Below, piece by piece: positions 1 through 64,000 of a stretch of 64,000 bases of DNA. This DNA is from an uncultured Bryobacteraceae bacterium (GTDB lineage Bacteria; Acidobacteriota; Terriglobia; Bryobacterales; Bryobacteraceae), in assembly GCA_937924525.1 (NCBI GenBank), contig CALDSU010000017.1, positions 1 through 64,000 on the forward strand, read 5' to 3'. The notes beneath the pieces are model-generated. The model did no database searches, had not been told where the DNA came from, and saw only the letters and a program-made list of their open reading frames with translations. The translations under genes were made by a program, and so were the position numbers. The stretch's first letter is position 1. Every line of letters starts with the position of its first letter.

Positions 1-1998
1 GGTCGGGATGGCCTGGAAGCCCAGGATGCGCACCTCGGGCCGCTCCACGGTGATGGTCAAGGTTTCGTTGGCCTCGCTGGTGCGGTTGCGCGCCGTGAGG
101 CGGTACATGGTGGTCTCGGCCGGCGCCACCGAGGAGGTGCCGTTGCGCGGATCCACCCGCCCCAGGTTGGTGATGGTGACTTCCTCGGCGTTGAGCACTT
201 GCCACACGATGGTGGAGGTCTGCCCGACGCGGATCGAGGCCGGCGACGCCGAGAAGCGCACGATCTGCACCGTCGCCGCCGACGCCGTCGTGACGTTGGC
301 CCGGGCCAGGCTCTGCGCTCCCTTGTCATCCTTCACCAGCAGCCGGAAGCCGTACACCTGGCCTTCCGCTGCCGTGAACGTCGCCCGTGCCTGGTTGGCG
401 CCGTTGAGCGCCACCGCGGGACCCGCGACCTGCGACCACTGGAAGGTGATCGGATCCCCGTCGGGATCGTAGGAAGCCGAGCCGTCCAGTGTGATGGTGC
501 CTGCCGGAACGCCGATCTGGTCCCCGCCCGCGTCGGCGATCGGCGCATCGTTGCCGGTGCGAACGCGGCGCGTCAGCAGTTCATAGCGCACCCGCGGCAC
601 GTCGGCCGGCACGGCGTGCGGCAAGCCCACGAACTCCGTCGGGCGGATGAAGTTGCCGAACTGGAGTCCGGCCACCACGCGGCCCGTGTTCTCACTGCGA
701 ATGAGCGTCTCGTTGAAGCCGCCTTCAAGCGTAAACGCCCAGCGGTCCGAGAGCGGCTGCACGAAGCGGATGGTGCCGCCCGGCTTGTTGTCCCCGCCGC
801 GCGTGTTCAGGTAGGCGAGGTTCGCCTCGACGTAAGACTTGCCGAACAGGCCCACCGACGTGCTGCCGCCGATCTGATCCACCAGCTTCAGGTAAGTCTC
901 GTCGAACACGTTGCGGCTGAGAGCGCGCCGGTTCACCACCACGTCATCCATGAAACCCTTGGTGCCGAAGATGCCCACCCGCCCGCGCGGGAACAGGTAG
1001 TCCAGGGTCACCGCGGCTTGTCCCAGCGTGCCGCCCTGGGCGAACTCGCGGATGTTCACGTGCTTGAAGCTGGAGAACAATCCGCCCTGGAAATTCTTGA
1101 TGCGGTTGACCAGACCGAAGTCGAACTGACCTTCCTGCCGGTCGCGCCAGTACATGTATTCGCCCTGCGCCTGGATGGCGAAGTTGTCCTTGAACGGCGC
1201 GAAGTAGCGGCCGCGGCCGGTGAACGTCAGATCACCGTCGGAGTCCGCGCCCACGTTCAGCCCGAGCAGCGAGAAGCGCTTCATGCGGGCTTCCTCGATC
1301 GCCTCGGCGGCGGTCCTCTTGGTGATGTCGACCACTTGCGGCGCGGTCACCGGCGTCGGCATGCCGTCCAGCTTGGCGCGCAGCGCGTCCTGCTGTTTGC
1401 GCAGGTCGTCCAGTTCCGTCTTGAGCGCCGAGTTCTCACCGCGCAGGTCTTTGAGTGCGGCCAGAATGTCGTCCAGTTTGTCCAAGCGCTTCAGGATGTC
1501 CTCGCAGCACTTCTGAGGCTCCGGCGCCGCCATGGCCTTGATCGCTTCGCCTACGCCGCCGGCGCCGACCGTTCGTCCCTGCTCATCGGTGACCGTCATG
1601 TAGACGCGGCGGTTGATGAAGCGGCCTTCCTTGGTCCGGTTGTCCACCTTGGGCTGCTTCTTGCCCAGGGTCGTTACTTCAATCTGGCTGGGGCGCGCGC
1701 CGTACTTGATCAGGAAGCTTCGCACGGTGTTGGCGCGGGCCATCCCCAGTTTTTCGTTGTACCGCTCCGAACCTACCCAGTCGGTGTTGCCATCCAAACG
1801 GACCCGGTAGCCGGGATTCTTGTTCAGCAATTCCGCCAGGCGCAGCAGACTCGGGTAGCCGTCGCTCAAGATGGAGGAATTGAATTCGAAGTTGATTTCT
1901 TCCCAGTCATCCTTTGTGGCAGTTGTTTCCAACCCCTGCCCAAGCGCGAGGCCGGCGAACCCGAACAGCACGAGTAGACACGTGAGTTTATTGAGCAT
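1..1998 (-). CDS. OmpA-domain outer-membrane protein with barrel and PKD/Ig-like repeats (3' end off window)
   Basis: Open from an ATG at 1998 to the window edge (666 codons, no stop), so the C-terminus is missing. A signal peptide covers residues 1-20. An OmpA-like peptidoglycan-binding domain follows at about 36-140, with D73 and R88 spaced as the diaminopimelate-contacting Asp/Arg pair of OmpA. Next come a Cys-Cys pair and heptad-rich coiled coil (163-212), a region of alternating aromatic and polar strands that looks like a beta-barrel (240-455), a PKD-like domain (484-570, with the motif GSASYDPDGDP) and a second Ig-like domain (575-652). The domain order is the reverse of classical OmpA, where the barrel comes first. 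Likely role is tethering envelope to peptidoglycan or adhesion. Domain identities are confident; the barrel is inferred. Confidence 0.85.
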   Translation of the reverse strand, partial: MLNKLTCLLVLFGFAGLALGQGLETTATKDDWEEINFEFNSSILSDGYPSLLRLAELLNKNPGYRVRLDGNTDWVGSERYNEKLGMARANTVRSFLIKYGARPSQIEVTTLGKKQPKVDNRTKEGRFINRRVYMTVTDEQGRTVGAGGVGEAIKAMAAPEPQKCCEDILKRLDKLDDILAALKDLRGENSALKTELDDLRKQQDALRAKLDGMPTPVTAPQVVDITKRTAAEAIEEARMKRFSLLGLNVGADSDGDLTFTGRGRYFAPFKDNFAIQAQGEYMYWRDRQEGQFDFGLVNRIKNFQGGLFSSFKHVNIREFAQGGTLGQAAVTLDYLFPRGRVGIFGTKGFMDDVVVNRRALSRNVFDETYLKLVDQIGGSTSVGLFGKSYVEANLAYLNTRGGDNKPGGTIRFVQPLSDRWAFTLEGGFNETLIRSENTGRVVAGLQFGNFIRPTEFVGLPHAVPADVPRVRYELLTRRVRTGNDAPIADAGGDQIGVPAGTITLDGSASYDPDGDPITFQWSQVAGPAVALNGANQARATFTAAEGQVYGFRLLVKDDKGAQSLARANVTTASAATVQIVRFSASPASIRVGQTSTIVWQVLNAEEVTITNLGRVDPRNGTSSVAPAETTMYRLTARNRTSEANETLTITVERPEVRILGFQAIPT

Positions 1999-2178
1999 TG
2001 TAGTTACCCTTAGGTGCGGATTCCTCGGATCAGACACTCTTTCAGTGTACCAACTGCCCCCTTGCGCCGCTGAGCGGAATCCCGATTTCGCAGATGTTAC
2101 GACCCTTAGTTTGGTACTCTGTTCCGCAGGTCCGGCCGCGGTCCGCGAGCCGGACGCGCCCCCGCGCGCACCACGGAC

Positions 2179-3255
2179 TCAGCCCAGCTTGGGCGGAATC
2201 TCTTCCAGCGGGCCCAGCCACTGCATCTGGCGCTCGATGTCCCGGTGCATGCGGTACGGTTTCTTGACGTCGGCCAGCTTCGCGCCCAGCACGTCGATCT
2301 TGGCGAGATCGTACTGTCCCAGGCCGACCTGTGCGCAGTAGTTCAGGTAGCCCAGCCACGCCGGGTTGATGCTCATCGCCTCCACCGCCACCCGGTCGGC
2401 CGCGATGTAGTCGGCCGAGGCGATGGCGATGCGCGATTCCACCGGCGTCCCCGAGGCCGGGCCGTTTCCCTCCATGCCCTCGAAGCCGTCGATGACCGTG
2501 GCGCCCCAGAAGGGCCTCAGCTTCTGCGCCGTCAGGTACATGTTGTAGTGGGTCTGGCGCACGCCCCCGTGGTACTTGCGCTTGTCGTTCCAGCGCGGTG
2601 TCTCCTTGGGAGCGCTGCGCAGCGGCGCGCCGAGCGTCATGTTCTTCACCGACAGCGTCGCGATCACCGTGTTGTGCGTTTTCAGGATGGCGGCGCAGAT
2701 CACGAAGGCGTCCGGGTCGAGCAGCCGCGCCGCCAGCCGCACCGGCTGCACGTGCAGGTCGGGCGTGAGCAGCGGCATCACTTCGTACCTGGCTTCGGTG
2801 TTTAAATCCACCAGCGAAATCTGCCGCGTCGCGTATTCCTTGGGCAGCTTCACGTAGCCGAAATTCTCGTAGCCCACCGGCGTGTCGCCGGCCGAGGACT
2901 CCGCGATCACGATGGGCAGCTTGGAGCGTTCCGCGACGAAGTCGATGATGCCGCGCAGCGTGTCGGCGTGGGTGGCCGCCAGCTGGTTCGTGGTGGAGAC
3001 GTTGTTCGGCTTGATGAGAACATACTTCTTGCGCTTGAGCGCGGGCAGGATGTCGCGCTCGATGGCGGCGAGCGAGTCGTAGACCATCTTGCGCCGCTCC
3101 TTGCCCGGGATCACGGCCACCGTCGAGCGCCTGGTGTAGGGGTACACCGGCTCGTGAACCATCTCCGCGGGCGCCTGCTGCGCCGCGCTTCCGCGGACCG
3201 CCGCCGCTCCCGCCGCCGTCTGAAAAAAGATTCGCCGCGTCAAATTGGATCGCAT
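2179..3255 (-). CDS. Exported DUF362-domain protein
   Basis: A protein of 358 residues from the ATG at 3255, which is preceded by GGGAGCGAG; a longer open frame to 3336 lacks such a site and would precede the signal sequence. The N-terminus (LTRRIFFQTAAGAAA) is a twin-arginine-like signal. The body matches DUF362: KYVLIKPNN near the start, then IAESSAGDTPVGYENFGY, ICAAILKTHNTVIATLSVKNM and a late DGFEGMEGNGP. No ferredoxin cysteines are present, unlike some DUF362 proteins. The function of the family is not settled. It is divergent from the aldo/keto reductase at 3351 and shares a 95-bp promoter region with it. Confidence 0.85.
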   Translation of the reverse strand: MRSNLTRRIFFQTAAGAAAVRGSAAQQAPAEMVHEPVYPYTRRSTVAVIPGKERRKMVYDSLAAIERDILPALKRKKYVLIKPNNVSTTNQLAATHADTLRGIIDFVAERSKLPIVIAESSAGDTPVGYENFGYVKLPKEYATRQISLVDLNTEARYEVMPLLTPDLHVQPVRLAARLLDPDAFVICAAILKTHNTVIATLSVKNMTLGAPLRSAPKETPRWNDKRKYHGGVRQTHYNMYLTAQKLRPFWGATVIDGFEGMEGNGPASGTPVESRIAIASADYIAADRVAVEAMSINPAWLGYLNYCAQVGLGQYDLAKIDVLGAKLADVKKPYRMHRDIERQMQWLGPLEEIPPKLG

Positions 3256-3304
3256 CGGCTCGCTCCCTTTTTTCTTTCCCGCCCCGCCCGCTTGCCGGGA
3301 CCGG

Positions 3305-3331
3305 TATAATATACTTTCGAATCTGATTATA
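3305..3331. promoter_or_regulatory. Facing -10 elements of two divergent promoters
   Basis: TATAAT lies on the plus strand at 3305-3310 and another TATAAT on the minus strand at 3331-3326, within an AT-rich island in GC-rich DNA. The first would serve the gene at 3351, the second the gene at 3255. Neither has a recognisable -35 box at 17 bp. The two start points would overlap, so the promoters probably interfere. Confidence 0.5.
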
Positions 3332-3350
3332 ACCAAGCTATGGAGGTGTC

Positions 3351-4514
3351 ATGAGTTCCAGTTCGCGACGCAACTTTTTGGCCGGCGCCGGATTCGCCCT
3401 TCCAGCCGCCGCGTTTGGCTCCGCCGCCCGGCCCGCGGCCGGCATCCAGCAGCAGTCCGGCCGGGTCAAGGACTCCGGACTGCGCTACAAGACCCTCGGC
3501 CGCACCGGCCTGAAGGTGACCACGGTGGGTTTCGGCTCCATGATCACCTCCGACGGCAGCGTGATCGAGCGCGCCATCGACATGGGCGTCAACTATATCG
3601 ACACCGCCTATGGCTACCAGGGCGGAAACTGCGAAAGCATGGTCGGCGCCGCCATCAAGGGCAAGCGCGACAAGGTCGTCATTTCCACCAAGAGCGGGGC
3701 CGAAACCAAGGCGCAGGCGCTCGAACATCTTGACACTTCGCTGAAGCGGCTCGGCACGGATTACGTCGACATCTGGTTCGTCCACGCCAAGAGCCGCGCC
3801 GGGCAATTGACCGACGAGCGGCTGGAGGCCAACCAGATCGCCAGCAAGGCCGGCAAGGTCCGCTTCCACGGCGTCAGCACCCACAGCGGGCACGCCGACA
3901 TCATCCCGGCCACGATCGCGAAGGGCTTCGACGTGCTGCTCACCTCCTACAACTTCAGCATGGGAAGCAGCATCGATCCCCTGCTGGAGCAGGCCAAGAA
4001 AGCCGGACTCGGCGTCGTCGGCATGAAGGTCATGGCGGGCGGCTTCCGGCGCATGAAGCCCGGCACCGAGGATCACGCCAGGTTCAAGCGGGACGGCGCC
4101 CCGGTGGCCATGCTGAAGTGGGTGCTGCGCAATCCGAATATCGACACCACCATCCCGTCCATCACCGACGTGGACCAGTTGGACGAGGACTTCCGCGCCA
4201 TGACGGAACCTTGGGGCGCGGCCGACGAAAAACTGCTGGCGGCGCAGCTTGACTACATCTCGCCGCTTTACTGCCGCATGTGCGGCGCCTGCGAAGGCCA
4301 GTGCGCCCAGGGTCTGCCGGTCTCCGACATCATCCGCTACGTCAGCTACGCCGACGGCTACGGCCAGTTCCGGCTGGGACGCGAGAGCTTTCTCGACCTG
4401 CCCGAGGACCTGCGCGATGCGAGCTGCGCCGATTGCGGCGGCTGCACCATCCGCTGCCCCAACGGCGTCCGCGTGGCCGAACGGATGATGCGCGCCCGGG
4501 AGTTGTTCGCGTGA
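3351..4514 (+). CDS. Tat-exported aldo/keto reductase with C-terminal 2x[4Fe-4S] ferredoxin domain
   Basis: A protein of 387 residues, started by GGAGGT at 3342-3347. The N-terminus SSRRNFLAGAGFALPAAA is a Tat signal. The TIM-barrel aldo/keto reductase core carries the full tetrad: D84, Y89, K114 and H145. The C-terminal 80 residues hold a ferredoxin-like domain with CRMCGACEGQC and CADCGGCTIRCP, two four-cysteine clusters. This AKR-ferredoxin fusion is common in Acidobacteria, Planctomycetes and anaerobes; its electron partner and substrate are unknown. Tat export fits a folded Fe-S protein. Its stop codon overlaps the next start (TGATG). Confidence 0.9.
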   Translation: MSSSSRRNFLAGAGFALPAAAFGSAARPAAGIQQQSGRVKDSGLRYKTLGRTGLKVTTVGFGSMITSDGSVIERAIDMGVNYIDTAYGYQGGNCESMVGAAIKGKRDKVVISTKSGAETKAQALEHLDTSLKRLGTDYVDIWFVHAKSRAGQLTDERLEANQIASKAGKVRFHGVSTHSGHADIIPATIAKGFDVLLTSYNFSMGSSIDPLLEQAKKAGLGVVGMKVMAGGFRRMKPGTEDHARFKRDGAPVAMLKWVLRNPNIDTTIPSITDVDQLDEDFRAMTEPWGAADEKLLAAQLDYISPLYCRMCGACEGQCAQGLPVSDIIRYVSYADGYGQFRLGRESFLDLPEDLRDASCADCGGCTIRCPNGVRVAERMMRARELFA

Positions 4515-5344
4515 TGCGGTTGCTGGCGCTGCTGCTGGCCGGCGCGTCGCTGTCGGGCGCGCAGGAGGTGGCGCCCGGCTGCGCTTTGGTCCCTGGATGG
4601 ACGCAGGACGGGCCGGTCCGCACCTTTGTCGCCGACAACCTGTTCGACTACATGGACGGCAACGCCGAGGGCTACCTAATTTACCAGTTTCAGCGCATGA
4701 CCGGCGTCACGTGCAAGAAGGACGGCGTGACGCTGGTTTTCGACGTCTCCGAAATGGCCAGTCCCGACATGGCCTACGGGATCTTCGCCGCCAACCGCGA
4801 TCTCCGCCAGCCCGCCGCCAAGATCGGAATGGGCGGGCAGATTGTGCCGCGGCGGCTGATCTTCGCCAAGGACAAATACTACGTCGAGATCGCCGCCAAC
4901 CCGGCCGGGGATCACAGCGAGGTGCTGCGCGCCTTCGCCTCCGCCATGGAAAGCAAAATTCCGGGGCGCACGGAACTCCCCGACGCCATCGGCTGGTTCC
5001 CCAAAGAAGGCCTGGCCGCCGACTCGATCCGCATGGTGCCGGAGAGCGTACTCGGGTTGCGTATCCTGAGGCGCGGCTGGATGGCGCAGTATGAATCCGG
5101 GAAGGCGTTCCTGCTGCCCGAGGAGAGCCCTGGGAGCGCCGCGCAGGTGTTCGAGAAATTCAAGGCGCGCATCGGCCAGACTCAGGCTGCGAAAATTGGT
5201 GACGAGGGCTTTCTGGCGACCGACAAGTACCTGGGCGGCCTGGCCGTGTTCCGCAAGGGCCGTTACGTGGGCGGTTTCGCGAATCTCAAGGAAGGCCAGG
5301 ACGGCGCAGCGTTGGCCGCCGCCCTGGCAGCCAAGGTGCAGTAG
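4514..5344 (+). CDS. Secreted DUF6599-like protein of unknown function
   Basis: A protein of 276 residues starting at the ATG overlapping the stop of the ferredoxin-fused reductase, so the two are translationally coupled. A signal peptide covers residues 1-17 (MRLLALLLAGASLSGAQ). The body has FVADNLFDYMDGNAEGYL near residue 40 and a repeat-like FEKFKARIGQ / GFLATDKYLGG region near the C-terminus. I recall this as a family of conserved acidobacterial exported proteins (DUF6599), but with no known activity. Coupling suggests it works with the exported reductase. Confidence 0.75.
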   Translation: MRLLALLLAGASLSGAQEVAPGCALVPGWTQDGPVRTFVADNLFDYMDGNAEGYLIYQFQRMTGVTCKKDGVTLVFDVSEMASPDMAYGIFAANRDLRQPAAKIGMGGQIVPRRLIFAKDKYYVEIAANPAGDHSEVLRAFASAMESKIPGRTELPDAIGWFPKEGLAADSIRMVPESVLGLRILRRGWMAQYESGKAFLLPEESPGSAAQVFEKFKARIGQTQAAKIGDEGFLATDKYLGGLAVFRKGRYVGGFANLKEGQDGAALAAALAAKVQ

Positions 5345-5486
5345 CGGCGTTCACGCCTGCCTCCCGCCGCCACGCGCGCGCCCGTGTCTCCGCTCGCGGG
5401 GCCCGCGTGTATTCCCTCTGGCGCCCCTCCGCACTCTGAGGTACAAATATGAGAGTATGGACTGAATCCCCCGGCCAGGAGGGCAA

Positions 5487-6569
5487 GTGAACAGGAACAT
5501 GAACCGCCGCGAATTCGCCGCCGGCGCGCTGGCTGCAAGCGCGGCCGCGGCGGCGACTCCCAGGCCCAACACCAGCGGCATCCTCAACTACAATTCGCGG
5601 ATGGAGTACCGCCCGCTCGGCCAGACCGGTCTGATGGTCTCCGCCGTCTGCATGGGCGGGCACTGGAAACGTCTCGGCACGGTCATCCCCGGTTTCAAGG
5701 GCGCCGGTTACTCCAAGGAAGACGACCGCAATATCCTGGACCCGGTGTTTCTCAAAGCGCGCGACGAGGTCTTGAGCTACGCCATGGAAATGGGCATCAA
5801 CTACATCGATGCCTGTTCGCCCCACGAAATCCTCACCTATAGCAAGATCCTCAAAGGCCGCCGCGGCAAGATCTACTTCGGCTTTTCCTGGCACACCCGC
5901 GAGCCGCGCTATCCCGAGTACCGTAACGCCAAACGGCTGCTCGCCGCTTACGAGCAGAGCCTCAAGGAAGCGGGCCTCGAGTACGCCGATCTCTGGCGCA
6001 TCTCGCTTCCCATGGAAGGCATCTCCGATTTCGGCGAATTGCTGCGTGTCGAGGAGGCCACCGTGGAGGCGCTCGACAAGGCTAAGCAGCAGGGCAAGGC
6101 GCGCTTCACGGGCGTTTCCAGCCACAACCGCATCTGGCTGCGGTCCATGATCAACCAGTACACAAAGCAGATGGAAGTGGTGCTGTTCCCCTACACCGCC
6201 AGTTCCAAGGAATTGCCCGGCGACAGCATCTTCGACGCCATCCGGGAAAAGAAGACCGGCGTCTTCGGAATCAAGCCCTTCGCCGACAACTCGCTGTTTT
6301 CGGGCGACAGCTCGCTCAACAGCCCGCACGCCGCCGAGGACGACCGCAAGGCGCGCCTGGCCATCCGCTACATCCTGGGCAACGACGCCATCACCGCGCC
6401 CATTCCGGGCCTGGTGAACAAGCACCAGGTCGACAACGTAGCCGCCGCCGTCGCCGAGCGCCGCAAGCTGGACCGCAGGGAGAAAGCTGAACTCGGCCAG
6501 GCCGGACGCCGCATGTGGGCCAACCTTCGGCCCGGCTACGAGTGGCTGCGCAACTGGGAGTACGTGTAG
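5487..6569 (+). CDS. Tat-exported aldo/keto reductase-like protein with degenerate active site
   Basis: A protein of 360 residues from a GTG at 5487 behind AGGAGG at 5477-5482; an ATG at 5499 is too far from that site. NRREFAAGALAASAAAAA is a Tat signal. The fold is aldo/keto reductase (YRPLGQTGLMVSAVCMGG; FGIKPFADN), but the catalytic tetrad is mostly lost. D108 remains, while the Tyr position is H113, the Lys position is S134 (in KIYFGFSWH) and the His position is S173 (in DLWRISLP). It may be a non-catalytic binding protein or use different chemistry. It lies downstream of an intact paralogue. Confidence 0.85.
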   Translation: MNRNMNRREFAAGALAASAAAAATPRPNTSGILNYNSRMEYRPLGQTGLMVSAVCMGGHWKRLGTVIPGFKGAGYSKEDDRNILDPVFLKARDEVLSYAMEMGINYIDACSPHEILTYSKILKGRRGKIYFGFSWHTREPRYPEYRNAKRLLAAYEQSLKEAGLEYADLWRISLPMEGISDFGELLRVEEATVEALDKAKQQGKARFTGVSSHNRIWLRSMINQYTKQMEVVLFPYTASSKELPGDSIFDAIREKKTGVFGIKPFADNSLFSGDSSLNSPHAAEDDRKARLAIRYILGNDAITAPIPGLVNKHQVDNVAAAVAERRKLDRREKAELGQAGRRMWANLRPGYEWLRNWEYV

Positions 6570-6576
6570 CGGTCCG

Positions 6577-6990
6577 ATGTTCCGCTGGCTGGCGAGCCGA
6601 TTCCGCAGACCGCCCCCGCCGCTTACCGGCGCGCCCGCCGTGCGGCGGCAGAAATCGCGCTCGGCCGCCAGCGGTTATGTGTACCAGTATTATTACCAGG
6701 GACAGCGGCCGTTGACGCGAGCCGGTGAACAGGGCGCCGAATACGTCTTCGACGTCTCGGCCGACCGCAAGACCTCGTTCCCCGTCTCGGTCTTCGTCTC
6801 CCGGGAGGCGGTCTCGCTCTGGGAACGGCGGCACGGGCGCGAACTGCGCTCCAACGAACGCTACGCGGTGGCCAAGATGGCTCTATTCCAGGCCTTCGAC
6901 GAACGTCCGGATCCGGCGGCGATGCGCGAACTCGTCCGCGTGCGTCCGGCGGACCTGGACGCCATTCTCGAATCGCTCGATCTCGACTGA
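6577..6990 (+). CDS. Conserved hypothetical protein
   Basis: A protein of 137 residues starting 7 bp after the preceding stop and probably in the same transcript. It has a basic, Pro-rich N-terminus, then a folded-looking segment SGYVYQYYYQGQRP and a C-terminal helical part (WERRHGRELRSNERYAVAKM, then LVRVRPADLDAILESLDLD). There is no signal peptide or membrane segment. It resembles small acidobacterial proteins of unknown role. Codon use matches the neighbours, which supports it as a real gene. Confidence 0.65.
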   Translation: MFRWLASRFRRPPPPLTGAPAVRRQKSRSAASGYVYQYYYQGQRPLTRAGEQGAEYVFDVSADRKTSFPVSVFVSREAVSLWERRHGRELRSNERYAVAKMALFQAFDERPDPAAMRELVRVRPADLDAILESLDLD

Positions 6991-7179
6991 TCCCGCGGCG
7001 GCTCTCAGCGCGCCGGTTCCTGCTTCCGTTCGGCCGGATCCCAGCCCGTGCGCTTTCCTTCGAAGCCTGGCCCATCCTCGGGCGCGGCCACGGTCTGAAG
7101 GGGCCTCCCCGGGGAGGTGTGGCGCCCGGCGCGGATGATCCCGATCGGACGCATCGGAACCGAGCCGGGCGCCTTTACG

Positions 7180-9480
<2,301 letters not shown>

Positions 9481-9611
9481 ACGGATTTCGTCGATCCGCA
9501 CCCGCTCGGGCGCCCGATGTTGGCGGGAGCCACCCTACGGATGCCGCTTCTTGGGGGAAAGCGCGCTGTACCACGCGGCTTTTCCCCCGTCGAGTCAGCC
9601 CCGTTCCTCCG

Positions 9612-10082
9612 TCAGTGCACGCGGGAGAACGAGATCATCACCGGCTTGACCAGTTTTTGGAAGTCGGAGAATTTCAGGTGCAGCACGTCTTTGTGGGTTC
9701 CAGCGTTGAACGCAATCGTTTCTTCGTCGGCGAGACTGGAGTCGACATAAACCGGCATGTCGTAGAGATTGCCAAAGGGTGGCATCGCCCCCAGTTCCAT
9801 GTCGGGAAAAAGGTGAGCAATCTCGGACTCGGTGGCTAGCCGGACATGCGCCGCGCCCAAGGCTTCTCGCAATGCCTGTAGATCCACCAAGCAGTTAGCG
9901 GGCAGGACCGCAAAGCCGTAGTCGCCATCCGCGAGGAAGACAACGGTCTTGGCCACCTCATGGGGACGCAGGTGCTCGGCTTGGGCGACCTCTCGGGCAG
10001 TGTACGCGAGAGGATGTGTCGTGTGGCTGTAGGGTACGTTCTGCTCTTCCAGGAGCTCCTGAAGTCTGGGCAGGATCGCCAT
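9612..10082 (-). CDS. YbaK/ProX-type aminoacyl-tRNA deacylase-like protein
   Basis: A protein of 156 residues. The start is the ATG at 10082, because a perfect GGAGGT lies 4 nt upstream; the open frame extends to 10145 without a site. It has the YbaK fold signatures HEVAKTVVFLADGDYGFAVLPAN and ELGAMPPFGNLYDMPVYVD, ending FNAGTHKDVLHLKFSDFQKL. Family members hydrolyse mischarged aminoacyl-tRNA (for example Cys-tRNAPro or Ala-tRNAPro) in trans. The exact tRNA substrate cannot be told from sequence. Monocistronic. Confidence 0.85.
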   Translation of the reverse strand: MAILPRLQELLEEQNVPYSHTTHPLAYTAREVAQAEHLRPHEVAKTVVFLADGDYGFAVLPANCLVDLQALREALGAAHVRLATESEIAHLFPDMELGAMPPFGNLYDMPVYVDSSLADEETIAFNAGTHKDVLHLKFSDFQKLVKPVMISFSRVH

Positions 10083-10420
10083 AGATACCTCCAGATCAGC
10101 GTCCATATCTGCAATTGTCGCGCCAGTGTACGGAGTCAAGGCCAAGTTTGCCCGCAGCCCTGTCGTTCTTAAAGGCGGCGTCCCAAAGCAAGGAACGGAC
10201 CGACGCGGCGGGCGTCACGCAGGCCGGTCGGCTCGCGGGCGCTGGGACGCGGGAAACGGGTGGGCGAAAAATTGTTGCGATTTCCAACGGGCTGTTGTCG
10301 ATTCCAACAGAGCGCACCCGGGATCGGGCCGTTTCACGGTTCGCGATTTGTGTCCATCAATATAAGTCTCATTTTTGCAACAACATACGGGACATCGTCT
10401 CTTGTCAAGGAGGAGGTTGG

Positions 10421-10470
10421 ACGACCGGTGGTCGTTGAATTCTGCCCTCTTTGGTGTTGAAGTAATCAAC
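10421..10470. promoter_or_regulatory. Two dyad-symmetric sites, possible activator-binding sites
   Basis: ACGACC-ggt-GGTCGT at 10421-10435 and GTTGA-agtaa-TCAAC at 10456-10470 are perfect inverted repeats whose centres are 35 bp apart. They lie just upstream of a sigma-54-like element and 180-220 bp before the operon that encodes its own NtrC-type activator. The placement fits upstream activator sites, but that role is inferred. Confidence 0.35.
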
Positions 10471-10482
10471 ATATCGCACCGC

Positions 10483-10498
10483 TGGGGATTTCAACGCA
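10483..10498 (+). promoter_or_regulatory. Candidate sigma-54 (-24/-12) promoter
   Basis: TGGGGATTTCAACGCA keeps the TGG and GCA ends of the sigma-54 consensus with exact GG-N10-GC spacing, but lacks the preferred C/A/C and TT bases. It lies about 150 bp upstream of the start at 10646. Such partial matches arise by chance in GC-rich DNA, so this is a weak call supported mainly by the sigma-54 activator gene in the same operon. Confidence 0.3.
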
Positions 10499-10645
10499 GC
10501 CGCTGGGGCTTCGTCGTTATCCTTCTTGATTTCAATTGCTTACTGACAGACCGGGTTGGGTCAGGCACTTTGGCATTCCAAGTGTCCTATAGAAGGACGG
10601 ATGACGGGGCGCCTGAGCCCCCGAAACCGAAAGGAAGAAGAAGCC

Positions 10646-11302
10646 ATGACGGTCATTTTGGTATTGGTTACGTTTCTGGTGTTCGTGGTGCTGGACTGGG
10701 TGCTGCACCGGGCGGAAGCAAAGGTCCCTGTAACAGAGGAAGTGCCTGAAAGCGCAGGCGAAATCGTAGACGGATTTCTGGTTCCCGCCAAGTATCGCTA
10801 CCACGCGGGCCATGGCTGGCTGGATCGTGAGCGGCCCAACCGGATGCGGGTAGGAATCGATGAGTTTGCGGCCATGTTGGCCGGCGCGGTCGATGGGATC
10901 GAACTGCCGAAGCCCGGCCAATGGATCCGGCAGGGTCAGCGCGTGTTCTCGTTCCTGCGGGGCGGCGAACGGGCCGAGATGGTTTCCCCTATTGAAGGCG
11001 AAGTGGTGGAAGTGAACCAGGAAGTGCTGCGCAACCCCGAACTGCTGCGCGAAGACCCGTACGGTAAGGGTTGGCTGTTGGCCGTGCACGTCCCCGACGA
11101 GGAAGGAACTCTTCGTAACCTGTTGCCCATCAACCTGGTGGCGGACTGGATGCGGGAGAACGTCGAGCGATTCTACCAGTTGCAGCCTCAGTTGGCCGGT
11201 GCGACAGCGGCCGACGGCGGACGCCCCACGGGCGACCTCTGGAAAGACAAGACTGCCGAAGAGTGGAAGCAGACGGTTTCCAAGTTTTTCCTGACGGCCT
11301 GA
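10646..11302 (+). CDS. Membrane-tethered GcvH-like protein lacking the lipoyl lysine
   Basis: A protein of 218 residues from the ATG at 10646, behind AAGGAAG. Residues 3-20 form one transmembrane helix followed by basic residues (HRAEAK). Residues 50-150 match the glycine-cleavage H-protein fold: GWLDRERPNRMRVGIDEFA, then SPIEGEVVEVNQEVLRNPEL and EDPYGKGWLLAVHV. In GcvH the lipoylated Lys sits in an ESVKA turn; here that turn is LRGGE, with G107 at the Lys position. It cannot carry lipoate there. It leads an operon with HybA- and HybB-like genes, so it is likely a structural subunit of that membrane complex. There are no other glycine-cleavage genes in the window. Confidence 0.8.
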   Translation: MTVILVLVTFLVFVVLDWVLHRAEAKVPVTEEVPESAGEIVDGFLVPAKYRYHAGHGWLDRERPNRMRVGIDEFAAMLAGAVDGIELPKPGQWIRQGQRVFSFLRGGERAEMVSPIEGEVVEVNQEVLRNPELLREDPYGKGWLLAVHVPDEEGTLRNLLPINLVADWMRENVERFYQLQPQLAGATAADGGRPTGDLWKDKTAEEWKQTVSKFFLTA

Positions 11303-11386
11303 GAATGGCGCAGGAATTGCAGTCACGTTTGCGCTGGGCGAACTGCGGAAATGGTCCAGCACACCAACCTGAGGAGTGGAGCGGAC

Positions 11387-12157
11387 ATGGCGAAGGCAAT
11401 CTTATTCGACAGCACGCGCTGCGTGGGTTGCCGCGAATGCGAAAGGGCGTGCGCGGAGAAGTGGGGAAACCCATACAACGACCAGATCGCCGAGGTGGAG
11501 AAACTCTCCGCCCAGAAGTTGACGACGATCGAAACCCACGGAGAGCGCTTTCAGCGCCGCCTGTGCCTGCACTGCGCGGAACCCACCTGCGTCTCGGTCT
11601 GTCCGGTGGGTGCTTTCGAGAAGACGGCCTTGGGTCCGGTGGTTTACGACGAGAAGAAGTGTATCGGGTGCCGGTATTGCATCATGGCGTGTCCCTTCCA
11701 GGTGCCCGCCTATGAGTGGTCGGAGATCCTGCCTCGGGTGCGCAAGTGCGACATGTGCTACGCGCGGCAAGCGAAAGGAGAACCAACCGCTTGCACTGAA
11801 GTCTGCCCGGCGGACGCCACGCTTTCCGGGGACTACGAGGCGATGGTTGCTGAAGCGAGAAAACGCATCGCCGACAGTCCGGGCGACTACCAACCGTACA
11901 TCTACGGATTACGCGAGGTAGGCGGAACCTCGGTGCTGTTCCTGTCGGCGGTTCCGTTCAACGAACTGGGCCTCCGCACCGATTTGCCCCAGTCGCCCTT
12001 GCCGCCTCTGACCTGGAGCGTGCTGTCCGCCGTGCCGGATATCGCCACATCCGGCGCGGTATTAATGGGCGGCATCTACTGGATCACCCATCGGCGTGAG
12101 GCGGTCGCCAAAGCCGAAGGCCGAAGGCCCGGCAGGCAGAAGGAGGTGCGGCAATGA
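11387..12157 (+). CDS. HybA-like ferredoxin subunit with four [4Fe-4S] clusters
   Basis: A protein of 256 residues; the start at 11387 follows GAGGAG and gives an N-terminus beginning at the first cluster. Sixteen cysteines form four clusters: C12/15/18/22, C60/63/68 with C140 region partners, C92/95/98/102 and C121/124/136/140, in the pattern of HybA, NrfC and DsrO electron-transfer subunits. A hydrophobic segment near residues 215-240 anchors it to the membrane. Unlike periplasmic HybA there is no Tat signal, so its clusters should face the cytoplasm. It would relay electrons between the NrfD-like partner and an unseen donor or acceptor. ATGA overlap with the next gene. Confidence 0.88.
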   Translation: MAKAILFDSTRCVGCRECERACAEKWGNPYNDQIAEVEKLSAQKLTTIETHGERFQRRLCLHCAEPTCVSVCPVGAFEKTALGPVVYDEKKCIGCRYCIMACPFQVPAYEWSEILPRVRKCDMCYARQAKGEPTACTEVCPADATLSGDYEAMVAEARKRIADSPGDYQPYIYGLREVGGTSVLFLSAVPFNELGLRTDLPQSPLPPLTWSVLSAVPDIATSGAVLMGGIYWITHRREAVAKAEGRRPGRQKEVRQ

Positions 12158-13311
12158 GGCGCGTGCCAGTCTGGAAATGGGTCTTCATTGCCTTGATGGC
12201 CGCTGGGGCATATGCCACCTATCTCCGTGCTTTTCACGGATTGGGTGCGGTCACCCACTTGAGCGACCAGTTCCCCTGGGGCATCTGGGTGGCTTTCGAT
12301 GTGCTCTGCGGCGTCGGCCTGGCTGCCGGCGGCTTCACCCTGGTGGCGGTTGTCCATATTTTCAATATCGAAAAATACCGTCCGATCCTCCGTCCGGCGA
12401 TCCTGACGGCCTTTCTCGGTTATCTGCTGGTGGTGCTGGCGCTGATGTTCGACCTGGGACGTCCGGACCGGATCTGGCACGCGCTGGTGATGTGGAATCC
12501 CCGCTCGGTGATGTTTGAAGTGGCCTGGTGCGTCATGCTCTACACCACCGTGCTGTTCCTCGAGTTCCTGCCGGTCGTGCTCGAGAAATTCAACCTCCAG
12601 GCTCCGCTGAAACTGCTGCATGCCATCTCGGTCCCGCTCATCATCGCGGGAATTGTCTTGTCCACGCTCCATCAGAGTTCGCTGGGAACCTTGTATCTGA
12701 TCGTTCCGCACAAGCTGGATCCGTTGTGGTACTCGCCCTTGCTGCCGCTGTTCTTCTTCCTTTCGGCGATTTGCGTGGGCTTGGCCATGACGATTTTTGA
12801 GTCCTGGCATTCCAGCCGCGCCTTCGGACGGCAACTGGAGGTCTCGCTCCTCGGCGGCATGTCCCGAGTCCTCGCGGTACTTCTCTCCGTGTACCTGGTG
12901 CTGCGATTCATGGATCTGAGCCGCCGGGGAGCGATCGGGCGGATCTGGGAGCCGCGGATCGAGAGTTACCTGTTTCTTCTCGAAGTCGCGCTGATGGCGC
13001 TGCCTGCCCTGTTGATCTTCCGCGGCCACACCCGGCGTCCGGCGGTGCTCTATGCGGCCTCGGTCATGGCGGTGTTCGGGTTCGTTACGAACCGGCTCAA
13101 CGTCGCGGTGACGGGCATGGAGCGCGCTTCCGGGGTGGTCTACCTTCCCAAGTGGACCGAACTGGCCGTAACGCTCGCGATTATCGCGCTAGGTTTTGCT
13201 ATCTTCCGCCTGGCGGTCCAATACCTGCCGATCTTTGAAGAGACGCACGAGGAGAACCGGGCGGGCAACGGCGCCCAGGCGGAGGAGGATTATCTGCTGA
13301 CCCGGGCCTAG
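12154..13311 (+). CDS. HybB/NrfD-family quinone-interacting membrane protein
   Basis: A protein of 385 residues with about ten transmembrane helices. It starts in the ATGA overlap with the ferredoxin gene. Family features include FPWGIWVAFDVLCGVGLAAG in the first helices, LMFDLGRPDRIWH, MWNPRSVMFEVAWCVMLY and LSTLHQSSLGTLYLI. This is the HybB/PsrC-NrfD type that exchanges electrons with menaquinone or ubiquinone in the membrane. The C-terminal tail is hydrophilic and acidic. It pairs with the HybA-like protein upstream to form a quinone oxidoreductase module. Confidence 0.9.
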   Translation: MRRVPVWKWVFIALMAAGAYATYLRAFHGLGAVTHLSDQFPWGIWVAFDVLCGVGLAAGGFTLVAVVHIFNIEKYRPILRPAILTAFLGYLLVVLALMFDLGRPDRIWHALVMWNPRSVMFEVAWCVMLYTTVLFLEFLPVVLEKFNLQAPLKLLHAISVPLIIAGIVLSTLHQSSLGTLYLIVPHKLDPLWYSPLLPLFFFLSAICVGLAMTIFESWHSSRAFGRQLEVSLLGGMSRVLAVLLSVYLVLRFMDLSRRGAIGRIWEPRIESYLFLLEVALMALPALLIFRGHTRRPAVLYAASVMAVFGFVTNRLNVAVTGMERASGVVYLPKWTELAVTLAIIALGFAIFRLAVQYLPIFEETHEENRAGNGAQAEEDYLLTRA

Positions 13312-13314
13312 CTC

Positions 13315-14939
13315 ATGCGCAAGACCCAGCCGAAGATCCGCACCAGCCTGGCGCTCAAGCTCGGATTGTGCTTGGCGGCCAGCACGGTGACGATCTTCGG
13401 CTTGTTCGGTTTCTCCATGATCGCGCTGCACCAGCGCGAGTCGGAGTCTCTGGTGCTGGCCAGCGCCGACCGCATCGGCGACATCATCCAGCGCAGCACT
13501 CGCTACCAGATGCTGCACAACGACCGGGAAGCGCTGTACCAGGTGATCCGGGACATCGGCAGCGAACCGGGACTGGTCCGGATCCGGATTTTCAACGAAG
13601 AAGGGCGGATCAGCTTTTCCACCGATCCCAATGAAGTCGGCAAGGTGGTGGATAAGTCCGCAGAAGCCTGCTACGGGTGCCATGCCAAGGAAGCGCCCCT
13701 CACGCGCCTGAACCGTCCGGACCGCACCCGCATTTTCGAGGAGAACGGCCAGCGGGTCCTGGCGCAGATCCGTCCGATTGAAAACGAACCCGCCTGTAGC
13801 AATGGCGCCTGCCACGCGCATCCGCCGAGTCAGCAGATCCTGGGGGTGATCGACTCCCAACTCTCCCTCCAACCGGTGGATCTGCAAATCGCCCGCCACC
13901 AGCAAGTGCTGATGTATTCGACGGCGGGCGCGGTCGCGCTCATGACGCTCATCAGTCTGATTTTTGTGTGGGTGGTGCTGCACCGTCCGGTCCAAGAACT
14001 GATTACCGGGACCCACCGCGTGGCGGGCGGCGACCTCGGGCACCGCCTGCGCGTACACTCCCAGGACGAACTGGGAGACCTGGCCGAGTCGTTTAACCAG
14101 ATGACGGAGGAGCTGGCGCGGGCGCTCGAGGAGTTGTCCGCGCGGGCCGATACGCTGGAAGAACACGTCGAGGAGAAGAAGCGCGAACTGGAGCACGCGC
14201 AGACCGTGCTGCTCGGCAGCGAGAAATACGCTTCCCTGGGCAAACTGGCGGCCACGGTCGCTCACGAAGTGAACAATCCACTGTTCGGCATCCTGACGTA
14301 CGCCCGGCTGGGCCGGAAACAACTGGCCGAAACCGGCGTGTCCGGTCCGGCGGCCGCGCAGCTGGATGAGCAGTTGCAGGTGATCGAGCGCGAGAGCCGG
14401 CGGTGCGGCGAGATTATGCGCAATCTGCTCACGTTCGCCCGGCAGGCGCCCAGCCGCCGCGACCGGTCGAACCTGAACGAACTGGTGCAGCGCGCGGTGA
14501 CGCTGGTGCGGCATCAGCTTGAATTGCAGGGCATCGCCCTGGAGACCGACTACGCCGCGGACCTTCCGCCCGTGGCGTGCGATCCGGGCCAGATCCAGCA
14601 AGCCACGCTGGTGTTGCTGGTAAATGCCTACGAAGCCATGCCGCAGGGCGGTTCGTTGCGGGTGGCGACGGCCTTCGACGCCGCCACGGGCGAGGCGATC
14701 ATCCGGGTCAAAGACACGGGCAGCGGAATCCCTGCCGAGGTGCTCGGGTCGATTTTCGAGCCCTTTTTCACCACCAAGGAGGAGCAGCAGCGCACCGGGC
14801 TGGGATTGGCGGTCGCCAAGAGCATCATCGAGCAGCACGGCGGCCGCGTGCTGGTGGATACGCGGCCCGGCGAGGGCACTGAGTTCCGGTTTGTCCTGCC
14901 CTTGCACGCCGCCGAACTGCAGCCGGCCGGAGGCGCGGC

Positions 14940-14943
<4 letters not shown>
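13315..14943 (+). CDS. Sensor histidine kinase with haem-c-like motifs in its periplasmic domain
   Basis: A protein of 542 residues. There are transmembrane helices at about 12-37 and 198-222, enclosing an extracytoplasmic domain of 160 residues. That domain has C119-Y-G-C122-H123, a canonical CXXCH haem-c motif, and C161-SNGA-C166-H167, a wider CX4CH version. After the second helix come HAMP (224-275), a coiled coil, a HisKA domain with the phospho-acceptor H317 in TVAHEVNNPL, and an HATPase domain (VRVKDTGSGIPAE; TGLGLAVAKSI). It most likely senses redox state or a small ligand through haem. The gene lies 3 bp after the NrfD-like gene and overlaps its response regulator by ATGA. Confidence 0.9.
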
Positions 14944-16288
<1,345 letters not shown>

Positions 16289-16292
<4 letters not shown>

Positions 16293-16816
16293 AACCGATT
16301 CATTTGCTGCCGGCCGGCGAAGCCGTCCGGCTGGCGGAACTGGACGGTTTGGCCGCCGGTTTGGCGCGGGTGTTTCGCGTCTCGTGCCACGTCCGCGAGG
16401 ATCTCCTCGACATTGGCTTCGCCTTTGACGCGGCGCGCAACCAATACTACAGCACCGCGATTCTGGAGGCGCTCATGGCCGTGAGCGCGGGAGTCCGCGT
16501 GCTGGGCGTCACCGCGGCCGACCTGTACGTCCCCGTCCTGACCTTCGTGTTCGGAGAAGCGCAGTTGTCCGGCGACGTCGCACTGGTTTCCCTTCACCGG
16601 TTACGCGAACGTTTCTACGGCCTGCCGGCTCGCGCCGAACTCGAGCAGGAGCGTCTGCTCAAGGAGGCCCTCCACGAACTGGGACACACCTTCGGACTCC
16701 GGCACTGCCGCGACTGGCGTTGCGTCATGTCTTCCAGCCACGACATCAGCCGGATCGACGCCAAAGGCGCCGAGTTTTGCCCGGCCTGCCGGGCGAGAAT
16801 CCAGGACGCGGAGTGA
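16289..16816 (+). CDS. amzA: Archaemetzincin-family zinc metalloprotease
   Basis: A protein of 175 residues from a GTG overlapping the preceding stop (GTGA), so it is coupled to the NtrC-type gene. It has the archaemetzincin signature HELGHTFGLRHC, with HEXXH zinc ligands and the third His, then RDWRCVM and a late CPAC, giving the family's four-cysteine second zinc site. There is no signal peptide, so it acts in the cytoplasm. Bacterial archaemetzincins have no well-defined substrate. Its place as the last gene of a redox-signalling operon is unusual. Other zincins are excluded by the HC and CVM pattern. Confidence 0.88.
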
Positions 16817-16842
16817 CGGGATCAACAGGAGATTAGAACCTT

Positions 16843-16908
16843 AAGTACCCTAAGCGGGCGACTCAGTGCTTTGCCTTAGGGAAGCGCTTTTTCGCCTTAG
16901 TACTGTAA
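16843..16908 (+). promoter_or_regulatory. Paired promoter elements shared with the Flp pilin gene
   Basis: AAGTACCCTA at 16843-16852 and AGTACTGTAA at 16899-16908 lie upstream of the regulator gene at 16950. The first is the exact reverse complement of TAGGGTACTT at 33148-33157; the second recurs exactly at 33137-33146. Both regions also contain CTTTTTCGC. The best reading is binding sites for one regulator, perhaps the LuxR-type protein encoded just downstream. Confidence 0.5.
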
Positions 16909-16949
16909 TGCTGTCCCAGCTTCTGCCGATTGTCGAGACAGCATCCAGG

Positions 16950-17648
16950 ATGTCGAACCAGGGAGGTGAGAGCGCAAACTTGGAACCCACTGAGCGCAGT
17001 CCCATCACGGTTTTCGTTTGCGAGACTCAGCCAATTGTCATTGAAGGTCTGAAGCGCGTGGTGGACGCGCATCCGGACCTCGTGCTGGTCGGCGAATCCC
17101 CCAACGTGCAGGAAGCCCTGGACGACATCGGCGCCCGCGAGCCTGGCATTGTCCTGATTGACCAAAGCTTAGGCGTCAAAACAACCTTTGAGATGATTCC
17201 CCGGATCCGGGCGCGGTCGTTGCACTCGCAAACCGTCCTGTGGGTCAACCACCTCACGGAAGTCGAGTCGTTCCGGGCGCTTCAGACGGGAGCCCGCGGC
17301 ATCCTGAAGAAAACGCTGCCGGTTTCGTCGCTGGTGGAGTGTCTGCGAGCGGTCGGGCGGGGCAACATCTGGATTGAGAATTCGATCTCGAATCAGGTGG
17401 TGGGATTCCTGAACCGGCGGACGATGCCCCGGCTGACGCCCCGGGAGCAGGAGATCGTCAGCCTGATCAGCCGGGGGATGAAGAATAAGCAGATTGCGGA
17501 CCGCCTGTCGATCACCACGGGCACGGTGAAAGTGCATCTGATGCATATTTTTGAAAAGACAGGGGTAAAGGACCGATTCGAACTGGCATTGGAGGCGCAC
17601 CGCCTGGTGGGGATCAATCCGGAGGAACGCGAGCCAGCCTCGGCGTAA
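16950..17648 (+). CDS. NarL/LuxR-family response regulator
   Basis: About 232 residues from the ATG at 16950. A TTG at 16980 sits behind a GGAGGT at 16962-16967 and is an alternative start. The receiver domain has D71 (GIVLIDQSL) and a Lys in ILKKTLP, but only one of the usual acidic pair (E25 in FVCETQ). The C-terminal LuxR helix-turn-helix reads LTPREQEIVSLISRGMKNKQ, then LSITTGTVKVHLMHIF. No kinase is adjacent in the same transcript. The upstream region carries elements also present before the Flp pilin at 33219, suggesting autoregulation and a regulon. Confidence 0.85.
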   Translation: MSNQGGESANLEPTERSPITVFVCETQPIVIEGLKRVVDAHPDLVLVGESPNVQEALDDIGAREPGIVLIDQSLGVKTTFEMIPRIRARSLHSQTVLWVNHLTEVESFRALQTGARGILKKTLPVSSLVECLRAVGRGNIWIENSISNQVVGFLNRRTMPRLTPREQEIVSLISRGMKNKQIADRLSITTGTVKVHLMHIFEKTGVKDRFELALEAHRLVGINPEEREPASA

Positions 17649-17708
17649 GGTGCGTCCCAGGCTGGGGGCCAGCGCTGCCGAGCCGGTCCAGGCGCTAGTT
17701 GAGAGACC

Positions 17709-17726
17709 GGGCAGGCTGCTCTGCCC
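17709..17726 (+). terminator. Hairpin after the LuxR-type regulator
   Basis: GGGCAG-gctgct-CTGCCC is a perfect 6-bp stem with a 6-nt loop, 61 bp after the regulator's stop codon. There is no following T-run, so it may be only a weak or Rho-assisted terminator. Confidence 0.25.
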
Positions 17727-17921
17727 TCAGGCGCACCAAGCCGAAATCAGGGACCTGGGATCAACGCGAGTGGGCAGAGTTGCCTGTCCCAGCGTTTCTC
17801 CACCAAGCCACCAAGGCTGAGGTGTGCGTCCGGCTCGAATTGCTGCCATACTGCGGATGAGGGCGGGATTTTTCCTCTCCACGTTTTGGCGTGGGAGGCG
17901 TCAAGCATAGCGAGAGACCTA

Positions 17922-18488
17922 ATGCGCGCCCTGGTGGCAACCCGTCCGGGAGTTTCGAACATGGTCCGCGATCCGCGAACCGCGCCGAGCGCGGAACTGG
18001 AGCGTCGCAACCGGTTCATTCAAGAGAACCTCCGGCGGATCTTCGTGCAGATTTACCGGATGGTGGGCAACGCGGCCGATGCGCAGGACTTAACGCAAGA
18101 AACCTTCATCAAAGCCTTGCAGCGGGAAGACCAGATCCGCGACGAGGAGAAGGCGGCGCACTGGCTGTCCCGCATCGCCACCAACACCGCGATCGATTTC
18201 CTACGGCGGCACGGGCGGTTTTCCTATTGCGACCTGGAAGCGGCGCCGGAGCAAAGCTGGGACACGCCCGAGCGACTGCTCCTGCGGAAAGAGCAACAGG
18301 ACTACCTGGAGGAGGGCTTGGGCCGTCTGACCGAGCGGGAACGCGCCGCGCTGATCCTCCGGGACGTCGAGGGGTTGCCCGCGGAAGAAGTGGCCGCGCT
18401 GCTGAACTGCTCCAAGGCGACGGTGCGGTCGCATATTGCCAACGCCCGGGTGAAGTTCCGGCGCTATTTGCGGAGGAGGCCCTCATGA
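17922..18488 (+). CDS. ECF-type RNA polymerase sigma factor
   Basis: About 188 residues from the ATG at 17922; ATG 17961 is also possible. Region 2 reads YRMVGNAADAQDLTQETFI then IATNTAIDFLRR; region 4 reads LTERERAALILRDVEGL then LNCSKATVRSHIANARVKF. This is a sigma-70 family group 4 (extracytoplasmic function) factor directing RNA polymerase to a small regulon. Its last bases overlap the anti-sigma gene by ATGA, the standard arrangement. The target promoter is probably its own, in the 270-bp gap upstream, but I could not recognise it. Confidence 0.92.
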   Translation: MRALVATRPGVSNMVRDPRTAPSAELERRNRFIQENLRRIFVQIYRMVGNAADAQDLTQETFIKALQREDQIRDEEKAAHWLSRIATNTAIDFLRRHGRFSYCDLEAAPEQSWDTPERLLLRKEQQDYLEEGLGRLTERERAALILRDVEGLPAEEVAALLNCSKATVRSHIANARVKFRRYLRRRPS

Positions 18489-19051
18489 AGCGTCATCCTT
18501 CCGAGCTTCAGTTGGCGTTGTGGGCGGGCGGCGATTTAGGCTGGCTGGCCGCGGCCAACGTACGCTGGCATGTGTCCGGGTGTCCGGAGTGCCGGCGGAG
18601 CGTGGCAGAGTTCCGGGAATGCCGGAGGGTCCTCGCGGAAGCTGGCGCTCCACGACTCAACGACTGGTCGAAGCTGGCGGCGGAAATGGAGGCCAACATT
18701 CACGTCGGGCTGGAAGCGGGAGAATGCGTAGAGCCAAAAATCACCCGGCGCGCCTTCCCGGCGCGGTGGAAACTCGCGGCGGCTTGCGCGGCGTTCCTCG
18801 TGGTGGTGGGAGGCCTCATCTGGCTGCCCGGGCCTTCGGCGTGGACGCCGGCCCAGGGCGTGGACGGCGCCGTGTTTTCGGCGGGCGGACACCTGATTCA
18901 ACTGGAACAGGATGGGCGCGCCCTCGGGCTGCGGCATGAGGGCGCGCAGGATGTGACCTACCGGGCGGCGGCCAACGGCGCGGTGGAGGCTCGTTACATT
19001 GACGAAGATACGGGCCAGGTGACGGTGCAGAATGTGGTCTTCCATGAATAA
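18485..19051 (+). CDS. Membrane-bound anti-sigma factor with zinc-finger motif
   Basis: A protein of 188 residues. The N-terminal part has WHVSGCPECR, the HXXXCXXC zinc-binding anti-sigma signature, about residues 28-36. One transmembrane helix lies near residues 97-115 (LAAACAAFLVVVGGLIWL). A C-terminal extracytoplasmic domain (about 70 residues) follows. It should hold the sigma factor encoded immediately upstream at the membrane until a signal releases it. It overlaps the following gene by 8 bp. Confidence 0.85.
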   Translation: MKRHPSELQLALWAGGDLGWLAAANVRWHVSGCPECRRSVAEFRECRRVLAEAGAPRLNDWSKLAAEMEANIHVGLEAGECVEPKITRRAFPARWKLAAACAAFLVVVGGLIWLPGPSAWTPAQGVDGAVFSAGGHLIQLEQDGRALGLRHEGAQDVTYRAAANGAVEARYIDEDTGQVTVQNVVFHE

Positions 19052-20171
19052 GACAGCGGCGGCGCTGGCGGTCGCGGCCGGCCTCTGCCTTCCCGCGTGG
19101 GGGCAACCGCAGGCGCTCGATCTCCAAAGCTCTGTGAAGATCGATTTCGCGCCGGACACGCCGGTGACGCTGGTCCAGGCGGATCTGGGACAGTCCCGCG
19201 CCACCGCGCGCGGCGGTGCCATGGTGATTGATCTGCGGATGTCGCTGACCTTGAAGAACTCCTCGCCGCGGCGGGTGCGGGGCGTCACGATGCTGGTGGC
19301 CGCGCAGGAAGTGACGCCGGGCGGCCGCGCCTCGGTGGCCGTTCCCAGTCTGGACGTGGCGCCGGGCGCCACGTTTCCGGTGCGGATCGACCTGCGGCTG
19401 TTGCGTCCCTTGGGCAATGGCGGCGGGCCGCTGGTGAACGTAGGCCTGGACGGCGTGCTGTTCCACGATCTCTCGTTTTACGGACCGAACCGCCTCGAAT
19501 CCCGGCGTGCGCTGATGGTGTGGGAAGCGGAGGCGGCCCGCGACCGCAAGTACTTTCAGGAAGTGCTGCGCGCCAGAGGGCGCGAAGAGCTGCAGAAGGT
19601 GGTGCTGGCCAGCCTGGAGCGCCAGGCGGCACGTCCGCGGATGGATGTGGAAGTCGTGCGCGGACCGGCGGCGGGCGAGGCGGGCGAGTCTGTGATGCGG
19701 TTTGCCTTCTTGGATCTGCCTTCCGCGCCGGTGGTGCCCATCGACGGCACGGCCCGGGTGCGCGGTCACGAGGCGAGTTCTCCACGCATTGAAATCCGCA
19801 ACCGTTCGCAGCAGGCGGTGCGCTACTACGAAATCGGCTGGCTGGTCCGCGATGAAAACGGGATTTCGTACTGGGCGGCATCCATTCCGGGCGCCAGCCG
19901 GGAATTGGCGCCGGGCGCGACCGCAGAGGCCTCCCCATCGTCGCGGCTCCGGTTTCTCAAAGGCGACCGCCCCGTGACGATCCACTCCATGACGGGCTTT
20001 GTCAGCCAGGTCGAGTTCGCAGACGGCGCCGTCTGGGTCCCGGAACGGCGGGTCCAGGAACTGAACCCGCTGCTGCGCGTGGTGGCCCCGTCCGCGGAGG
20101 AGCAGCGGCTTACGGATCTGTATCGCCGCCGCGGATTGCAGGCGCTCGTGGACGAATTGAACAAGTTCTGA
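19044..20171 (+). CDS. Secreted protein of unknown function, ECF-sigma cassette
   Basis: A protein of 375 residues, starting within the anti-sigma gene's last codons; an ATG at 19032 would add four residues before the signal peptide. The signal peptide is MNKTAAALAVAAGLCLPAWG. The rest looks beta-rich, with two regions about pairs of strands (LRMSLTLKNSSPRRVRGVTM and IEIRNRSQQAVRYYEIGWLV) that read like repeated Ig-type sandwich domains. No catalytic motif is seen. As third gene of the sigma/anti-sigma cassette it may be the sensor or the main output of that pathway. Confidence 0.75.
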   Translation: MNKTAAALAVAAGLCLPAWGQPQALDLQSSVKIDFAPDTPVTLVQADLGQSRATARGGAMVIDLRMSLTLKNSSPRRVRGVTMLVAAQEVTPGGRASVAVPSLDVAPGATFPVRIDLRLLRPLGNGGGPLVNVGLDGVLFHDLSFYGPNRLESRRALMVWEAEAARDRKYFQEVLRARGREELQKVVLASLERQAARPRMDVEVVRGPAAGEAGESVMRFAFLDLPSAPVVPIDGTARVRGHEASSPRIEIRNRSQQAVRYYEIGWLVRDENGISYWAASIPGASRELAPGATAEASPSSRLRFLKGDRPVTIHSMTGFVSQVEFADGAVWVPERRVQELNPLLRVVAPSAEEQRLTDLYRRRGLQALVDELNKF

Positions 20172-20181
20172 GGGCGGCCCC

Positions 20182-20203
20182 GTCCGCAAGAGCGCTAGCG
20201 GAC
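20182..20203 (+). terminator. Hairpin in the convergent gap
   Basis: GTCCGC-N10-GCGGAC forms a 6-bp stem between the convergent genes ending at 20171 and 20195, followed after 7 nt by TTTTT. It overlaps the last codons of the minus-strand gene. Plausible but weak terminator for the plus-strand gene. Confidence 0.3.
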
Positions 20204-22363
20204 CACCACTTTTTCCGTGCTCTGGTTGCCGAACTCGTCTTCTACCCGCACGGCGACGGTATGCTCGCCCGGGTTCACCTGCGCGATCTCCAGCGTGAAG
20301 CCGGCCTCGCGGGCGTCCGCCAAGCCTCCCGCGGGCGCTACCGGCGTCCATTCGCCGCCGTCCAGCGAATATTCCGCCTTGGTCACCACGGTCCAGGCGT
20401 CGGCGGCTTTCCACTGCACGCGGAGCCGCTGGCCTTCTCGTTGCGCGCGGAGGTCCGTAATGCTCGGCGGCGTGTTGTCCACCAACACCACGTCGCTTTC
20501 GCGCTGCGCGGCCAACGCCTCGCCTTTCGGATTGGAAGGCGCGTCACTGGCGGTCAGGCGCAGCCGGTACTCGCCATCCGGGAACGCCGTCGAGTCCCAA
20601 CTGTAATAGGCTTCGTGGATTTCCTCCTTGAGCAGTTTCCAGGTGGTCTCCGCGACACCCCGAATCTCCAGCCGGTAGACCAGCGTGTCGTTGTTGAGGT
20701 CGGACACGCGCCAGCGCGCGCCCAGGTATCCCTTGGCCCACTGCATGGTGGGGAACGACACCGCGCCGCTCTTGGATCCGGCGGGACGCGCCGCTTGCCC
20801 GAAGGCAGGGAGCGACAGGGTCTTCGCCGCCGGGACCGCCGCCGCCGGCGGGAAGCGATAGTTCGGGGGGGTCTCCTCCAACGCTTCCACCAGCGGAGCT
20901 ACGTTTTTTTGTAGGTAGGCCAGTTCCACCCACTCGATTTCGGGCGAGGTGACGCCATCGCCGGTGAGCGTGGCCTTCCACTGGAAGAAGCGCGCCGGAG
21001 CGACGTTGGGGCGGCCGCCTTCGGCAGCCGAAATCGGCGCGGACCAGTCGGTCCACGTCTGCCCGGGACGGCTGACGTTGCCGCTGCGTCCGGAAAGCGC
21101 AACCGCGCCCTGGCCTCGGTAGCGCAGCCTGCCCCAGGTGGAGAAAACTTCGGCGTCGAGTACGTCGCTCTCGAGCGTGCCTTCCCGCACCAGTTTCGGA
21201 CCGATTTGGTAAAGCTTACCGGGGTTGCCGGTTCCGGCGAAGAAGGTATCCCCGGTCACGGCGAACGCTGTCACCTGCGTAGGCGGGGCGGTCCAGATCA
21301 AAGTATGCAACGCCTCCGAATCCAGGCGGTAGACTGCTCCTTTGTTTCCGGTGCCCACCCAAGCGCGCCCCTGCGCATCGACGGCGAGCGCGTAGGCGAT
21401 GTCTTGGGCGTGGGTCCAGTACTTGCGCGGGTAACCGTCGGGTTCGATGCGCACGACCTCGGAACCGCCGGTGATGGCCACCGGAACGGGAGCCACGGGC
21501 GCGGGCGCGCCCGTGGGAGGCCGCGCCGCCATCGGCGCCGCCGGCGCGGGCGCTGCCGCGGGTGCGGCGGGAGCGGGCGCCACGGGCGGCGCCGGGGGCG
21601 GCGCGGCCTGCTTGGTCCCCACCGCGGCGGCATAGATGCTTCCGTCCGGGCCCAACGCCAGCGCGGTCACTTCCCGCTTGGTGGTTTGATGCAACACAAA
21701 ACCCTTGCCGCCGTCCTCCACCCGGATGACCAGGCCGGAAGGCTCCGTGCCAATCACCAGGCGGCCCTCCCGGTCGATCGCCAGCGCGCGGGCGTGCGTC
21801 TCCCCGGTGCGATAGAACACGCTCCCGGATCCCGCGGCGGTCACCTTGTGCACTTCGCCCTTGTCCCCCGTGCCGACAAACAGTTCGCCCTTCGCGTTGC
21901 GTGCGAGCGCCCAGATGTACTTGGTCTGCGGCGCGTAGAACACCCGCGAGGCGCCGTCGGGTTGCACCTCGTACACCTTTCCGTCGGGCGAGGTCGCGAC
22001 GTACAGCCGGCCGTCCGCCGCCGGCAGAATCACCTGGATCTGGAGCTCGGCGAATTCTTTCACGACCGAGGTCTGGCCGGCAGGCGTTACTTTGAGCAGC
22101 TTGGCGCCCGGGCCCCCGCCCGCATACACGTTGCCGCCGGCATCGCGCGCCACGGTCCACAGGTACGCCGCAGGAGAATCATAGAGCTCTTTGGTCTCCG
22201 GCCCCAGGGTCAGCCGGCCGTCGCTGCGCAGCGCCAGGCGCTCCAGCACGCCCTTCTCAAACTCGGCTTTCGACGATTGCTGCCAGAACTGCGTCTCCGC
22301 CGCCCACAACACCACCCCGGACGCGCACACGCCCGTTGCCATCCACCTGCGTAATCCGAACAT
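20195..22363 (-). CDS. Secreted beta-propeller protein with Ala/Pro linker and fibronectin-like C-terminus
   Basis: A protein of 722 residues. A signal peptide ends near residue 22. Residues 60-400 contain repeated propeller blades of the SMP30/NHL-like style: YLWTVARDAGGNVYAGGGPG, then RLYVATSPDGKVYEVQPDG, then ELFVGTGDKGEVHKVT, then RAWVGTGNKGAVYRLDSE. The blades are interrupted by a low-complexity Ala/Pro/Val linker of about 45 residues (near 255-300). The C-terminus has Ig or fibronectin-like strands (VVLVDNTPPSITDLRAQREG). It could be a surface sensor or scaffold; no enzyme motif is visible. It lies 12 bp downstream of the S55 protease gene and is probably cotranscribed with it. Confidence 0.78.
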   Translation of the reverse strand: MFGLRRWMATGVCASGVVLWAAETQFWQQSSKAEFEKGVLERLALRSDGRLTLGPETKELYDSPAAYLWTVARDAGGNVYAGGGPGAKLLKVTPAGQTSVVKEFAELQIQVILPAADGRLYVATSPDGKVYEVQPDGASRVFYAPQTKYIWALARNAKGELFVGTGDKGEVHKVTAAGSGSVFYRTGETHARALAIDREGRLVIGTEPSGLVIRVEDGGKGFVLHQTTKREVTALALGPDGSIYAAAVGTKQAAPPPAPPVAPAPAAPAAAPAPAAPMAARPPTGAPAPVAPVPVAITGGSEVVRIEPDGYPRKYWTHAQDIAYALAVDAQGRAWVGTGNKGAVYRLDSEALHTLIWTAPPTQVTAFAVTGDTFFAGTGNPGKLYQIGPKLVREGTLESDVLDAEVFSTWGRLRYRGQGAVALSGRSGNVSRPGQTWTDWSAPISAAEGGRPNVAPARFFQWKATLTGDGVTSPEIEWVELAYLQKNVAPLVEALEETPPNYRFPPAAAVPAAKTLSLPAFGQAARPAGSKSGAVSFPTMQWAKGYLGARWRVSDLNNDTLVYRLEIRGVAETTWKLLKEEIHEAYYSWDSTAFPDGEYRLRLTASDAPSNPKGEALAAQRESDVVLVDNTPPSITDLRAQREGQRLRVQWKAADAWTVVTKAEYSLDGGEWTPVAPAGGLADAREAGFTLEIAQVNPGEHTVAVRVEDEFGNQSTEKVVVR

Positions 22364-22375
22364 GAATCCTTCTTG

Positions 22376-24232
22376 TCAGCGCACGTTCACTTTCAGCGAG
22401 TAACTGCCCGAGACGACGTAATCGAAAGGAAGGGAAGCCTGCTCGGTGATGCTCTCCCCGGCCAGGAACATGGCGCGGTTGGAGGCGCGGCCGGTCTGCA
22501 TCATGTTTAGCGCGGACGCGGGCAGGCTGGGCATCGTCTTGTCGTCGTAATAGGCAGTGGGGGCCATCCGCACCAGGGAGATATACAGGCGCGAATTGCT
22601 GCGCTCCTGGTTGAGCAGGGACACCGTCTCGGGCAAGTCGATGTAGCGGTTGCTCATCCCCGCCACCGCCGGCAGACGGTTGAGGGTGTCGGCGTCGCTC
22701 AGCAGAATCCGGTGGGCGCCCGGAGGCATGGATTCCGGGATGGGGATTTCGCAATCCCGCTCGATGCGCTCGCCGCGGTACGGCCGCAGGAACACCTTCA
22801 CTTTCACCGTGTCGCCGGGCCGCACGTCGCTCTCGGAAAGCCACGCGCTTTCAATGCCGGCCACCCGCCGCTCGGGGATCAGGTCGACCGTGACGTTGAC
22901 GCGTTTGAGCCGCGGCGTCTTGACGGAATTGAGGAAGAGCCGGTTGAACTTGTCGCCCCACCAGCCCGCCAGCAGCATGGGCGCCGGCATGGGCACTTCG
23001 CTGGACGCGAGCATCGTATTCAGCGAAAGATTGCCGGGCCCGTCAAGTTCCACCTGCCCGCTCAACCGGTAGGTGGCTTCATCCATGAATTCGTTCAATC
23101 CGGAGATGGAATTGAACAACGTAATCATCATCAGGTAGGGCGTCCATTTTTGCTGCACGAAGACATTGAAGCGGAAACTCTTCTCGCCGCGGACGGCGGC
23201 CGTGTCCGCCAGGGAACGCACCTTCACCTCCACCGGGATCATGGCCGACTCGACGCCCAGTTCGCCCAGAATGCCGCTGTGCCGGTCCTGCCGCAGCGCC
23301 CCCACGATCTCGGTGGCGTTGGCGACCTTGAAGGGGGAGAACTGGGAAGCCAGCACCATCAGCACTTCGCCTTTCGCCATCGGCATATCCACCGGGCCGA
23401 GGTTGAAGAAGGGGTGGCCGAAACCCAACACCCGTTTGCCGTCGTTGTAAGTCACCGTGCCGAGTCCGGTGACGCTCATGTCGCCGGAGACCAGCACCCC
23501 GGCAATCGGCTCCCCGGGCTGCAAAGCGCTTTGCCAATCCGGGGCCGGTTGGGAGGTGTAGAGCGCGCCGGCGGCGCCGCCCTGCACGGCGTGAACCCCC
23601 ATTTGCCGGAACAGCGGGCCAAACTCGCGTAGGACGTGCTCATGAAAGCCGGCGAACACCAGGGGCGTCTCGATGGGCGTGAGCAGCGGGGGGGTCCGCA
23701 ACAGCTCGGGCGAGGCGCCCGCCGCGACGGCGCGGGCCAGTAAGTCGCCCGGCACGGCCATCGCCGCCTGCCGCGGCGCTTCGCCCGGAACGCGGGCGTT
23801 GGCCGGGCGGGACGCGTCCAATTCGTTGATCTCCAGCATCAGCTCGATCGGTGTGATGCCGCAGATGGCGTCGGGCGAAAACACGCTCAGCCGCAGCGCC
23901 ACCGCGCCGATCAGTTTCCCCTCCACGTAAACCGGGCTGCCGCTCATGCCGCCGGCGACGTTGGTCCGCGTCGCCTTCCCGCCCATCTTGGCCAGAATGA
24001 TGTCCTGCTTCGGGCCCCAGGCGTTCTTCCACAGCCCGATGATTTCAACGGGCACCGGTTCCGGTTCCGAACCGGTAAATACGGTCCAGGCGACGCCCGT
24101 CATGCCGGGTTTCAACGCGCTCGACTGGAGAATTTCGACCGGGCCAGCCTTCGGCCTCGCGGAAGCCGGGGCTGCCTGCGCGCCAACCAGCGCGGCGGTA
24201 CCGAACGCGATGGCGGCAAAAGGTAACTTCAT
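22376..24232 (-). CDS. Exported SpoIVB/S55-peptidase-like protein
   Basis: A protein of 618 residues from the ATG at 24232, which begins a clear signal peptide (MKLPFAAIAFGTAALVGAQA). The S55 peptidase domain is N-terminal: LKPGMTGVAWTVFTG, then KQDIILAKMGG, then the nucleophile motif GGMSGSPVYVEGKLIGAVAL. The C-terminal 400 residues have no familiar domain. In Bacillus, SpoIVB cleaves a membrane signalling partner; in non-sporulating Acidobacteria and Myxobacteria this family is widespread and uncharacterised. It is likely in an operon with the propeller protein downstream. Confidence 0.85.
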   Translation of the reverse strand: MKLPFAAIAFGTAALVGAQAAPASARPKAGPVEILQSSALKPGMTGVAWTVFTGSEPEPVPVEIIGLWKNAWGPKQDIILAKMGGKATRTNVAGGMSGSPVYVEGKLIGAVALRLSVFSPDAICGITPIELMLEINELDASRPANARVPGEAPRQAAMAVPGDLLARAVAAGASPELLRTPPLLTPIETPLVFAGFHEHVLREFGPLFRQMGVHAVQGGAAGALYTSQPAPDWQSALQPGEPIAGVLVSGDMSVTGLGTVTYNDGKRVLGFGHPFFNLGPVDMPMAKGEVLMVLASQFSPFKVANATEIVGALRQDRHSGILGELGVESAMIPVEVKVRSLADTAAVRGEKSFRFNVFVQQKWTPYLMMITLFNSISGLNEFMDEATYRLSGQVELDGPGNLSLNTMLASSEVPMPAPMLLAGWWGDKFNRLFLNSVKTPRLKRVNVTVDLIPERRVAGIESAWLSESDVRPGDTVKVKVFLRPYRGERIERDCEIPIPESMPPGAHRILLSDADTLNRLPAVAGMSNRYIDLPETVSLLNQERSNSRLYISLVRMAPTAYYDDKTMPSLPASALNMMQTGRASNRAMFLAGESITEQASLPFDYVVSGSYSLKVNVR

Positions 24233-24372
24233 CAGTTTCGTCCGCTCCGTGCCTTCATTGTACTGTGACACCAGCGCTGCTCCCGCCCGGACGGGGACGC
24301 CCGGCCGGTTTTTTTCGTGCGGGGGCTTTCTTCCGCCGGGACCGCGTGTTATGGATCGGACGGGAGAAGTCC

Positions 24373-24945
24373 ATGATTCTGGCGTCCCACCTTCGCGCAG
24401 GGATGGTGATCCGGTTCGAAGGGCAGTTGTATCGCGTCCTGCTGGCCGACTATCATCCGGGGCAGGGCAAGATGGGCGGCGTGACGCATGCCCGGCTCAA
24501 AAATCTGGCCACCTCCACGCTCCGGGAACATAACTTCCGCGGCGAGCTGAAACTGGACGACCGCCCGGTAGTGCGCTCCACCATGGAATTTCTTTATCAG
24601 GATGGCGCGGCGTTTCACTTCATGAGCCCGCTGACCTACGAACAGATCGAGCTAGCCGCCGGCCTCATCGGCCCGCAGGCGGAGTTTCTGCTGCCGCAGA
24701 TGCAGGTCACCGTGGAGTTCGTGGAGGGACAGCCGGTCCACGTGGTCCTGCCTGGAATCGTCGAGGTGCAGGTGGCGGAGACCGCGCCCCCCGCGCACCA
24801 GCAGCAGGACAGCACCTGGAAGCCGGCGCGGCTGGAGAATGGCGTCGAGGTGCAGGTGCCCCCCTTTGTGAAAAACGGCGACGTCATCCGCCTCGACTTG
24901 ACGACGCTGCGGTATATGGACCGCGTCAAGACCGGCGTGCGGTAG
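24373..24945 (+). CDS. efp: Translation elongation factor P
   Basis: A protein of 190 residues starting behind GGGAGAAG. All three EF-P domains are present (KOW-like N-terminal, then two OB folds; VTVEFVEGQPVHVVLPGIVE and KNGDVIRLDLTTLRYMDR). EF-P relieves ribosome stalling at proline runs. The loop that carries the modified Lys or Arg reads YHPGQGKMGG: one residue longer than the PGKG loop of E. coli, with K33 as the likely tip residue. I believe this loop form occurs in other acidobacterial EF-P proteins. No epmA, epmB or earP gene is adjacent. Confidence 0.93.
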   Translation: MILASHLRAGMVIRFEGQLYRVLLADYHPGQGKMGGVTHARLKNLATSTLREHNFRGELKLDDRPVVRSTMEFLYQDGAAFHFMSPLTYEQIELAAGLIGPQAEFLLPQMQVTVEFVEGQPVHVVLPGIVEVQVAETAPPAHQQQDSTWKPARLENGVEVQVPPFVKNGDVIRLDLTTLRYMDRVKTGVR

Positions 24946-24991
24946 CCGATTGCCGCCGCCGGGACGCCGGCCGATAATGGTCGATCAGGCT

Positions 24992-25852
24992 ATGCCTCGC
25001 TCGATTTCGATCAGCCGGCGCGCCTTGCTGGCGGCGCCCGCCGCTGCCGCCGCGGCGGCGGCGCCCTCCTGGCCGGCCGGCGTGGAGGTGATCGACGCCC
25101 ACTCGCACCTGGCGCATCGCGCCAATCCGCGCTGGGCGGAAGACGACCGCGCGCTGGTCGACGCCGCCGATAAACTGGGCATCGCCCAGTTGGCCTGTTC
25201 GATCCTCCCGGCTGAACGCGCCGCGACGCCCGACGTGTTCCGCCAGTGCAACGACTGGGTGGCCGACGGCATGCGGCGGTTCCCGGGCCGCATCCTAGGA
25301 TACGCCTTCGTCAATCCGGGCTTCGTGCGCGAAGCGGCCGCCGAGGTGCGCCGCTGCGTCGAGCAGCGCGGCTTCATCGGCGTCAAGCTCTACAACACCT
25401 ACTTCGCCGACGAACCCGTGCTGAATCCGCTGGCGGAGTTGTGCGTGGAACTGCGGGTCCCCCTGCTGCACCATGCCGGGCGCCCGAGCTGGCTTTCGCC
25501 CCCGCAGCCGCGCATCAGCGACGGCAGTCACCTGTCCGCCCTGGCGGCGCGCTATCCCGAGCTGATGCTGATCTGCGCGCACATTTGCGGCGGCGGCGAT
25601 TGGGAGTGGCAGATCAAAGCTCTCCGGCGCGCTCCCAGCGTGTATCTCGACCTCGCCGGCAGCGTGGCGGACGAGGGCGTCGTGGAAATGGCCGCGCGCA
25701 TCCTGGGCGCGGACCGTTTATTGTTCGCCTGCGACCTGTCGATGACGGCCAGCGTCGGCCGCATCCGCGGGGCGGAGTTGCCCGAGGCCGACAAGCGCAA
25801 GATCCTCGGCCAGAACTTTGCGCGCATCCTGGCGCGGCGGGGGACCCGATGA
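24992..25852 (+). CDS. Amidohydrolase-family TIM-barrel protein, Tat-like N-terminus
   Basis: About 286 residues; starts at 24992 or 24977 are possible and neither has a good ribosome site. The N-terminus ISRRALLAAPAAAAAAAAP resembles a Tat signal. The metal-binding start of the barrel is VIDAHSHL; later come LLHHAGRPSW, LICAHICGGGDWEW and a final Asp in LLFACDLSM. This is the amidohydrolase-2 (ACMSD-like) type, which acts on carboxylates or lactones. It overlaps the next gene by ATGA, and the two products may form a heteromer. Confidence 0.8.
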   Translation: MPRSISISRRALLAAPAAAAAAAAPSWPAGVEVIDAHSHLAHRANPRWAEDDRALVDAADKLGIAQLACSILPAERAATPDVFRQCNDWVADGMRRFPGRILGYAFVNPGFVREAAAEVRRCVEQRGFIGVKLYNTYFADEPVLNPLAELCVELRVPLLHHAGRPSWLSPPQPRISDGSHLSALAARYPELMLICAHICGGGDWEWQIKALRRAPSVYLDLAGSVADEGVVEMAARILGADRLLFACDLSMTASVGRIRGAELPEADKRKILGQNFARILARRGTR

Positions 25853-26622
25853 TCGACCTGAACGCTTATCTCGGACCCTTTGCGTTCCGCCGGCTCCGCT
25901 ACCGCACGGCGGCAGGGCTGCTGCGTCTGATGGACCGCGCCAAGATCGAGCAGGCGCTGGTGTCGAGCGCGGCGGCCATCACCTACCGCAACGCGCAGGC
26001 CGGCAACGAAGAGTTGGCCGCCGAAGCCGCCCCGCATCGCGGGCGGCTGCTGCCCTGCGCCGTCCTGAACCCGGCGTACGCGGGCTGGCGGGACGACCTC
26101 GCCATTTGCCACGACGAGTTCGGCATGCGCGCGGTCCGGCTTTATCCCCGCTGGCACCAATACCGGCTCACCGACCCCGAGTGCGTCGCGCTGGTCCAGG
26201 CGGCGGCCGCGCGCGGCTGGCTGATTACCATCCCGGTGCGCGTCGAGGACCGCCGCCAGCAAAGCTGGCTGGTGGACATCCCCAACGTTGACTACGACGA
26301 GATTGCCGCCTTGCTGCGAAGATGCCCGGACGCGAAGTTCGCCCTGCTCAACGGCTCGGGTTACACCGGCTCGCTGCTGGGCCGCGCCCACAACGGGCTG
26401 CCCCCTAATTATGTCGTGGACGTCGCGCTCATGACGGCGGAAATGACCAACGAGATCGGCCAGTTGGTGCGCAACCTGGGCGAGGAGCGCGTGGTGTTCG
26501 GCACCGGCATCCCGTTCCACTATCCGGAGCCCGCGGTCGTGAAACTGGAGATCCTTGACGTTCCCGCGGAGGTGAAGCGCCGGATTGCGTCCGGCAACGC
26601 GCGCCGTCTGCTGGGACTGTGA
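25849..26622 (+). CDS. Amidohydrolase-like TIM-barrel protein lacking several metal ligands
   Basis: A protein of 257 residues, coupled to the preceding gene. The overall pattern follows amidohydrolase-2 proteins (MIDLNAYLGPFAFRRL; AVRLYPRWHQYRL; ERVVFGTGIPFHYPEPAVVK), but the usual opening DxHxH is DLNAY and the mid-barrel His pair is not obvious. It may be a non-catalytic partner of the preceding intact-looking enzyme. No signal peptide is visible, unlike its neighbour. Confidence 0.72.
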   Translation: MIDLNAYLGPFAFRRLRYRTAAGLLRLMDRAKIEQALVSSAAAITYRNAQAGNEELAAEAAPHRGRLLPCAVLNPAYAGWRDDLAICHDEFGMRAVRLYPRWHQYRLTDPECVALVQAAAARGWLITIPVRVEDRRQQSWLVDIPNVDYDEIAALLRRCPDAKFALLNGSGYTGSLLGRAHNGLPPNYVVDVALMTAEMTNEIGQLVRNLGEERVVFGTGIPFHYPEPAVVKLEILDVPAEVKRRIASGNARRLLGL

Positions 26623-26690
26623 TCCCATCGCTCGCGGCGCCGCCGGAATGTTTCGCGCGTGTGACGTAGACTGATGGGTTGGAGGTCAAG

Positions 26691-28784
26691 ATGGCCGCCC
26701 TGCCCCATCTCCGCGAAGCCGGCCAGTCGGCGGAAGCGCATCGGGAATTCCTGATCGCCGCGTTCCGGATCATGCAACTGGCTCGGAGACTGGACGACCG
26801 GGAGGTGGCGTTGAAACGCCAGAACCGGATTTTTTTTCAGATCAGCGGCGCGGGGCACGAAGCGGTCCAAGCCGCCGCGGCCTGCGTGCTCCGGCCGGGC
26901 TTGGACTGGGTATATCCCTATTACCGCGACCGGGCGCTTTGCCTGGGGCTCGGCATGACGGCGCGCGACATGCTGCTACAAGCCGTAGGCGCGGCGGCGG
27001 ATCCTTCCTCCGGAGGGCGGCAGATGCCCTCCCACTGGAGTTCTCCGGCTCTGCACATCGTCTCGGCGTCGTCGCCGACCGGCACCCAGTATTTGCAGGC
27101 CGTGGGCTGCGCGGAAGCCGGTCGCCGGCTCCACCCCGGCGCCGGCGAAATCACCCTGGTGTCCTCCGGCGACGGCGCCACCAGCGAGGGAGAGTTTTGG
27201 GAGGCGCTCAACGCCGCGTGTCTGAACCGCTTGCCGGTGCTGTTTCTCATCCAGGACAATGGCTATGCCATCTCCGTACCCGTCGAGCATCAAACCGCCG
27301 GTGGCAGCGTGTCGCGCCTGGCGGCAGGCTTCCCGGATTTGTTCATCAAGGAGCTGGATGGTCTCGACTTCCGGGAATCCTTGGCGGGTCTGGAAGAAGC
27401 GGCGGCCTTTTGCCGCGGCGGGCGGGGACCCGCCCTGGTGCACGCACACGTGATCCGCCCCTATTCGCACTCCCTCTCCGACGACGAGCGGCTGTACAAG
27501 ACGGAAGCGGAGCGGGCGCGGGAAGCCGAACGCGATCCGCTGCTCACCTACCCCCAGCGACTGGTGGAAGAGGGCGTGCTGGACCGCCACCGATTGCAGA
27601 TCCTGCTGCACGAGGTCGAGCGGGAGGTCGAGGAGGCGACGCGCGAAGCGCTCGACGCCGAGCCGCCCGCGCCCGATTCGTACCTCACCCATCTGTACTC
27701 TTCTGCGGTCGACCCCACCGGCTCCGTTTTCGAGCGGGAACCGGCGTTTCGCGGCGAGCCGCGCACCATGGTCGACGCCATCAACCAGACGCTCCACGAA
27801 GAAATGCGGCGCGACGAGCGCATCGTCGTCTTCGGCGAGGACGTGGCCGATTGCAGCCGCGAAGCCAACCTCGGCCAGGTAAAAGGGAAAGGCGGCGTCT
27901 TCAAAGTCACCGCGGGACTCCAGACGGCGTTCGGTTCGGCGCGCTGCTTCAATACCCCGCTGGCCGAAGCCGCCATTACCGGACGCGCCATCGGCATGGC
28001 GACCCGCGGCTTGAAGCCGGTGGCCGAGATCCAGTTTTTCGACTATATCTGGCCAGCCATGATGCAGATTCGCGACGAAATGGCTACGCTGCGCTGGCGT
28101 TCCCACGGAGGGTTTGCCTGCCCGCTGGTGCTCCGCGTGCCCATTGGCGGATATTTGAACGGCGGGGCCATCTACCACAGCCAGTGCGGAGAATCGATCT
28201 TCACCCACATCCCCGGCTTGCGGGTGGTGATGCCCTCGAACGCGCTGGACGCCTGCGGCCTGCTGCGGACCGCGATCCGCTGCGACGATCCCGTCTTGTT
28301 CCTCGAGCACAAGAAACTGTACCGGGAGCCGTATAATCGCTGGCCGCACCCAGGTGAGGAGTTTTGTATTCCCTTTGGCAAGGCCAGCCGGGTGAAACCG
28401 GGGCGCGACCTGACGGTGGTCACCTACGGCGCGCTGGTCCAGAAGGCGCTGCTGGCGGCGACCCAGGTGGAGCGCAAAGAGGCTCCGGCCAGCATTGAAG
28501 TGCTCGACCTGCGTTCCCTGGCGCCTTACGACTGGGAGACGATCGCCGCATCGGTGGGCAAAACCAGCCGGGTGCTGGTGGCGCACGAGGACGTCGGCTC
28601 GTGGGGATACGGCGCGGAAATCGCCGCCCGCATCGCCGATGAGCTGTTTGACCTCCTCGACGCCCCGGTCCGCCGCGTGGCCGCCAAGGATACCTGGGTG
28701 GGCTACCACCCGCAGCTCGAGCAAAGCATCCTGCCACAAGTGGACGACTTGGCGCATGCGATGAGTGCGTTACTGGCGTTTTAG
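26691..28784 (+). CDS. Fused alpha-beta E1 component of a branched-chain-type 2-oxoacid dehydrogenase
   Basis: A protein of 697 residues; the start is set by GGAGGT at 26681-26686. Residues 1-345 are E1-alpha with the thiamine diphosphate motif [15 protein letters not shown] ending in NGYAIS. Residues 355-695 are E1-beta ([38 protein letters not shown]; a late [15 protein letters not shown]). Together they decarboxylate a branched-chain or other 2-oxoacid and pass the acyl group to a lipoyl E2. No E2 or E3 gene lies in the window. An acyl-CoA dehydrogenase at 46301 would act later in the same type of pathway. Confidence 0.9.
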
Positions 28785-28791
28785 GCCGGCA

Positions 28792-28806
28792 GCTTCAGTC
28801 TGAAGC
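28792..28806. repeat. Short palindrome after the E1 gene
   Basis: GCTTCAG-T-CTGAAGC is a 7-bp inverted repeat 8 bp after the stop codon. There is no T-run. It could be part of a terminator or a REP-like element; the surrounding 28785-28988 holds no gene that I can see. Confidence 0.3.
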
Positions 28807-28988
28807 CGCAGAGGCGCGCTTGCCGCCGCGCGTGGCTCCGGTCCATCAACGAGTTCGGGACGACGAACGTTTGGCGTCGCGATGCAGACACGGGCTGCTT
28901 GCGGATGGACTACACTAGCGCGAGGGGCGGTACGGTGAATCAAGTTCATCGCCCGTTCCGACTTCGGCATCCAAGCTGGTAATCGAAG

Positions 28989-29594
28989 ATGGCTGCACCA
29001 AGCCTTCCCTCCGCTGCGTTGCATCCGGACCTGAAAGACCTGGCCGACCAATTCATGCGGCTGGCCGAAGACGCCCGCGCGTTGGCCGCCCGCTTTGACG
29101 ACCCGCGGATGAACTGGACTCCCGACCCCAGCCGCTGGTCGATTGGACAGCATCTGGACCACCTGAACATCGTTGGCCGGCTGTACCTGCCGGTCCTGCG
29201 GGAGGCGATGGGCCAGGCGCGCGCGCGCGGCCTCGAGAGCGCGGGGCCGTATCGCCACGGCTGGCTGGGGGACTACTTCGTCCGGCTGGCGGAGCCGCCT
29301 CCCCGGCGGAAGTTTTTCGCCCCCAAAGCGATGCGCCCGGCGGCCCGCGTGGTGGCGGCCGAAACGCTCGTTGGCTTTCTCGCCTTGCAGGACGAAGTGC
29401 GCGCGTGTCTTCGCGAGGCGAACGGTCTGGACCTGGGCCGGGTCAAGTTGGCGTCGCCGGTCACCTCGCTGCTGCGTCTTTCTTTGGGCCAGGCGTTCCG
29501 TCTGCTTGCCGCGCATGAGCGACGGCACCTGTGGCATAGCTGGCAACTCCGGAAGCTGCTCGACTTCCCTGCCCCGCCGGCGGATTTCGAATGA
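28989..29594 (+). CDS. DinB-like (four-helix) protein
   Basis: A protein of 201 residues. It has the DinB/YfiT pattern: WSIGQHLDHLNIVGRLYLP near residue 55 and AHERRHLWHSWQLRKLL near 175, providing the three histidines that usually bind a metal. Members include bacillithiol- and mycothiol-type transferases and many of unknown function. It overlaps the next gene by ATGA and a second, distinct DinB-like gene lies at 32549. Confidence 0.8.
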   Translation: MAAPSLPSAALHPDLKDLADQFMRLAEDARALAARFDDPRMNWTPDPSRWSIGQHLDHLNIVGRLYLPVLREAMGQARARGLESAGPYRHGWLGDYFVRLAEPPPRRKFFAPKAMRPAARVVAAETLVGFLALQDEVRACLREANGLDLGRVKLASPVTSLLRLSLGQAFRLLAAHERRHLWHSWQLRKLLDFPAPPADFE

Positions 29595-30661
29595 CCCGCC
29601 GCCGCTTCCTTCCGGCGCTGCTCGCGCCCGCCGCCAGGGCCTCGGAAGAACCCGCCTACCGGCTCGCCCTCCCCGGGTACCGTTACGAATTCCCCCGCGA
29701 TCACTTCGCCCATCCGGACTTCCGGACCGAGTGGTGGTATTACACCGGCAACGTCCAAGCTGCAACCGGCGGGCGTTTCGGCTTTGAGCTGGTTTTCTTC
29801 CGCCAAAGCCGGCGGCGCAATCCCCGGCATGCGAAATCGAGCTGGGGAGTGGACCAGGTGTATCTGGCGCACCTGGCGCTCACCGACGCCGGGCGGGGAC
29901 GTTTTTCCTCGCACAAGCGGTTGAACCGCGCCGGACCCGGCCTGGCGGGGGCCAGCTTCGCCGAGCGCCGGGTCTGGAACGGCAACTGGTCGGCCGTGTG
30001 GGAAGGCGAACGGCAAATTCTCACCGCGCTCGCCGATGATTTTCGGTTCCGCCTCGAGTTGACGCCGCTGAAGCCGCCCGTGATCCACGGCGTCGGCGGC
30101 GTCAGTCAGAAAGCCGCCGGCGCCGGCAAGGCGTCGCATTACGTTTCGTTCTCCCGCCTCCGCGTCGACGGGCAAATCGAAACGGACGCGGGGGTCTCGC
30201 GCGTGACTGGCGCGGCATGGATGGATCACGAGTGGTTCACCCATCAGCTCGAGAGCGACCAAGTCGGCTGGGACTGGTTCAGCGCCCAACTGGACGGCAA
30301 CCGCGAACTCATGCTGTTTCAGTTGCGGCAGCGCGGCGGCGGCATCGACCCGTTCTCGGCGGGGACTTACGTGGGACCGGATGGCAGCTCCCGCCCTCTC
30401 ACCCGCGACGAGTTTTCGCTGGAGCCTTTGCGCCGCTGGACCAGCCCACGCTCCAAAGCGGCGTATCCGGTGGAATGGCGCATCCGCGTGCCCGCGCTGT
30501 CGCTCGATCTGACCGCGCGCGCCGTGCTCGACGCCCAGGAACTGGCCGGTGGCGAGGACGAGCCAACGTATTGGGAAGGGGCCGTGGACTATCGGGGTTC
30601 GGCCGCCGGCGTGGGTTACCTCGAAATGACCGGCTACGATCGCCCGATCCGGCTGGACTGA
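29591..30661 (+). CDS. AttH/CrtC-type lipocalin-like protein
   Basis: A protein of 356 residues. The N-terminus MTRRRFLPALLAPAARA suggests export, perhaps by Tat. The family signature near residue 35 is DHFAHPDFRTEWWYYTGNV, followed by GFELVFFRQ and later the highly conserved GAAWMDHEWFTHQLE and GWDWFSAQLD. The family includes AttH and carotenoid 1,2-hydratase CrtC; it has two lipocalin-like barrels. No carotenoid genes are nearby, so a hydratase role is not supported here. In many bacteria these genes sit beside LolC/E-like transporters, but here they do not. Confidence 0.88.
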   Translation: MTRRRFLPALLAPAARASEEPAYRLALPGYRYEFPRDHFAHPDFRTEWWYYTGNVQAATGGRFGFELVFFRQSRRRNPRHAKSSWGVDQVYLAHLALTDAGRGRFSSHKRLNRAGPGLAGASFAERRVWNGNWSAVWEGERQILTALADDFRFRLELTPLKPPVIHGVGGVSQKAAGAGKASHYVSFSRLRVDGQIETDAGVSRVTGAAWMDHEWFTHQLESDQVGWDWFSAQLDGNRELMLFQLRQRGGGIDPFSAGTYVGPDGSSRPLTRDEFSLEPLRRWTSPRSKAAYPVEWRIRVPALSLDLTARAVLDAQELAGGEDEPTYWEGAVDYRGSAAGVGYLEMTGYDRPIRLD

Positions 30662-30678
30662 CGCATACTGTAAGCGGG

Positions 30679-31080
30679 ATGGAGTTCGAATTGCTGGCCC
30701 ACACCGCCGATGTCGGGTTTCGGGTCCGGGGCGCGACGCTGCCGGAACTGTTCGAGAACGCCGCGCGGGCGCTGATGTCGTTCACCACCGGCCAAGCGGC
30801 GCCGGAAGTGCGGCGCGCGGTCGAGGTGCGGGGGGAGGATTACCCCTCGCTGCTCGTGGCGTGGTTGAACGAGGTGCTCTACCTGTTCGACTCGGGAGAA
30901 CTGGCGCCGGCCTCGTTCCACATCCACACGCTGGACTCCACCCGCCTCACGGCGACCCTCGAGGGCAGCCCGCGCCGCGGCGAATCCTGGCGGCTGATTG
31001 TCAAGGCGGTGACCTATCATCAGATCGAAGTAAAGGAGGCGGACGGCGGCTGGGAAGCGGCCGTCTATCTGGACGTATGA
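30679..31080 (+). CDS. Archease, RtcB activator
   Basis: A protein of 133 residues. The sequence ELLAHTADVGFRVRGATLPE at the N-terminus and KAVTYHQIEVKEADGGW at the C-terminus are archease hallmarks, with Asp/His metal-binding residues (D11, H119 region). Archease speeds guanylylation and allows multiple turnover of the RNA ligase RtcB. It overlaps rtcB by ATGA, so the two are made together. The start has only a weak ribosome site (AAGCGGG). Confidence 0.92.
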   Translation: MEFELLAHTADVGFRVRGATLPELFENAARALMSFTTGQAAPEVRRAVEVRGEDYPSLLVAWLNEVLYLFDSGELAPASFHIHTLDSTRLTATLEGSPRRGESWRLIVKAVTYHQIEVKEADGGWEAAVYLDV

Positions 31081-32519
31081 GTCTGGCGCACCGTTTGGAA
31101 CCGATCGGGGATTTCCGGTGGCGGATTCCGCGCGACGAACGCCTCGGCATGCGCACCGAGGTCGTCATTTACGCCAGCCAGGCCATCCTCGATCAGGTCG
31201 CTCGCGACCAGTCGCTGCAACAGGCGGCGAACGTGGCGGCTTTGCCGGGCATTGCCGGCCCAAGCCTGGCCATGCCGGATATCCACCAAGGGTACGGGTT
31301 CCCGATCGGCGGCGTAGCCGCCATGGACGCCTCGCATGGCGTGGTGTCGCCGGGGGGTGTCGGCTTCGACATCAATTGCGGCGTACGCCTCGTGCGCTGC
31401 GCGTTGCGCCGCCAGGACATCGCCGGCCGCATCCGCGAACTGACCGAAGCGGTGTTCCGCGCGGTGCCGTGCGGTACGGGCGGACACGGGCCCATCGGGC
31501 TGACCGCCTCGCAGTTGGACGAGGTGCTGGCACGCGGCGCGCGCTGGATGGTCGAGCAGGGCTACGGCCACGCCCGCGATGTGGAGTTTTCCGAAGCGCG
31601 CGGCGCCTTGGAGGGCGCCGACCCGGACGCAGTCTCGGCCCGCGCCAAGGAGCGCGGCCGGTCGCAACTGGGCACCCTCGGCAGCGGCAACCATTTCCTG
31701 GAAATCCAGTATGTCGAACGGGTGGAAGACGCCCCCGCGGCCCGCGCGTTCGGCCTCGAGGAGCAGCAGGTGGTCGTGTTGATTCACTCCGGCTCGCGCG
31801 GCCTGGGCCACCAGGTCTGTACCGACTTTCTGCAACAAATGGGCTCGGCGATGAAGAAGTACGGGCTGTCGGTGCCCGACCGCCAACTGGCTTGCGTGCC
31901 GGTCCGTTCGCCCGAAGGCCAAGCCTACCTGGGCGCGATGCGCGCGGCGGCGAACTTCGCCTGGGCCAACCGGCAGGCCATTACCCACTCCCTGCGGCAA
32001 ACGCTTGAGCGGATGTTCGGCCGGACTATCCGGGCGGAGGTGGTCTACGACGTCTGCCACAATATCGCCAAGCAGGAAACGCACCTGGCCGGCGGAACCA
32101 GGCGCGACGTGGTGGTGCACCGGAAGGGAGCCACCCGCGCCTTTCCCCCGCACCACCGGGAGATTCCCGCCGACTATCGCGAAGCCGGCCAGCCGGTCTT
32201 TATTCCCGGCAGCATGGGCACTGCGTCCTGGGTGCTGGCGGGCCAGCAGGGCGCGATGGAGGAGACCTTTGGCACCGCCTGTCATGGCGCGGGCCGCCTG
32301 CTCAGCCGGACCGCCGCGCAGAAAGGCAAGGACTATCGCCAGGTACTGCACGACCTGGAAGCCTCCGGCATCTACGTGCGCAGTGAAACCAGGGCCGGCA
32401 TCCTGGAAGAGATCCCGGAGGCCTACAAGGACGTGGACGAGGTGGTGCGAGTGGTGCACGAGGCTGGTCTGGCGCGGCGGGTGGCCCGGTTGCGCCCGCT
32501 CGGCGTCATGAAAGGGTAG
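31077..32519 (+). CDS. rtcB: RNA-splicing ligase RtcB
   Basis: A protein of 480 residues, typical for RtcB. It joins 2',3'-cyclic phosphate (or 3'-phosphate) to 5'-OH RNA ends using GTP and Mn2+. Key motifs: MPDIHQGYGFPIGGVAA, GGVGFDINCGVRL with the metal-binding Cys, LGSGNHFLEIQ, HSGSRGLGHQV, the GTP-binding VYDVCHNIAKQE, and HGAGRLLSR containing the guanylylated His. Paired with archease, the usual functional set. No rtcA or rtcR is seen, so regulation differs from E. coli. Confidence 0.96.
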   Translation: MSLAHRLEPIGDFRWRIPRDERLGMRTEVVIYASQAILDQVARDQSLQQAANVAALPGIAGPSLAMPDIHQGYGFPIGGVAAMDASHGVVSPGGVGFDINCGVRLVRCALRRQDIAGRIRELTEAVFRAVPCGTGGHGPIGLTASQLDEVLARGARWMVEQGYGHARDVEFSEARGALEGADPDAVSARAKERGRSQLGTLGSGNHFLEIQYVERVEDAPAARAFGLEEQQVVVLIHSGSRGLGHQVCTDFLQQMGSAMKKYGLSVPDRQLACVPVRSPEGQAYLGAMRAAANFAWANRQAITHSLRQTLERMFGRTIRAEVVYDVCHNIAKQETHLAGGTRRDVVVHRKGATRAFPPHHREIPADYREAGQPVFIPGSMGTASWVLAGQQGAMEETFGTACHGAGRLLSRTAAQKGKDYRQVLHDLEASGIYVRSETRAGILEEIPEAYKDVDEVVRVVHEAGLARRVARLRPLGVMKG

Positions 32520-32548
32520 CCGCTGCGCCGTGTGGCATAGTGGAAATC

Positions 32549-33070
32549 ATGTCCGCCACCGCCGCCAGCCTGTTCATCCGCTTCTCGGTGAATAAACTGG
32601 AACAGTTGACCGGGAGAATCGCCGCCTGCCTCGCCCGGCTGGACGACGAACAAATCTGGCTTCGCGCGCACGAAACCAATCACGCAGTGGGCAACCTGGT
32701 TCTTCACCTCGCCGGCAACGTCCGCCAGTGGATCCTGTCCGGCGTGGCCGGGAAACCCGACGTGCGTGTCCGCGACCGCGAGTTTTCCGCGCGCGGCGGC
32801 ATGACCGGGGCGGAACTGGCCGAACGCCTGCGCGCAACCGTGGATGAAGCCTGCGCGGCCATCCGGGCGCTTCCTCCGGAACGCCTCACGGAATCCATCC
32901 GTGTCCAGAAATACCAGGTGAGCGTCCTGGAGGCGGTCTACCACGCAGTGGAGCACTTCGCCCAGCACACGGGACAGATCCTGTTCGCCACCAAGCAATT
33001 GACGGGCGAGGATCTGGGTTTCTACAGGCATCTGCCGGCGGCGACAGCGCCGCGTGATCCGACTCCATAA
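32549..33070 (+). CDS. DUF1572/DinB-like protein
   Basis: A protein of 173 residues from the ATG at 32549. It is a four-helix DinB relative (ETNHAVGNLVLHLAGNVRQW; EAVYHAVEHFAQHTGQILFA), with three His residues positioned for metal binding. The family is DUF1572; no function is known. It is 29 bp after rtcB and may be in the same transcript. Confidence 0.8.
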   Translation: MSATAASLFIRFSVNKLEQLTGRIAACLARLDDEQIWLRAHETNHAVGNLVLHLAGNVRQWILSGVAGKPDVRVRDREFSARGGMTGAELAERLRATVDEACAAIRALPPERLTESIRVQKYQVSVLEAVYHAVEHFAQHTGQILFATKQLTGEDLGFYRHLPAATAPRDPTP

Positions 33071-33113
33071 GTGGCTGGCCGCCAGCGCGGAAGGGCAATC
33101 TACGAAAAACCAC

Positions 33114-33157
33114 CTAGTACACTAGTGCCACATGGAAGTACTGTAACTAGGGTACTT
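33114..33157 (+). promoter_or_regulatory. Clustered GTAC-containing elements upstream of the Flp-type pilin
   Basis: A palindrome CTAGTACACTAG at 33114-33125, AGTACTGTAA at 33137-33146 and TAGGGTACTT at 33148-33157 lie 62-105 bp before the pilin start. The last two also occur upstream of the LuxR-type regulator (16899-16908 direct; 16843-16852 inverted). They are the likely binding sites of a shared regulator. Confidence 0.5.
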
Positions 33158-33218
33158 TTTCGCTTGCGCCGTCTTTCCCGACGCCCTTATTCTGAAGGTG
33201 CGCACAGGAGAAGCAGCT

Positions 33219-33395
33219 ATGGTCCAATGGCTCAAACAAGTAAGAATTTGGCGGGACAAGCGAGGCCAGGACTTGATCGAATGGGTTCTGCTCGCAGGTT
33301 TGTTTTCCGCAGTGGCGGTGGCCGGAATTCCGCCGATGGCGCCCCTATTCGAGGCGCGTTTCCAGAGAATTCTCTCGGCCTTGCCTCAGTTCTAA
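33219..33395 (+). CDS. Flp/Fap-type pilin-like protein
   Basis: A protein of 58 residues started by AGGAG at 33206-33210. It has a short basic leader (MVQWLKQVRIWRDKRG) and then QDLIEWVLLAGLFSAVAV, matching the Flp pilin pattern GQDxxEYxLL with Trp replacing the usual Tyr; the conserved Glu is present. Flp pilins are cleaved by TadV-type peptidase before Q or G and assembled by the Tad secretion system. No tad or cpa genes are in the window, so this copy is an orphan. It is convergent with the gene ending at 33405. Confidence 0.78.
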   Translation: MVQWLKQVRIWRDKRGQDLIEWVLLAGLFSAVAVAGIPPMAPLFEARFQRILSALPQF

Positions 33396-33404
33396 GCCTG
33401 ACTA

Positions 33405-34385
33405 CTACGGCAGGTATTCCGACAGGGGCGGATTAACCCGCTCTTGGACTTCCGGTTCACCCAGTCTCTCACGCGTCACCACCAATGGCGACAGGTTTTG
33501 GATTTTGACGGGACTTCCGCCGTTTAGTTTCTCCAGCGCCGCCCTCACCGAGTCGTATCCCATCCGGAAGGGATGCTGGACCACCAGCGAGTCAATGACT
33601 CCCGACTTCAGGTCCTGGAGCAGATTCTGGCTGGAGTCGAAGCCGACGAGGCGGACTTTGTTTCCGCTCCGCGCCTTGAGGGCCTGAGCCGCGCCCACGG
33701 TGGTGGACTCGTTCGAGGAAAACAGGGCATCCAGCGCCGGATGCGCGGTGAGGATGTTCTCGGTCACCGCCAGGCTCTTGGCGAAGTCGGCCGTGCCGTA
33801 CCGCCTGTCCACGATCTCGATCCCCGGAAAATCCGTTTGGATCTTGTCCAGAAACCCCTGTTCGCGAGCCATGGTGGACGCGGCCCCGGCCTGCACCATG
33901 ACCATCGCGACTTGGCCCTTGCCATTCAGGATCTTGCCCATCCGCTCGGCGGCCGCGACCCCGGCGGCGTAGTTGTCGGTCGTCACCTGCGCGACAAACT
34001 GGTTGGTATCCAGACCGGAATCAAAAATCACGACCGGAATACCCTGCTTGGCTGCCCGCTCCACCGCATTGACCAGGGCGGTCTTGTCGATGGGCGCCAG
34101 CACAATCGCGTCGACCCGCTGCGTGATCATCGCGTCCAGAATCTGCAACTGGCCGGTAAGGTCGGTTTCCGTGGCCGGTCCGTTCCAGATGATGTCGACC
34201 TTGGCTTCGCGCGCCGCCTTGCGCGCTCCGGCATGGACGGACTGCCAAAAAACATGCGCCCGTCCCTTGGGAATCACGGCGAGCCGTTTTTTTTCGTGCC
34301 GCCGGCAGGCGGAAACCGCCAGCAGAGGAAGAAGGATCGGCGCGGTCAGCCAGGCCCGCCGCCGAATCCGGGAAGGCTCATTCAC
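33405..34385 (-). CDS. Sugar-type periplasmic-binding lipoprotein, orphan
   Basis: A protein of 326 residues with a lipobox LLAVSAC (C27). The rest is a periplasmic-binding protein of the ribose/LacI class (RLAVIPKGRAHVFWQSVHAG; VDAIVLAPIDKTALVNAVERA; GIPVVIFDSGL; DALFSSNESTTVGAAQAL; VGFDSSQNLLQDLKSG). It should bind a sugar or related ligand outside the membrane. No ABC permease or ATPase is adjacent. It overlaps the di-haem peroxidase gene by 4 bp as the last gene of an exported operon, so it might serve a sensor or redox role. Confidence 0.87.
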   Translation of the reverse strand: MNEPSRIRRRAWLTAPILLPLLAVSACRRHEKKRLAVIPKGRAHVFWQSVHAGARKAAREAKVDIIWNGPATETDLTGQLQILDAMITQRVDAIVLAPIDKTALVNAVERAAKQGIPVVIFDSGLDTNQFVAQVTTDNYAAGVAAAERMGKILNGKGQVAMVMVQAGAASTMAREQGFLDKIQTDFPGIEIVDRRYGTADFAKSLAVTENILTAHPALDALFSSNESTTVGAAQALKARSGNKVRLVGFDSSQNLLQDLKSGVIDSLVVQHPFRMGYDSVRAALEKLNGGSPVKIQNLSPLVVTRERLGEPEVQERVNPPLSEYLP

Positions 34386-35398
34386 TGAGGGAAGATCTCC
34401 GGAGCTTTGATGTTCTGCCAGCCCGAGCCGCTCAAAGCCGTGAGGAACGCGACCAGGTCTGCTTTCTCCTGCGCCGACAGCTTCAGGGGCTTCATGCGCT
34501 CATCCAGGTTCTTGTTGGGTTCGCCGCCTTTATCGTAGAAGTCCACGACCTGTTCGAGCGTTTTCAGGCTGCCGTCGTGCATGTAGGGGGCCGTGAGAGC
34601 GATCTCGCGCAGGGTGGGCGTTTTGAAGGCGCCCCAGTCCCGCGGATTCCGCGTCACCGCGAAGCGCCCCGGATCGGGATTGGGCTGGTTCATCCCCACG
34701 CCGAGGTTGGCGTACATGTTGGTGGTGAAATTGACCCCCTCGTGGCACTGGTCGCATTTCGCCCTGTCGAAATAAACGCGCATGCCGCGCACTTGCGCAT
34801 CGGTGAGCGCGGTCTTGTCGCCCGCTCTAAAGCGGTCGTAGGGAGCATTTCCCGAGAGTACGGTGCGCTCGAAAGTGGCGATCGCCTTGGCCACGTGCTC
34901 GATGGAGAAGTCCTCCACTCCGAAGGCCTTCCGGAAGAGCACGCGGTAGCCGGGAAGGCCTTTGAGAGTGGCGACTACCGTCGTATGCGTGTTGCCCATC
35001 TCGAGGGGGTTCGCCATGGGACCGACCGCCTGCGCCTCCAGAGACGGCGCGCGTCCGTCCCAGAATTGCGCGAGCGAATAGGCTCGGTTGATCACGGTCG
35101 GCGCGTTGCGGTTTCCTTTCTGGCCGCGAATGCCGGTCGAGACCGGCTGTCCGTCGGAGAACGCATGCTTCGGGTCATGACAGGTGGCGCAGGAAACGGT
35201 CCCATCGGCGGAAAGCCGCGCGTCGAAGTAGAGCAAGCGGCCCAGTTCGGCCTTCTCTTTCGTGTAGGGGTTGTCGGCGGGCCAAACGATGGGCGCCAGG
35301 CCCAGCGGGACGCGCGGAGCCAAACCGGGGCGCTGCCCCAGCAGCGGGAACAAGGCGAGGGCCGCCGCCACCGCGCCGGCCGTAATCCGGCGAGTCAT
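34382..35398 (-). CDS. Di-haem cytochrome c peroxidase/MauG-family protein
   Basis: A protein of 338 residues with a signal peptide (residues 1-27). Two haem-c motifs are seen: C70-ATC-H74 and CDQCH near residue 220, with YFDARLSADGTVSC before the first and GDKTALTDAQVRGM before the second, as in CcpA/MauG. These enzymes reduce peroxide or oxidise cofactors in the periplasm. It sits in an operon after an exported unknown and before a binding lipoprotein. Confidence 0.9.
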   Translation of the reverse strand: MTRRITAGAVAAALALFPLLGQRPGLAPRVPLGLAPIVWPADNPYTKEKAELGRLLYFDARLSADGTVSCATCHDPKHAFSDGQPVSTGIRGQKGNRNAPTVINRAYSLAQFWDGRAPSLEAQAVGPMANPLEMGNTHTTVVATLKGLPGYRVLFRKAFGVEDFSIEHVAKAIATFERTVLSGNAPYDRFRAGDKTALTDAQVRGMRVYFDRAKCDQCHEGVNFTTNMYANLGVGMNQPNPDPGRFAVTRNPRDWGAFKTPTLREIALTAPYMHDGSLKTLEQVVDFYDKGGEPNKNLDERMKPLKLSAQEKADLVAFLTALSGSGWQNIKAPEIFPQ

Positions 35399-35400
35399 GG

Positions 35401-35922
35401 CTACTGCTTCAGATACCCGGTCACGTACAGCGCTTTATACCCGGCATGCTGCGCGAGCGTGCCGCTCACTTCCATGATGTGCGCCATGTGCTCGGCGGCC
35501 GCGGCGCGAAAGTTGGTCAGCCCGTCGCGGCGCGGATCGTGCTCCTCTTCCATCAACAGGTAGAGGTTGCCATCCGCCGTCAGCAAGCCGATCGGCTGCC
35601 CCGCCTGCACGCATTTCTGCCCGCAGGAGCGGTGCTTTTCGCCATGCTTGCCGATTTGGAGGTAGCAGGAAAAGTCAATGACTTCCCCCACCAGCGTCGT
35701 GACCTTGCCTGGATTGGCCTTGCCGTCCACTGCGGCGCCGATCGTGGTGGCGGACCAGGGCTGCGCCGGCTTCTCGCCGATCTTGCCGTGCGGCGCGCGG
35801 TACGAACCCGTTTCCACGGTCATCTGCGGTTGAAGAATCGGGAAACCCTTCTTCGCCTGGCCGAAGACAAACGAGGCCAGAACCAGCACTCCGGCCGACA
35901 CGAATATGGTTTGACGCGACAT
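35401..35922 (-). CDS. Exported Cys-rich protein of unknown function
   Basis: A protein of 173 residues with a signal peptide (residues 1-21). Central motif: TLVGEVIDFSCYLQIGKHGE then HRSCGQKCVQAGQPIGLL, with three conserved Cys and several His that could bind a metal or haem. C-terminus has HMAHIMEVSGTLAQHAG. I recall this as a conserved acidobacterial pattern without assigned function. It lies 2 bp upstream of the di-haem peroxidase, which suggests a shared periplasmic redox role. Confidence 0.75.
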   Translation of the reverse strand: MSRQTIFVSAGVLVLASFVFGQAKKGFPILQPQMTVETGSYRAPHGKIGEKPAQPWSATTIGAAVDGKANPGKVTTLVGEVIDFSCYLQIGKHGEKHRSCGQKCVQAGQPIGLLTADGNLYLLMEEEHDPRRDGLTNFRAAAAEHMAHIMEVSGTLAQHAGYKALYVTGYLKQ

Positions 35923-35949
35923 GGTGATGTCCTTTGATTCTAATCCCGG

Positions 35950-36819
35950 TCAGCCGCGCATGGAGGCCGCGGGTATCTTCTTTGTCAACTCGGTGAGCTC
36001 GGCGATGCTCTCCGGTCCGATCGTAAAGCAGTCCACGCAATCCAGGGCGAGCGCGTATTGCAGGCACTCGTCCGTTTTGTGACGCAGCTTTCCCGCCCCG
36101 AAAATCTTCATGCCGATAATCCCCTTGCCCGCGGCCTTCATTTGGCGCAGCACCCCGACCACGGTTTTGGGGTCGGCGTCCATGGCCACGCCCGCCGGAT
36201 TGATGCGCGCCAGGTCGACCTGGACCCAGGGATGCGCGGCGGCCGTTTTCAGCGCGTCCAGAGTATGGCAGGAGACGCCGTGCGTGCGCACGATGCCTTT
36301 CTCGCGCGCTTCGCTGATGGCCTCCATGGCGCCCTTCTTGCGCTCGGGCCAGTCTTTGTCCATCATGCAGTGGAGCAGCAGGATATCCAGGTAATCCGTC
36401 CCCAATTCCCGGCGGAAGCGGTCTAGATCCGCCTTCATCTCCTTCTCGGTGGAGGCATGCGTCTTGGACAGGATGGTGACTTTCTCGCGCGGCACGCGCT
36501 TCAGACCCTCTTTCAGGTGCGGGTGCGTGCCGTACTGATCGGCGGAGTCCCAAAAGGTGACGCCCTGGTCAAACGCCGCCTTGAACAGGTCGCCCATGCC
36601 GCCGATGCCCATCTTGCGCGTCTGATTCGAACTGCCGCCGACGCCGTTGGTGCCGGTCCCGATCGCCAGTCGGCTCAGCTCCACTTTCATGGGGCCCAAC
36701 CGCACCCGGTCGGTCGCCCACTTTTTGGTGGATCCGGCAAACAAGTGATACGGGAACGCGTGCAAGGAAACCCCGCCGGCCAGAGCCGCCGTGCGGGAAA
36801 GGAAATGCCGCCGCTTCAT
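35950..36819 (-). CDS. Tat-exported aldo/keto reductase
   Basis: A protein of 289 residues; the start at 36819 follows GGAGGCG and begins MKRRHFLSRTAALAGGVS, a Tat signal. The tetrad looks complete: Asp and Tyr in FWDSADQYG, Lys in TILSKTH, His in LDILLLHCM. There is no ferredoxin domain, unlike the enzyme at 3351. It heads the operon of exported proteins that runs to 33405. The substrate is unknown; periplasmic AKRs of this type are common in Acidobacteria and Planctomycetes. Confidence 0.87.
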   Translation of the reverse strand: MKRRHFLSRTAALAGGVSLHAFPYHLFAGSTKKWATDRVRLGPMKVELSRLAIGTGTNGVGGSSNQTRKMGIGGMGDLFKAAFDQGVTFWDSADQYGTHPHLKEGLKRVPREKVTILSKTHASTEKEMKADLDRFRRELGTDYLDILLLHCMMDKDWPERKKGAMEAISEAREKGIVRTHGVSCHTLDALKTAAAHPWVQVDLARINPAGVAMDADPKTVVGVLRQMKAAGKGIIGMKIFGAGKLRHKTDECLQYALALDCVDCFTIGPESIAELTELTKKIPAASMRG

Positions 36820-36981
36820 GCGCTTCGCCTCCTTCGGAAAAGAGTACACCAGCGAGGGTATCACAAGGCGCCGCGAAACCGCCCGCGCGGCGGACGCCCC
36901 GCCGAAGCCGGGGCGTTTTCGCTAAGCTGGGGCCAGGCGCCGGGCGCGCCGCCACCCGCCCGGCGGGGAGATGGTTCCGCA

Positions 36982-37575
36982 ATGACCGCCTTGATCTTCT
37001 CCGACATCCACAGCGACCTGAAGGCCCTTCAGCGGCTGGCGGCGACGCCCGCCGACCACTACTTCTGCGCCGGCGACCTGGTGTCCTGGGCGCGCGGGTT
37101 GGACGCCTGCGGCGAGATTCTGCGCCCACTCGGCGAGCGGGTCCACGTCATTCCCGGCAACCACGAATCGGCCGCGCAAATCGCCGCCTTTTGCGCCCGG
37201 TTCGGTTTGGACGACTTCCACGGGAAGACGATGGAGTTGGGCGGTTGCCATTTCGGCGGACTGGGGTATTCCAATCCCACGCCGTTCGACACCCCCGGCG
37301 AGTACTCCGAACAAGAACTGGCCGAGAGACTGACGCGGTTTGGCGGGTTGGAACCGCTGGCAATGATTTGCCACGCCCCGCCTTTTCGGACCGCGCTTGA
37401 CCAGATCCGGCCCGGGCTCCACGCGGGCAGCCGGGCGGTCCGCGCCTTCATCGAGGACCGCCAGCCGCGGTATCTGTTCTGCGGGCATATTCACGAGGCC
37501 GAAGGCGCCTCCCTCCGCCTGGGCGCCACGCAAGCCGTGAACGTGGGCAAACGGGGCTATCTGTTAAAATTGTAG
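36982..37575 (+). CDS. Calcineurin-like metallophosphoesterase
   Basis: A protein of 197 residues with the full metallophosphoesterase set: FSDIHSD, GDLVSW, GNHES, CHAPP and GHIHEA, giving a two-metal site. A GGGGAG site lies 11 bp upstream. It is cytoplasmic; members of this branch cleave phosphodiesters or cyclic nucleotides, but the substrate cannot be told. It precedes prfB by 30 bp. Confidence 0.88.
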   Translation: MTALIFSDIHSDLKALQRLAATPADHYFCAGDLVSWARGLDACGEILRPLGERVHVIPGNHESAAQIAAFCARFGLDDFHGKTMELGGCHFGGLGYSNPTPFDTPGEYSEQELAERLTRFGGLEPLAMICHAPPFRTALDQIRPGLHAGSRAVRAFIEDRQPRYLFCGHIHEAEGASLRLGATQAVNVGKRGYLLKL

Positions 37576-37605
37576 CCAAGAGCACGACTCTCCCGTTTGA
37601 CCGCC

Positions 37606-38743
37606 ATGACGTTGGAAGAACTCGAACGCGAATACGCGCCGCTCCGTCAACAGGCTTCTGCCGTGCGGAGCTATCTTTGACGCGCCCGCCAAGTATAAGC
37701 AACTCGAACAGTTTGAACAATTGATCGCCGCGCCGGACTTCTGGGCCCAGCCGGAAAAGAGCCAGAAGGTGATGCAGGACCGCAAGCGGCTCGAGGAAGC
37801 CGTCGCGGACGACCGGCGGATCGCCTCGCTCACCGACGACCTCGACACCCTGTTTGAGCTGGCCCGCGAAGGCGAGAACGTCACCGCCGACATCGAGCGC
37901 GAGATGAAATCGTTCGCCGCGCTGGTGGAGAAGCTGGAAACCGCCATGCTGCTGTCCGGCGAGCACGACCACCGCAGCGCCATTGTGACGATCCACCCAG
38001 GCGCGGGGGGCACGGAAAGTCAGGACTGGGCGGAGATGCTGCTGCGCATGTACCTCCGCTGGACCGAGCGCAACGGATTTCAGGCCGTGATCACGGACCG
38101 GCTGGAGGGCGAGGGCGCGGGTATCAAGTCGGCTACCTTCGAGGTCAACGGCGACGGCGCCTACGGGTTGTTGCAATCGGAAATCGGCGTGCATCGCCTG
38201 GTGCGCATTTCTCCGTTCGACGCCAACGCGCGGCGGCACACCTCTTTCGCGTCGGTATTTGTCTACCCGCAAATCGACGACGAAATCAAGATCGAGATCA
38301 AGCCGGATGAGATCCGCATCGACACGTTCCGGTCGTCGGGCGCGGGCGGGCAGCACGTCAACATGACCGATTCGGCGGTGCGCATCACGCACTTCCCCTC
38401 CGGGATCGTGGTGACCTGCCAGAACGAGCGCTCCCAGCACAAGAACCGCGACTCGGCTTTCAAGCAGTTGCGGGCCCGCCTGTACGAGGCCGAACTCGAA
38501 AAAAAGCGCGAAGCGGCGCGCAATGCCGAGGCTTCCAAGCTGGACATCAACTTCGGCAGCCAGATCCGCAGCTACGTGCTGGCGCCCTACCGGCTGATCA
38601 AGGATCACCGGACCAAGCTGGCGGTTGGCGACGTCGACCGCGTCCTGGACGGCGATCTCGATCCGTTCATCCACGCCTGGCTGGTTTACCGGAAGACGGG
38701 CAAGACGGCAGGTCCTGACGGGAAGGACGACCTGCCCGAGTAG
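37606..38743 (+). CDS. prfB: Peptide chain release factor 2, needs programmed +1 frameshift
   Basis: Frame 0 starts at the ATG at 37606 and runs 24 codons to an in-frame TGA at 37678-37680. Skipping one base puts translation into the frame beginning GAC at 37679 and ending at 38743, giving 378 residues. The junction has the classic CTT TGA C slippery site. The rest is RF2: the stop-codon-reading SPF motif in LVRISPFDANARRHTS, the catalytic GGQ in SSGAGGQHVNMTDSAV, and QNERSQHKNRD. RF2 reads UGA and UAA. Low RF2 lets the ribosome pause at UGA and shift, so the protein controls its own level. Confidence 0.96.
37667..37681 (+). promoter_or_regulatory. prfB programmed +1 frameshift signal
   Basis: GGAG at 37667-37670 acts as the internal Shine-Dalgarno-like element, followed by CTAT and the slippery CTT with TGAC at 37675-37681. 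The E. coli signal is AGGGGGTATCTTTGAC; here the spacing is one base longer and the purine stretch shorter. The shift turns the 24-codon upstream frame into full-length RF2. Confidence 0.92.
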
Positions 38744-38753
38744 CGGGCAGCCC

Positions 38754-39689
38754 ATGGTGAATGCCGCCGAGTTGCGCCGCGCCGCCGAGATTCTCCAGGA
38801 GGGCGGGCTGGTGGCGTTTCCCACTGAAACCGTGTACGGGCTTGGCGCGAATGCGCTCGACGCAGCCGCCGTGGAACGGATCTACCTGGCGAAAGGACGG
38901 CCCCGGCAGAGCCCGCTGATTGTCCACGTGGCGAGCGTGGCTATGGCGCGGAACCTGGCTCGGGTCTGGCCTGCCGCCGCCGAGCGCCTCGCACAGCGCT
39001 TCTGGCCCGGCCCGCTGACCCTGGTGGTCGAGAAATCTCCGCGCATTCCAGACGTGGTGACCGCCGGGCTGGGCACCGTGGGACTACGGTGTCCCAATCA
39101 CCCCGTGGCAAGGGCGCTGATCGAGGCGGCTGGCGTGCCCCTGGCCGGGCCGAGCGCCAACCGATTCGGGGAGACTTCGCCTACGCTGGCCGAGCATGTC
39201 CGCCGCTCGCTGGGAGACGCCGTGGACTTCGTGCTCGACGGGGGCCCCTGCGAGGTCGGCATCGAATCCACCGTCGTATCGCTCGCCGCCGAACCGGTGC
39301 TGCTGCGGCCCGGCGCCATCAGCCGCGCGGAATTGGAGGACGCCTCCGGCTGCCCGATTGCCGGGCGAGTGGCGACTGCCCCGGATTCCGCGCATCCGTC
39401 GCCCGGCCTCTACCCGCGCCACTACAGCCCGCTCACTCCGGTCTGGCTGGTCGCCGGCGAAGCTCCGCTGCCGCCCGGTCGTGGAGCCTGGCTGTGGCTC
39501 CGTACCCCGCGCGCCGCCGAACGATCCATTCGCATGCCTGATAACCCTTTCCATTACGGTCGATTGTTGTATAAAACATTTCATGAGTTAGATGTTTTAG
39601 GGCTGGACTGGATCGCCGTCGAGCCTCCGCCCGAAGATTCCCGCTGGGAAGCGGTGGCGGATCGACTTTCCCGCGCAAGTTATAGATAA
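38754..39689 (+). CDS. Threonylcarbamoyl-AMP synthase (Sua5 type)
   Basis: A protein of 311 residues beginning 10 bp after prfB. The YrdC domain is N-terminal: GGLVAFPTETVYGLGANA, IYLAKGRPRQSPLIVHV, RFWPGPLTLVVEKS and AGPSANRFGETSPT. A C-terminal Sua5 extension follows a linker (SPGLYPRHYSPLTPVWLV). The enzyme makes threonylcarbamoyl-AMP from Thr, bicarbonate and ATP for the t6A37 tRNA modification. Pairing with prfB/prfA is common in bacteria. Confidence 0.93.
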   Translation: MVNAAELRRAAEILQEGGLVAFPTETVYGLGANALDAAAVERIYLAKGRPRQSPLIVHVASVAMARNLARVWPAAAERLAQRFWPGPLTLVVEKSPRIPDVVTAGLGTVGLRCPNHPVARALIEAAGVPLAGPSANRFGETSPTLAEHVRRSLGDAVDFVLDGGPCEVGIESTVVSLAAEPVLLRPGAISRAELEDASGCPIAGRVATAPDSAHPSPGLYPRHYSPLTPVWLVAGEAPLPPGRGAWLWLRTPRAAERSIRMPDNPFHYGRLLYKTFHELDVLGLDWIAVEPPPEDSRWEAVADRLSRASYR

Positions 39690-40122
39690 TATTATATATA
39701 ATGAGAGCCGCAGCCGAGTCCCGGGCGGCGCTGCTATACTGGAGAGGTGAAATCCATCAACATCGCGAGCCGGAAATCCGTGCGTAGTTTCTGGCCGCTT
39801 GCCGATGATTTCGAGACCGAGATTTTCGACAGCCTGGCGTGGGATCTTCCTGGCTATTGCAAGCCAGGAAGAGGCTCTGGTCGATATCTCTCCCGTGGAT
39901 TCTCGCCGCGTTCTGCCGTCCGCACGCAAGCAAATTAAATCTACTTTGTCGTTTCGATTCGGCAGAGCGCATGTCGGTGCCTCTCTCGTGACGCCTCTCA
40001 CACAGGCGCTGCATCCGGTCCGAATGGAGAACGCGGCACGGGAAAGACCAAGCGTCATGCGCGTTTGATCTTGTCCGGTTTTGTGGCGCCGCAAGATCTT
40101 ATTCGCGAGCAAACCCCGCGCA
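39690..40122. other. 433-bp intergenic region downstream of sua5
   Basis: The region begins with an AT-rich block holding a 12-bp palindrome ATTATATATAAT (39691-39702), unusual in this GC-rich DNA. TATACT at 39734-39739 could be a -10 box, followed by GGAGAG and a GTG at 39747. The open frame there (63 codons) is not recognisable, and a downstream frame continues at 39799, so a small or broken gene cannot be excluded. A strong hairpin follows at 39846. It ends convergently with the protease gene. Confidence 0.5.
39846..39871. other. Perfect 10-bp stem-loop in the intergenic region
   Basis: CTTCCTGGCT-attgca-AGCCAGGAAG is a perfect 10-bp stem with a 6-nt loop. No T-run follows. Possible transcription terminator for sua5, mobile-element remnant or part of a small RNA. 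Confidence 0.45.
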
Positions 40123-43100
40123 TCATTGAACCGCGATGGCAGCCGTCCGGGCCTGTGCGCCCGCGATGGTCAGCGTCACCGGTTGGAGCCCTGCCGAAAC
40201 GCCGGCGGGTATCCGTACATTGATCTGGTACAGCCCGACGCTGCCGGGGGTGAGCCCACAGAACAGGACTTCGGCTTCCTGCCCGCCGATGGTCACCACC
40301 GGGCGCGCCTGGGTTTGCGCCAGCGGCGCGGCGGGCGTTGGCTCTCCGCTCGCGGGGCGGTGATCCACGGGGCCGAGCCCGTTTGCGTACAACTGGACGA
40401 ATTCCCCGCGGCGCGCGGGATGGGCCACGGTCACCACCTTTCCGGCCAGATCGACCGCCGCCAACAGACGCCTTCCGCTGGCCGCATCGTCAAACTCGAA
40501 GAAGGCCGGCGACTGATTGGCCAGCGGCACCGTGAACACCGCCGTCGAGTCGTTGGGTCCCTCGCCGATGCTCACCTTCATCGCCACCGAGTTCAATCCC
40601 TGGAACTCCCAGGGGATCTGCACGTTCACCTGCCGCTCGCTGACGAAGTGCAGGCGCCCGGGCAGGCTCAGGTTGGCCGCGTCGAAGCTCACGCTGACTC
40701 CGGCCAGCGAGACGGGCAGCGACGCGGCGCCGGCCACGCGCAGCGCCTCGCTCAGGCCGCGCCCGAAAATCGAGATATACGACCCGGGCGCCAGCCTTCC
40801 TGGCTGGCCCGACGCCGCGTTCACCACCCCGTTCGAGTCGATGACCGGCTGGAGCCGCGCCCGTCCGAAGAAGTTCAAGGCCAGCCGGCCGACCTCCAGC
40901 CGGAATTGCTGCTCGCCGAGCTGCGGTCCCAGCGTGACGTTGGCGAAGGTAATGCCGGCCACATCGGTTCGCGGCAGTTGCGCGTCCACGCGCCCACCGC
41001 CGCGGACCGCGAAAAAGTCCGTCGCGATGCCGTGGACCGGGACGCCATACTGGTCCACCACCTTCGCCTCCAGCAGCCATCCTCTCTCCCCGACAATGCC
41101 CACGAAGTCCTGGCCGTACATGGCCAGGACGTCAAACGGGACGCCGTCTCCCACCAAGTAAAGGAAGGGCACGCGCAGTTCGGTGTTGGCGCCGCGCACC
41201 AGCAGGGCGCCTTCATACTGGCCTGGCCTGGGCTGGCTGCCGGAAAGCCGCACCGTCACGTTCGCGCTCTGGCCGGGGTTCAGTTGCAGGCGGCTCGGCT
41301 CGACGGCGAGTTGCGTGTTGGGATCGGCGTCCCGCCGGCTCATCGCCAGGTCGAAGATGGTCGCCTGGTTCCGCACGTTGGTGACCCGCAAAGTGATGCT
41401 TCGCGGCAGCGGCGCACGCTGGCTGATCACGCCGAACGACAGCGTAGCAGGGTCGATCGTGGCGGGGACCTGAAGGGCGCGCTCCACATGCAGTTTCCCA
41501 TTGCCGACCGCCACCACGCGCGCCCTGCCCTCCGGCCCGGTGATGTCCGGCGAGGCCGTGTGCACCAGCGCGGACTTGATTTGCGCGGGGCTGAAGCCCG
41601 GAAACCGCTGCTGGACCATCGCCGCCGCCCCCGCCACCAGGGCCACCGAAAAACTCGTGCCTTGCGCCACGGTGAAGCCAGCGGGATCGTGCAGTTCGCC
41701 GTTGGGGTCCAGCGTCTGGGCGGCAGTATACAGGTCGGTCCCCACCGCCACCAGTTCCGGCTTGATGGGCGCTTCACCCAGCGTGACGTCGCCGATGGAA
41801 GGACCGTGCGAGGTGAACTCCGCCACCAGGTCGGACTCGGCGTCGCGAGCACGCAACGCCAGATCGAGCGTTACGGGCACGTCCGGCCTCCGGGCGAGAA
41901 ACTGTTTCAGGTCGACGGCATCGCGGTTGCGGATCAGGACCGCGGGAATCCCGGTCTCCGCGAGCGCTCGGGGGTAGAAGAGAGTGTTGACTCCTTCGGG
42001 CTGATAGAGCACCACCGCCACCGCGCCCGCGCGCTGCGCGTGGTTGACCTTCTCGGCGAAGGCGCAGTCTCCCCGCTCGATCAACGCGATCGCGCCGGCG
42101 AGCGTGTCGCGTCCAAGGGGCGCGCACGCCCGCCCGTCGTCCTGGAGGGTAGCCACGTCCCGCAACGGCGCGGTCAGCGTTCCCACCGGCTTCGGACCGT
42201 TGCCGAATAGGGCATCGATTTCCCGCAGCGGGAAAGGCGCGCCCGGATCCTCAACTCGCAAGGTCTGGAAAAAAATGTGAGCGTTGGTGGAGGCGCCCAC
42301 CGTGATCGCGGACGGAGCCGTGCCCGGGGTGTTGATGGTGTTGTAGGCCGGAACTTCGAACTCCAGGCCGTCGTTGCCCGCCGCCACCACCACCGTCAAA
42401 CCCAACCGGACCGCGTTCTCCACGGCGTAGGCGCGAACGTCGCACGCGTCCTGGGGAATATCGAGGCCAAAGCGCACGGTCCCCCGGCAATCCGGGTCGC
42501 GGACCAGGGCCCCGAATTCCGCCGGGCTCCCTAACGACAGGGTGACGATGTCCATGTCGTCCGCCAGGGCGTCCTGCAAGGCGCGGATGATGACCGAGGT
42601 CCGGGTCGAGTCGTTCACGCCGGGCGAACCGAAGATCTTGTAGTTGCCCAGGTACGCGCGCGGGGCGATGCCGACGATCGTACCGGCGGGACCGCTGATG
42701 CGCCGGCCGGCCGCGATCATCGCCACCGCGGTGCCGTGACCCTTGCGATCGCGGGGCGTGGTGTCGTCCGGCCGCGAGTCCTCGGGCAGCACGTCCGCGA
42801 AGGGCAGTTGGGAGACATAGCTCCGCGCCACGATGATCTTGTTGTTCGTATACGCCAGGTCCTCGGGCCGGCCCTTCGGGAAGCCGGGGGGAATCGGCAG
42901 CGTGTGATCCTGAAAGGCCGGGTGGGTATGCTCGAGGCCGGAGTCGAGAATGCCAATGCGCACGCCCTGCCCGGCCTTGGACTCGCCGCCCACCAGCGTC
43001 CACGCCTGAGCGGTGCGCACCAGGTCCAGCGCCCGGCGCAGTTTCTGCCGGACCGGGGGCAGGTACTGCACGTAGCGGACCCCAGACAACGTCGCCAGCT

Positions 43101-43410
43101 CCTCAGCCTCGGCGCGGGTGGCGCGCACGAAGATCGCGTTGACCAGCGTGTCGGAGGCGAAGGAAACCGGGATGTGGCGCTCGGCGAGGGTCCGCCCGAC
43201 CGCCGCCTGCTGAAGCCGAATGTGCGCGCGGCGGTCGGCGGCGGCCGCGGTCGACAGGTCCTTTCGGGACTGCGCCTGGGCGGCCAGGGGCGGATCCGCG
43301 AGCACGATCGCATATTCGCCGCCGTCCCGCGCCCCCTCGGCGAACGCCGCCTGCCCAAGCAGGACCACAATGGCGGCCAGGATCGAAACCCGCTGCAAGA
43401 AGAGCCTCAT
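40123..43410 (-). CDS. Secreted subtilisin-like protease with PA domain and TIGR03437 C-terminal domain
   Basis: A protein of 1095 residues from the ATG at 43410, which begins a signal peptide (MRLFLQRVSILAAIVVLLG); a longer frame to 43530 precedes it. Residues 31-120 form an inhibitor-I9-like propeptide region. The S8 triad is D156 (IGILDSGLEHTHPAF), H225 (KGHGTAVAMIA) and Ser near 588 (QGTSFSVALVAG). A PA domain sits within the catalytic domain near 410-520 (AIALIERGDCAFAEKVNHA). After Fn3/Ig-like strands, the last 230 residues (VNAASGQPGRLAPGSYISIF onward) are the TIGR03437 type found in Solibacter proteins. It likely acts outside the cell. Confidence 0.93.
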   Translation of the reverse strand: MRLFLQRVSILAAIVVLLGQAAFAEGARDGGEYAIVLADPPLAAQAQSRKDLSTAAAADRRAHIRLQQAAVGRTLAERHIPVSFASDTLVNAIFVRATRAEAEELATLSGVRYVQYLPPVRQKLRRALDLVRTAQAWTLVGGESKAGQGVRIGILDSGLEHTHPAFQDHTLPIPPGFPKGRPEDLAYTNNKIIVARSYVSQLPFADVLPEDSRPDDTTPRDRKGHGTAVAMIAAGRRISGPAGTIVGIAPRAYLGNYKIFGSPGVNDSTRTSVIIRALQDALADDMDIVTLSLGSPAEFGALVRDPDCRGTVRFGLDIPQDACDVRAYAVENAVRLGLTVVVAAGNDGLEFEVPAYNTINTPGTAPSAITVGASTNAHIFFQTLRVEDPGAPFPLREIDALFGNGPKPVGTLTAPLRDVATLQDDGRACAPLGRDTLAGAIALIERGDCAFAEKVNHAQRAGAVAVVLYQPEGVNTLFYPRALAETGIPAVLIRNRDAVDLKQFLARRPDVPVTLDLALRARDAESDLVAEFTSHGPSIGDVTLGEAPIKPELVAVGTDLYTAAQTLDPNGELHDPAGFTVAQGTSFSVALVAGAAAMVQQRFPGFSPAQIKSALVHTASPDITGPEGRARVVAVGNGKLHVERALQVPATIDPATLSFGVISQRAPLPRSITLRVTNVRNQATIFDLAMSRRDADPNTQLAVEPSRLQLNPGQSANVTVRLSGSQPRPGQYEGALLVRGANTELRVPFLYLVGDGVPFDVLAMYGQDFVGIVGERGWLLEAKVVDQYGVPVHGIATDFFAVRGGGRVDAQLPRTDVAGITFANVTLGPQLGEQQFRLEVGRLALNFFGRARLQPVIDSNGVVNAASGQPGRLAPGSYISIFGRGLSEALRVAGAASLPVSLAGVSVSFDAANLSLPGRLHFVSERQVNVQIPWEFQGLNSVAMKVSIGEGPNDSTAVFTVPLANQSPAFFEFDDAASGRRLLAAVDLAGKVVTVAHPARRGEFVQLYANGLGPVDHRPASGEPTPAAPLAQTQARPVVTIGGQEAEVLFCGLTPGSVGLYQINVRIPAGVSAGLQPVTLTIAGAQARTAAIAVQ

Positions 43411-43620
43411 ACGGCGTGATGGACGCCGTTGTTCCGACGGCGGTTTCCCCGCCTGCGGAAGGGCGGACGAGACGCCAACGCTCTCAGCCGTTAATACGGG
43501 AATTTCGCCTGCGGGCCCCAGGCGCGGCACGCCTTCCGCCTCGCGATCTTACTCCGTGCCGCGGACGGAACGCAACTCGGGGAAGAGCAGCCCGTCCTGG
43601 TTTCTCGACAAGCGGGTCAT

Positions 43621-45315
43621 CTAGCGCACCTGCACCGTCCGGCCCGTCACGGACAATCCTACAATTGTCCCCGGTTCATCAAGACCGGAAGCCCGGAACG
43701 TACCGGTCTCCCGGGAGGGCAGCAGCGTGAGGCCAATCAGGCCAAGATCGTCCTCCGACCGGCTCTCCGGAAGGATGGCAAGGGTGGACGCGGGCACGGT
43801 AAACGAACTCTGCGAACCCGGCGTCAGGCAAAGAAACGTTCCCGAAACTTCGTTGGCGGAGTCGTTGGCCGTGCCTACGATCAGCACGGTCTGATCCTGC
43901 CGGGAACCTGTCCAGTTCAGCGTCAAGCCCGCCGCCCGATTCACCGTCGTCAACTGGTCACGGTTGGTCCACGTTAAGGGCGCGGGCAAAGTAAACGTCG
44001 TCGAAAACGGTCCGACGTCCGCGCCTCCCCGGCCGGAGACCGTGAACGAACCGGGGTTGAGAAACAGCGGATTCTGCGGAAAACCCGGCAACGGCAGCGA
44101 CCCGCCGATCACGCCGAAATAGGATCCCTTCGCCTCGGGATCCTGCTCAAGTTCCCGGGTGCCGCCCGCGCCCGAGATGGTGATCGCGCGACCGGCATCC
44201 AGCCCGCGCCCCAAATCGACATCCAGCGAGTCGTCTCCCAGGAGGTCGAAGGTGTCGTCTCCCGCAAACGCCATGCACGAGCCCGGGGGAGGCAGCGAGG
44301 TCACCGGGTTGTAATTCAAGTCAGGAATCGCGGGCGTTTCGGCGAACTCGCCCAGACCCAGATCCAGGTTCAGCGTGACCGGCTCGGTCCCGCCCACCGC
44401 GAACAGTCCGCTCAGCCGGACCAGCGAGATGAAACCGCTTTTCACGTTCGAAACGTTCACCGGGCTGAGCGGATTGAACGCGTCCGCACATCGTTCGCCC
44501 CGCGCCTGAATCGCCAGGGTGGCCGTGTTGCTCCACACCTCACCCGCGCGCAGTTGCAGGGGCACATAACAGCCTTGCGGGGCGTCGTTGGGCACGTCGA
44601 ACACAATCTGATCAAGGCCCGGGAACTCCGGCGAACGCCCCCGATAACGAATCACCGTGGCCGGGCGGCCCCCTACCAGGATCTGCAACGTCACGGGCAG
44701 GTCTCCGGCGGAAGGACGCACATTGTCCGCACCCTGTAACACGGGACCAAGGCCCGTACCCCAAAGGATCACCGGCTGACCCGGCCGGGCGGTGGCGGCA
44801 TGGGTGTTGAGCGGCGTCCGCGCCGCATCCACAAAGTTCTGCACAATCGCCGGGCCGGCTCCGGTGGAAGGAACGGTGAACATGCCGAAGGCGCTCCGGA
44901 CCACCCGCGTCTTGGCGGGAGCGCTGGTCCGGCCTTGATACGTCACCCGGACTTCGATTTCGCCAACCGGAGTATTCGAGGGCAGAACCGCGTTGATCTG
45001 ATTCGCCCAGGCGAACAGCACGAACGCGTCCAACGTTTGACTGCCCGCCGTGACGCGTACGCTCGACCCGCCCAGCGAAGTTTGCAGCGGCAGCGAGCCC
45101 GCTTGCACCCCCGTTGCGGCGTTGTTCGGATCGCCCGGTCCTAGGTTCGATCCCTTGATCGAAAAGATACACCCTTGCGCCAGTGCGCCCCCCGCCAGCG
45201 TCGAGGGCAACTGGCTGGCGGCGTTGACGATCCCGCCAGAGTGAAGGATGGGGGTTTGCGCCCAGGTTGCCCCGGCCACCGTTAACAGCAAGCAAAGCCT
45301 TTTGTATGGTTTCAT
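43621..45315 (-). CDS. Secreted TIGR03437-domain protein
   Basis: A protein of 564 residues with a signal peptide (residues 1-19). The TIGR03437 domain is N-terminal here: GGIVNAASQLPSTLAGGALA, IFSIKGSNLGPGDPNNA, FAWANQINAVLPSNTPVGE and YQGRTSAPAKTRVV, extending to about 270. The C-terminal 290 residues have beta-rich repeats (DDTFDLLGDDSLDVDLGRGL) and end FRASGLDEPGTIVGLSVTG. No enzyme motif is seen; a structural or adhesive surface role is a guess. It lies upstream of the protease in the same direction but 210 bp away, so it may be separate. Confidence 0.82.
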   Translation of the reverse strand: MKPYKRLCLLLTVAGATWAQTPILHSGGIVNAASQLPSTLAGGALAQGCIFSIKGSNLGPGDPNNAATGVQAGSLPLQTSLGGSSVRVTAGSQTLDAFVLFAWANQINAVLPSNTPVGEIEVRVTYQGRTSAPAKTRVVRSAFGMFTVPSTGAGPAIVQNFVDAARTPLNTHAATARPGQPVILWGTGLGPVLQGADNVRPSAGDLPVTLQILVGGRPATVIRYRGRSPEFPGLDQIVFDVPNDAPQGCYVPLQLRAGEVWSNTATLAIQARGERCADAFNPLSPVNVSNVKSGFISLVRLSGLFAVGGTEPVTLNLDLGLGEFAETPAIPDLNYNPVTSLPPPGSCMAFAGDDTFDLLGDDSLDVDLGRGLDAGRAITISGAGGTRELEQDPEAKGSYFGVIGGSLPLPGFPQNPLFLNPGSFTVSGRGGADVGPFSTTFTLPAPLTWTNRDQLTTVNRAAGLTLNWTGSRQDQTVLIVGTANDSANEVSGTFLCLTPGSQSSFTVPASTLAILPESRSEDDLGLIGLTLLPSRETGTFRASGLDEPGTIVGLSVTGRTVQVR

Positions 45316-45342
45316 CTCGCTCCTCCGAAGCGCTCTTCCATA

Positions 45343-45354
45343 GTAACCGGTTAC
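45343..45354. promoter_or_regulatory. LacI-type operator-like palindrome
   Basis: GTAACCGGTTAC is a perfect 12-bp palindrome with a central CG, the shape bound by many LacI-family regulators. It is 28 bp upstream of the start codon of the TIGR03437 protein. No LacI-family gene is in the window. Confidence 0.4.
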
Positions 45355-45411
45355 CTACGATGAGGGCGGTTACTCGGGCGGCGGTAGCAGCCGCGGAGGC
45401 GCGCCGGCCAG

Positions 45412-46224
45412 CTATTTCTTCCCCGGTTCCTTCGGCGTGGCGACCGGCGTCTCCCCTTCCGGTTTCCTGTCGCCTTCTTCCACCACCTCGCCAAACCGGA
45501 TGGTGGTCTCCGCCCCGAACCGCTTGTAGTTCTCGTAGCGCACCGTCATGCGAATGCGCTGCTGGCCGGACTGAAAGTGCAGCGTATCGTTCGCAATCGT
45601 GTAGGTCGGGAACCAGAACTTGCCGTCAATCTGCTCCCGGTACGTTTCAAAGCGCGGGAATTGGTTGTCGGAACCCTTCTTCAGCAGGCCCACGCCCTTG
45701 CCATAGGTTTTGACGATCTGGAGGTCGCGGTCGTCCACCCAAATCTGCCCTTCGAAATAACGCTGCCCGGGCTCCATCTTCTTGGGTTTCACCGAGAACA
45801 GGTAGCAGGGGATCTCATCGACATGCTGGCGACCTAAATAATCCACGCGATACTTGTCGATGTCGGCGGTGGTGAGCACAAAAGGCTGGACATTGCGCAG
45901 GTCCTGCTCGTCTTCCGGTGTCAGCAGGATGTTCCGAAGCGTGGACACCGGAGCGCGGACCACCCGCTCGGTGCGCTTGCCGTCCGGGTTGAAGACGATG
46001 TCGGACACCATCTCGTGCCGGCCCATGGGCGTGCCGGAGGGGCTCAGTTCCTGAATGCGCACCGTCTGCCGGTAGGTATATTGTTCGCGGGCTTTCGCGA
46101 ACTCGGCCTCCTTGGCGGCGAACTTCCGGATGATATCTTCCGGCGGAGGGTCCGCCGTGTTCGCCGCCGCCAGCATGCCGGCGGTCAGCAGAGGAAGCAG
46201 CGAGGAAACGGTTTTGCGCATCAT
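45412..46224 (-). CDS. Exported LolA-like outer-membrane-lipoprotein-sorting family protein
   Basis: A protein of 270 residues. The ATG at 46224 is 8 nt after GGGAG; the frame could begin at 46233 or 46221. A signal peptide covers the first 22 residues. The half-barrel fold of LolA/LppX type is suggested by repeated strands such as YTYRQTVRIQELSPSG, GRHEMVSDIVFNPDGKR, YFEGQIWVDDRDLQIVKTYG and KFWFPTYTIANDTLHF. Exact partner unknown; lipid or lipoprotein carriage in the periplasm is inferred from the fold. The C-terminal tail is charged and Pro-rich. Confidence 0.72.
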   Translation of the reverse strand: MMRKTVSSLLPLLTAGMLAAANTADPPPEDIIRKFAAKEAEFAKAREQYTYRQTVRIQELSPSGTPMGRHEMVSDIVFNPDGKRTERVVRAPVSTLRNILLTPEDEQDLRNVQPFVLTTADIDKYRVDYLGRQHVDEIPCYLFSVKPKKMEPGQRYFEGQIWVDDRDLQIVKTYGKGVGLLKKGSDNQFPRFETYREQIDGKFWFPTYTIANDTLHFQSGQQRIRMTVRYENYKRFGAETTIRFGEVVEEGDRKPEGETPVATPKEPGKK

Positions 46225-46300
46225 CAACAACACTCCCGTGGGTTGGGGGCCGCCCTCCGGGGCCGCTCTGTGGTTACGGACGCCCTGACGGACCGGAGGG

Positions 46301-47476
46301 TTACTCCCCGCTTTTGCCCAGCAACTGCCGAGCGATCGTCAGCAGTTGGATGTTGCTGGTGCCCTCGTAGATCCGCCCGATTTTCACATCCCGGTAGAGC
46401 TTTTCCACCGGGTAATCCTTGGTGAACCCGACGCCGCCAAACACCTCCACCGCTTGCGAGGCGACGTGCTCGGCGATCTCCGACGCATAATATTTTGCCA
46501 TGGCCGCTTCGGTCAGGAAGGGCCGGCCGGCGTCCCGCAGGCGGGCGGCGTTGTACACCAGCAGGCGGGCGGCCTCGACTTCCGTGGCCATGCGGGCCAG
46601 AGCAAACTGCACGCCTTGAAACTCGCCGATCGTTTTGCCGAACTGCTTCCGCTCGCGGGCGTAACCGAGCGCATGGTCCAGCGCCCCGCGCGCCAGGCCC
46701 GCCATCTGGCCCCCGATCGCGATCCTGCCTTCGTTCAGCGTTTCGATCGCGATCTTGTAGCCCTTCCCGGTCTCGCCGAGCACGTTCTCCTTGGGCACGA
46801 CGCATTCTTCCAGAATCAACTCGCACGTGGAGGAGGCGCGAATGCCGAGTTTGTCCTCTTTCTTGCCCACCTGAAAGCCCGGGAACCCGCGCTCCACCAG
46901 AAACGCGGTGACGCCCCGGTATCCCGCAGCGGGGTCGATGGTGGCGAACAGAATAAACAGTCCGGCCTCGGCGGCGTTCGTGATCCACAACTTGCGCCCG
47001 GTGAGCAGATAGTGATCGCCGCGGTCCAAGGCCCGCGTCGTCAGCGAAAATGCGTCCGAGCCCGCGGTGGCTTCCGAGAGCGCGTACGCGGCGACCGTAT
47101 CCGCCGCCAGACGCGGCAGGTAGCGCCGCTTCTGCTCCGGGCTGGCCCAGCGCAGCAGAGCATTGTTGACCAGCGTGTTTTGCACGTCCACAATCACCGC
47201 CGCCGCGGGGTCCACCGCGGAAAGTTCTTCAATGGCGAGCACGCTTTGGAAAAAAGTGCCGCCCTGCCCGCCGTATTCCTCGGGAATCTCGATCCCCATC
47301 AGGCCGAGGTCGAAGAATTGGCGCAACAGGTCGGGCCGGAAATGGGCTGCTTCATCCATGGCGCGCACCTGGGGCGCAATCTGTTCGCGCGCGAACTGGC
47401 GCACCATGTGCTGGAAGAGCCGGTCGTCCTCGGTAAGCTGGGTAAGGGGAGGCGCCGGGGTCTCGACTGCGGACAT
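46301..47476 (-). CDS. Acyl-CoA dehydrogenase (short/branched-chain type)
   Basis: A protein of 391 residues, the normal length. Family signatures: YALSEATAGSDAFSLTTRA (FAD and substrate binding), LWITNAAEAGLFILFAT, LGIRASSTCELILEECVVP, RKQFGKTIGEFQGVQFALA and the C-terminal RIYEGTSNIQLLTIARQLL with the catalytic Glu. It makes the alpha,beta-double bond of acyl-CoA, passing electrons to ETF. It may serve the same branched-chain catabolism as the E1 fusion at 26691, though the genes are far apart. Confidence 0.93.
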   Translation of the reverse strand: MSAVETPAPPLTQLTEDDRLFQHMVRQFAREQIAPQVRAMDEAAHFRPDLLRQFFDLGLMGIEIPEEYGGQGGTFFQSVLAIEELSAVDPAAAVIVDVQNTLVNNALLRWASPEQKRRYLPRLAADTVAAYALSEATAGSDAFSLTTRALDRGDHYLLTGRKLWITNAAEAGLFILFATIDPAAGYRGVTAFLVERGFPGFQVGKKEDKLGIRASSTCELILEECVVPKENVLGETGKGYKIAIETLNEGRIAIGGQMAGLARGALDHALGYARERKQFGKTIGEFQGVQFALARMATEVEAARLLVYNAARLRDAGRPFLTEAAMAKYYASEIAEHVASQAVEVFGGVGFTKDYPVEKLYRDVKIGRIYEGTSNIQLLTIARQLLGKSGE

Positions 47477-47543
47477 AGGCCCAGTGTAACCCGCCCGCCC
47501 TACCCGCCCGGTCCGGACCGCGCTCGCGCTCGCCGGAAACCTT

Positions 47544-47572
47544 TTGACTTTCCGGCGCTTCTATGGTGTCAT
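47544..47572 (+). promoter_or_regulatory. Candidate sigma-70 promoter of infC
   Basis: TTGACT at 47544-47549 and TGTCAT at 47567-47572 are separated by 17 bp, the ideal spacing. The -35 box is strong and the -10 box weak (4 of 6). It lies 38 bp upstream of the infC ATG and is the only good pair in the gap. Confidence 0.35.
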
Positions 47573-47610
47573 ACGCTTAATGACGAGGTTGTCCCCGAAC
47601 CGTTCCACTC

Positions 47611-48168
47611 ATGTTTCCAGGACGTAGATTTTCCGGCCCGCCCCGCAGGCAGAACCGCAGAGAGAACGTCAACGAATCGATTCGCGTCAAAGAGGTTCGC
47701 GCCGTCTTTCCGGACGGAGCGACCGAGATCCTGCCCACCGCCACGGCCCTGAAGCGCGCTCAGGAAATGGGTTTGGACCTGGTGCTGATTGCGCCCACCG
47801 CGACGCCGCCAGTCGCCAAAGTGGTGGACTTCGGCCACTATCAGTACGAACAGAAGAAGAAAGAGCACGAGGCCAAAAAGAAGCAGCACGTCGTGCAGGT
47901 GAAGGAGCTCAAGTTCCGTCCGAACACAGACGACCACGATTACGACTTCAAGAAAAACCATGCGATCCGGTTCCTCAAGGAGGGCAATCGCGTCAAGGCC
48001 GTGGTGCAATTCCGCGGGCGCGAGATCGCGCACACCGATCTGGGTAAGCGCTTGCTGGAGCGCTTCGCGGCGGACCTGGCCGCGTACGGCTCGGTGGAAG
48101 GAGTTCCCCGGATGGAGGGGCGCAACGCCCACATCCTGATCAGCCCGGTAAAGGCCAAGCCCGCTTAG
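47611..48168 (+). CDS. infC: Translation initiation factor IF-3
   Basis: A protein of 185 residues. The N-terminal domain begins RRENVNESIRVKEVRAV and the C-terminal domain has VQVKELKFRPNTDDHDYDFK, RFLKEGNRVKAVVQFRGREI and a final MEGRNAHILI, as in IF-3. IF-3 binds the 30S subunit and checks start-codon pairing. The usual downstream genes rpmI and rplT are absent, so infC stands alone here. No Shine-Dalgarno is visible before the ATG at 47611; IF-3 genes often use odd starts. Confidence 0.94.
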   Translation: MFPGRRFSGPPRRQNRRENVNESIRVKEVRAVFPDGATEILPTATALKRAQEMGLDLVLIAPTATPPVAKVVDFGHYQYEQKKKEHEAKKKQHVVQVKELKFRPNTDDHDYDFKKNHAIRFLKEGNRVKAVVQFRGREIAHTDLGKRLLERFAADLAAYGSVEGVPRMEGRNAHILISPVKAKPA

Positions 48169-48271
48169 CCCTCCCGCCTGCCAGTTGCGTTCCGCGGCGG
48201 ACATCGGCTACTCTCTTAACTCTCTCCCCGCTGGTCCCTATCGCGCGTACTCTGTAACGAAAGAAGCCAGC

Positions 48272-48302
48272 CCGGAAACATTCCGGCGCGCCGGAATTCC
48301 GG
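48272..48302. promoter_or_regulatory. Four alternating CCGGAA/TTCCGG half-sites
   Basis: CCGGAA (48272), TTCCGG (48281), CCGGAA (48291) and TTCCGG (48297) occur within 31 bp, so they nest into three palindromes, the longest being the 18-bp perfect ATTCCGGCGCGCCGGAAT at 48280-48297. They end 19 bp before the start at 48322. This looks like a multi-site operator, or a set of mutually exclusive hairpins in the leader RNA. Confidence 0.5.
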
Positions 48303-48321
48303 AGATTGAGTTTGTGGCACG

Positions 48322-48699
48322 ATGCACAAAGGCAACAAAACACTGATTGCGGTTGTCAAAGATCTGTTGTTCTCCGCCAAGATAACGGAGGCCGCCAAGC
48401 GAACGGGCCTGACCCTGCACTACGCGACGACGGAGTCCGAAGTCCTCGAAAGGGTCAAGGAGCGGCCCACGCTGATCATCATGGATCTGAATCTGGAAGC
48501 CGCTCATCCGCTGCGGCTGATTCAGAAGCTCAAATCCAGCCCGGAAACCAAAGGCATCAGCATTGTCGGGTATCTTCCCCACGTCCAGGCGGACCTGAAA
48601 TTGAAGGCTCAGCAAGCCGGCTGTGACATGGTGATGCCCAGGTCGGCGTTTTCGATGAACCTGGTGCAGATTCTCAAACGTCACGCCGGCATCGTTTGA
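48322..48699 (+). CDS. Single-domain receiver-like protein
   Basis: A protein of 125 residues consisting only of a CheY-like fold. D55 in LIIMDLNLEA is at the phosphorylation position and S/T is present in the next strand (SIVGYL), but the acidic pocket is reduced to D14 in VVKDLLFSAKI and the conserved Lys is not obvious (MVMPRSAFS). The opening DLLFSAKI is typical of a group of small receivers that I recall from Acidobacteria and relatives, of unknown role. No kinase is adjacent. Confidence 0.78.
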   Translation: MHKGNKTLIAVVKDLLFSAKITEAAKRTGLTLHYATTESEVLERVKERPTLIIMDLNLEAAHPLRLIQKLKSSPETKGISIVGYLPHVQADLKLKAQQAGCDMVMPRSAFSMNLVQILKRHAGIV

Positions 48700-48786
48700 A
48701 ATGGCCTCTCCCTCCTGCGCCGCGGGGCTCTCTCTTGGTTTACTCTTGGAATAAGTCACCCACTTTCATACTTGGCGCGATCGGGC

Positions 48787-51700
48787 ATGAAGGCAATCTG
48801 GATTTTCTCCGCGTGGGCCGTGGCGGCCGGAGCAACGGCGCCGGCCGCCGAGCGAATTGATTTCGCCCGGCAACTGCAACCTGTGCTGAAGCAGGCCTGC
48901 CAGAACTGTCACGGCGAGAAGACGCAGCTTGGGGGCTTGCGGCTGGACGCCAGACAGGGCGCGTTCCGGGGCGGCAATTCCGGACCGGCCATTGTGCCCG
49001 GCCAGGCGGAAGCCAGCCCGCTCTATCAGCGGGTGGCCGGTCTCGGCGACCAGGCGCGGATGCCCATGGGCGCCAAACCGCTGCCCGCCGAACAAATCGC
49101 CCTGATTCGGGATTGGATCAATCAGGGCGCCGAATGGCCGGAAGGGGAGGGCGCCCGAAACATCGAGATCAAGAAGCACTGGGCGTTTGTCCCGCCGCGG
49201 CGTCCCGCGCTGCCGGCGGTGAGCCGTCTCCCCTGGGTGCGCACTCCTGTGGACCGGTTTATCCTCGCGCGGCTCGATCAGGAACATCTGACGCCCTCGC
49301 CGGAAGCGGACCGGGTCACGCTGCTGCGGCGGCTGAGCCTGGACCTGACCGGGCTTCCGCCCACCCCCGCCGAAGTAGACGCCTTTGTGCGCGACCGCAG
49401 TCCGAAAGCGTACGAAAAACAGGTGGAGCGGCTGCTCGCCTCGCCGCACTACGGGGAACGCTGGGCGCGCCACTGGCTCGACGCCGCCCGCTATGCCGAC
49501 TCGGACGGCTTTGAGAAGGACAAGTCCCGCCAAGTCTGGTTTTACCGCGACTGGGTGATCCGCGCCTTGAATCGAGACCTGCCCTATGACCGGTTCATCA
49601 TTGAGCAGCTGGCCGGCGACCTGCTGCCGCAGGCCACCCAGGACCAGCTTGTGGCTACCGGCTTCCTCCGCAACTCAATGATCAACGAGGAAGGCGGCAT
49701 CGACCCCGAGCAGTTCCGCATGGAGGCCATGTTCGACCGCATGGACGCCATCGGCAAGAGCGTCCTCGGCATTACCATCCAGTGCGCGCAGTGCCACAAC
49801 CACAAGTACGATCCGCTGTTGCAGGAAGACTATTACCGGATGTTCGCTTTCCTGAACAATGCGCACGAGGCCAACGTCGCCGTCTATACCCCGGAGGAAC
49901 AGGCGCGGCGCGCGGACCTGTTCCGGCAGGTGCGCGAACTCGAGGCCGGCTTGCAGCATCGCACTCCCGATTGGGCGGAACGGATGGCGCGCTGGGAGGA
50001 CCAGGTGCGCAACGATCAGCCGGCTTGGACCGTGATCCGCCCTTCGGTAGATGACATCTCGACCGGCGGCCAGCGGTACCTCCAGTTGGAGGACGGCTCG
50101 TTCCTCGCCCAAGGCTACGCGCCGACCAAGCACCGCGCCAAGTTCACGACGCAAACCGATCTGAAGAAGATAACCGCCGTCCGGCTGGAACTGCTCAACG
50201 ACCCCAACCTCCCGCTGGGCGGGCCGGGGCGCTCGATTCGGGGTACGGGGGCTTTGACGGAGTTCGAAGTCGAGGCCGCGCCAGCCAGCGCGCCGGACAA
50301 GACCATCAAGGTCAAGATCGCCCGGGCCACCGCGGATGTTTCCCCGCCCGAGCGCCCGCTCGAGGCCCTCTACTTCGACAAATCCGACAAGAAACGCCTG
50401 GTGGGGCCTATCGAATTCGCCATCGACGGCAAGGAGGAAACCGCGTGGACGCACGATACGGGACCCGTGCGGCGCAACTTGCCCCGCAAAGCGGTTTTTG
50501 TCTTCGCGCAGCCGGTGGAGTTTCCCGAGGGCGCGGTGCTGCACATCTATCTCAGCCAGCGGCACGGCGGCTGGAACAGCGACGATAATCAAAACCACAA
50601 TTTGGGCCGGATGCGCCTCTCGGTGACCGATGCGCCGGACCCGGCAGCGGATCCACTGCCGGCGCAGGTCCGGGAGATTCTCGGCGTGCCGCGCGAGCAG
50701 CGCACTCCGGCGCAGACGCAGGCCGTGTTCGCGTACTGGCGGACCACCGTGCCGGAATGGCGGGCGGTCAACCGCCGCATCGAGGAGTTGTGGGCCGCGC
50801 ACCCGGAGGGCTCCTCACAGTTGGTGCTGGCCGAGCGCGACCGCAGGCGGGAAACCCACCTGCTGCTGCGCGGCGATTTCTTGAAGCCGGGCAAGGCGGT
50901 GGCCGGGGGCGTGCCGGGATTTCTGCACCCGATGCCCCCGGGCGCGGAACCCAACCGGCTGGGCTTCGCCCGCTGGCTGGTGGACCGCAACTCGCCCACC
51001 ACGGCGCGCTCGCTGGTCAATCGCGTGTGGCAGCAGTATTTCGGCGTCGGCCTGGTGGCTTCCAGCGAAGACCTCGGCTCGCAAGCCGACCCGCCTTCGC
51101 ACCCCGAACTGCTCGATTGGCTCGCCGTCGAATTCATGGATGCCGGCTGGAGCCTTAAGCACCTTCACCGTTTGATTGTGAATTCGGCCGCCTACCGGCA
51201 GTCCTCGAAAGTGACTCCGGAGCTTTACGAGCGCGATCCGCAGAACCGGCTGCTCGCGCGCGCGCCGCGCCTGCGGGTGGAGGCGGAGATTGTCCGCGAT
51301 ATCACGCTCGCCGCCAGCGGACTGCTGGAACCCACCGTGGGCGGGCCCAGTGTCTATCCGCCGGCTCCGGAGTTCCTCTTCCAGCCCCCGGCCAGCTACG
51401 GCCCCAAGAACTGGTACGAGGAGAAAGGCGCCAACCGCTACCGGCGCGGGCTGTACACGTTCCGTTTCCGCTCGGTTCCTTATCCGATGCTGCAAACTTT
51501 CGATGCCCCCAACGGCGATATGTCCTGCGTCCGCCGGGTCCGCTCGAACACGCCGTTGCAGGCCCTGACCAGTCTGAACGAGCCCTTGTTTCTGGAAACC
51601 GCGCGCGCCCTCGCGCTGCGCACCTTGCGGGAGGGCGGCCCCTCGGACGCCGCCCGTCTGACTTACGCCTTCCGCCGCTGCGTTTCCCGCCATCCTACCG

Positions 51701-51906
51701 CCGAAGAGACTGCCGAGTTACTTGGATTGCTGGAGCGGCAGACCCGCCGTTATCAGGAAGACGGGCGGCAGCCCTGGGAACTGGTGGCGGACGACCCGGC
51801 GCACCCACCCGCGTTGCCGCCCGGCGTGACGCCAGCTCAGGCAGCCGGCTGGACCGCTGTCGCCCGCGTGCTGCTGAATCTGGACGAGACCATCACCAAA
51901 GAGTAA
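48787..51906 (+). CDS. Exported DUF1549/DUF1553 protein with haem-c motif (PSCyt1)
   Basis: A protein of 1039 residues with a signal peptide (MKAIWIFSAWAVAAGATA). Near residue 35, ACQNCHGEK is a CXXCH haem-c site in a PSCyt1 domain. DUF1549 follows (VDRFILARLDQEHLTPSPEA; LSLDLTGLPPTPAEVDAFV), then a central beta-rich region and DUF1553 at the C-terminus (RRGLYTFRFRSVPYP; NTPLQALTSLNEPLFLETA). Such proteins are abundant in Planctomycetes, Verrucomicrobia and Acidobacteria next to DUF1501 proteins, as here, and are thought to be surface or periplasmic, often linked to polysaccharide use. Activity is unproven. Confidence 0.9.
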   Translation: MKAIWIFSAWAVAAGATAPAAERIDFARQLQPVLKQACQNCHGEKTQLGGLRLDARQGAFRGGNSGPAIVPGQAEASPLYQRVAGLGDQARMPMGAKPLPAEQIALIRDWINQGAEWPEGEGARNIEIKKHWAFVPPRRPALPAVSRLPWVRTPVDRFILARLDQEHLTPSPEADRVTLLRRLSLDLTGLPPTPAEVDAFVRDRSPKAYEKQVERLLASPHYGERWARHWLDAARYADSDGFEKDKSRQVWFYRDWVIRALNRDLPYDRFIIEQLAGDLLPQATQDQLVATGFLRNSMINEEGGIDPEQFRMEAMFDRMDAIGKSVLGITIQCAQCHNHKYDPLLQEDYYRMFAFLNNAHEANVAVYTPEEQARRADLFRQVRELEAGLQHRTPDWAERMARWEDQVRNDQPAWTVIRPSVDDISTGGQRYLQLEDGSFLAQGYAPTKHRAKFTTQTDLKKITAVRLELLNDPNLPLGGPGRSIRGTGALTEFEVEAAPASAPDKTIKVKIARATADVSPPERPLEALYFDKSDKKRLVGPIEFAIDGKEETAWTHDTGPVRRNLPRKAVFVFAQPVEFPEGAVLHIYLSQRHGGWNSDDNQNHNLGRMRLSVTDAPDPAADPLPAQVREILGVPREQRTPAQTQAVFAYWRTTVPEWRAVNRRIEELWAAHPEGSSQLVLAERDRRRETHLLLRGDFLKPGKAVAGGVPGFLHPMPPGAEPNRLGFARWLVDRNSPTTARSLVNRVWQQYFGVGLVASSEDLGSQADPPSHPELLDWLAVEFMDAGWSLKHLHRLIVNSAAYRQSSKVTPELYERDPQNRLLARAPRLRVEAEIVRDITLAASGLLEPTVGGPSVYPPAPEFLFQPPASYGPKNWYEEKGANRYRRGLYTFRFRSVPYPMLQTFDAPNGDMSCVRRVRSNTPLQALTSLNEPLFLETARALALRTLREGGPSDAARLTYAFRRCVSRHPTAEETAELLGLLERQTRRYQEDGRQPWELVADDPAHPPALPPGVTPAQAAGWTAVARVLLNLDETITKE

Positions 51907-51924
51907 TTGAGGAGGCAAATCGCG

Positions 51925-53358
51925 ATGAACCAAGAACCGCATCCTTTGCTCCGCCGCCATGGTCGCGAGGTCACGCGCCGCTGGTTCTTCGAACAGTGCG
52001 GCGTCGGGTTAGGCAGCATCGCGCTCGGGCACCTGTTCCAGCAGGCTGGCCTCGCATCCCCCGCTGGCCCGGCCAACCCGCTGGCGCCCAAGCCGCCCCA
52101 TCACGCGCCCAAGGCCAAGCGCGTCGTCTTCCTGTTCATGGCGGGCGCGCCGAGTCATCTCGAGTTGTTCGACTACAAGCCGCAACTGGCCAAATTCGAC
52201 GGCACGCTGCCCCCCGCGGATCTGCTGAAAGGGTACCGGGCGGCGTTCATCAATCCCAATTCCAAGCTGCTCGGACCAAAGTACAAGTTCGTCCGCGCGC
52301 CGAATGGCACGCTGATTTCCGAACTGCTGCCGCACACGGCCACCATCCTGGACGATATCGCGCTGGTGAAGTCCATGGTCACCGACGCCTTCAACCACGC
52401 GCCCGGTCAGTTGCTGATGAATACCGGCTCGCAGCAGTTCGGTCGGCCGAGCATGGGCGCCTGGGTGACCTACGGCTTGGGCTCGGAGTCGCAGGACCTG
52501 CCGGCCTTCGTCGTGTTCAGCTCGGGCAAGAAAGGTCCCAGCGGCGGCAATTCCTGCTGGGGCAGCGGCTTCCTGCCGACAGTCTACCAGGGCGTGCAGT
52601 TCCGCGGCAGCGGCGAGCCGGTGCTCTACCTGTCGAACCCGCGCGGCGTCGACGACGAAGTGCAGCGGGATTCTCTGGTCAGTCTCCGCAAGCTCAACCA
52701 GATGCGGCTCGATGCCGTGGGCGATCCGGAAATCGCCACCCGCATCAACTCCTTCGAAATGGCCTTCCGGATGCAAGCCACGGCGCCGGAGGTCATGGAC
52801 ATCTCCAAAGAATCCCAGGCCACGCTCGAAATGTATGGAGCTGAGCCGGGCAAACCATCCTTCGCCAACAACTGCCTGCTGGCGCGGCGGCTGCTGGAAA
52901 AGGGCGTCCGGTTTGTCCAGCTTTATCACGAGGCGTGGGATCAGCACGGCAACCTCGTCAAGGACCTGAAAATCAACTGCCAGGACACCGATCGGGCCAG
53001 CGCGGCGCTGGTCAAGGATCTGAAACAGCGCGGCATGCTCGACGACACGCTGGTGATCTGGGGCGGCGAATTCGGCCGCACGCCAATGGTCCAGGGCGGC
53101 GACGACGGGCGCGACCATCACCCCAACGCCTTCACCATGTGGCTGGCGGGCGGCGGCATCAAGCCGGGTCTGGTTCTCGGCGAGAGCGATGAGTTGGGCT
53201 TCAACGTCGTGAAAGACAAGATTCACGTACATGACCTGCATGCTACGCTGCTCCACCTGCTCGGCTTCGAGCACACGCGCCTGACCTATCGATTCCAGGG
53301 CCGGGATTTCCGCCTCACCGACGTGCACGGCGAGGTGGTTTCCTCCCTGCTGGCGTAG
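51925..53358 (+). CDS. DUF1501-family exported protein
   Basis: A protein of 477 residues; GGAGG at 51911-51915 sets the start. A Tat-like N-terminus ([19 protein letters not shown]) sits at residues 22-41. DUF1501 motifs: [40 protein letters not shown] and [19 protein letters not shown], which make this a member of the alkaline-phosphatase/sulfatase-like superfamily with metal-binding Asp and His residues. It is paired with the DUF1549/1553 gene just upstream (18 bp), the common arrangement. The substrate is unknown. Confidence 0.9.
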
Positions 53359-53446
53359 TTTGACAGCCCGTTTCTGAAGCCTGAAAACGCCCGCTCCTTA
53401 CCGGCGCAGCGCGCAATTCATTTCGACCCTCAAGCGGAAGCGCGTG

Positions 53447-53488
53447 GGAGGAGTCTTTGCATTGTTTGTGATTCGTCGCAACTCCTCC
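53447..53488. repeat. Inverted repeat in a convergent gap
   Basis: GGAGGAGT at 53447-53454 and ACTCCTCC at 53481-53488 form an 8-bp stem around 26 nt between the convergent genes ending at 53358 and 53555. A second small GC hairpin is at 53528-53542. Possibly a bidirectional terminator without T-runs. Confidence 0.3.
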
Positions 53489-53554
53489 TCCCCTGGTTGG
53501 ATGAGCGGCTGCGGACGAGGTTGCAGCCCCGCCTTTCGCGGGCCGGGCGGCGCT

Positions 53555-54748
53555 TTATCCCAGCATCTCCTTGATCCGCCGCGCGACCAGCTTATGCTCA
53601 TCGCCGCGCAGAGTCCACATGGAGATCGTCAAGCCCTCTTTGCCGCCCCCTACGTAAATCGGCGGATCGCCTTCCCGCAGCTTCTGGAGCACTTCGCCGG
53701 GCGAGGGCTTGCCGGCGCCGCTCTTCCACTCGACCACCACGTGGGGGACATGGTTGGCGATCTCCGGCACATGCTTGCGCGCCTCGACGCCCGGGAGTCC
53801 CTGGAGCGCGGCAAGCACGTCGGCCGCCCGCTGGTCCAGCAGGCGGCGCTCGGCGGGATGATCGGCTTTCAGGTAGCGCTCGACGGCCGCCACCACGCCG
53901 GCGATCTCTTCCTTGCCGACCTTCATCCCGCGCCCGATGCCCCCGAACGGGCTGATCGACTTCTGCGCCGCCGCCACCAGGTCCTGCCGCCCCAGCAGCA
54001 GTCCCGTGCCTTGCGGACCGAATAACCCCTTCCCGCCCGAGAAGACGACCAGGTCGAACCCTTCGTCGACGACGTAGCTCTTTAGCCGCGAAGCCGGCGG
54101 CACGTCGGCGGCGGCGTCGTTGAGCGTCGGCACGCCGCGCTCCCTGGCCACCCGCACCCACTCCTCGCGCTTGATGCGCCCGTCCGGCTCGTTCTTGTTC
54201 AGGTAGAACATCATCGCGGTGTTCTGGTTGATGGCCCGGTCCAGTTCCTCGCGCGTCTCCACCCATACAAGCCGGGTTCCCACCAGTTCCATCTGCGCCT
54301 CGTAACCGCAGCGGTGCGCTTTCTGGATAACGATCTCGTTCTTCATGCCGGCGGTGTTGGGCAGGCGGCCAAGTTTGGCCTGGTCGCCCAGCGTCACGCA
54401 GGCTGCGGTGCCGCAGGTGATCGCGGACGCCGCGCCGCAGGCGATCATGCAGGCCGGCACGCCGATCAGCCGGGCGATGTACTCGCCGGCCTTCACCTGC
54501 AAGTCCGGCAGGTAGACGTAATGCTGCGCCGCCTGGTTCATCGCCTCCAGCACTTCCGGGTGCATCACGGAACCGCCCAGGATGGTGACCGTGCCCATCC
54601 CGTTGATCACGGGCTTCAAGCCCAGCTTTTCGTAAACCGGAGCAGCCGTGCCGGTGCGGCTTCCGGCGGCCGCCAGCGGCCCGGCCAGCGCGGGGATCGC
54701 CGCAGCGGTCGTGGTCCTCTTCAGAAATCGTCTTCTCGATGGGGTCAT
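53555..54748 (-). CDS. Tat-exported SelA/aminotransferase-V-like PLP enzyme
   Basis: A protein of 397 residues. The N-terminus TPSRRRFLKRTTTAAAIPA is a strong Tat signal. The rest is the SelA-like branch of PLP enzymes: VINGMGTVTILGGSVMHPEV, CGAASAITCGTAACVTLG, the cofactor Asp in NDAAAD (D211) and the Schiff-base K240 in FSGGKGLFGPQGTG. Members include the DgaE-type 2-amino-acid and D-glucosaminate-6-P lyases. An exported version is unusual, since PLP enzymes normally act in the cytoplasm; Tat export would allow the cofactor to be bound first. It lies 61 bp after a glycosyltransferase gene in the same direction. Confidence 0.88.
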   Translation of the reverse strand: MTPSRRRFLKRTTTAAAIPALAGPLAAAGSRTGTAAPVYEKLGLKPVINGMGTVTILGGSVMHPEVLEAMNQAAQHYVYLPDLQVKAGEYIARLIGVPACMIACGAASAITCGTAACVTLGDQAKLGRLPNTAGMKNEIVIQKAHRCGYEAQMELVGTRLVWVETREELDRAINQNTAMMFYLNKNEPDGRIKREEWVRVARERGVPTLNDAAADVPPASRLKSYVVDEGFDLVVFSGGKGLFGPQGTGLLLGRQDLVAAAQKSISPFGGIGRGMKVGKEEIAGVVAAVERYLKADHPAERRLLDQRAADVLAALQGLPGVEARKHVPEIANHVPHVVVEWKSGAGKPSPGEVLQKLREGDPPIYVGGGKEGLTISMWTLRGDEHKLVARRIKEMLG

Positions 54749-54809
54749 GCCTGAGTCCTCGCTTGCGGCAAGCGTATCGAACCAGGCGCGGCCGGCGCAA
54801 GTTGCCAGC

Positions 54810-55538
54810 TTACCGGTAACGGCCGGCCCAGTGGTTACGCAACACCCGCCAGATGTCCACGAATCCGTTCATCCCGGCCAGCAGGCTCACCTTCGAGCCT
54901 TCGACGTGATCCCAGCGCACCGGCACCTCCACCACGGGAATCTGCTTAAGGCGCGCAATGAAAAGGATCTCCACGTCGAACCCGAAGCGCTCCAGCAACT
55001 GTCGCGAAAAGATCTCCCGCGCGGCGTCGCGGCGGAACAACTTGAATCCGCACTGGGTGTCCTTGAACGGCAAACCGGTGGCCAGCCGCATGATCAGGTT
55101 GAAGAAACGTCCGGCGGTCTCCCGCAGGCCGGGTTGGTGTACGCCGATCAGGGCTGAATCCAGGCCCCGCGAGCCGATCGCGACGGCGGCCCCGGTACGC
55201 GCGATGGCGGCTTCCAGCCGGGTGAACTCTTCGATGGGCGCCGACAGGTCGGCGTCGGTGAACAGGATCCAGTCGTAGCGCGCTTCGAGCATGCCGTGCC
55301 GCACCGCATACCCCTTGCCGCGATTGGCGGGGTTGCGCAGCAGCCGCACCTGCGGCCAGCGGACCGCGGCGCTCTCCGCCGCGGCGGCCGTCGCGTCGCG
55401 CGAACCGTCGTCCACCACCACCACCTCGAAGGCGTCCAAAGGCTGCTCCGCAAGGAAACGCATCACCCGCTCCAGCGTGGCGGGAAGTCTGTCCGCTTCG
55501 TCGAAGGCGGGAATCACAATGGAGAGCGACCGGATCAT
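54810..55538 (-). CDS. Dolichyl-phosphate-type family 2 glycosyltransferase
   Basis: A protein of 242 residues. GT2 signatures: LSIVIPAFDEADRLPATLE, FEVVVVDDGSRDAT, ILFTDADLSAPIEEF (DXD-type metal site), and DTQCGFKLFRRDAAREIF, as in Alg5/DPM1-like enzymes. It transfers a sugar to a polyprenyl phosphate at the inner membrane. It has no C-terminal membrane helices, so it may act with a separate anchor. Divergent from the permease gene at 55596. Confidence 0.88.
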   Translation of the reverse strand: MIRSLSIVIPAFDEADRLPATLERVMRFLAEQPLDAFEVVVVDDGSRDATAAAAESAAVRWPQVRLLRNPANRGKGYAVRHGMLEARYDWILFTDADLSAPIEEFTRLEAAIARTGAAVAIGSRGLDSALIGVHQPGLRETAGRFFNLIMRLATGLPFKDTQCGFKLFRRDAAREIFSRQLLERFGFDVEILFIARLKQIPVVEVPVRWDHVEGSKVSLLAGMNGFVDIWRVLRNHWAGRYR

Positions 55539-55567
55539 GCGGCGGGGAGGTTCCCGGGGGCCCCCGC

Positions 55568-55573
55568 TATAAT
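55568..55573 (+). promoter_or_regulatory. -10 box of the LolC/E-like gene
   Basis: A perfect TATAAT lies 22 bp before the GTG start at 55596. No -35 box is seen. The short distance limits where translation can begin and supports the GTG over upstream starts. Confidence 0.5.
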
Positions 55574-55595
55574 AGCGTATTCGCCGCGGCTGCCC

Positions 55596-56831
55596 GTGCT
55601 ATCGCGTTTTGAGGTCTTCGTCGCCCGCCGTTACTTGCGCGCCAAGCGCAAGCAGGCGGTGATTTCCGTCATCACCGCCATTTCGGTCCTTGGCGTGGCC
55701 GCCGGCGTGATGGCGCTGATCATCGCGCTGGCTATCAATAACGGTTTTCGCAACACCCTGCAACGCAACCTGCTCGGCGCCACCGCGCACGTCAACGTGG
55801 TGGAGAAAGAGCCGGGCTTTGGCATTGAGAACTGGCGCGAGGCGGTGGCCCGGGCCCGGCGCCTGCCTCATGTGCAGAGCGCGGCGCCCGTGCTTTATGG
55901 CCAGGTGTTTCTCTCCGGCCCGTTGCAGAGCAAGGGCGCGGTGCTGAAGGGAATTGATCTCACCAGCGAACTGGCCGCCAGCGATACCCTGAAACGGCTG
56001 AAAGAAGGCTCGCTCGACCGCTTGAACATCCCCGGCGAACTGCCCGGCATCATCCTCGGCTCGCGCCTGGCGGCCGACATCGGCATGATGCTGAACGCCG
56101 TCGTTACCGTCATCAGCCCCCAGGGAGAACTGACTCCCTTCGGACCCCAATTGAGCTACCAGCGGTTTCGAGTGGTAGGCATCTTTGAATCCGGTTTCTT
56201 CGATATTGACGCGAACTGGGCCTACGCCGCCCTGGAAACCGTGCAGCGCGCGTTGTCGCTGAAAGACGTGATCAATGCCGTCGAGATGCGCGTCGACGAC
56301 ATCTACCTGGCCGACCAGGTGGCGGCGCAGGCGGAAGCCCTGCTGGGGCCCGGTCTGGCCGCTAGTTCCTGGATGGAGCAGAACCGCCAACTGCTGAACG
56401 CGCTGCGGATGGAAAAAGCCGTCACCATCATCACCATTGGCCTGATTCAACTGGTGGCCGCGCTGAATATCCTGATCGCCCTGGTGATGATGGTGATGGA
56501 GCGCTACCGGGACATCGCGGTGTTGATGTCGCTCGGCGCGCGCTTGCGGCAGATCCGGCGCATTTTCATTCTAGAGGGCGTTTTTATCGGCAGTACCGGC
56601 GCCGTGCTGGGCCTGGCGGCCGGCCACGTGTTGTGCTATTTCGCCGACCGGCATCGTTGGATCCAACTGGACGAGCAGGTGTACGCGCTCAGTTTCGTGC
56701 CTTTTGAGCCGCGCCTGGTGGACTCGCTGTGGGTCGCCGGCGTCGCGATCCTGGTCAGCTTTCTGGCCACGATCTACCCGGCGCGGAACGCGGCGCGCAT
56801 CGCGCCGGCGGAAGTGCTGCGGTACGAGTAA
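55596..56831 (+). CDS. LolC/LolE-like ABC transporter permease
   Basis: A protein of 411 residues from the GTG at 55596; the frame is open further upstream but would run into the promoter and the divergent gene. The N-terminus FEVFVARRYLRAKRKQAVIS and first helix VITAISVLGVAAGVMALIIAL are typical of LolC/E, followed by a large periplasmic domain and three C-terminal helices (FtsX domain; IALVMMVMERYRDIAVLMSL). LolCDE extracts lipoproteins from the inner membrane for the outer membrane. No lolD ATPase is next to it. Confidence 0.9.
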   Translation: MLSRFEVFVARRYLRAKRKQAVISVITAISVLGVAAGVMALIIALAINNGFRNTLQRNLLGATAHVNVVEKEPGFGIENWREAVARARRLPHVQSAAPVLYGQVFLSGPLQSKGAVLKGIDLTSELAASDTLKRLKEGSLDRLNIPGELPGIILGSRLAADIGMMLNAVVTVISPQGELTPFGPQLSYQRFRVVGIFESGFFDIDANWAYAALETVQRALSLKDVINAVEMRVDDIYLADQVAAQAEALLGPGLAASSWMEQNRQLLNALRMEKAVTIITIGLIQLVAALNILIALVMMVMERYRDIAVLMSLGARLRQIRRIFILEGVFIGSTGAVLGLAAGHVLCYFADRHRWIQLDEQVYALSFVPFEPRLVDSLWVAGVAILVSFLATIYPARNAARIAPAEVLRYE

Positions 56832-57006
56832 GCATGACCGGCGGGCAGGCGTTTGGCGCGGCCCGCCGTCGTTTGCTCGTTCCGAGCCACCAGCGGTAGC
56901 GAGTAGGCCCGGCGTTGGGGGTTGAGATTGCTTCCGGCCCGCTCCCTGCCCGGTCGCGGCTCGTTCGTTTCCGCGGCGCGCCGCGCAAGGATCCAGAAAC
57001 GGACTG

Positions 57007-58113
57007 TCAGCCCGTGAACGGGAAGCGCGCTTCCGCCAGGGGAACGCCGCGCACGTCGATGCGCGTCAGGTCCGCGCTGCCTATCCCCTTCTGTTCCGCC
57101 AGCAGCATGGTGTTGTCGCAGGTGGTGAACGGGGCGACGCCGCGGGGCGCGCGCGGGTTATATCCCATCGCCGCCGCGGCGACCGCGTCGGTCGAGACCG
57201 GGTTGAGTCCGGCGATCAACAGCCCGGGCCGCACCAGGCGCAGCCCCTTGATCCAGGGCCCCTCGCCGCCAGCCACCGAGGCGATGCCGTCAATGATCGC
57301 CAAGTCAATCGGGCGCGCCCCGGCCAGGTCCGCCACCACGCGCGGGACCCGGTACCCCGGCTCCCGCGAAGATTCCGGGTGCAACTCCTGCGGCGCAGAC
57401 TTCGACGGCGGACGCTTGCCGTGGTGAAACACCTCCAGCCGGCCTTTCTTCGGGTTCTCGTTGGGCTCGTGCTCGCCCGCGTCGTCGCCATAGATCGACG
57501 CCGGCGTATTGCCGAAGCAGTTCTTCAGCGACAGGGTGACCCCGCACGTTTCGTGGTCTTTCAGCTTGGCCAGGCTCACAAACACATCGGTAGCGGCGTA
57601 AGCGTGGTTCAAATCGTAGGCGGGATATAAATACCCGCCGCCCGGAACCGGGAGGCGAGCGTAGCGCTTGCCGAGACCCAGGGCGTTGGTGTTTTCGAAC
57701 TCGACCAGCGGCGCGGCGCTCTTCAGCTGACGGACATTCCAGCCGGCATCCAGCATGAATTCCTCCAGCGGTCCGGAGGTCGCCCAGGCGCTTTCCACAA
57801 AGCGGACCCGCCGGGCTCCGGCTTCGCCCATCAGGTGCGCGACCGCGCCGACCACCTTCGGGTGCGTGAAGTGGGTCACGCCCACCGGCTGGCCCTGGAA
57901 GCGCATGCCCGGATTGCCGGTCAGGTTGAGTTTGATGGTGACGGTGCGGTTGCGCACCAAGCGGGGCAAACCGCCAAGCTGGTCGAACATGCGGGCCAGC
58001 ACCGCCGCAACGTCCTCCCCGTAGGACGCGCACCGGCCGATGGCCACCGGCGACCCAGGCGCGGCCCGGAGCGCGGGGGCGGCCGCCAACGCAAGCAAAT
58101 CCCGGCGAGTCAT
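57007..58113 (-). CDS. Exported DUF362-domain protein
   Basis: A protein of 368 residues with a short Tat-like start (MTRRDLLALAAAPALRAAP). DUF362 motifs: NRTVTIKLNLTGNP near residue 55, RVRFVESAWATSGPLEEFML, VSLAKLKDHETCGVTLSLKN and LAIIDGIASVAGGEGP. It is a second, divergent DUF362 paralogue, about 30 residues different in layout from that at 2179. No Fe-S cysteines. Its role in this carbohydrate-flavoured region is unknown. Confidence 0.85.
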   Translation of the reverse strand: MTRRDLLALAAAPALRAAPGSPVAIGRCASYGEDVAAVLARMFDQLGGLPRLVRNRTVTIKLNLTGNPGMRFQGQPVGVTHFTHPKVVGAVAHLMGEAGARRVRFVESAWATSGPLEEFMLDAGWNVRQLKSAAPLVEFENTNALGLGKRYARLPVPGGGYLYPAYDLNHAYAATDVFVSLAKLKDHETCGVTLSLKNCFGNTPASIYGDDAGEHEPNENPKKGRLEVFHHGKRPPSKSAPQELHPESSREPGYRVPRVVADLAGARPIDLAIIDGIASVAGGEGPWIKGLRLVRPGLLIAGLNPVSTDAVAAAAMGYNPRAPRGVAPFTTCDNTMLLAEQKGIGSADLTRIDVRGVPLAEARFPFTG

Positions 58114-58155
58114 GGAGCCAGTGTAACCCCTCGCCTCCGAGGCTGTAAAAAGACC

Positions 58156-58231
58156 GGGGACAGACGCCCTTTGGCGATCAGCGAACCGTGCGGAATCAAT
58201 GTTTCGTGGCTCGCAAGAGATGTCTGTCCCC
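58156..58231. repeat. REP-like inverted repeat
   Basis: GGGGACAGAC at 58156-58165 and GTCTGTCCCC at 58222-58231 are perfect 10-bp inverted arms, about 56 nt apart, each followed or preceded by A/T-rich flanks (aaaagacc; gtttattt). I recall this GGGGACAGAC core as frequent near RAYT-type transposase genes and their REP elements in several phyla. No transposase is present. Confidence 0.45.
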
Positions 58232-58259
58232 GTTTATTTCCTTCGGCGCGCAGCCGCCC

Positions 58260-59630
58260 TCACTCCAGGCTGACCGTCGCCCACACGCCAACCTGAGGAA
58301 CGTCGACGCCCGTGCCTTCGTCGGTTTTGTAGAGTTCCAGGTCCTGTTCTGCCGATTCCGGCGCGAGCAGCCGGGCCCGGCGGTATTGTCCCAGCAAGTG
58401 GATGGTGACGGACTCCACCGGATAGCCAGAGTAGTTCACCAGGTGGATCACGGTCTGCGTTCCGTCCGGGGAGGCGAGCAGATTCGAGAGCATGGAAGAG
58501 ACGTTGAACAGGCGGGCGCCCAGGTTCCGCCGGCCGATCAGTTGATTGACTTCTCTCCACATCTGATCGAGGCGGTCAATCTCGTCTTGATCGAGGGTCA
58601 TGCGGTCCGGACGGTGAACGCCTTGGCTCTTCCAGCCGGGGGGGCCGGTCAGCAGGGTGCCGCCCCCTCGCGTGAACGCGCGCAGCACCGCGCGCTCCGC
58701 ATCGGTCATACCTGCGGCGTCCACATTGACCGCCATCGTCACCCCTGTCAGTGCTTCGTCGCGCAAGCGGGATCGCGGCACCGGGCGCACCGGAGTGTGT
58801 TTGACCTGGATCATGTCGACAATGCCCCCCGACAGGAGCGCGCCCGCTTCCGGATTTTGCACGATCGCCAGTTGGCCGGCGGGCTGGAGGCGCCGCCATT
58901 CCGGATGCTGCTCCAGGAAGCGGAGCAGGCGGCCGATGCGCTGCCAGCCAGCGCGGGTGGCGGCGTCGCCCGCACGCAGCGCCTGGGCGAAACCGTCATC
59001 CAAGGCCAGCACCCACCGTGCTCCGACCAAGGCGGCGTCGGCGATGGCTTGCAGGTAGCGCGCGCCGGGAATGACGTTGCCGGCCGGAGGGCGGTTGCCA
59101 ATCCACAGGACGGAGTCTCCCCACCCGCGGGCGGCCCGCAGGAAGCCCGAGTTGGTGTCGATCCACACCCCGCCGGTCGGACCTGCCTTGTGCGCCCCGC
59201 CGGTTTCGGTCTGCACTCCCGGCCAAACGCCTTGATCCGTCGCGATCACCGAATGGCCTTGCCCCAGCGGCATGCGATACCGCGGCGTCATCTCGATCAC
59301 CGTGACGCCGGTCTCGCGCCGCACCGTCTCGGCCAACGCGGCGGGGAAATCGCCTTGCAGCACCAGGCCGGCCGGATGTACCTTCGCCGCCAGGCGCGCA
59401 TTCTCCGCCAGATGGGGTCCGGGGGAGAGCACACCCAGCGTCACCAGACCGCGTTCGCGCGCCGCCCGGGCGAAGGCGGCATGCTCCTCGTCTGGCTTCC
59501 ACTCCAGCAGCAGGCAGTTGACAGGGACTTGCTTCAGCAAGTCCAGCGAAGCAGAATCGATCCAGGGCCAGCGCGCGGGAACCCAGTCGGCCGGCGCCAG
59601 CAGCGCCAGCAGCAGCGGCAACACCATCAT
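58260..59630 (-). CDS. Secreted protein, possible glycoside-hydrolase-like fold
   Basis: A protein of 456 residues with a short signal peptide (MMVLPLLLALLAPA). The N-terminal half reads like a TIM barrel with alternating strands (VPVNCLLLEWKPDEEHAAFA; GLVTLGVLSPGPHL; ARWVLALDDGFAQAL), the middle like a class I glutamine-amidotransferase or beta-galactosidase trimerisation type domain (RGGGTLLTGPPGW), and the C-terminus a beta-sandwich (TQTVIHLVNYSGYPVESVTI). Such layouts occur in uncharacterised glycoside hydrolases. No catalytic Glu pair can be fixed by eye. Confidence 0.68.
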   Translation of the reverse strand: MMVLPLLLALLAPADWVPARWPWIDSASLDLLKQVPVNCLLLEWKPDEEHAAFARAARERGLVTLGVLSPGPHLAENARLAAKVHPAGLVLQGDFPAALAETVRRETGVTVIEMTPRYRMPLGQGHSVIATDQGVWPGVQTETGGAHKAGPTGGVWIDTNSGFLRAARGWGDSVLWIGNRPPAGNVIPGARYLQAIADAALVGARWVLALDDGFAQALRAGDAATRAGWQRIGRLLRFLEQHPEWRRLQPAGQLAIVQNPEAGALLSGGIVDMIQVKHTPVRPVPRSRLRDEALTGVTMAVNVDAAGMTDAERAVLRAFTRGGGTLLTGPPGWKSQGVHRPDRMTLDQDEIDRLDQMWREVNQLIGRRNLGARLFNVSSMLSNLLASPDGTQTVIHLVNYSGYPVESVTIHLLGQYRRARLLAPESAEQDLELYKTDEGTGVDVPQVGVWATVSLE

Positions 59631-59678
59631 TTTCAGTGTGCCGCCCTCCTCGCCTGGCGGGCAACCGCGGCCGGGGTG

Positions 59679-60773
59679 CTAAGCGGCAAGCCGGGGCCAA
59701 AGCCGGTAACCGGGCGGAATCGTCTCAGCGAAGTTGGCGGGGGGCACCAGTTCCGGGTAGCGCGCCAGCGCGTAATCCCGCAATCGTTTGGCCAATTCGT
59801 CCGGGACGCGGATGGCCGGCGGCCGCGGCGGTCCCACTCGCAGGAACCCGAATGCGTTGACCAGGGCCTTGCTGCGCGCGACGCCCCCGTAACGGTCCAA
59901 ACCCTCCAACTCGGCGGGGAGCATTCCCGACCGCCCCTGCAAACCGGCGCGCAGGCGGCTGAGCCCTTCGGTAAACGGCAGGAGGGCGCGCTCGGCGTCG
60001 AAGAACTTGCCTTCTCCGCACAACTGCAACACGCGATGCACAATGTGCGGCATCAAGCTCAGGTTGACGCTGCCCAAGCCGGGCGCTTTCAGCCGGTACA
60101 AGTCCACCATCCACGCGTCGGTGGCGCTCATGTGCACCAGCGGGCTTTCCTTTTGTAACGTCAGCCACTGCTTGAAATCGTAGTGCGCCTCTTTGCTGCC
60201 GAGGAGGTTGGGCAGATGCGCCAGCTTGCGGAAGGTCTCGGGCGGGTACGGCTGCTTGACTTTCTCAAAGTGATAGATGATGACGCCAATCCTGGGACAC
60301 GCGCGGCAGAAGTGTTCCCAAAACGCAAGGAGTTCACGCTGGGTGAGCGTGGTGTAGAACGGCTGCATCGCCAGCACGGCGTCCACGCCCACGTCCATCG
60401 CCGCCTGCGCCCGGCGGAGAATGTCGGCCGTATTCAACCCCTGCGCGCCGATCACGCTGGCGACATCCTTGCCCCGCGTTTCCTCGCGCAGGATTTCGGC
60501 AATGCGCCGGTGGTCGGCGTCGCTCAAGGTATAGAACTCGCCGGTCGAACCCGCCAGCACGATGCCGTCGACGCCGATGCGAATCAGCTTGCGGAGGTTC
60601 GACCGCAAAGCGGTTTCGTCCAGCGAGTAGTCGTCGGCGAAGGGCGTGGCCGGGTACGCAAAAACGCCGCGATACCGCTCGCGCGGCAGGCCGCCCTGAG
60701 CCGCGGTCGCGGCGCCCTTGCTGACGGTGGTCAGCCCCAGACCCATCGCTGCCAAGAAATCGCGCCGCTGCAA
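59679..60773 (-). CDS. Tat-exported DapA-family aldolase/lyase
   Basis: A protein of 364 residues with a Tat-like start (MQRRDFLAAMGLGLTTVSKG). DapA-family features: GIVLAGSTGEFYTLSDADH (75-80 substrate site), Y167 in VIIYHFEK and the Schiff-base K194 in NLLGSKEAHYDF. Family members include dihydrodipicolinate synthase, N-acetylneuraminate lyase and 2-keto-3-deoxygluconate aldolase. Exported DapA-like proteins recur in Bryobacterales. The nearby ManD-like dehydratase could produce a 2-keto-3-deoxy sugar acid, so an aldolase role is plausible but inferred. Confidence 0.87.
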   Translation of the reverse strand: MQRRDFLAAMGLGLTTVSKGAATAAQGGLPRERYRGVFAYPATPFADDYSLDETALRSNLRKLIRIGVDGIVLAGSTGEFYTLSDADHRRIAEILREETRGKDVASVIGAQGLNTADILRRAQAAMDVGVDAVLAMQPFYTTLTQRELLAFWEHFCRACPRIGVIIYHFEKVKQPYPPETFRKLAHLPNLLGSKEAHYDFKQWLTLQKESPLVHMSATDAWMVDLYRLKAPGLGSVNLSLMPHIVHRVLQLCGEGKFFDAERALLPFTEGLSRLRAGLQGRSGMLPAELEGLDRYGGVARSKALVNAFGFLRVGPPRPPAIRVPDELAKRLRDYALARYPELVPPANFAETIPPGYRLWPRLAA

Positions 60774-60893
60774 GCTGTTGTTCTCCCGAAGTCCCTACTA
60801 TATCCCGATTGGTCCTCAGCTCGCGCGGGTGCGGGGCCAGTCTCCGACTTGCCCCCTGCCTTGCCTTACCGGCCTTCCCGTCGCGGTCGCGGC

Positions 60894-61868
60894 TTACAGG
60901 GGCACAGCGTTTTGGGAAACGTAATCGTCCACGGCGGACTCGTCCGGTCCGATGTAGTGGAAGAATTCGGCGAATTCGAGCCCGTACTGCTGGCCCCGCG
61001 CCCGGTCGCGGTCCAGGGCGAAGTACTTCGTGTATTGCCGGTTGGCGGTTTCATCGTCATTGCCGAGCAAAGGAAGCCGCTTGCCCTGCGCCGCCAGTCG
61101 CCGCCGCAACCGCGCGCCCTTGTCGCCGGCGGGACCCTGCGTGACATTCGCCAGGTTGGCCCATACCTTCTGGTCCATGTAGGGCGTAATATCCACCACG
61201 CGATTCACCAGTTGCGGCCCGCGCGAAAAGTAATAGCGCTCGCGTACCGGATGCGGCGTCAACCCGGCCTTGAAATGCTCCGGGTAATCCCAGGTGGAAC
61301 TGCAAATGGCCGCCGCCCACTCGACCGCGCGCGCCGTGACGTAGTGGTCGGGATTCCGTTCGTAGAGTCCCGAGGGGTCGTACACCAGCACCGTGTCCAC
61401 CTTGAGCAGGCGGAAGAGGAAGACCAGCCGCGCACGCAATTCGACGATCGGCCAGGCGTCCATGTTGTGGTTCGGGTAGTTCAGAAAGAGCGACTCCTTG
61501 CAGTTGAGCCGCTTGCCCACTTCGATGGTGTCTCGCTCGTTCTTGAGCACGATTTCGCCGTAGGTCGCCCCCTCGCCGGCCATCGAATCGTCGGACACGG
61601 TGATGAGATAGCCGGTGTAGCCTTCGTCAATGAGTTTGAGGACGGTGCCGCCGGCGTAGATCGGGATGTCGTCGCAATGGGGTTGGATGGCCGCCAGCAC
61701 TTTGCCCTGATGGGGCTTGCCGGTTTGACGCCGTTCGATGGTGGCTTTCACCTGGTACGAAGTGCTGCCGCCGCCTCCCCCGCTGCTCTCGCGCACGGGA
61801 GGGAGGGGCTGCGCGGCGGCGGGCGCGCCGGCCAGCAGCGAGGCTTCCAGGAAGTGTCTTCTGCGCAT
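60894..61868 (-). CDS. Tat-exported PIG-L/LmbE-family deacetylase
   Basis: A protein of 324 residues. MRRRHFLEASLLAGAPAAAQ is a Tat signal. The zinc site is QPHCDDIPIYAGGT (H64, D66, D67), with Cys in place of the usual Pro, and DHYVTARAVEWAA supplies the distal His. PIG-L/LmbE enzymes remove N-acetyl groups from GlcNAc-containing substrates. It is divergent from the ManD-like gene at 62066. A low-complexity Ser/Gly stretch follows the signal. Confidence 0.87.
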   Translation of the reverse strand: MRRRHFLEASLLAGAPAAAQPLPPVRESSGGGGGSTSYQVKATIERRQTGKPHQGKVLAAIQPHCDDIPIYAGGTVLKLIDEGYTGYLITVSDDSMAGEGATYGEIVLKNERDTIEVGKRLNCKESLFLNYPNHNMDAWPIVELRARLVFLFRLLKVDTVLVYDPSGLYERNPDHYVTARAVEWAAAICSSTWDYPEHFKAGLTPHPVRERYYFSRGPQLVNRVVDITPYMDQKVWANLANVTQGPAGDKGARLRRRLAAQGKRLPLLGNDDETANRQYTKYFALDRDRARGQQYGLEFAEFFHYIGPDESAVDDYVSQNAVPL

Positions 61869-62040
61869 ACGAAAGTAGGTTTCCTGATTTCCAGTCTTCG
61901 GGACACTGTATCATCCCCCGGGAGTGGCAGAGGCCCACTCGCTCCCGCTCGTGGCTCCGGTTGAGAGAAGGTTTTGGGACGACCATCGGTCAAACGGGGC
62001 GAATGTTCAAATCCCGGCTGCATCCGGCGGCGCGGTGGGA

Positions 62041-62058
62041 TATAGTGCCCGGGAGGAG
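62041..62058 (+). promoter_or_regulatory. -10 box and ribosome-binding site before the ManD-like gene
   Basis: TATAGT at 62041-62046 is followed by GGGAGGAG at 62051-62058, 7 nt before the ATG at 62066. The two are so close that the leader would be very short. No clear -35 box at 17 bp. Confidence 0.4.
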
Positions 62059-62065
62059 TGCACCG

Positions 62066-63400
62066 ATGCAACGCCGAGGATTCTTGGAAGGCTTGGCCGC
62101 GGCCCCAGCCGCGGCGGCGGCCCAGCAGTCCGCGCAGCAGGCGACGGCCCAGACTTACGCGGACCGCACCCGCGGGCTGCCGCGGCTCACGATCAAGGAG
62201 GTCTATCCGATCGTCACCAGCCCCTTGGGGCGCTACCAATGGGTGATCGTCAAGGTCATCACCAGTGAACCCGGCCTTTACGGCATCGGCTCGGCGAGCA
62301 ATGTTCACCAGGCCCTCACCGTGGCCACGGCGATCGAAAAGCACCTGGCCCCTTTCTGGGTGGGCAGAGAAGTCGACCGCATCGACGATATCTGGTACGC
62401 GACCCAGTACCGCTCTTACCGCCGCAGCGACACGGTGCTGAACAACGCGCTGAGCGGACTCGACATGGCCCTGTGGGACATCAAGGGCAAACGCGCCGGG
62501 ATGCCCGTGTACGCCCTCTTGGGAGGCAAAGTGCGTGACGCGGTGCCTTGCTACGGCCACGCCGACGGGCGGACTCCGGATGAGGTCGCCGACAACGTGA
62601 AGAAGTTCCTCGAGCGCGGCTTCCGTCATGTCCGGGCCCAGATGGGCGGCTACGGGGGCGGCGGCATGATCGCGCCGGGCGAAGGCCAGCGTATTCAGGG
62701 CGGCTTTGCCGGTCCGGCCTTTGACGAAGACAAGTACATCGCCGCGATCCCCAAACTGATGGAGCATATCCGCGTCAAGCTGGGGCCCGAGGTCAAGCTG
62801 ATTCACGATGTGCACGAGCACCTGTCGCCGACGCTGGCCGTCGAGTTTGCGCGGCGCATGGAACCGTACGGCATGTTCTTTGTCGAAGACATCCTGCCGC
62901 CGGAGTTGGTGCCGTGGTTCCGCAACATCCGCCAAGTCACATCGACTCCCATGGCCATGGGCGAAATCTTCACCAATCCGCAGGAGTGGGTGCCGTGCAT
63001 CACCGAGCGGCTGATCGACTACGCGCGTCATCGCGTGTCGACCATCGGGGGCATCACCGCGGCGCGCAAAGTGGCGATTCTGTGCGAAACGTTCGGCGTG
63101 CGCACCGCCTTTCAGGAGGGCGGCGACAACGACCCGGTGAACTTCGCCGCGGCGTGCCATGTCGACCTGGCCTCGACCGGCTTTGGCATCCAGGAGGAGA
63201 ACCGCTGGCCGGACCTCATCCATGAACTGCTGCCCGGCACGCCGAAGTTGCCCGGCGGGTACGCTTACATCAACGAGGCGCCCGGGCTCGGCATCGACAT
63301 CAAGGAAGATATGGCCCGCAAGTTTCCGCTCACGCCCCCACCGGGAAGCGAAGATGGGTTTACCGTGCGCGCCATCGACGGGTCGCTGGTCCGTCCGTAG
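62066..63400 (+). CDS. ManD/RspA-like enolase-superfamily dehydratase, Tat-like signal
   Basis: A protein of 444 residues; GGGAGGAG sets the start. The N-terminus MQRRGFLEGLAAAPAAAAAQ is Tat-like. The enolase-superfamily core has GLDMALWDIKGKRAGMPVYA, the metal ligands in LIHDVHEHLSP, FVEDILPPE and AMGEIFTNP, and HRVSTIGGITAARKVAILCE. The loop FRHVRAQMGG and the late AACHVDLASTGFGIQEE resemble the mannonate-dehydratase (ManD/RspA) branch, which makes 2-keto-3-deoxygluconate from mannonate or gluconate. Exact substrate is uncertain. Upstream of a GH2 gene in the same direction. Confidence 0.85.
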   Translation: MQRRGFLEGLAAAPAAAAAQQSAQQATAQTYADRTRGLPRLTIKEVYPIVTSPLGRYQWVIVKVITSEPGLYGIGSASNVHQALTVATAIEKHLAPFWVGREVDRIDDIWYATQYRSYRRSDTVLNNALSGLDMALWDIKGKRAGMPVYALLGGKVRDAVPCYGHADGRTPDEVADNVKKFLERGFRHVRAQMGGYGGGGMIAPGEGQRIQGGFAGPAFDEDKYIAAIPKLMEHIRVKLGPEVKLIHDVHEHLSPTLAVEFARRMEPYGMFFVEDILPPELVPWFRNIRQVTSTPMAMGEIFTNPQEWVPCITERLIDYARHRVSTIGGITAARKVAILCETFGVRTAFQEGGDNDPVNFAAACHVDLASTGFGIQEENRWPDLIHELLPGTPKLPGGYAYINEAPGLGIDIKEDMARKFPLTPPPGSEDGFTVRAIDGSLVRP

Positions 63401-63414
63401 AGAGGCAAAGGCCC

Positions 63415-64000
63415 GTGTCTTCCCGGAGAGCATTTCTCGTGGCGGCGGCCGGCGGGGTTGCCTCGCCGGCCGCGGGGGACGCCGCGCCGGCCTCCCCCGC
63501 CCTGCAAACCCTGAGGCACTCGTTGGACGGCGGCTGGCGGTTCCGCCTGGACGCCGAGGCGACGTGGCGGACGGTCACCGTTCCCCACACCTGGCAGACG
63601 TCCGCGGCCACCGCCGCTCATTACGGGGTGGCCTGGTACGAACGCGAGTTCACGGCTCCCGCCGCGTGGGCGGACCTGGCGGTGCGGATCGAGTTCGAGG
63701 CGGTGTTTCACTCGGCCACCGTCTGGGTGAACGACCAGCCCGCGGGCGAGCATCTCCGCAAGGGCTATACCGCATTTGCGTTGGACATCGGGCGGCTGCT
63801 CCGGTTCGGGGCCGCCAACCAGGTGCGGGTCCGGGTGGACAACACGTTTGATGACCGCATGCTGCCCCGCGGGCGGTCCAGCGATTGGGCGCACGATGGT
63901 GGCATCTACCGGCCGGTGCGGCTGCTGGTGACTCCCCGCGTCTACCTCGAGCGCGTGGAAATCGAGACCATCGTCGATCCCGCCGGGCCGGCCGCGCGGG
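63415..64000 (+). CDS. Glycoside hydrolase family 2-type protein, 3' end off window
   Basis: Starts at a GTG at 63415, 14 bp after the ManD-like gene, and runs past the window edge (195 codons seen). An N-terminal export signal SSRRAFLVAAAGGVASPAA is Tat-like. The visible part is the GH2 sugar-binding jelly roll: SLDGGWRFRLDAEATWRTVT, VPHTWQTSAATAAHYGVAWY, FHSATVWVNDQPAGEHLRKG and SSDWAHDGGIYRPVRLLVTP. Full-length members are beta-galactosidases, glucuronidases or mannosidases. The catalytic domain is not in view. The operon suggests a glycan whose sugar acid is then dehydrated by the neighbour. Confidence 0.9.
   Translation, partial: MSSRRAFLVAAAGGVASPAAGDAAPASPALQTLRHSLDGGWRFRLDAEATWRTVTVPHTWQTSAATAAHYGVAWYEREFTAPAAWADLAVRIEFEAVFHSATVWVNDQPAGEHLRKGYTAFALDIGRLLRFGAANQVRVRVDNTFDDRMLPRGRSSDWAHDGGIYRPVRLLVTPRVYLERVEIETIVDPAGPAAR

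Follow-up and report, generated by a model that had tools for sequence, protein, structure and literature searches.

A six-gene set of Acidobacteriota read as a GcvH-associated, Hmc-type quinone module

What might a membrane quinone device do when no catalytic subunit is encoded beside it? A 64,000-nucleotide stretch of the genome of an uncultured Bryobacteraceae bacterium (hereafter the window) raises this question, as it encodes, side by side, a GcvH-like protein, an Fe-S protein and an NrfD-type protein (Table 1). Pfam and NCBIfam matches and invariant cysteines bear out the original prediction that these genes are real and encode a membrane-anchored GcvH-fold protein, a four-cluster Fe-S protein without a Tat signal and an NrfD protein. 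The three also occur together elsewhere: across 80 homologous loci (the best 80 of 132 confirmed), and where the contig reaches, the NrfD homologue is accompanied by the Fe-S gene in 76/76 cases and the GcvH-like gene in 69/71, as well as by genes for a histidine kinase (67/67), a response regulator (60/60) and an archaemetzincin (54/56). The conserved unit is six genes, not three. The genes that follow NrfD are regulatory, as had been described, but setting them aside as bystanders was mistaken, since the kinase and regulator counts rule out chance neighbours. Many Acidobacteriota carry the set, as do three Ignavibacteriota loci; two records among the 80, titled Arcobacter sp. (L057) and Candidatus Eisenbacteria (L087), may be mislabelled bins. 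Our reading of the set is a GcvH-associated Hmc-type quinone module.

Table 1. Genes and putative regulatory sites of the six-gene locus (window coordinates).
Feature	Position	Strand	Basis
Two operator-like palindromes, consensus cTGTTG-aaAWTt-CaACAg	10270..10312	.	PWM 18.8, 18.6
Two more operator-like palindromes	10452..10499	.	PWM 18.9, 14.8
Sigma54-like promoter 5' of the GcvH-like gene, degenerate (GT not GC at -12)	10569..10587	+	
Membrane-anchored GcvH-fold protein, no lipoyl lysine	10646..11302	+	Pfam GCV_H, model, structure match
Sigma54-like promoter between the GcvH-like and Fe-S genes	11306..11321	+	TGGCGCAGGAATTGCA, score 12 of 12
Four-cluster HmcB/HybA-like Fe-S protein, no Tat signal, hydrophobic C-tail	11387..12157	+	NCBIfam, 16 invariant Cys
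HmcC/HybB-like NrfD quinone protein, 10 hydropathy peaks	12154..13311	+	HmcC/HybB matches, HybB residues, hydropathy
Histidine kinase, predicted periplasmic domain with c-type haem motifs CxxCH and CX4CH	13315..14943	+	Pfam, profile
Sigma54-dependent response regulator	14940..16292	+	Pfam Sigma54_activat, Response_reg, HTH_8; 60/60 loci
Archaemetzincin (peptidase family M54), GTG start overlapping the regulator stop	16289..16816	+	PF07998; 54/56 loci

The GcvH-like protein matches Pfam GCV_H (74.6 bits, cut-off 22.2), and its predicted model, which begins with a helix at residues 2-22 (pLDDT 89.6), has the fold of the glycine cleavage H protein (Z 17.6 to 1htp; Z 13.4 to 17.6 across H-proteins except 5a35, with TM by target length of 0.75 to 0.90). 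It differs from that protein in its added membrane anchor and C-terminal helices and in the replacement of the lipoyl lysine, and it stays below the NCBIfam cut-offs (gcvH, 74 of 115.85 bits; PRK01202, 81.9 of 117). In a profile alignment its lipoyl hairpin aligns ungapped with solved H-proteins, and the column that we take to be that of the lipoyl lysine holds G107 in the window, glycine in 59 of 73 homologues and lysine in one; a lysine or arginine two residues further on is common (57/73). A role as lipoate carrier, comparable to that in the Hdr-like/LbpA sulfur pathway (excerpt of PMC6067878), was rejected because the lipoyl lysine is absent.

The Fe-S protein is taken to start at its ATG because the frame from 11384 reads D-M-A-K, and its 16 cysteines are invariant across 41 aligned sequences. 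HmcB and HmcC are the top NCBIfam matches of the Fe-S and NrfD proteins, at 249.8 bits (cut-off 420) and 315.3 bits (cut-off 550); the matches to HybA (186.9 bits) and HybB (307.2 bits) are likewise below cut-off. The window Fe-S protein has no Tat motif ahead of its first cysteine, and the string RRx[FLIVM] occurs in one of 79 family members, where it lies in an upstream extension of the reading frame (L038). Reading the N-termini of the five remaining proteins of the window set revealed no Tat signal either. The hydrophobic stretch in the Fe-S C-tail is marginal as a membrane helix, estimated by eye.

NrfD has the domain that defines the NrfD/PsrC superfamily (PF03916, 86.5 bits, cut-off 25.8). 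Of the 25 functional residues listed for HybB, together with mutants, in an excerpt of PMC8076601, 17 quinone-site and half-channel residues are identical in the window protein. Eleven of these (D58, D109, S129, E133, R89, Y99, Y141, E148, S187, E291 and R329) are kept in 81/81 sequences, and H184 and S186 in 80/81; eight are changed in the window (S105, S190, T63, Y77, H85, S95, E268 and H200). The residues R89, Y99, E148 and H184, mutationally tested in HybB, are all kept. This pattern of conservation suggests that a functional quinone module is likely.

Palindromes of a shared type lie upstream of the set. The dyad TGT.G-N7-C.ACA occurs 48 times in 25.5 kb of upstream sequence, against 75 times in all 1.325 Mb. 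Operator sites occur in 72 of 73 upstream regions by a PWM trained on the same regions; outside this fit stand the simple dyad and the deep relatives, in which 12 of 31 loci beyond the training set carry site clusters, whereas 50 shuffles of the same loci gave none. The tight operator pattern, with up to one mismatch allowed, is found at six places in the whole genome, three of them at the window locus and two of those being the first palindromes of Table 1, and no other locus holds two. The other three matches are single (in what is, judging by the translations, presumably the dnaN-dnaA gap, within the gene of another regulator, and 5' of a presumably polX-like gene); they were set aside as chance, and with them a wider regulon. 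A looser pattern was not informative genome-wide (23 sites, against 12 for a reversed control).

The degenerate promoter box in front of the GcvH-like gene holds the same position as better boxes in relatives, judged by eye. Of 73 loci, 18 reach a -24/-12 score of at least 10 upstream of the GcvH-like gene (about one in shuffles, one on the reverse strand), and 8 of 77 do so upstream of the Fe-S gene (0.8 in shuffles), where the shuffles keep single-base composition only and, at score 9, the reverse strand also beat them (18/73). Neither the exact sigma54 consensus genome-wide (3 and 3, against 6 and 4 in the control) nor the consensus with one mismatch within the window is enriched. Together, palindromes and sigma54-type promoters suggest self-regulation of the six genes, with the response regulator as the probable ligand of the palindromes.

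The kinase has HAMP, HisKA and HATPase_c domains, with Mcp40H-20_sensor below cut-off, and its profile weakly matches the haem PAS structures 3b42 (E 0.0004) and 3b47 (E 0.045), no single stretch being significant. The archaemetzincin scores 90.7 bits against PF07998 (cut-off 24.4) and has the HExxH site in its sequence, HELGHTFGLRHC. A literature search on archaemetzincin, bacteria and operons found only unrelated papers.

Deep Acidobacteriota relatives have many of the same parts in shuffled order, and among them is a sister subtype whose Fe-S protein bears a Tat signal. One branch of the Fe-S tree (support 99/95) splits nine Tat-bearing from 27 Tat-less proteins, L174 being assigned to the Tat group by hand as its signal was missed by the pattern. 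In six of nine Tat-type sets a multihaem cytochrome c (c7 or class III) is encoded, with L156 and L163 called c7 by eye and the start of the L163 frame uncertain; a small cytochrome of this kind is the most likely redox partner in the sister subtype. A c7 gene also adjoins one Tat-less set (L186), and Tat and cytochrome are therefore not strictly linked. Only four of the 12 deep-relative operator clusters are in Tat-type sets. The 31 deep-relative loci were hand-picked from search matches and Fe-S proteins read in 22; as antisense reading frames displace some genes, their gene lists have gaps, and little weight attaches to an absence there.

The claim that no catalytic subunit is present stands: none adjoins the window locus and none recurs beside the 80 homologues. 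Outside the six, the widest called family occurs in 8/80 loci; two wider called families (49 and 10 loci) mostly overlie the six genes themselves (76/85 and 10/10 members), our simple callers having let antisense frames displace some real genes. Known complexes of this type do not always include an active-site subunit, as had been supposed. QrcB has neither redox cofactor nor enzymatic activity (excerpt of PMC13059093), Hmc is described as a set of six redox proteins, a cytochrome filling the place of the catalytic subunit (excerpt of PMC10924467), and in Nhc a nine-haem cytochrome takes that place (excerpt of PMC8076601).

Hmc (HmcABCDEF of sulfate reducers), with its tail-anchored Fe-S protein and HybB-like partner (excerpt of PMC10924467), is the system whose Fe-S and NrfD proteins (HmcB and HmcC) match best. 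In contrast to Hmc, the window set lacks an HmcA-type cytochrome or other extra redox gene, falls below curated cut-offs, has an Fe-S protein without Tat, and adds the GcvH-like, kinase, regulator and archaemetzincin genes; neither multihaem HmcA nor other hmc genes were found at the window locus, HmcE and HmcF not having been searched by name. In Nhc and the FeS-HybB-octahaem modules, a multihaem cytochrome replaces the Mo or NiFe enzyme beside the Fe-S and NrfD/HybB proteins (excerpts of PMC8076601 and PMC10924467), whereas the window set has no cytochrome and its sister subtype joins c7 or class III cytochromes to the GcvH, kinase, regulator and archaemetzincin genes. The octahaem protein belongs to the tetrathionate reductase family and so may be catalytic (excerpt of PMC10924467). 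HybAB of E. coli hydrogenase-2 has the same two-protein architecture (119 of 377 aligned residues identical between the window NrfD and HybB), but HybA has a Tat signal and the window set has no hydrogenase subunits, no group 1/2 NiFe (HybOABC) subunit being found at the locus. QrcABCD likewise contains a proton-coupled FeS-NrfD redox pair, yet the window set has no equivalent of QrcA or QrcB, and its NrfD scores 142.3 of 570 against QrcD. As a separate observation, a Qrc-like operon with two GcvH-like genes lies on contig C3 of the same genome, and at L181 a Qrc-like operon adjoins the regulator, archaemetzincin and kinase genes. FeS-HybB pairs, free-standing or with cytochromes, are already published (excerpt of PMC10924467). 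The combination of quinone device, GcvH-fold protein, haem-motif kinase with sigma54 regulator, and archaemetzincin was not found described in the literature searched.

As the best explanation, we propose with moderate confidence in the whole a self-regulated redox unit of six genes. The FeS-NrfD pair, of the Hmc/Nhc/HybAB kind, would link the menaquinone pool with a periplasmic redox partner by electron transfer, and protons would be taken up through NrfD. On the cytoplasmic face, the non-lipoylated GcvH-fold protein may bind as a subunit with a structural or docking role. The kinase and regulator would sense a periplasmic redox cue and turn the operon on through the palindromes and -24/-12 promoter, and archaemetzincin may be a conserved accessory protease. 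As Tat and cytochrome are both missing from the window set, either another locus encodes the partner or it has yet to be recognised.

It is also possible, though doubtful, that the GcvH-FeS-NrfD proteins are the input arm of the two-component system, relaying the redox state of the quinone pool, as electrons, to the c-type haems of the kinase. The kinase gene lies immediately 3' of NrfD in all 76 loci with both, and the kinase, with its haem motifs, is the only other predicted periplasmic redox protein of the window set; reading frames with at least three CxxCH occur in only 3/80 close loci (L067, L080 and L100). This reading also draws on the concentration of tight operator matches at the window locus, none being paired elsewhere. 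In L101, a paralogous GcvH-FeS-NrfD set is paired with a kinase that has, by reading, no evident sensor domain. Against this, inducing the entire set through several operators fits an enzyme better than a sensor, the first haem motif is lost in 5 of 37 aligned kinases (L069, L081, L082, L036 and L075), and the NrfD proton-path residues are kept beyond what a sensor needs. If correct, a conclusion to which we give little weight, FeS-NrfD-GcvH would be an electron-transfer sensor and not a respiratory enzyme, the kinase controlling its own operon and a proteolytic response with archaemetzincin, and a dedicated membrane complex would supply electrons as the input of a two-component system.

Alternatively, the Fe-S and NrfD proteins could be the B and C parts of a respiratory enzyme whose Tat-exported A subunit, encoded elsewhere, carries the Fe-S protein across as a hitchhiker. 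We searched 61 relatives, 21 with the module and 40 without, for NiFe hydrogenase, PhsA/PsrA-like proteins, c7 cytochrome and [FeFe] hydrogenase; singly, none accounts for the module, and none of the four is in all 21 module-bearing genomes, NiFe hydrogenase coming nearest with 17. In the bacterium's own genome, where molybdoenzymes were listed and PhsA-like ones alone traced across relatives, two orphan PhsA/PsrA-like proteins carry Tat signals, one beside a DmsD-like chaperone, with no Fe-S or NrfD gene called within ~6 kb. Such homologues are commoner with the module (5/21, against 1/40; E <= 1e-100), and the literature describes Tat-less tail-anchored Fe-S proteins next to a Tat-bearing [FeFe] hydrogenase (excerpt of PMC10924467). 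However, 16 of the 21 lack a PhsA-like protein at that threshold, and the PhsA-like genes have no operator upstream (an isolated site lies 3.7 kb past the gene of L129, none in L130). Moreover, [FeFe] hydrogenase occurs in 1/61 relatives and NiFe hydrogenase of group-1 size in 3/21 against 4/40, and we consider a hitchhiking Fe-S protein improbable. Cytochrome c7 above cut-off is found in 7/21 module-bearing genomes against 4/40 (p 0.04), with no c7 triheme match in the own genome.

The membrane side of the clusters had been predicted to be cytoplasmic, and a soluble cytosolic partner, such as a ferredoxin or group-3-like hydrogenase, would follow that placement; SoeABC is a predicted cytoplasm-facing NrfD complex (excerpt of PMC8076601). 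The lack of a Tat signal, with Tat-less sets on one side of the Fe-S tree, favours this view, as does NiFe hydrogenase of any type (E <= 1e-14), present in 17/21 module-bearing genomes against 8/40 (Fisher p 6e-6) and, within the family, in 17/19 against 7/18 (p 0.002), a correlation uncorrected for ancestry at a threshold chosen after seeing the data. A large-subunit search found own-genome PF00374 matches that fit Vhu/sulfhydrogenase models best. Nevertheless, the hydrogenase link may reflect shared anaerobic lifestyle or ancestry. Additionally, NrfD is not inverted: by charge count its N-terminus is inside, as in HybB, in 80/80 sequences, with the same sign in 9/9 Tat-type controls, and the quinone site is at the P-side, beyond reach of an N-side Fe-S protein. 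Internal loops of the window NrfD tie at 9 and 9 lysines/arginines between P and N sides, counts in L177 (8/9), L178 (9/9) and L176 (9/8) are likewise undecided, and P-side loops show no significant excess of conservation over N-side loops (p 0.096). The Fe-S C-tail is similar, by eye, to that of Tat-exported relatives. NrfD orientation and this tail point to the periplasmic side, against the original prediction, and we regard a cytoplasm-facing module as unlikely. As window-type Fe-S proteins lack a Tat signal, periplasmic placement would need some as-yet unrecognised export route.

Under the preferred reading of a self-regulated redox unit, the set would give a soil bacterium a quinone-redox device in the membrane that is coupled to a haem-type sensor system of its own and to a rare protease, and that has no catalytic enzyme attached. 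It offers a testable context for archaemetzincin and for odd GcvH-like genes. It further raises a pointed question, namely how a tail-anchored Fe-S protein with four clusters but no Tat signal reaches, or serves, the periplasm-facing quinone site of NrfD.

The conserved unit is six genes, encoding a GcvH-like protein, a four-cluster Fe-S protein, NrfD, a histidine kinase, a sigma54 response regulator and a peptidase, archaemetzincin. The original prediction had proposed the first three, and they stand as described (a Pfam GCV_H match for the window protein, four Fe-S cluster motifs in the second sequence, and NrfD by domain search) except for the start of the Fe-S gene, which we now place at ATG 11387. 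The closest named NCBIfam relatives of the Fe-S and NrfD proteins are HmcB and HmcC, followed by HybA and HybB, all under curated cut-offs.

Searching with the NrfD protein gave 132 confirmed loci, and the best 80 of these, close relatives (56-71% identity) chosen by NrfD alone, were used for counts. By title they are mostly Acidobacteriota, with three Ignavibacteriota, one record titled Arcobacter and one titled Candidatus Eisenbacteria; among named records, those matching the locus best belong to Bryobacteraceae and Bryobacterales (Acidobacteriota). Where contigs of these 80 reach far enough, the Fe-S gene is present in 76/76, the kinase in 67/67, the regulator in 60/60, GcvH in 69/71 and archaemetzincin in 54/56 loci. 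The kinase immediately follows NrfD in all 76 of these loci with both genes, GcvH is reversed in five (L100, L103, L104, L109 and L110), and the widest further gene family called reaches only 8 of the best 80. In one locus the first set's peptidase is directly followed by a second, paralogous set, which comprises a kinase with no evident sensor domain, a regulator, GcvH, Fe-S and NrfD. Additionally, two Ignavibacteriota loci insert a second, soluble GcvH-like gene between NrfD and kinase, its product bearing the N-terminal motif CVWMDAGLVNYKLC...CPFD.

The confident GcvH-like model (pLDDT 89.6) adopts an H-protein fold (against 1htp, Z 17.6 with 131 residues at 1.9 A), to which a membrane helix is added at the N-terminus and further helices at the C-terminus. 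At the presumed lipoyl-lysine position, a column we assign from the H-protein motif and an ungapped profile alignment, glycine occurs in 59/73 proteins and lysine in 1/73. At least two lysines or arginines lie just past the helix in 65/73, and none within residues 1-4 in 73/73; this pattern predicts a cytoplasmic GcvH-like domain.

PMC8076601 lists 25 HybB quinone-site and proton half-channel residues, naming R89, Y99, E148 and H184 as mutationally tested. Window NrfD retains 17 of those 25, including all four tested, and changes S105, S190, T63, Y77, H85, S95, E268 and H200. Eleven (D58, D109, S129, E133, R89, Y99, Y141, E148, S187, E291 and R329) are identical in 81/81 family members, and H184 is the same in 80/81. 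Retention of these functional residues argues for real quinone chemistry by NrfD.

Charge counting places the NrfD N-terminus inside in 80/80 family members. Counting internal loops only, the sign is the same in 9/9 relatives with a Tat-bearing Fe-S protein and clear in 8/11 Tat-less deep relatives, with charges tied or nearly so in L176, L177, L178 and the window itself. A positively charged stretch comes after the Fe-S tail, which by eye looks like the tails of Tat-exported relatives. Together with the GcvH charges, these patterns favour a periplasmic location for the Fe-S clusters, and not one facing the cytoplasm as originally predicted, despite the lack of a Tat signal in the window-type protein. 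Tat-less, tail-anchored Fe-S proteins have been described, probably riding on a Tat-bearing [FeFe] hydrogenase (PMC10924467); no Tat-bearing carrier is encoded near the window gene.

More distantly, GcvH profile matches occur in 37/247 sampled Acidobacteriota genomes, a match alone not amounting to the whole set. The 31 loci retrieved around such matches hold many of the same parts in different order, often with two GcvH genes. The 22 Fe-S proteins read from these loci comprise 9 with a Tat signal, 12 without and 1 in a Qrc-like set, and one tree branch separates Tat from Tat-less (support 99/95). Of the 9 Tat-type sets, 6 encode a small c-type cytochrome, either c7-type or class III, and none was found in the stretch read of the other 3. 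The split is imperfect, because a c7 gene directly adjoins the Tat-less set L186. At L181, a regulator-archaemetzincin-kinase block has as its neighbour a Qrc-like operon that contains two GcvH-like genes and resembles an operon on contig C3 of the window's own genome. The C3 operon encodes a multihaem cytochrome, a Tat-bearing molybdopterin-like subunit, Fe-S and NrfD, and is flanked by a pair of GcvH-like genes that carry cysteine motifs, one of them encoding a membrane-anchored protein.

We surveyed 61 relatives for an unlinked partner, of which 21 carry the module GcvH (E below 1e-37) and 40 do not. Group-1-size NiFe hydrogenases (3/21 versus 4/40), PhsA-like proteins (5/21 versus 1/40), c7 cytochromes over cut-off (7/21 versus 4/40) and [FeFe] hydrogenase (1/61) were each rejected as universal partner, none occurring in all 21. 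NiFe hydrogenase matches of any type, likewise short of universal, are correlated with the module (17/21 versus 8/40, Fisher p 6e-6), which may reflect lifestyle or ancestry. The window's own 5.5 Mb genome, in which contig C17 holds the window, has no c7 cytochrome over cut-off. It does encode two PhsA/PsrA-like molybdoenzymes that carry Tat signals but are orphans, with no Fe-S or membrane subunit called adjacent (one with a DmsD-like chaperone), and a formate-dehydrogenase-like operon. It also has two clusters for soluble-type NiFe hydrogenases, of which one is Vhu/Hox-like and includes Nuo-like subunits and the other is sulfhydrogenase-like.

The predicted periplasmic region of the kinase contains CxxCH and CX4CH motifs, the first missing in 5/37 aligned kinases, and its profile weakly matches haem PAS sensors (3b42, E 0.0004; 3b47, E 0.045). 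The most novel interpretation, though a less likely one, is that the module passes electrons to this kinase. In the regulator, a receiver domain is combined with sigma54 and Fis-type domains. Upstream of GcvH, -24/-12 boxes scoring at least 10 occur in 18/73 loci; shuffles give about 1 and the reverse strand gives 1. The dyad TGT.G-N7-C.ACA occurs 48 times in 25.5 kb of GcvH upstream regions versus 75 in all 1.325 Mb; an operator matrix derived from it in the same regions finds sites in 72/73 of them. Outside training, matrix site clusters occur in 12/31 deep-relative loci and in none across 50 shuffles of those loci, several of the 12 having a sigma54-like box between sites and first gene. 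In the window's genome the tight operator pattern is found at six places, three at the window locus. Thus, the regulator encoded in the set probably activates its expression.

Coordinates of features in the window and at related loci
Feature	Locus or contig	Position	Strand	Remark
Operator-like sites	window	10270, 10290, 10452, 10477		upstream of GcvH; matrix matches
Sigma54-like box	window	upstream of GcvH		degenerate, GT at -12
Full sigma54-like box	window	between GcvH and Fe-S		
DUF6599 protein	window	4520-5344		beside aldo/keto-reductase-like genes; no relation to six-gene set
Paralogous set	L101	14772-20153		
Soluble GcvH-like gene	L107	9312-10133		Ignavibacteriota
Soluble GcvH-like gene	L113	3111-3914		Ignavibacteriota
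Qrc-like operon	L114, C3	7852-14276	minus	
PhsA/PsrA-like gene	L130, C7	5779-8016	minus	
PhsA/PsrA-like gene	L129, C11	5683-7941	plus	
Formate-dehydrogenase-like operon	L131, C12	6302-10729		in-frame TGA breaks catalytic frame, possibly selenocysteine
Soluble-type NiFe cluster	L134	3466-9863		
Soluble-type NiFe cluster	L135	6206-10771		

In literature available mostly as abstracts, covering combinations of GcvH, NrfD, HybA, HybB, Qrc, archaemetzincin, kinase, sigma-54, c7 and Acidobacteria, we found no description of the six-gene set. For Acidobacteria, PMC8076601 gives a count of two species with HybB and two with NhcC, which may include the window NrfD family. The six genes make up a free-standing Fe-S-NrfD quinone module joined to a GcvH-fold protein, a haem-type sensor system of its own and an archaemetzincin. 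Such quinone modules are already known; the combination with these further partners appears to be new.
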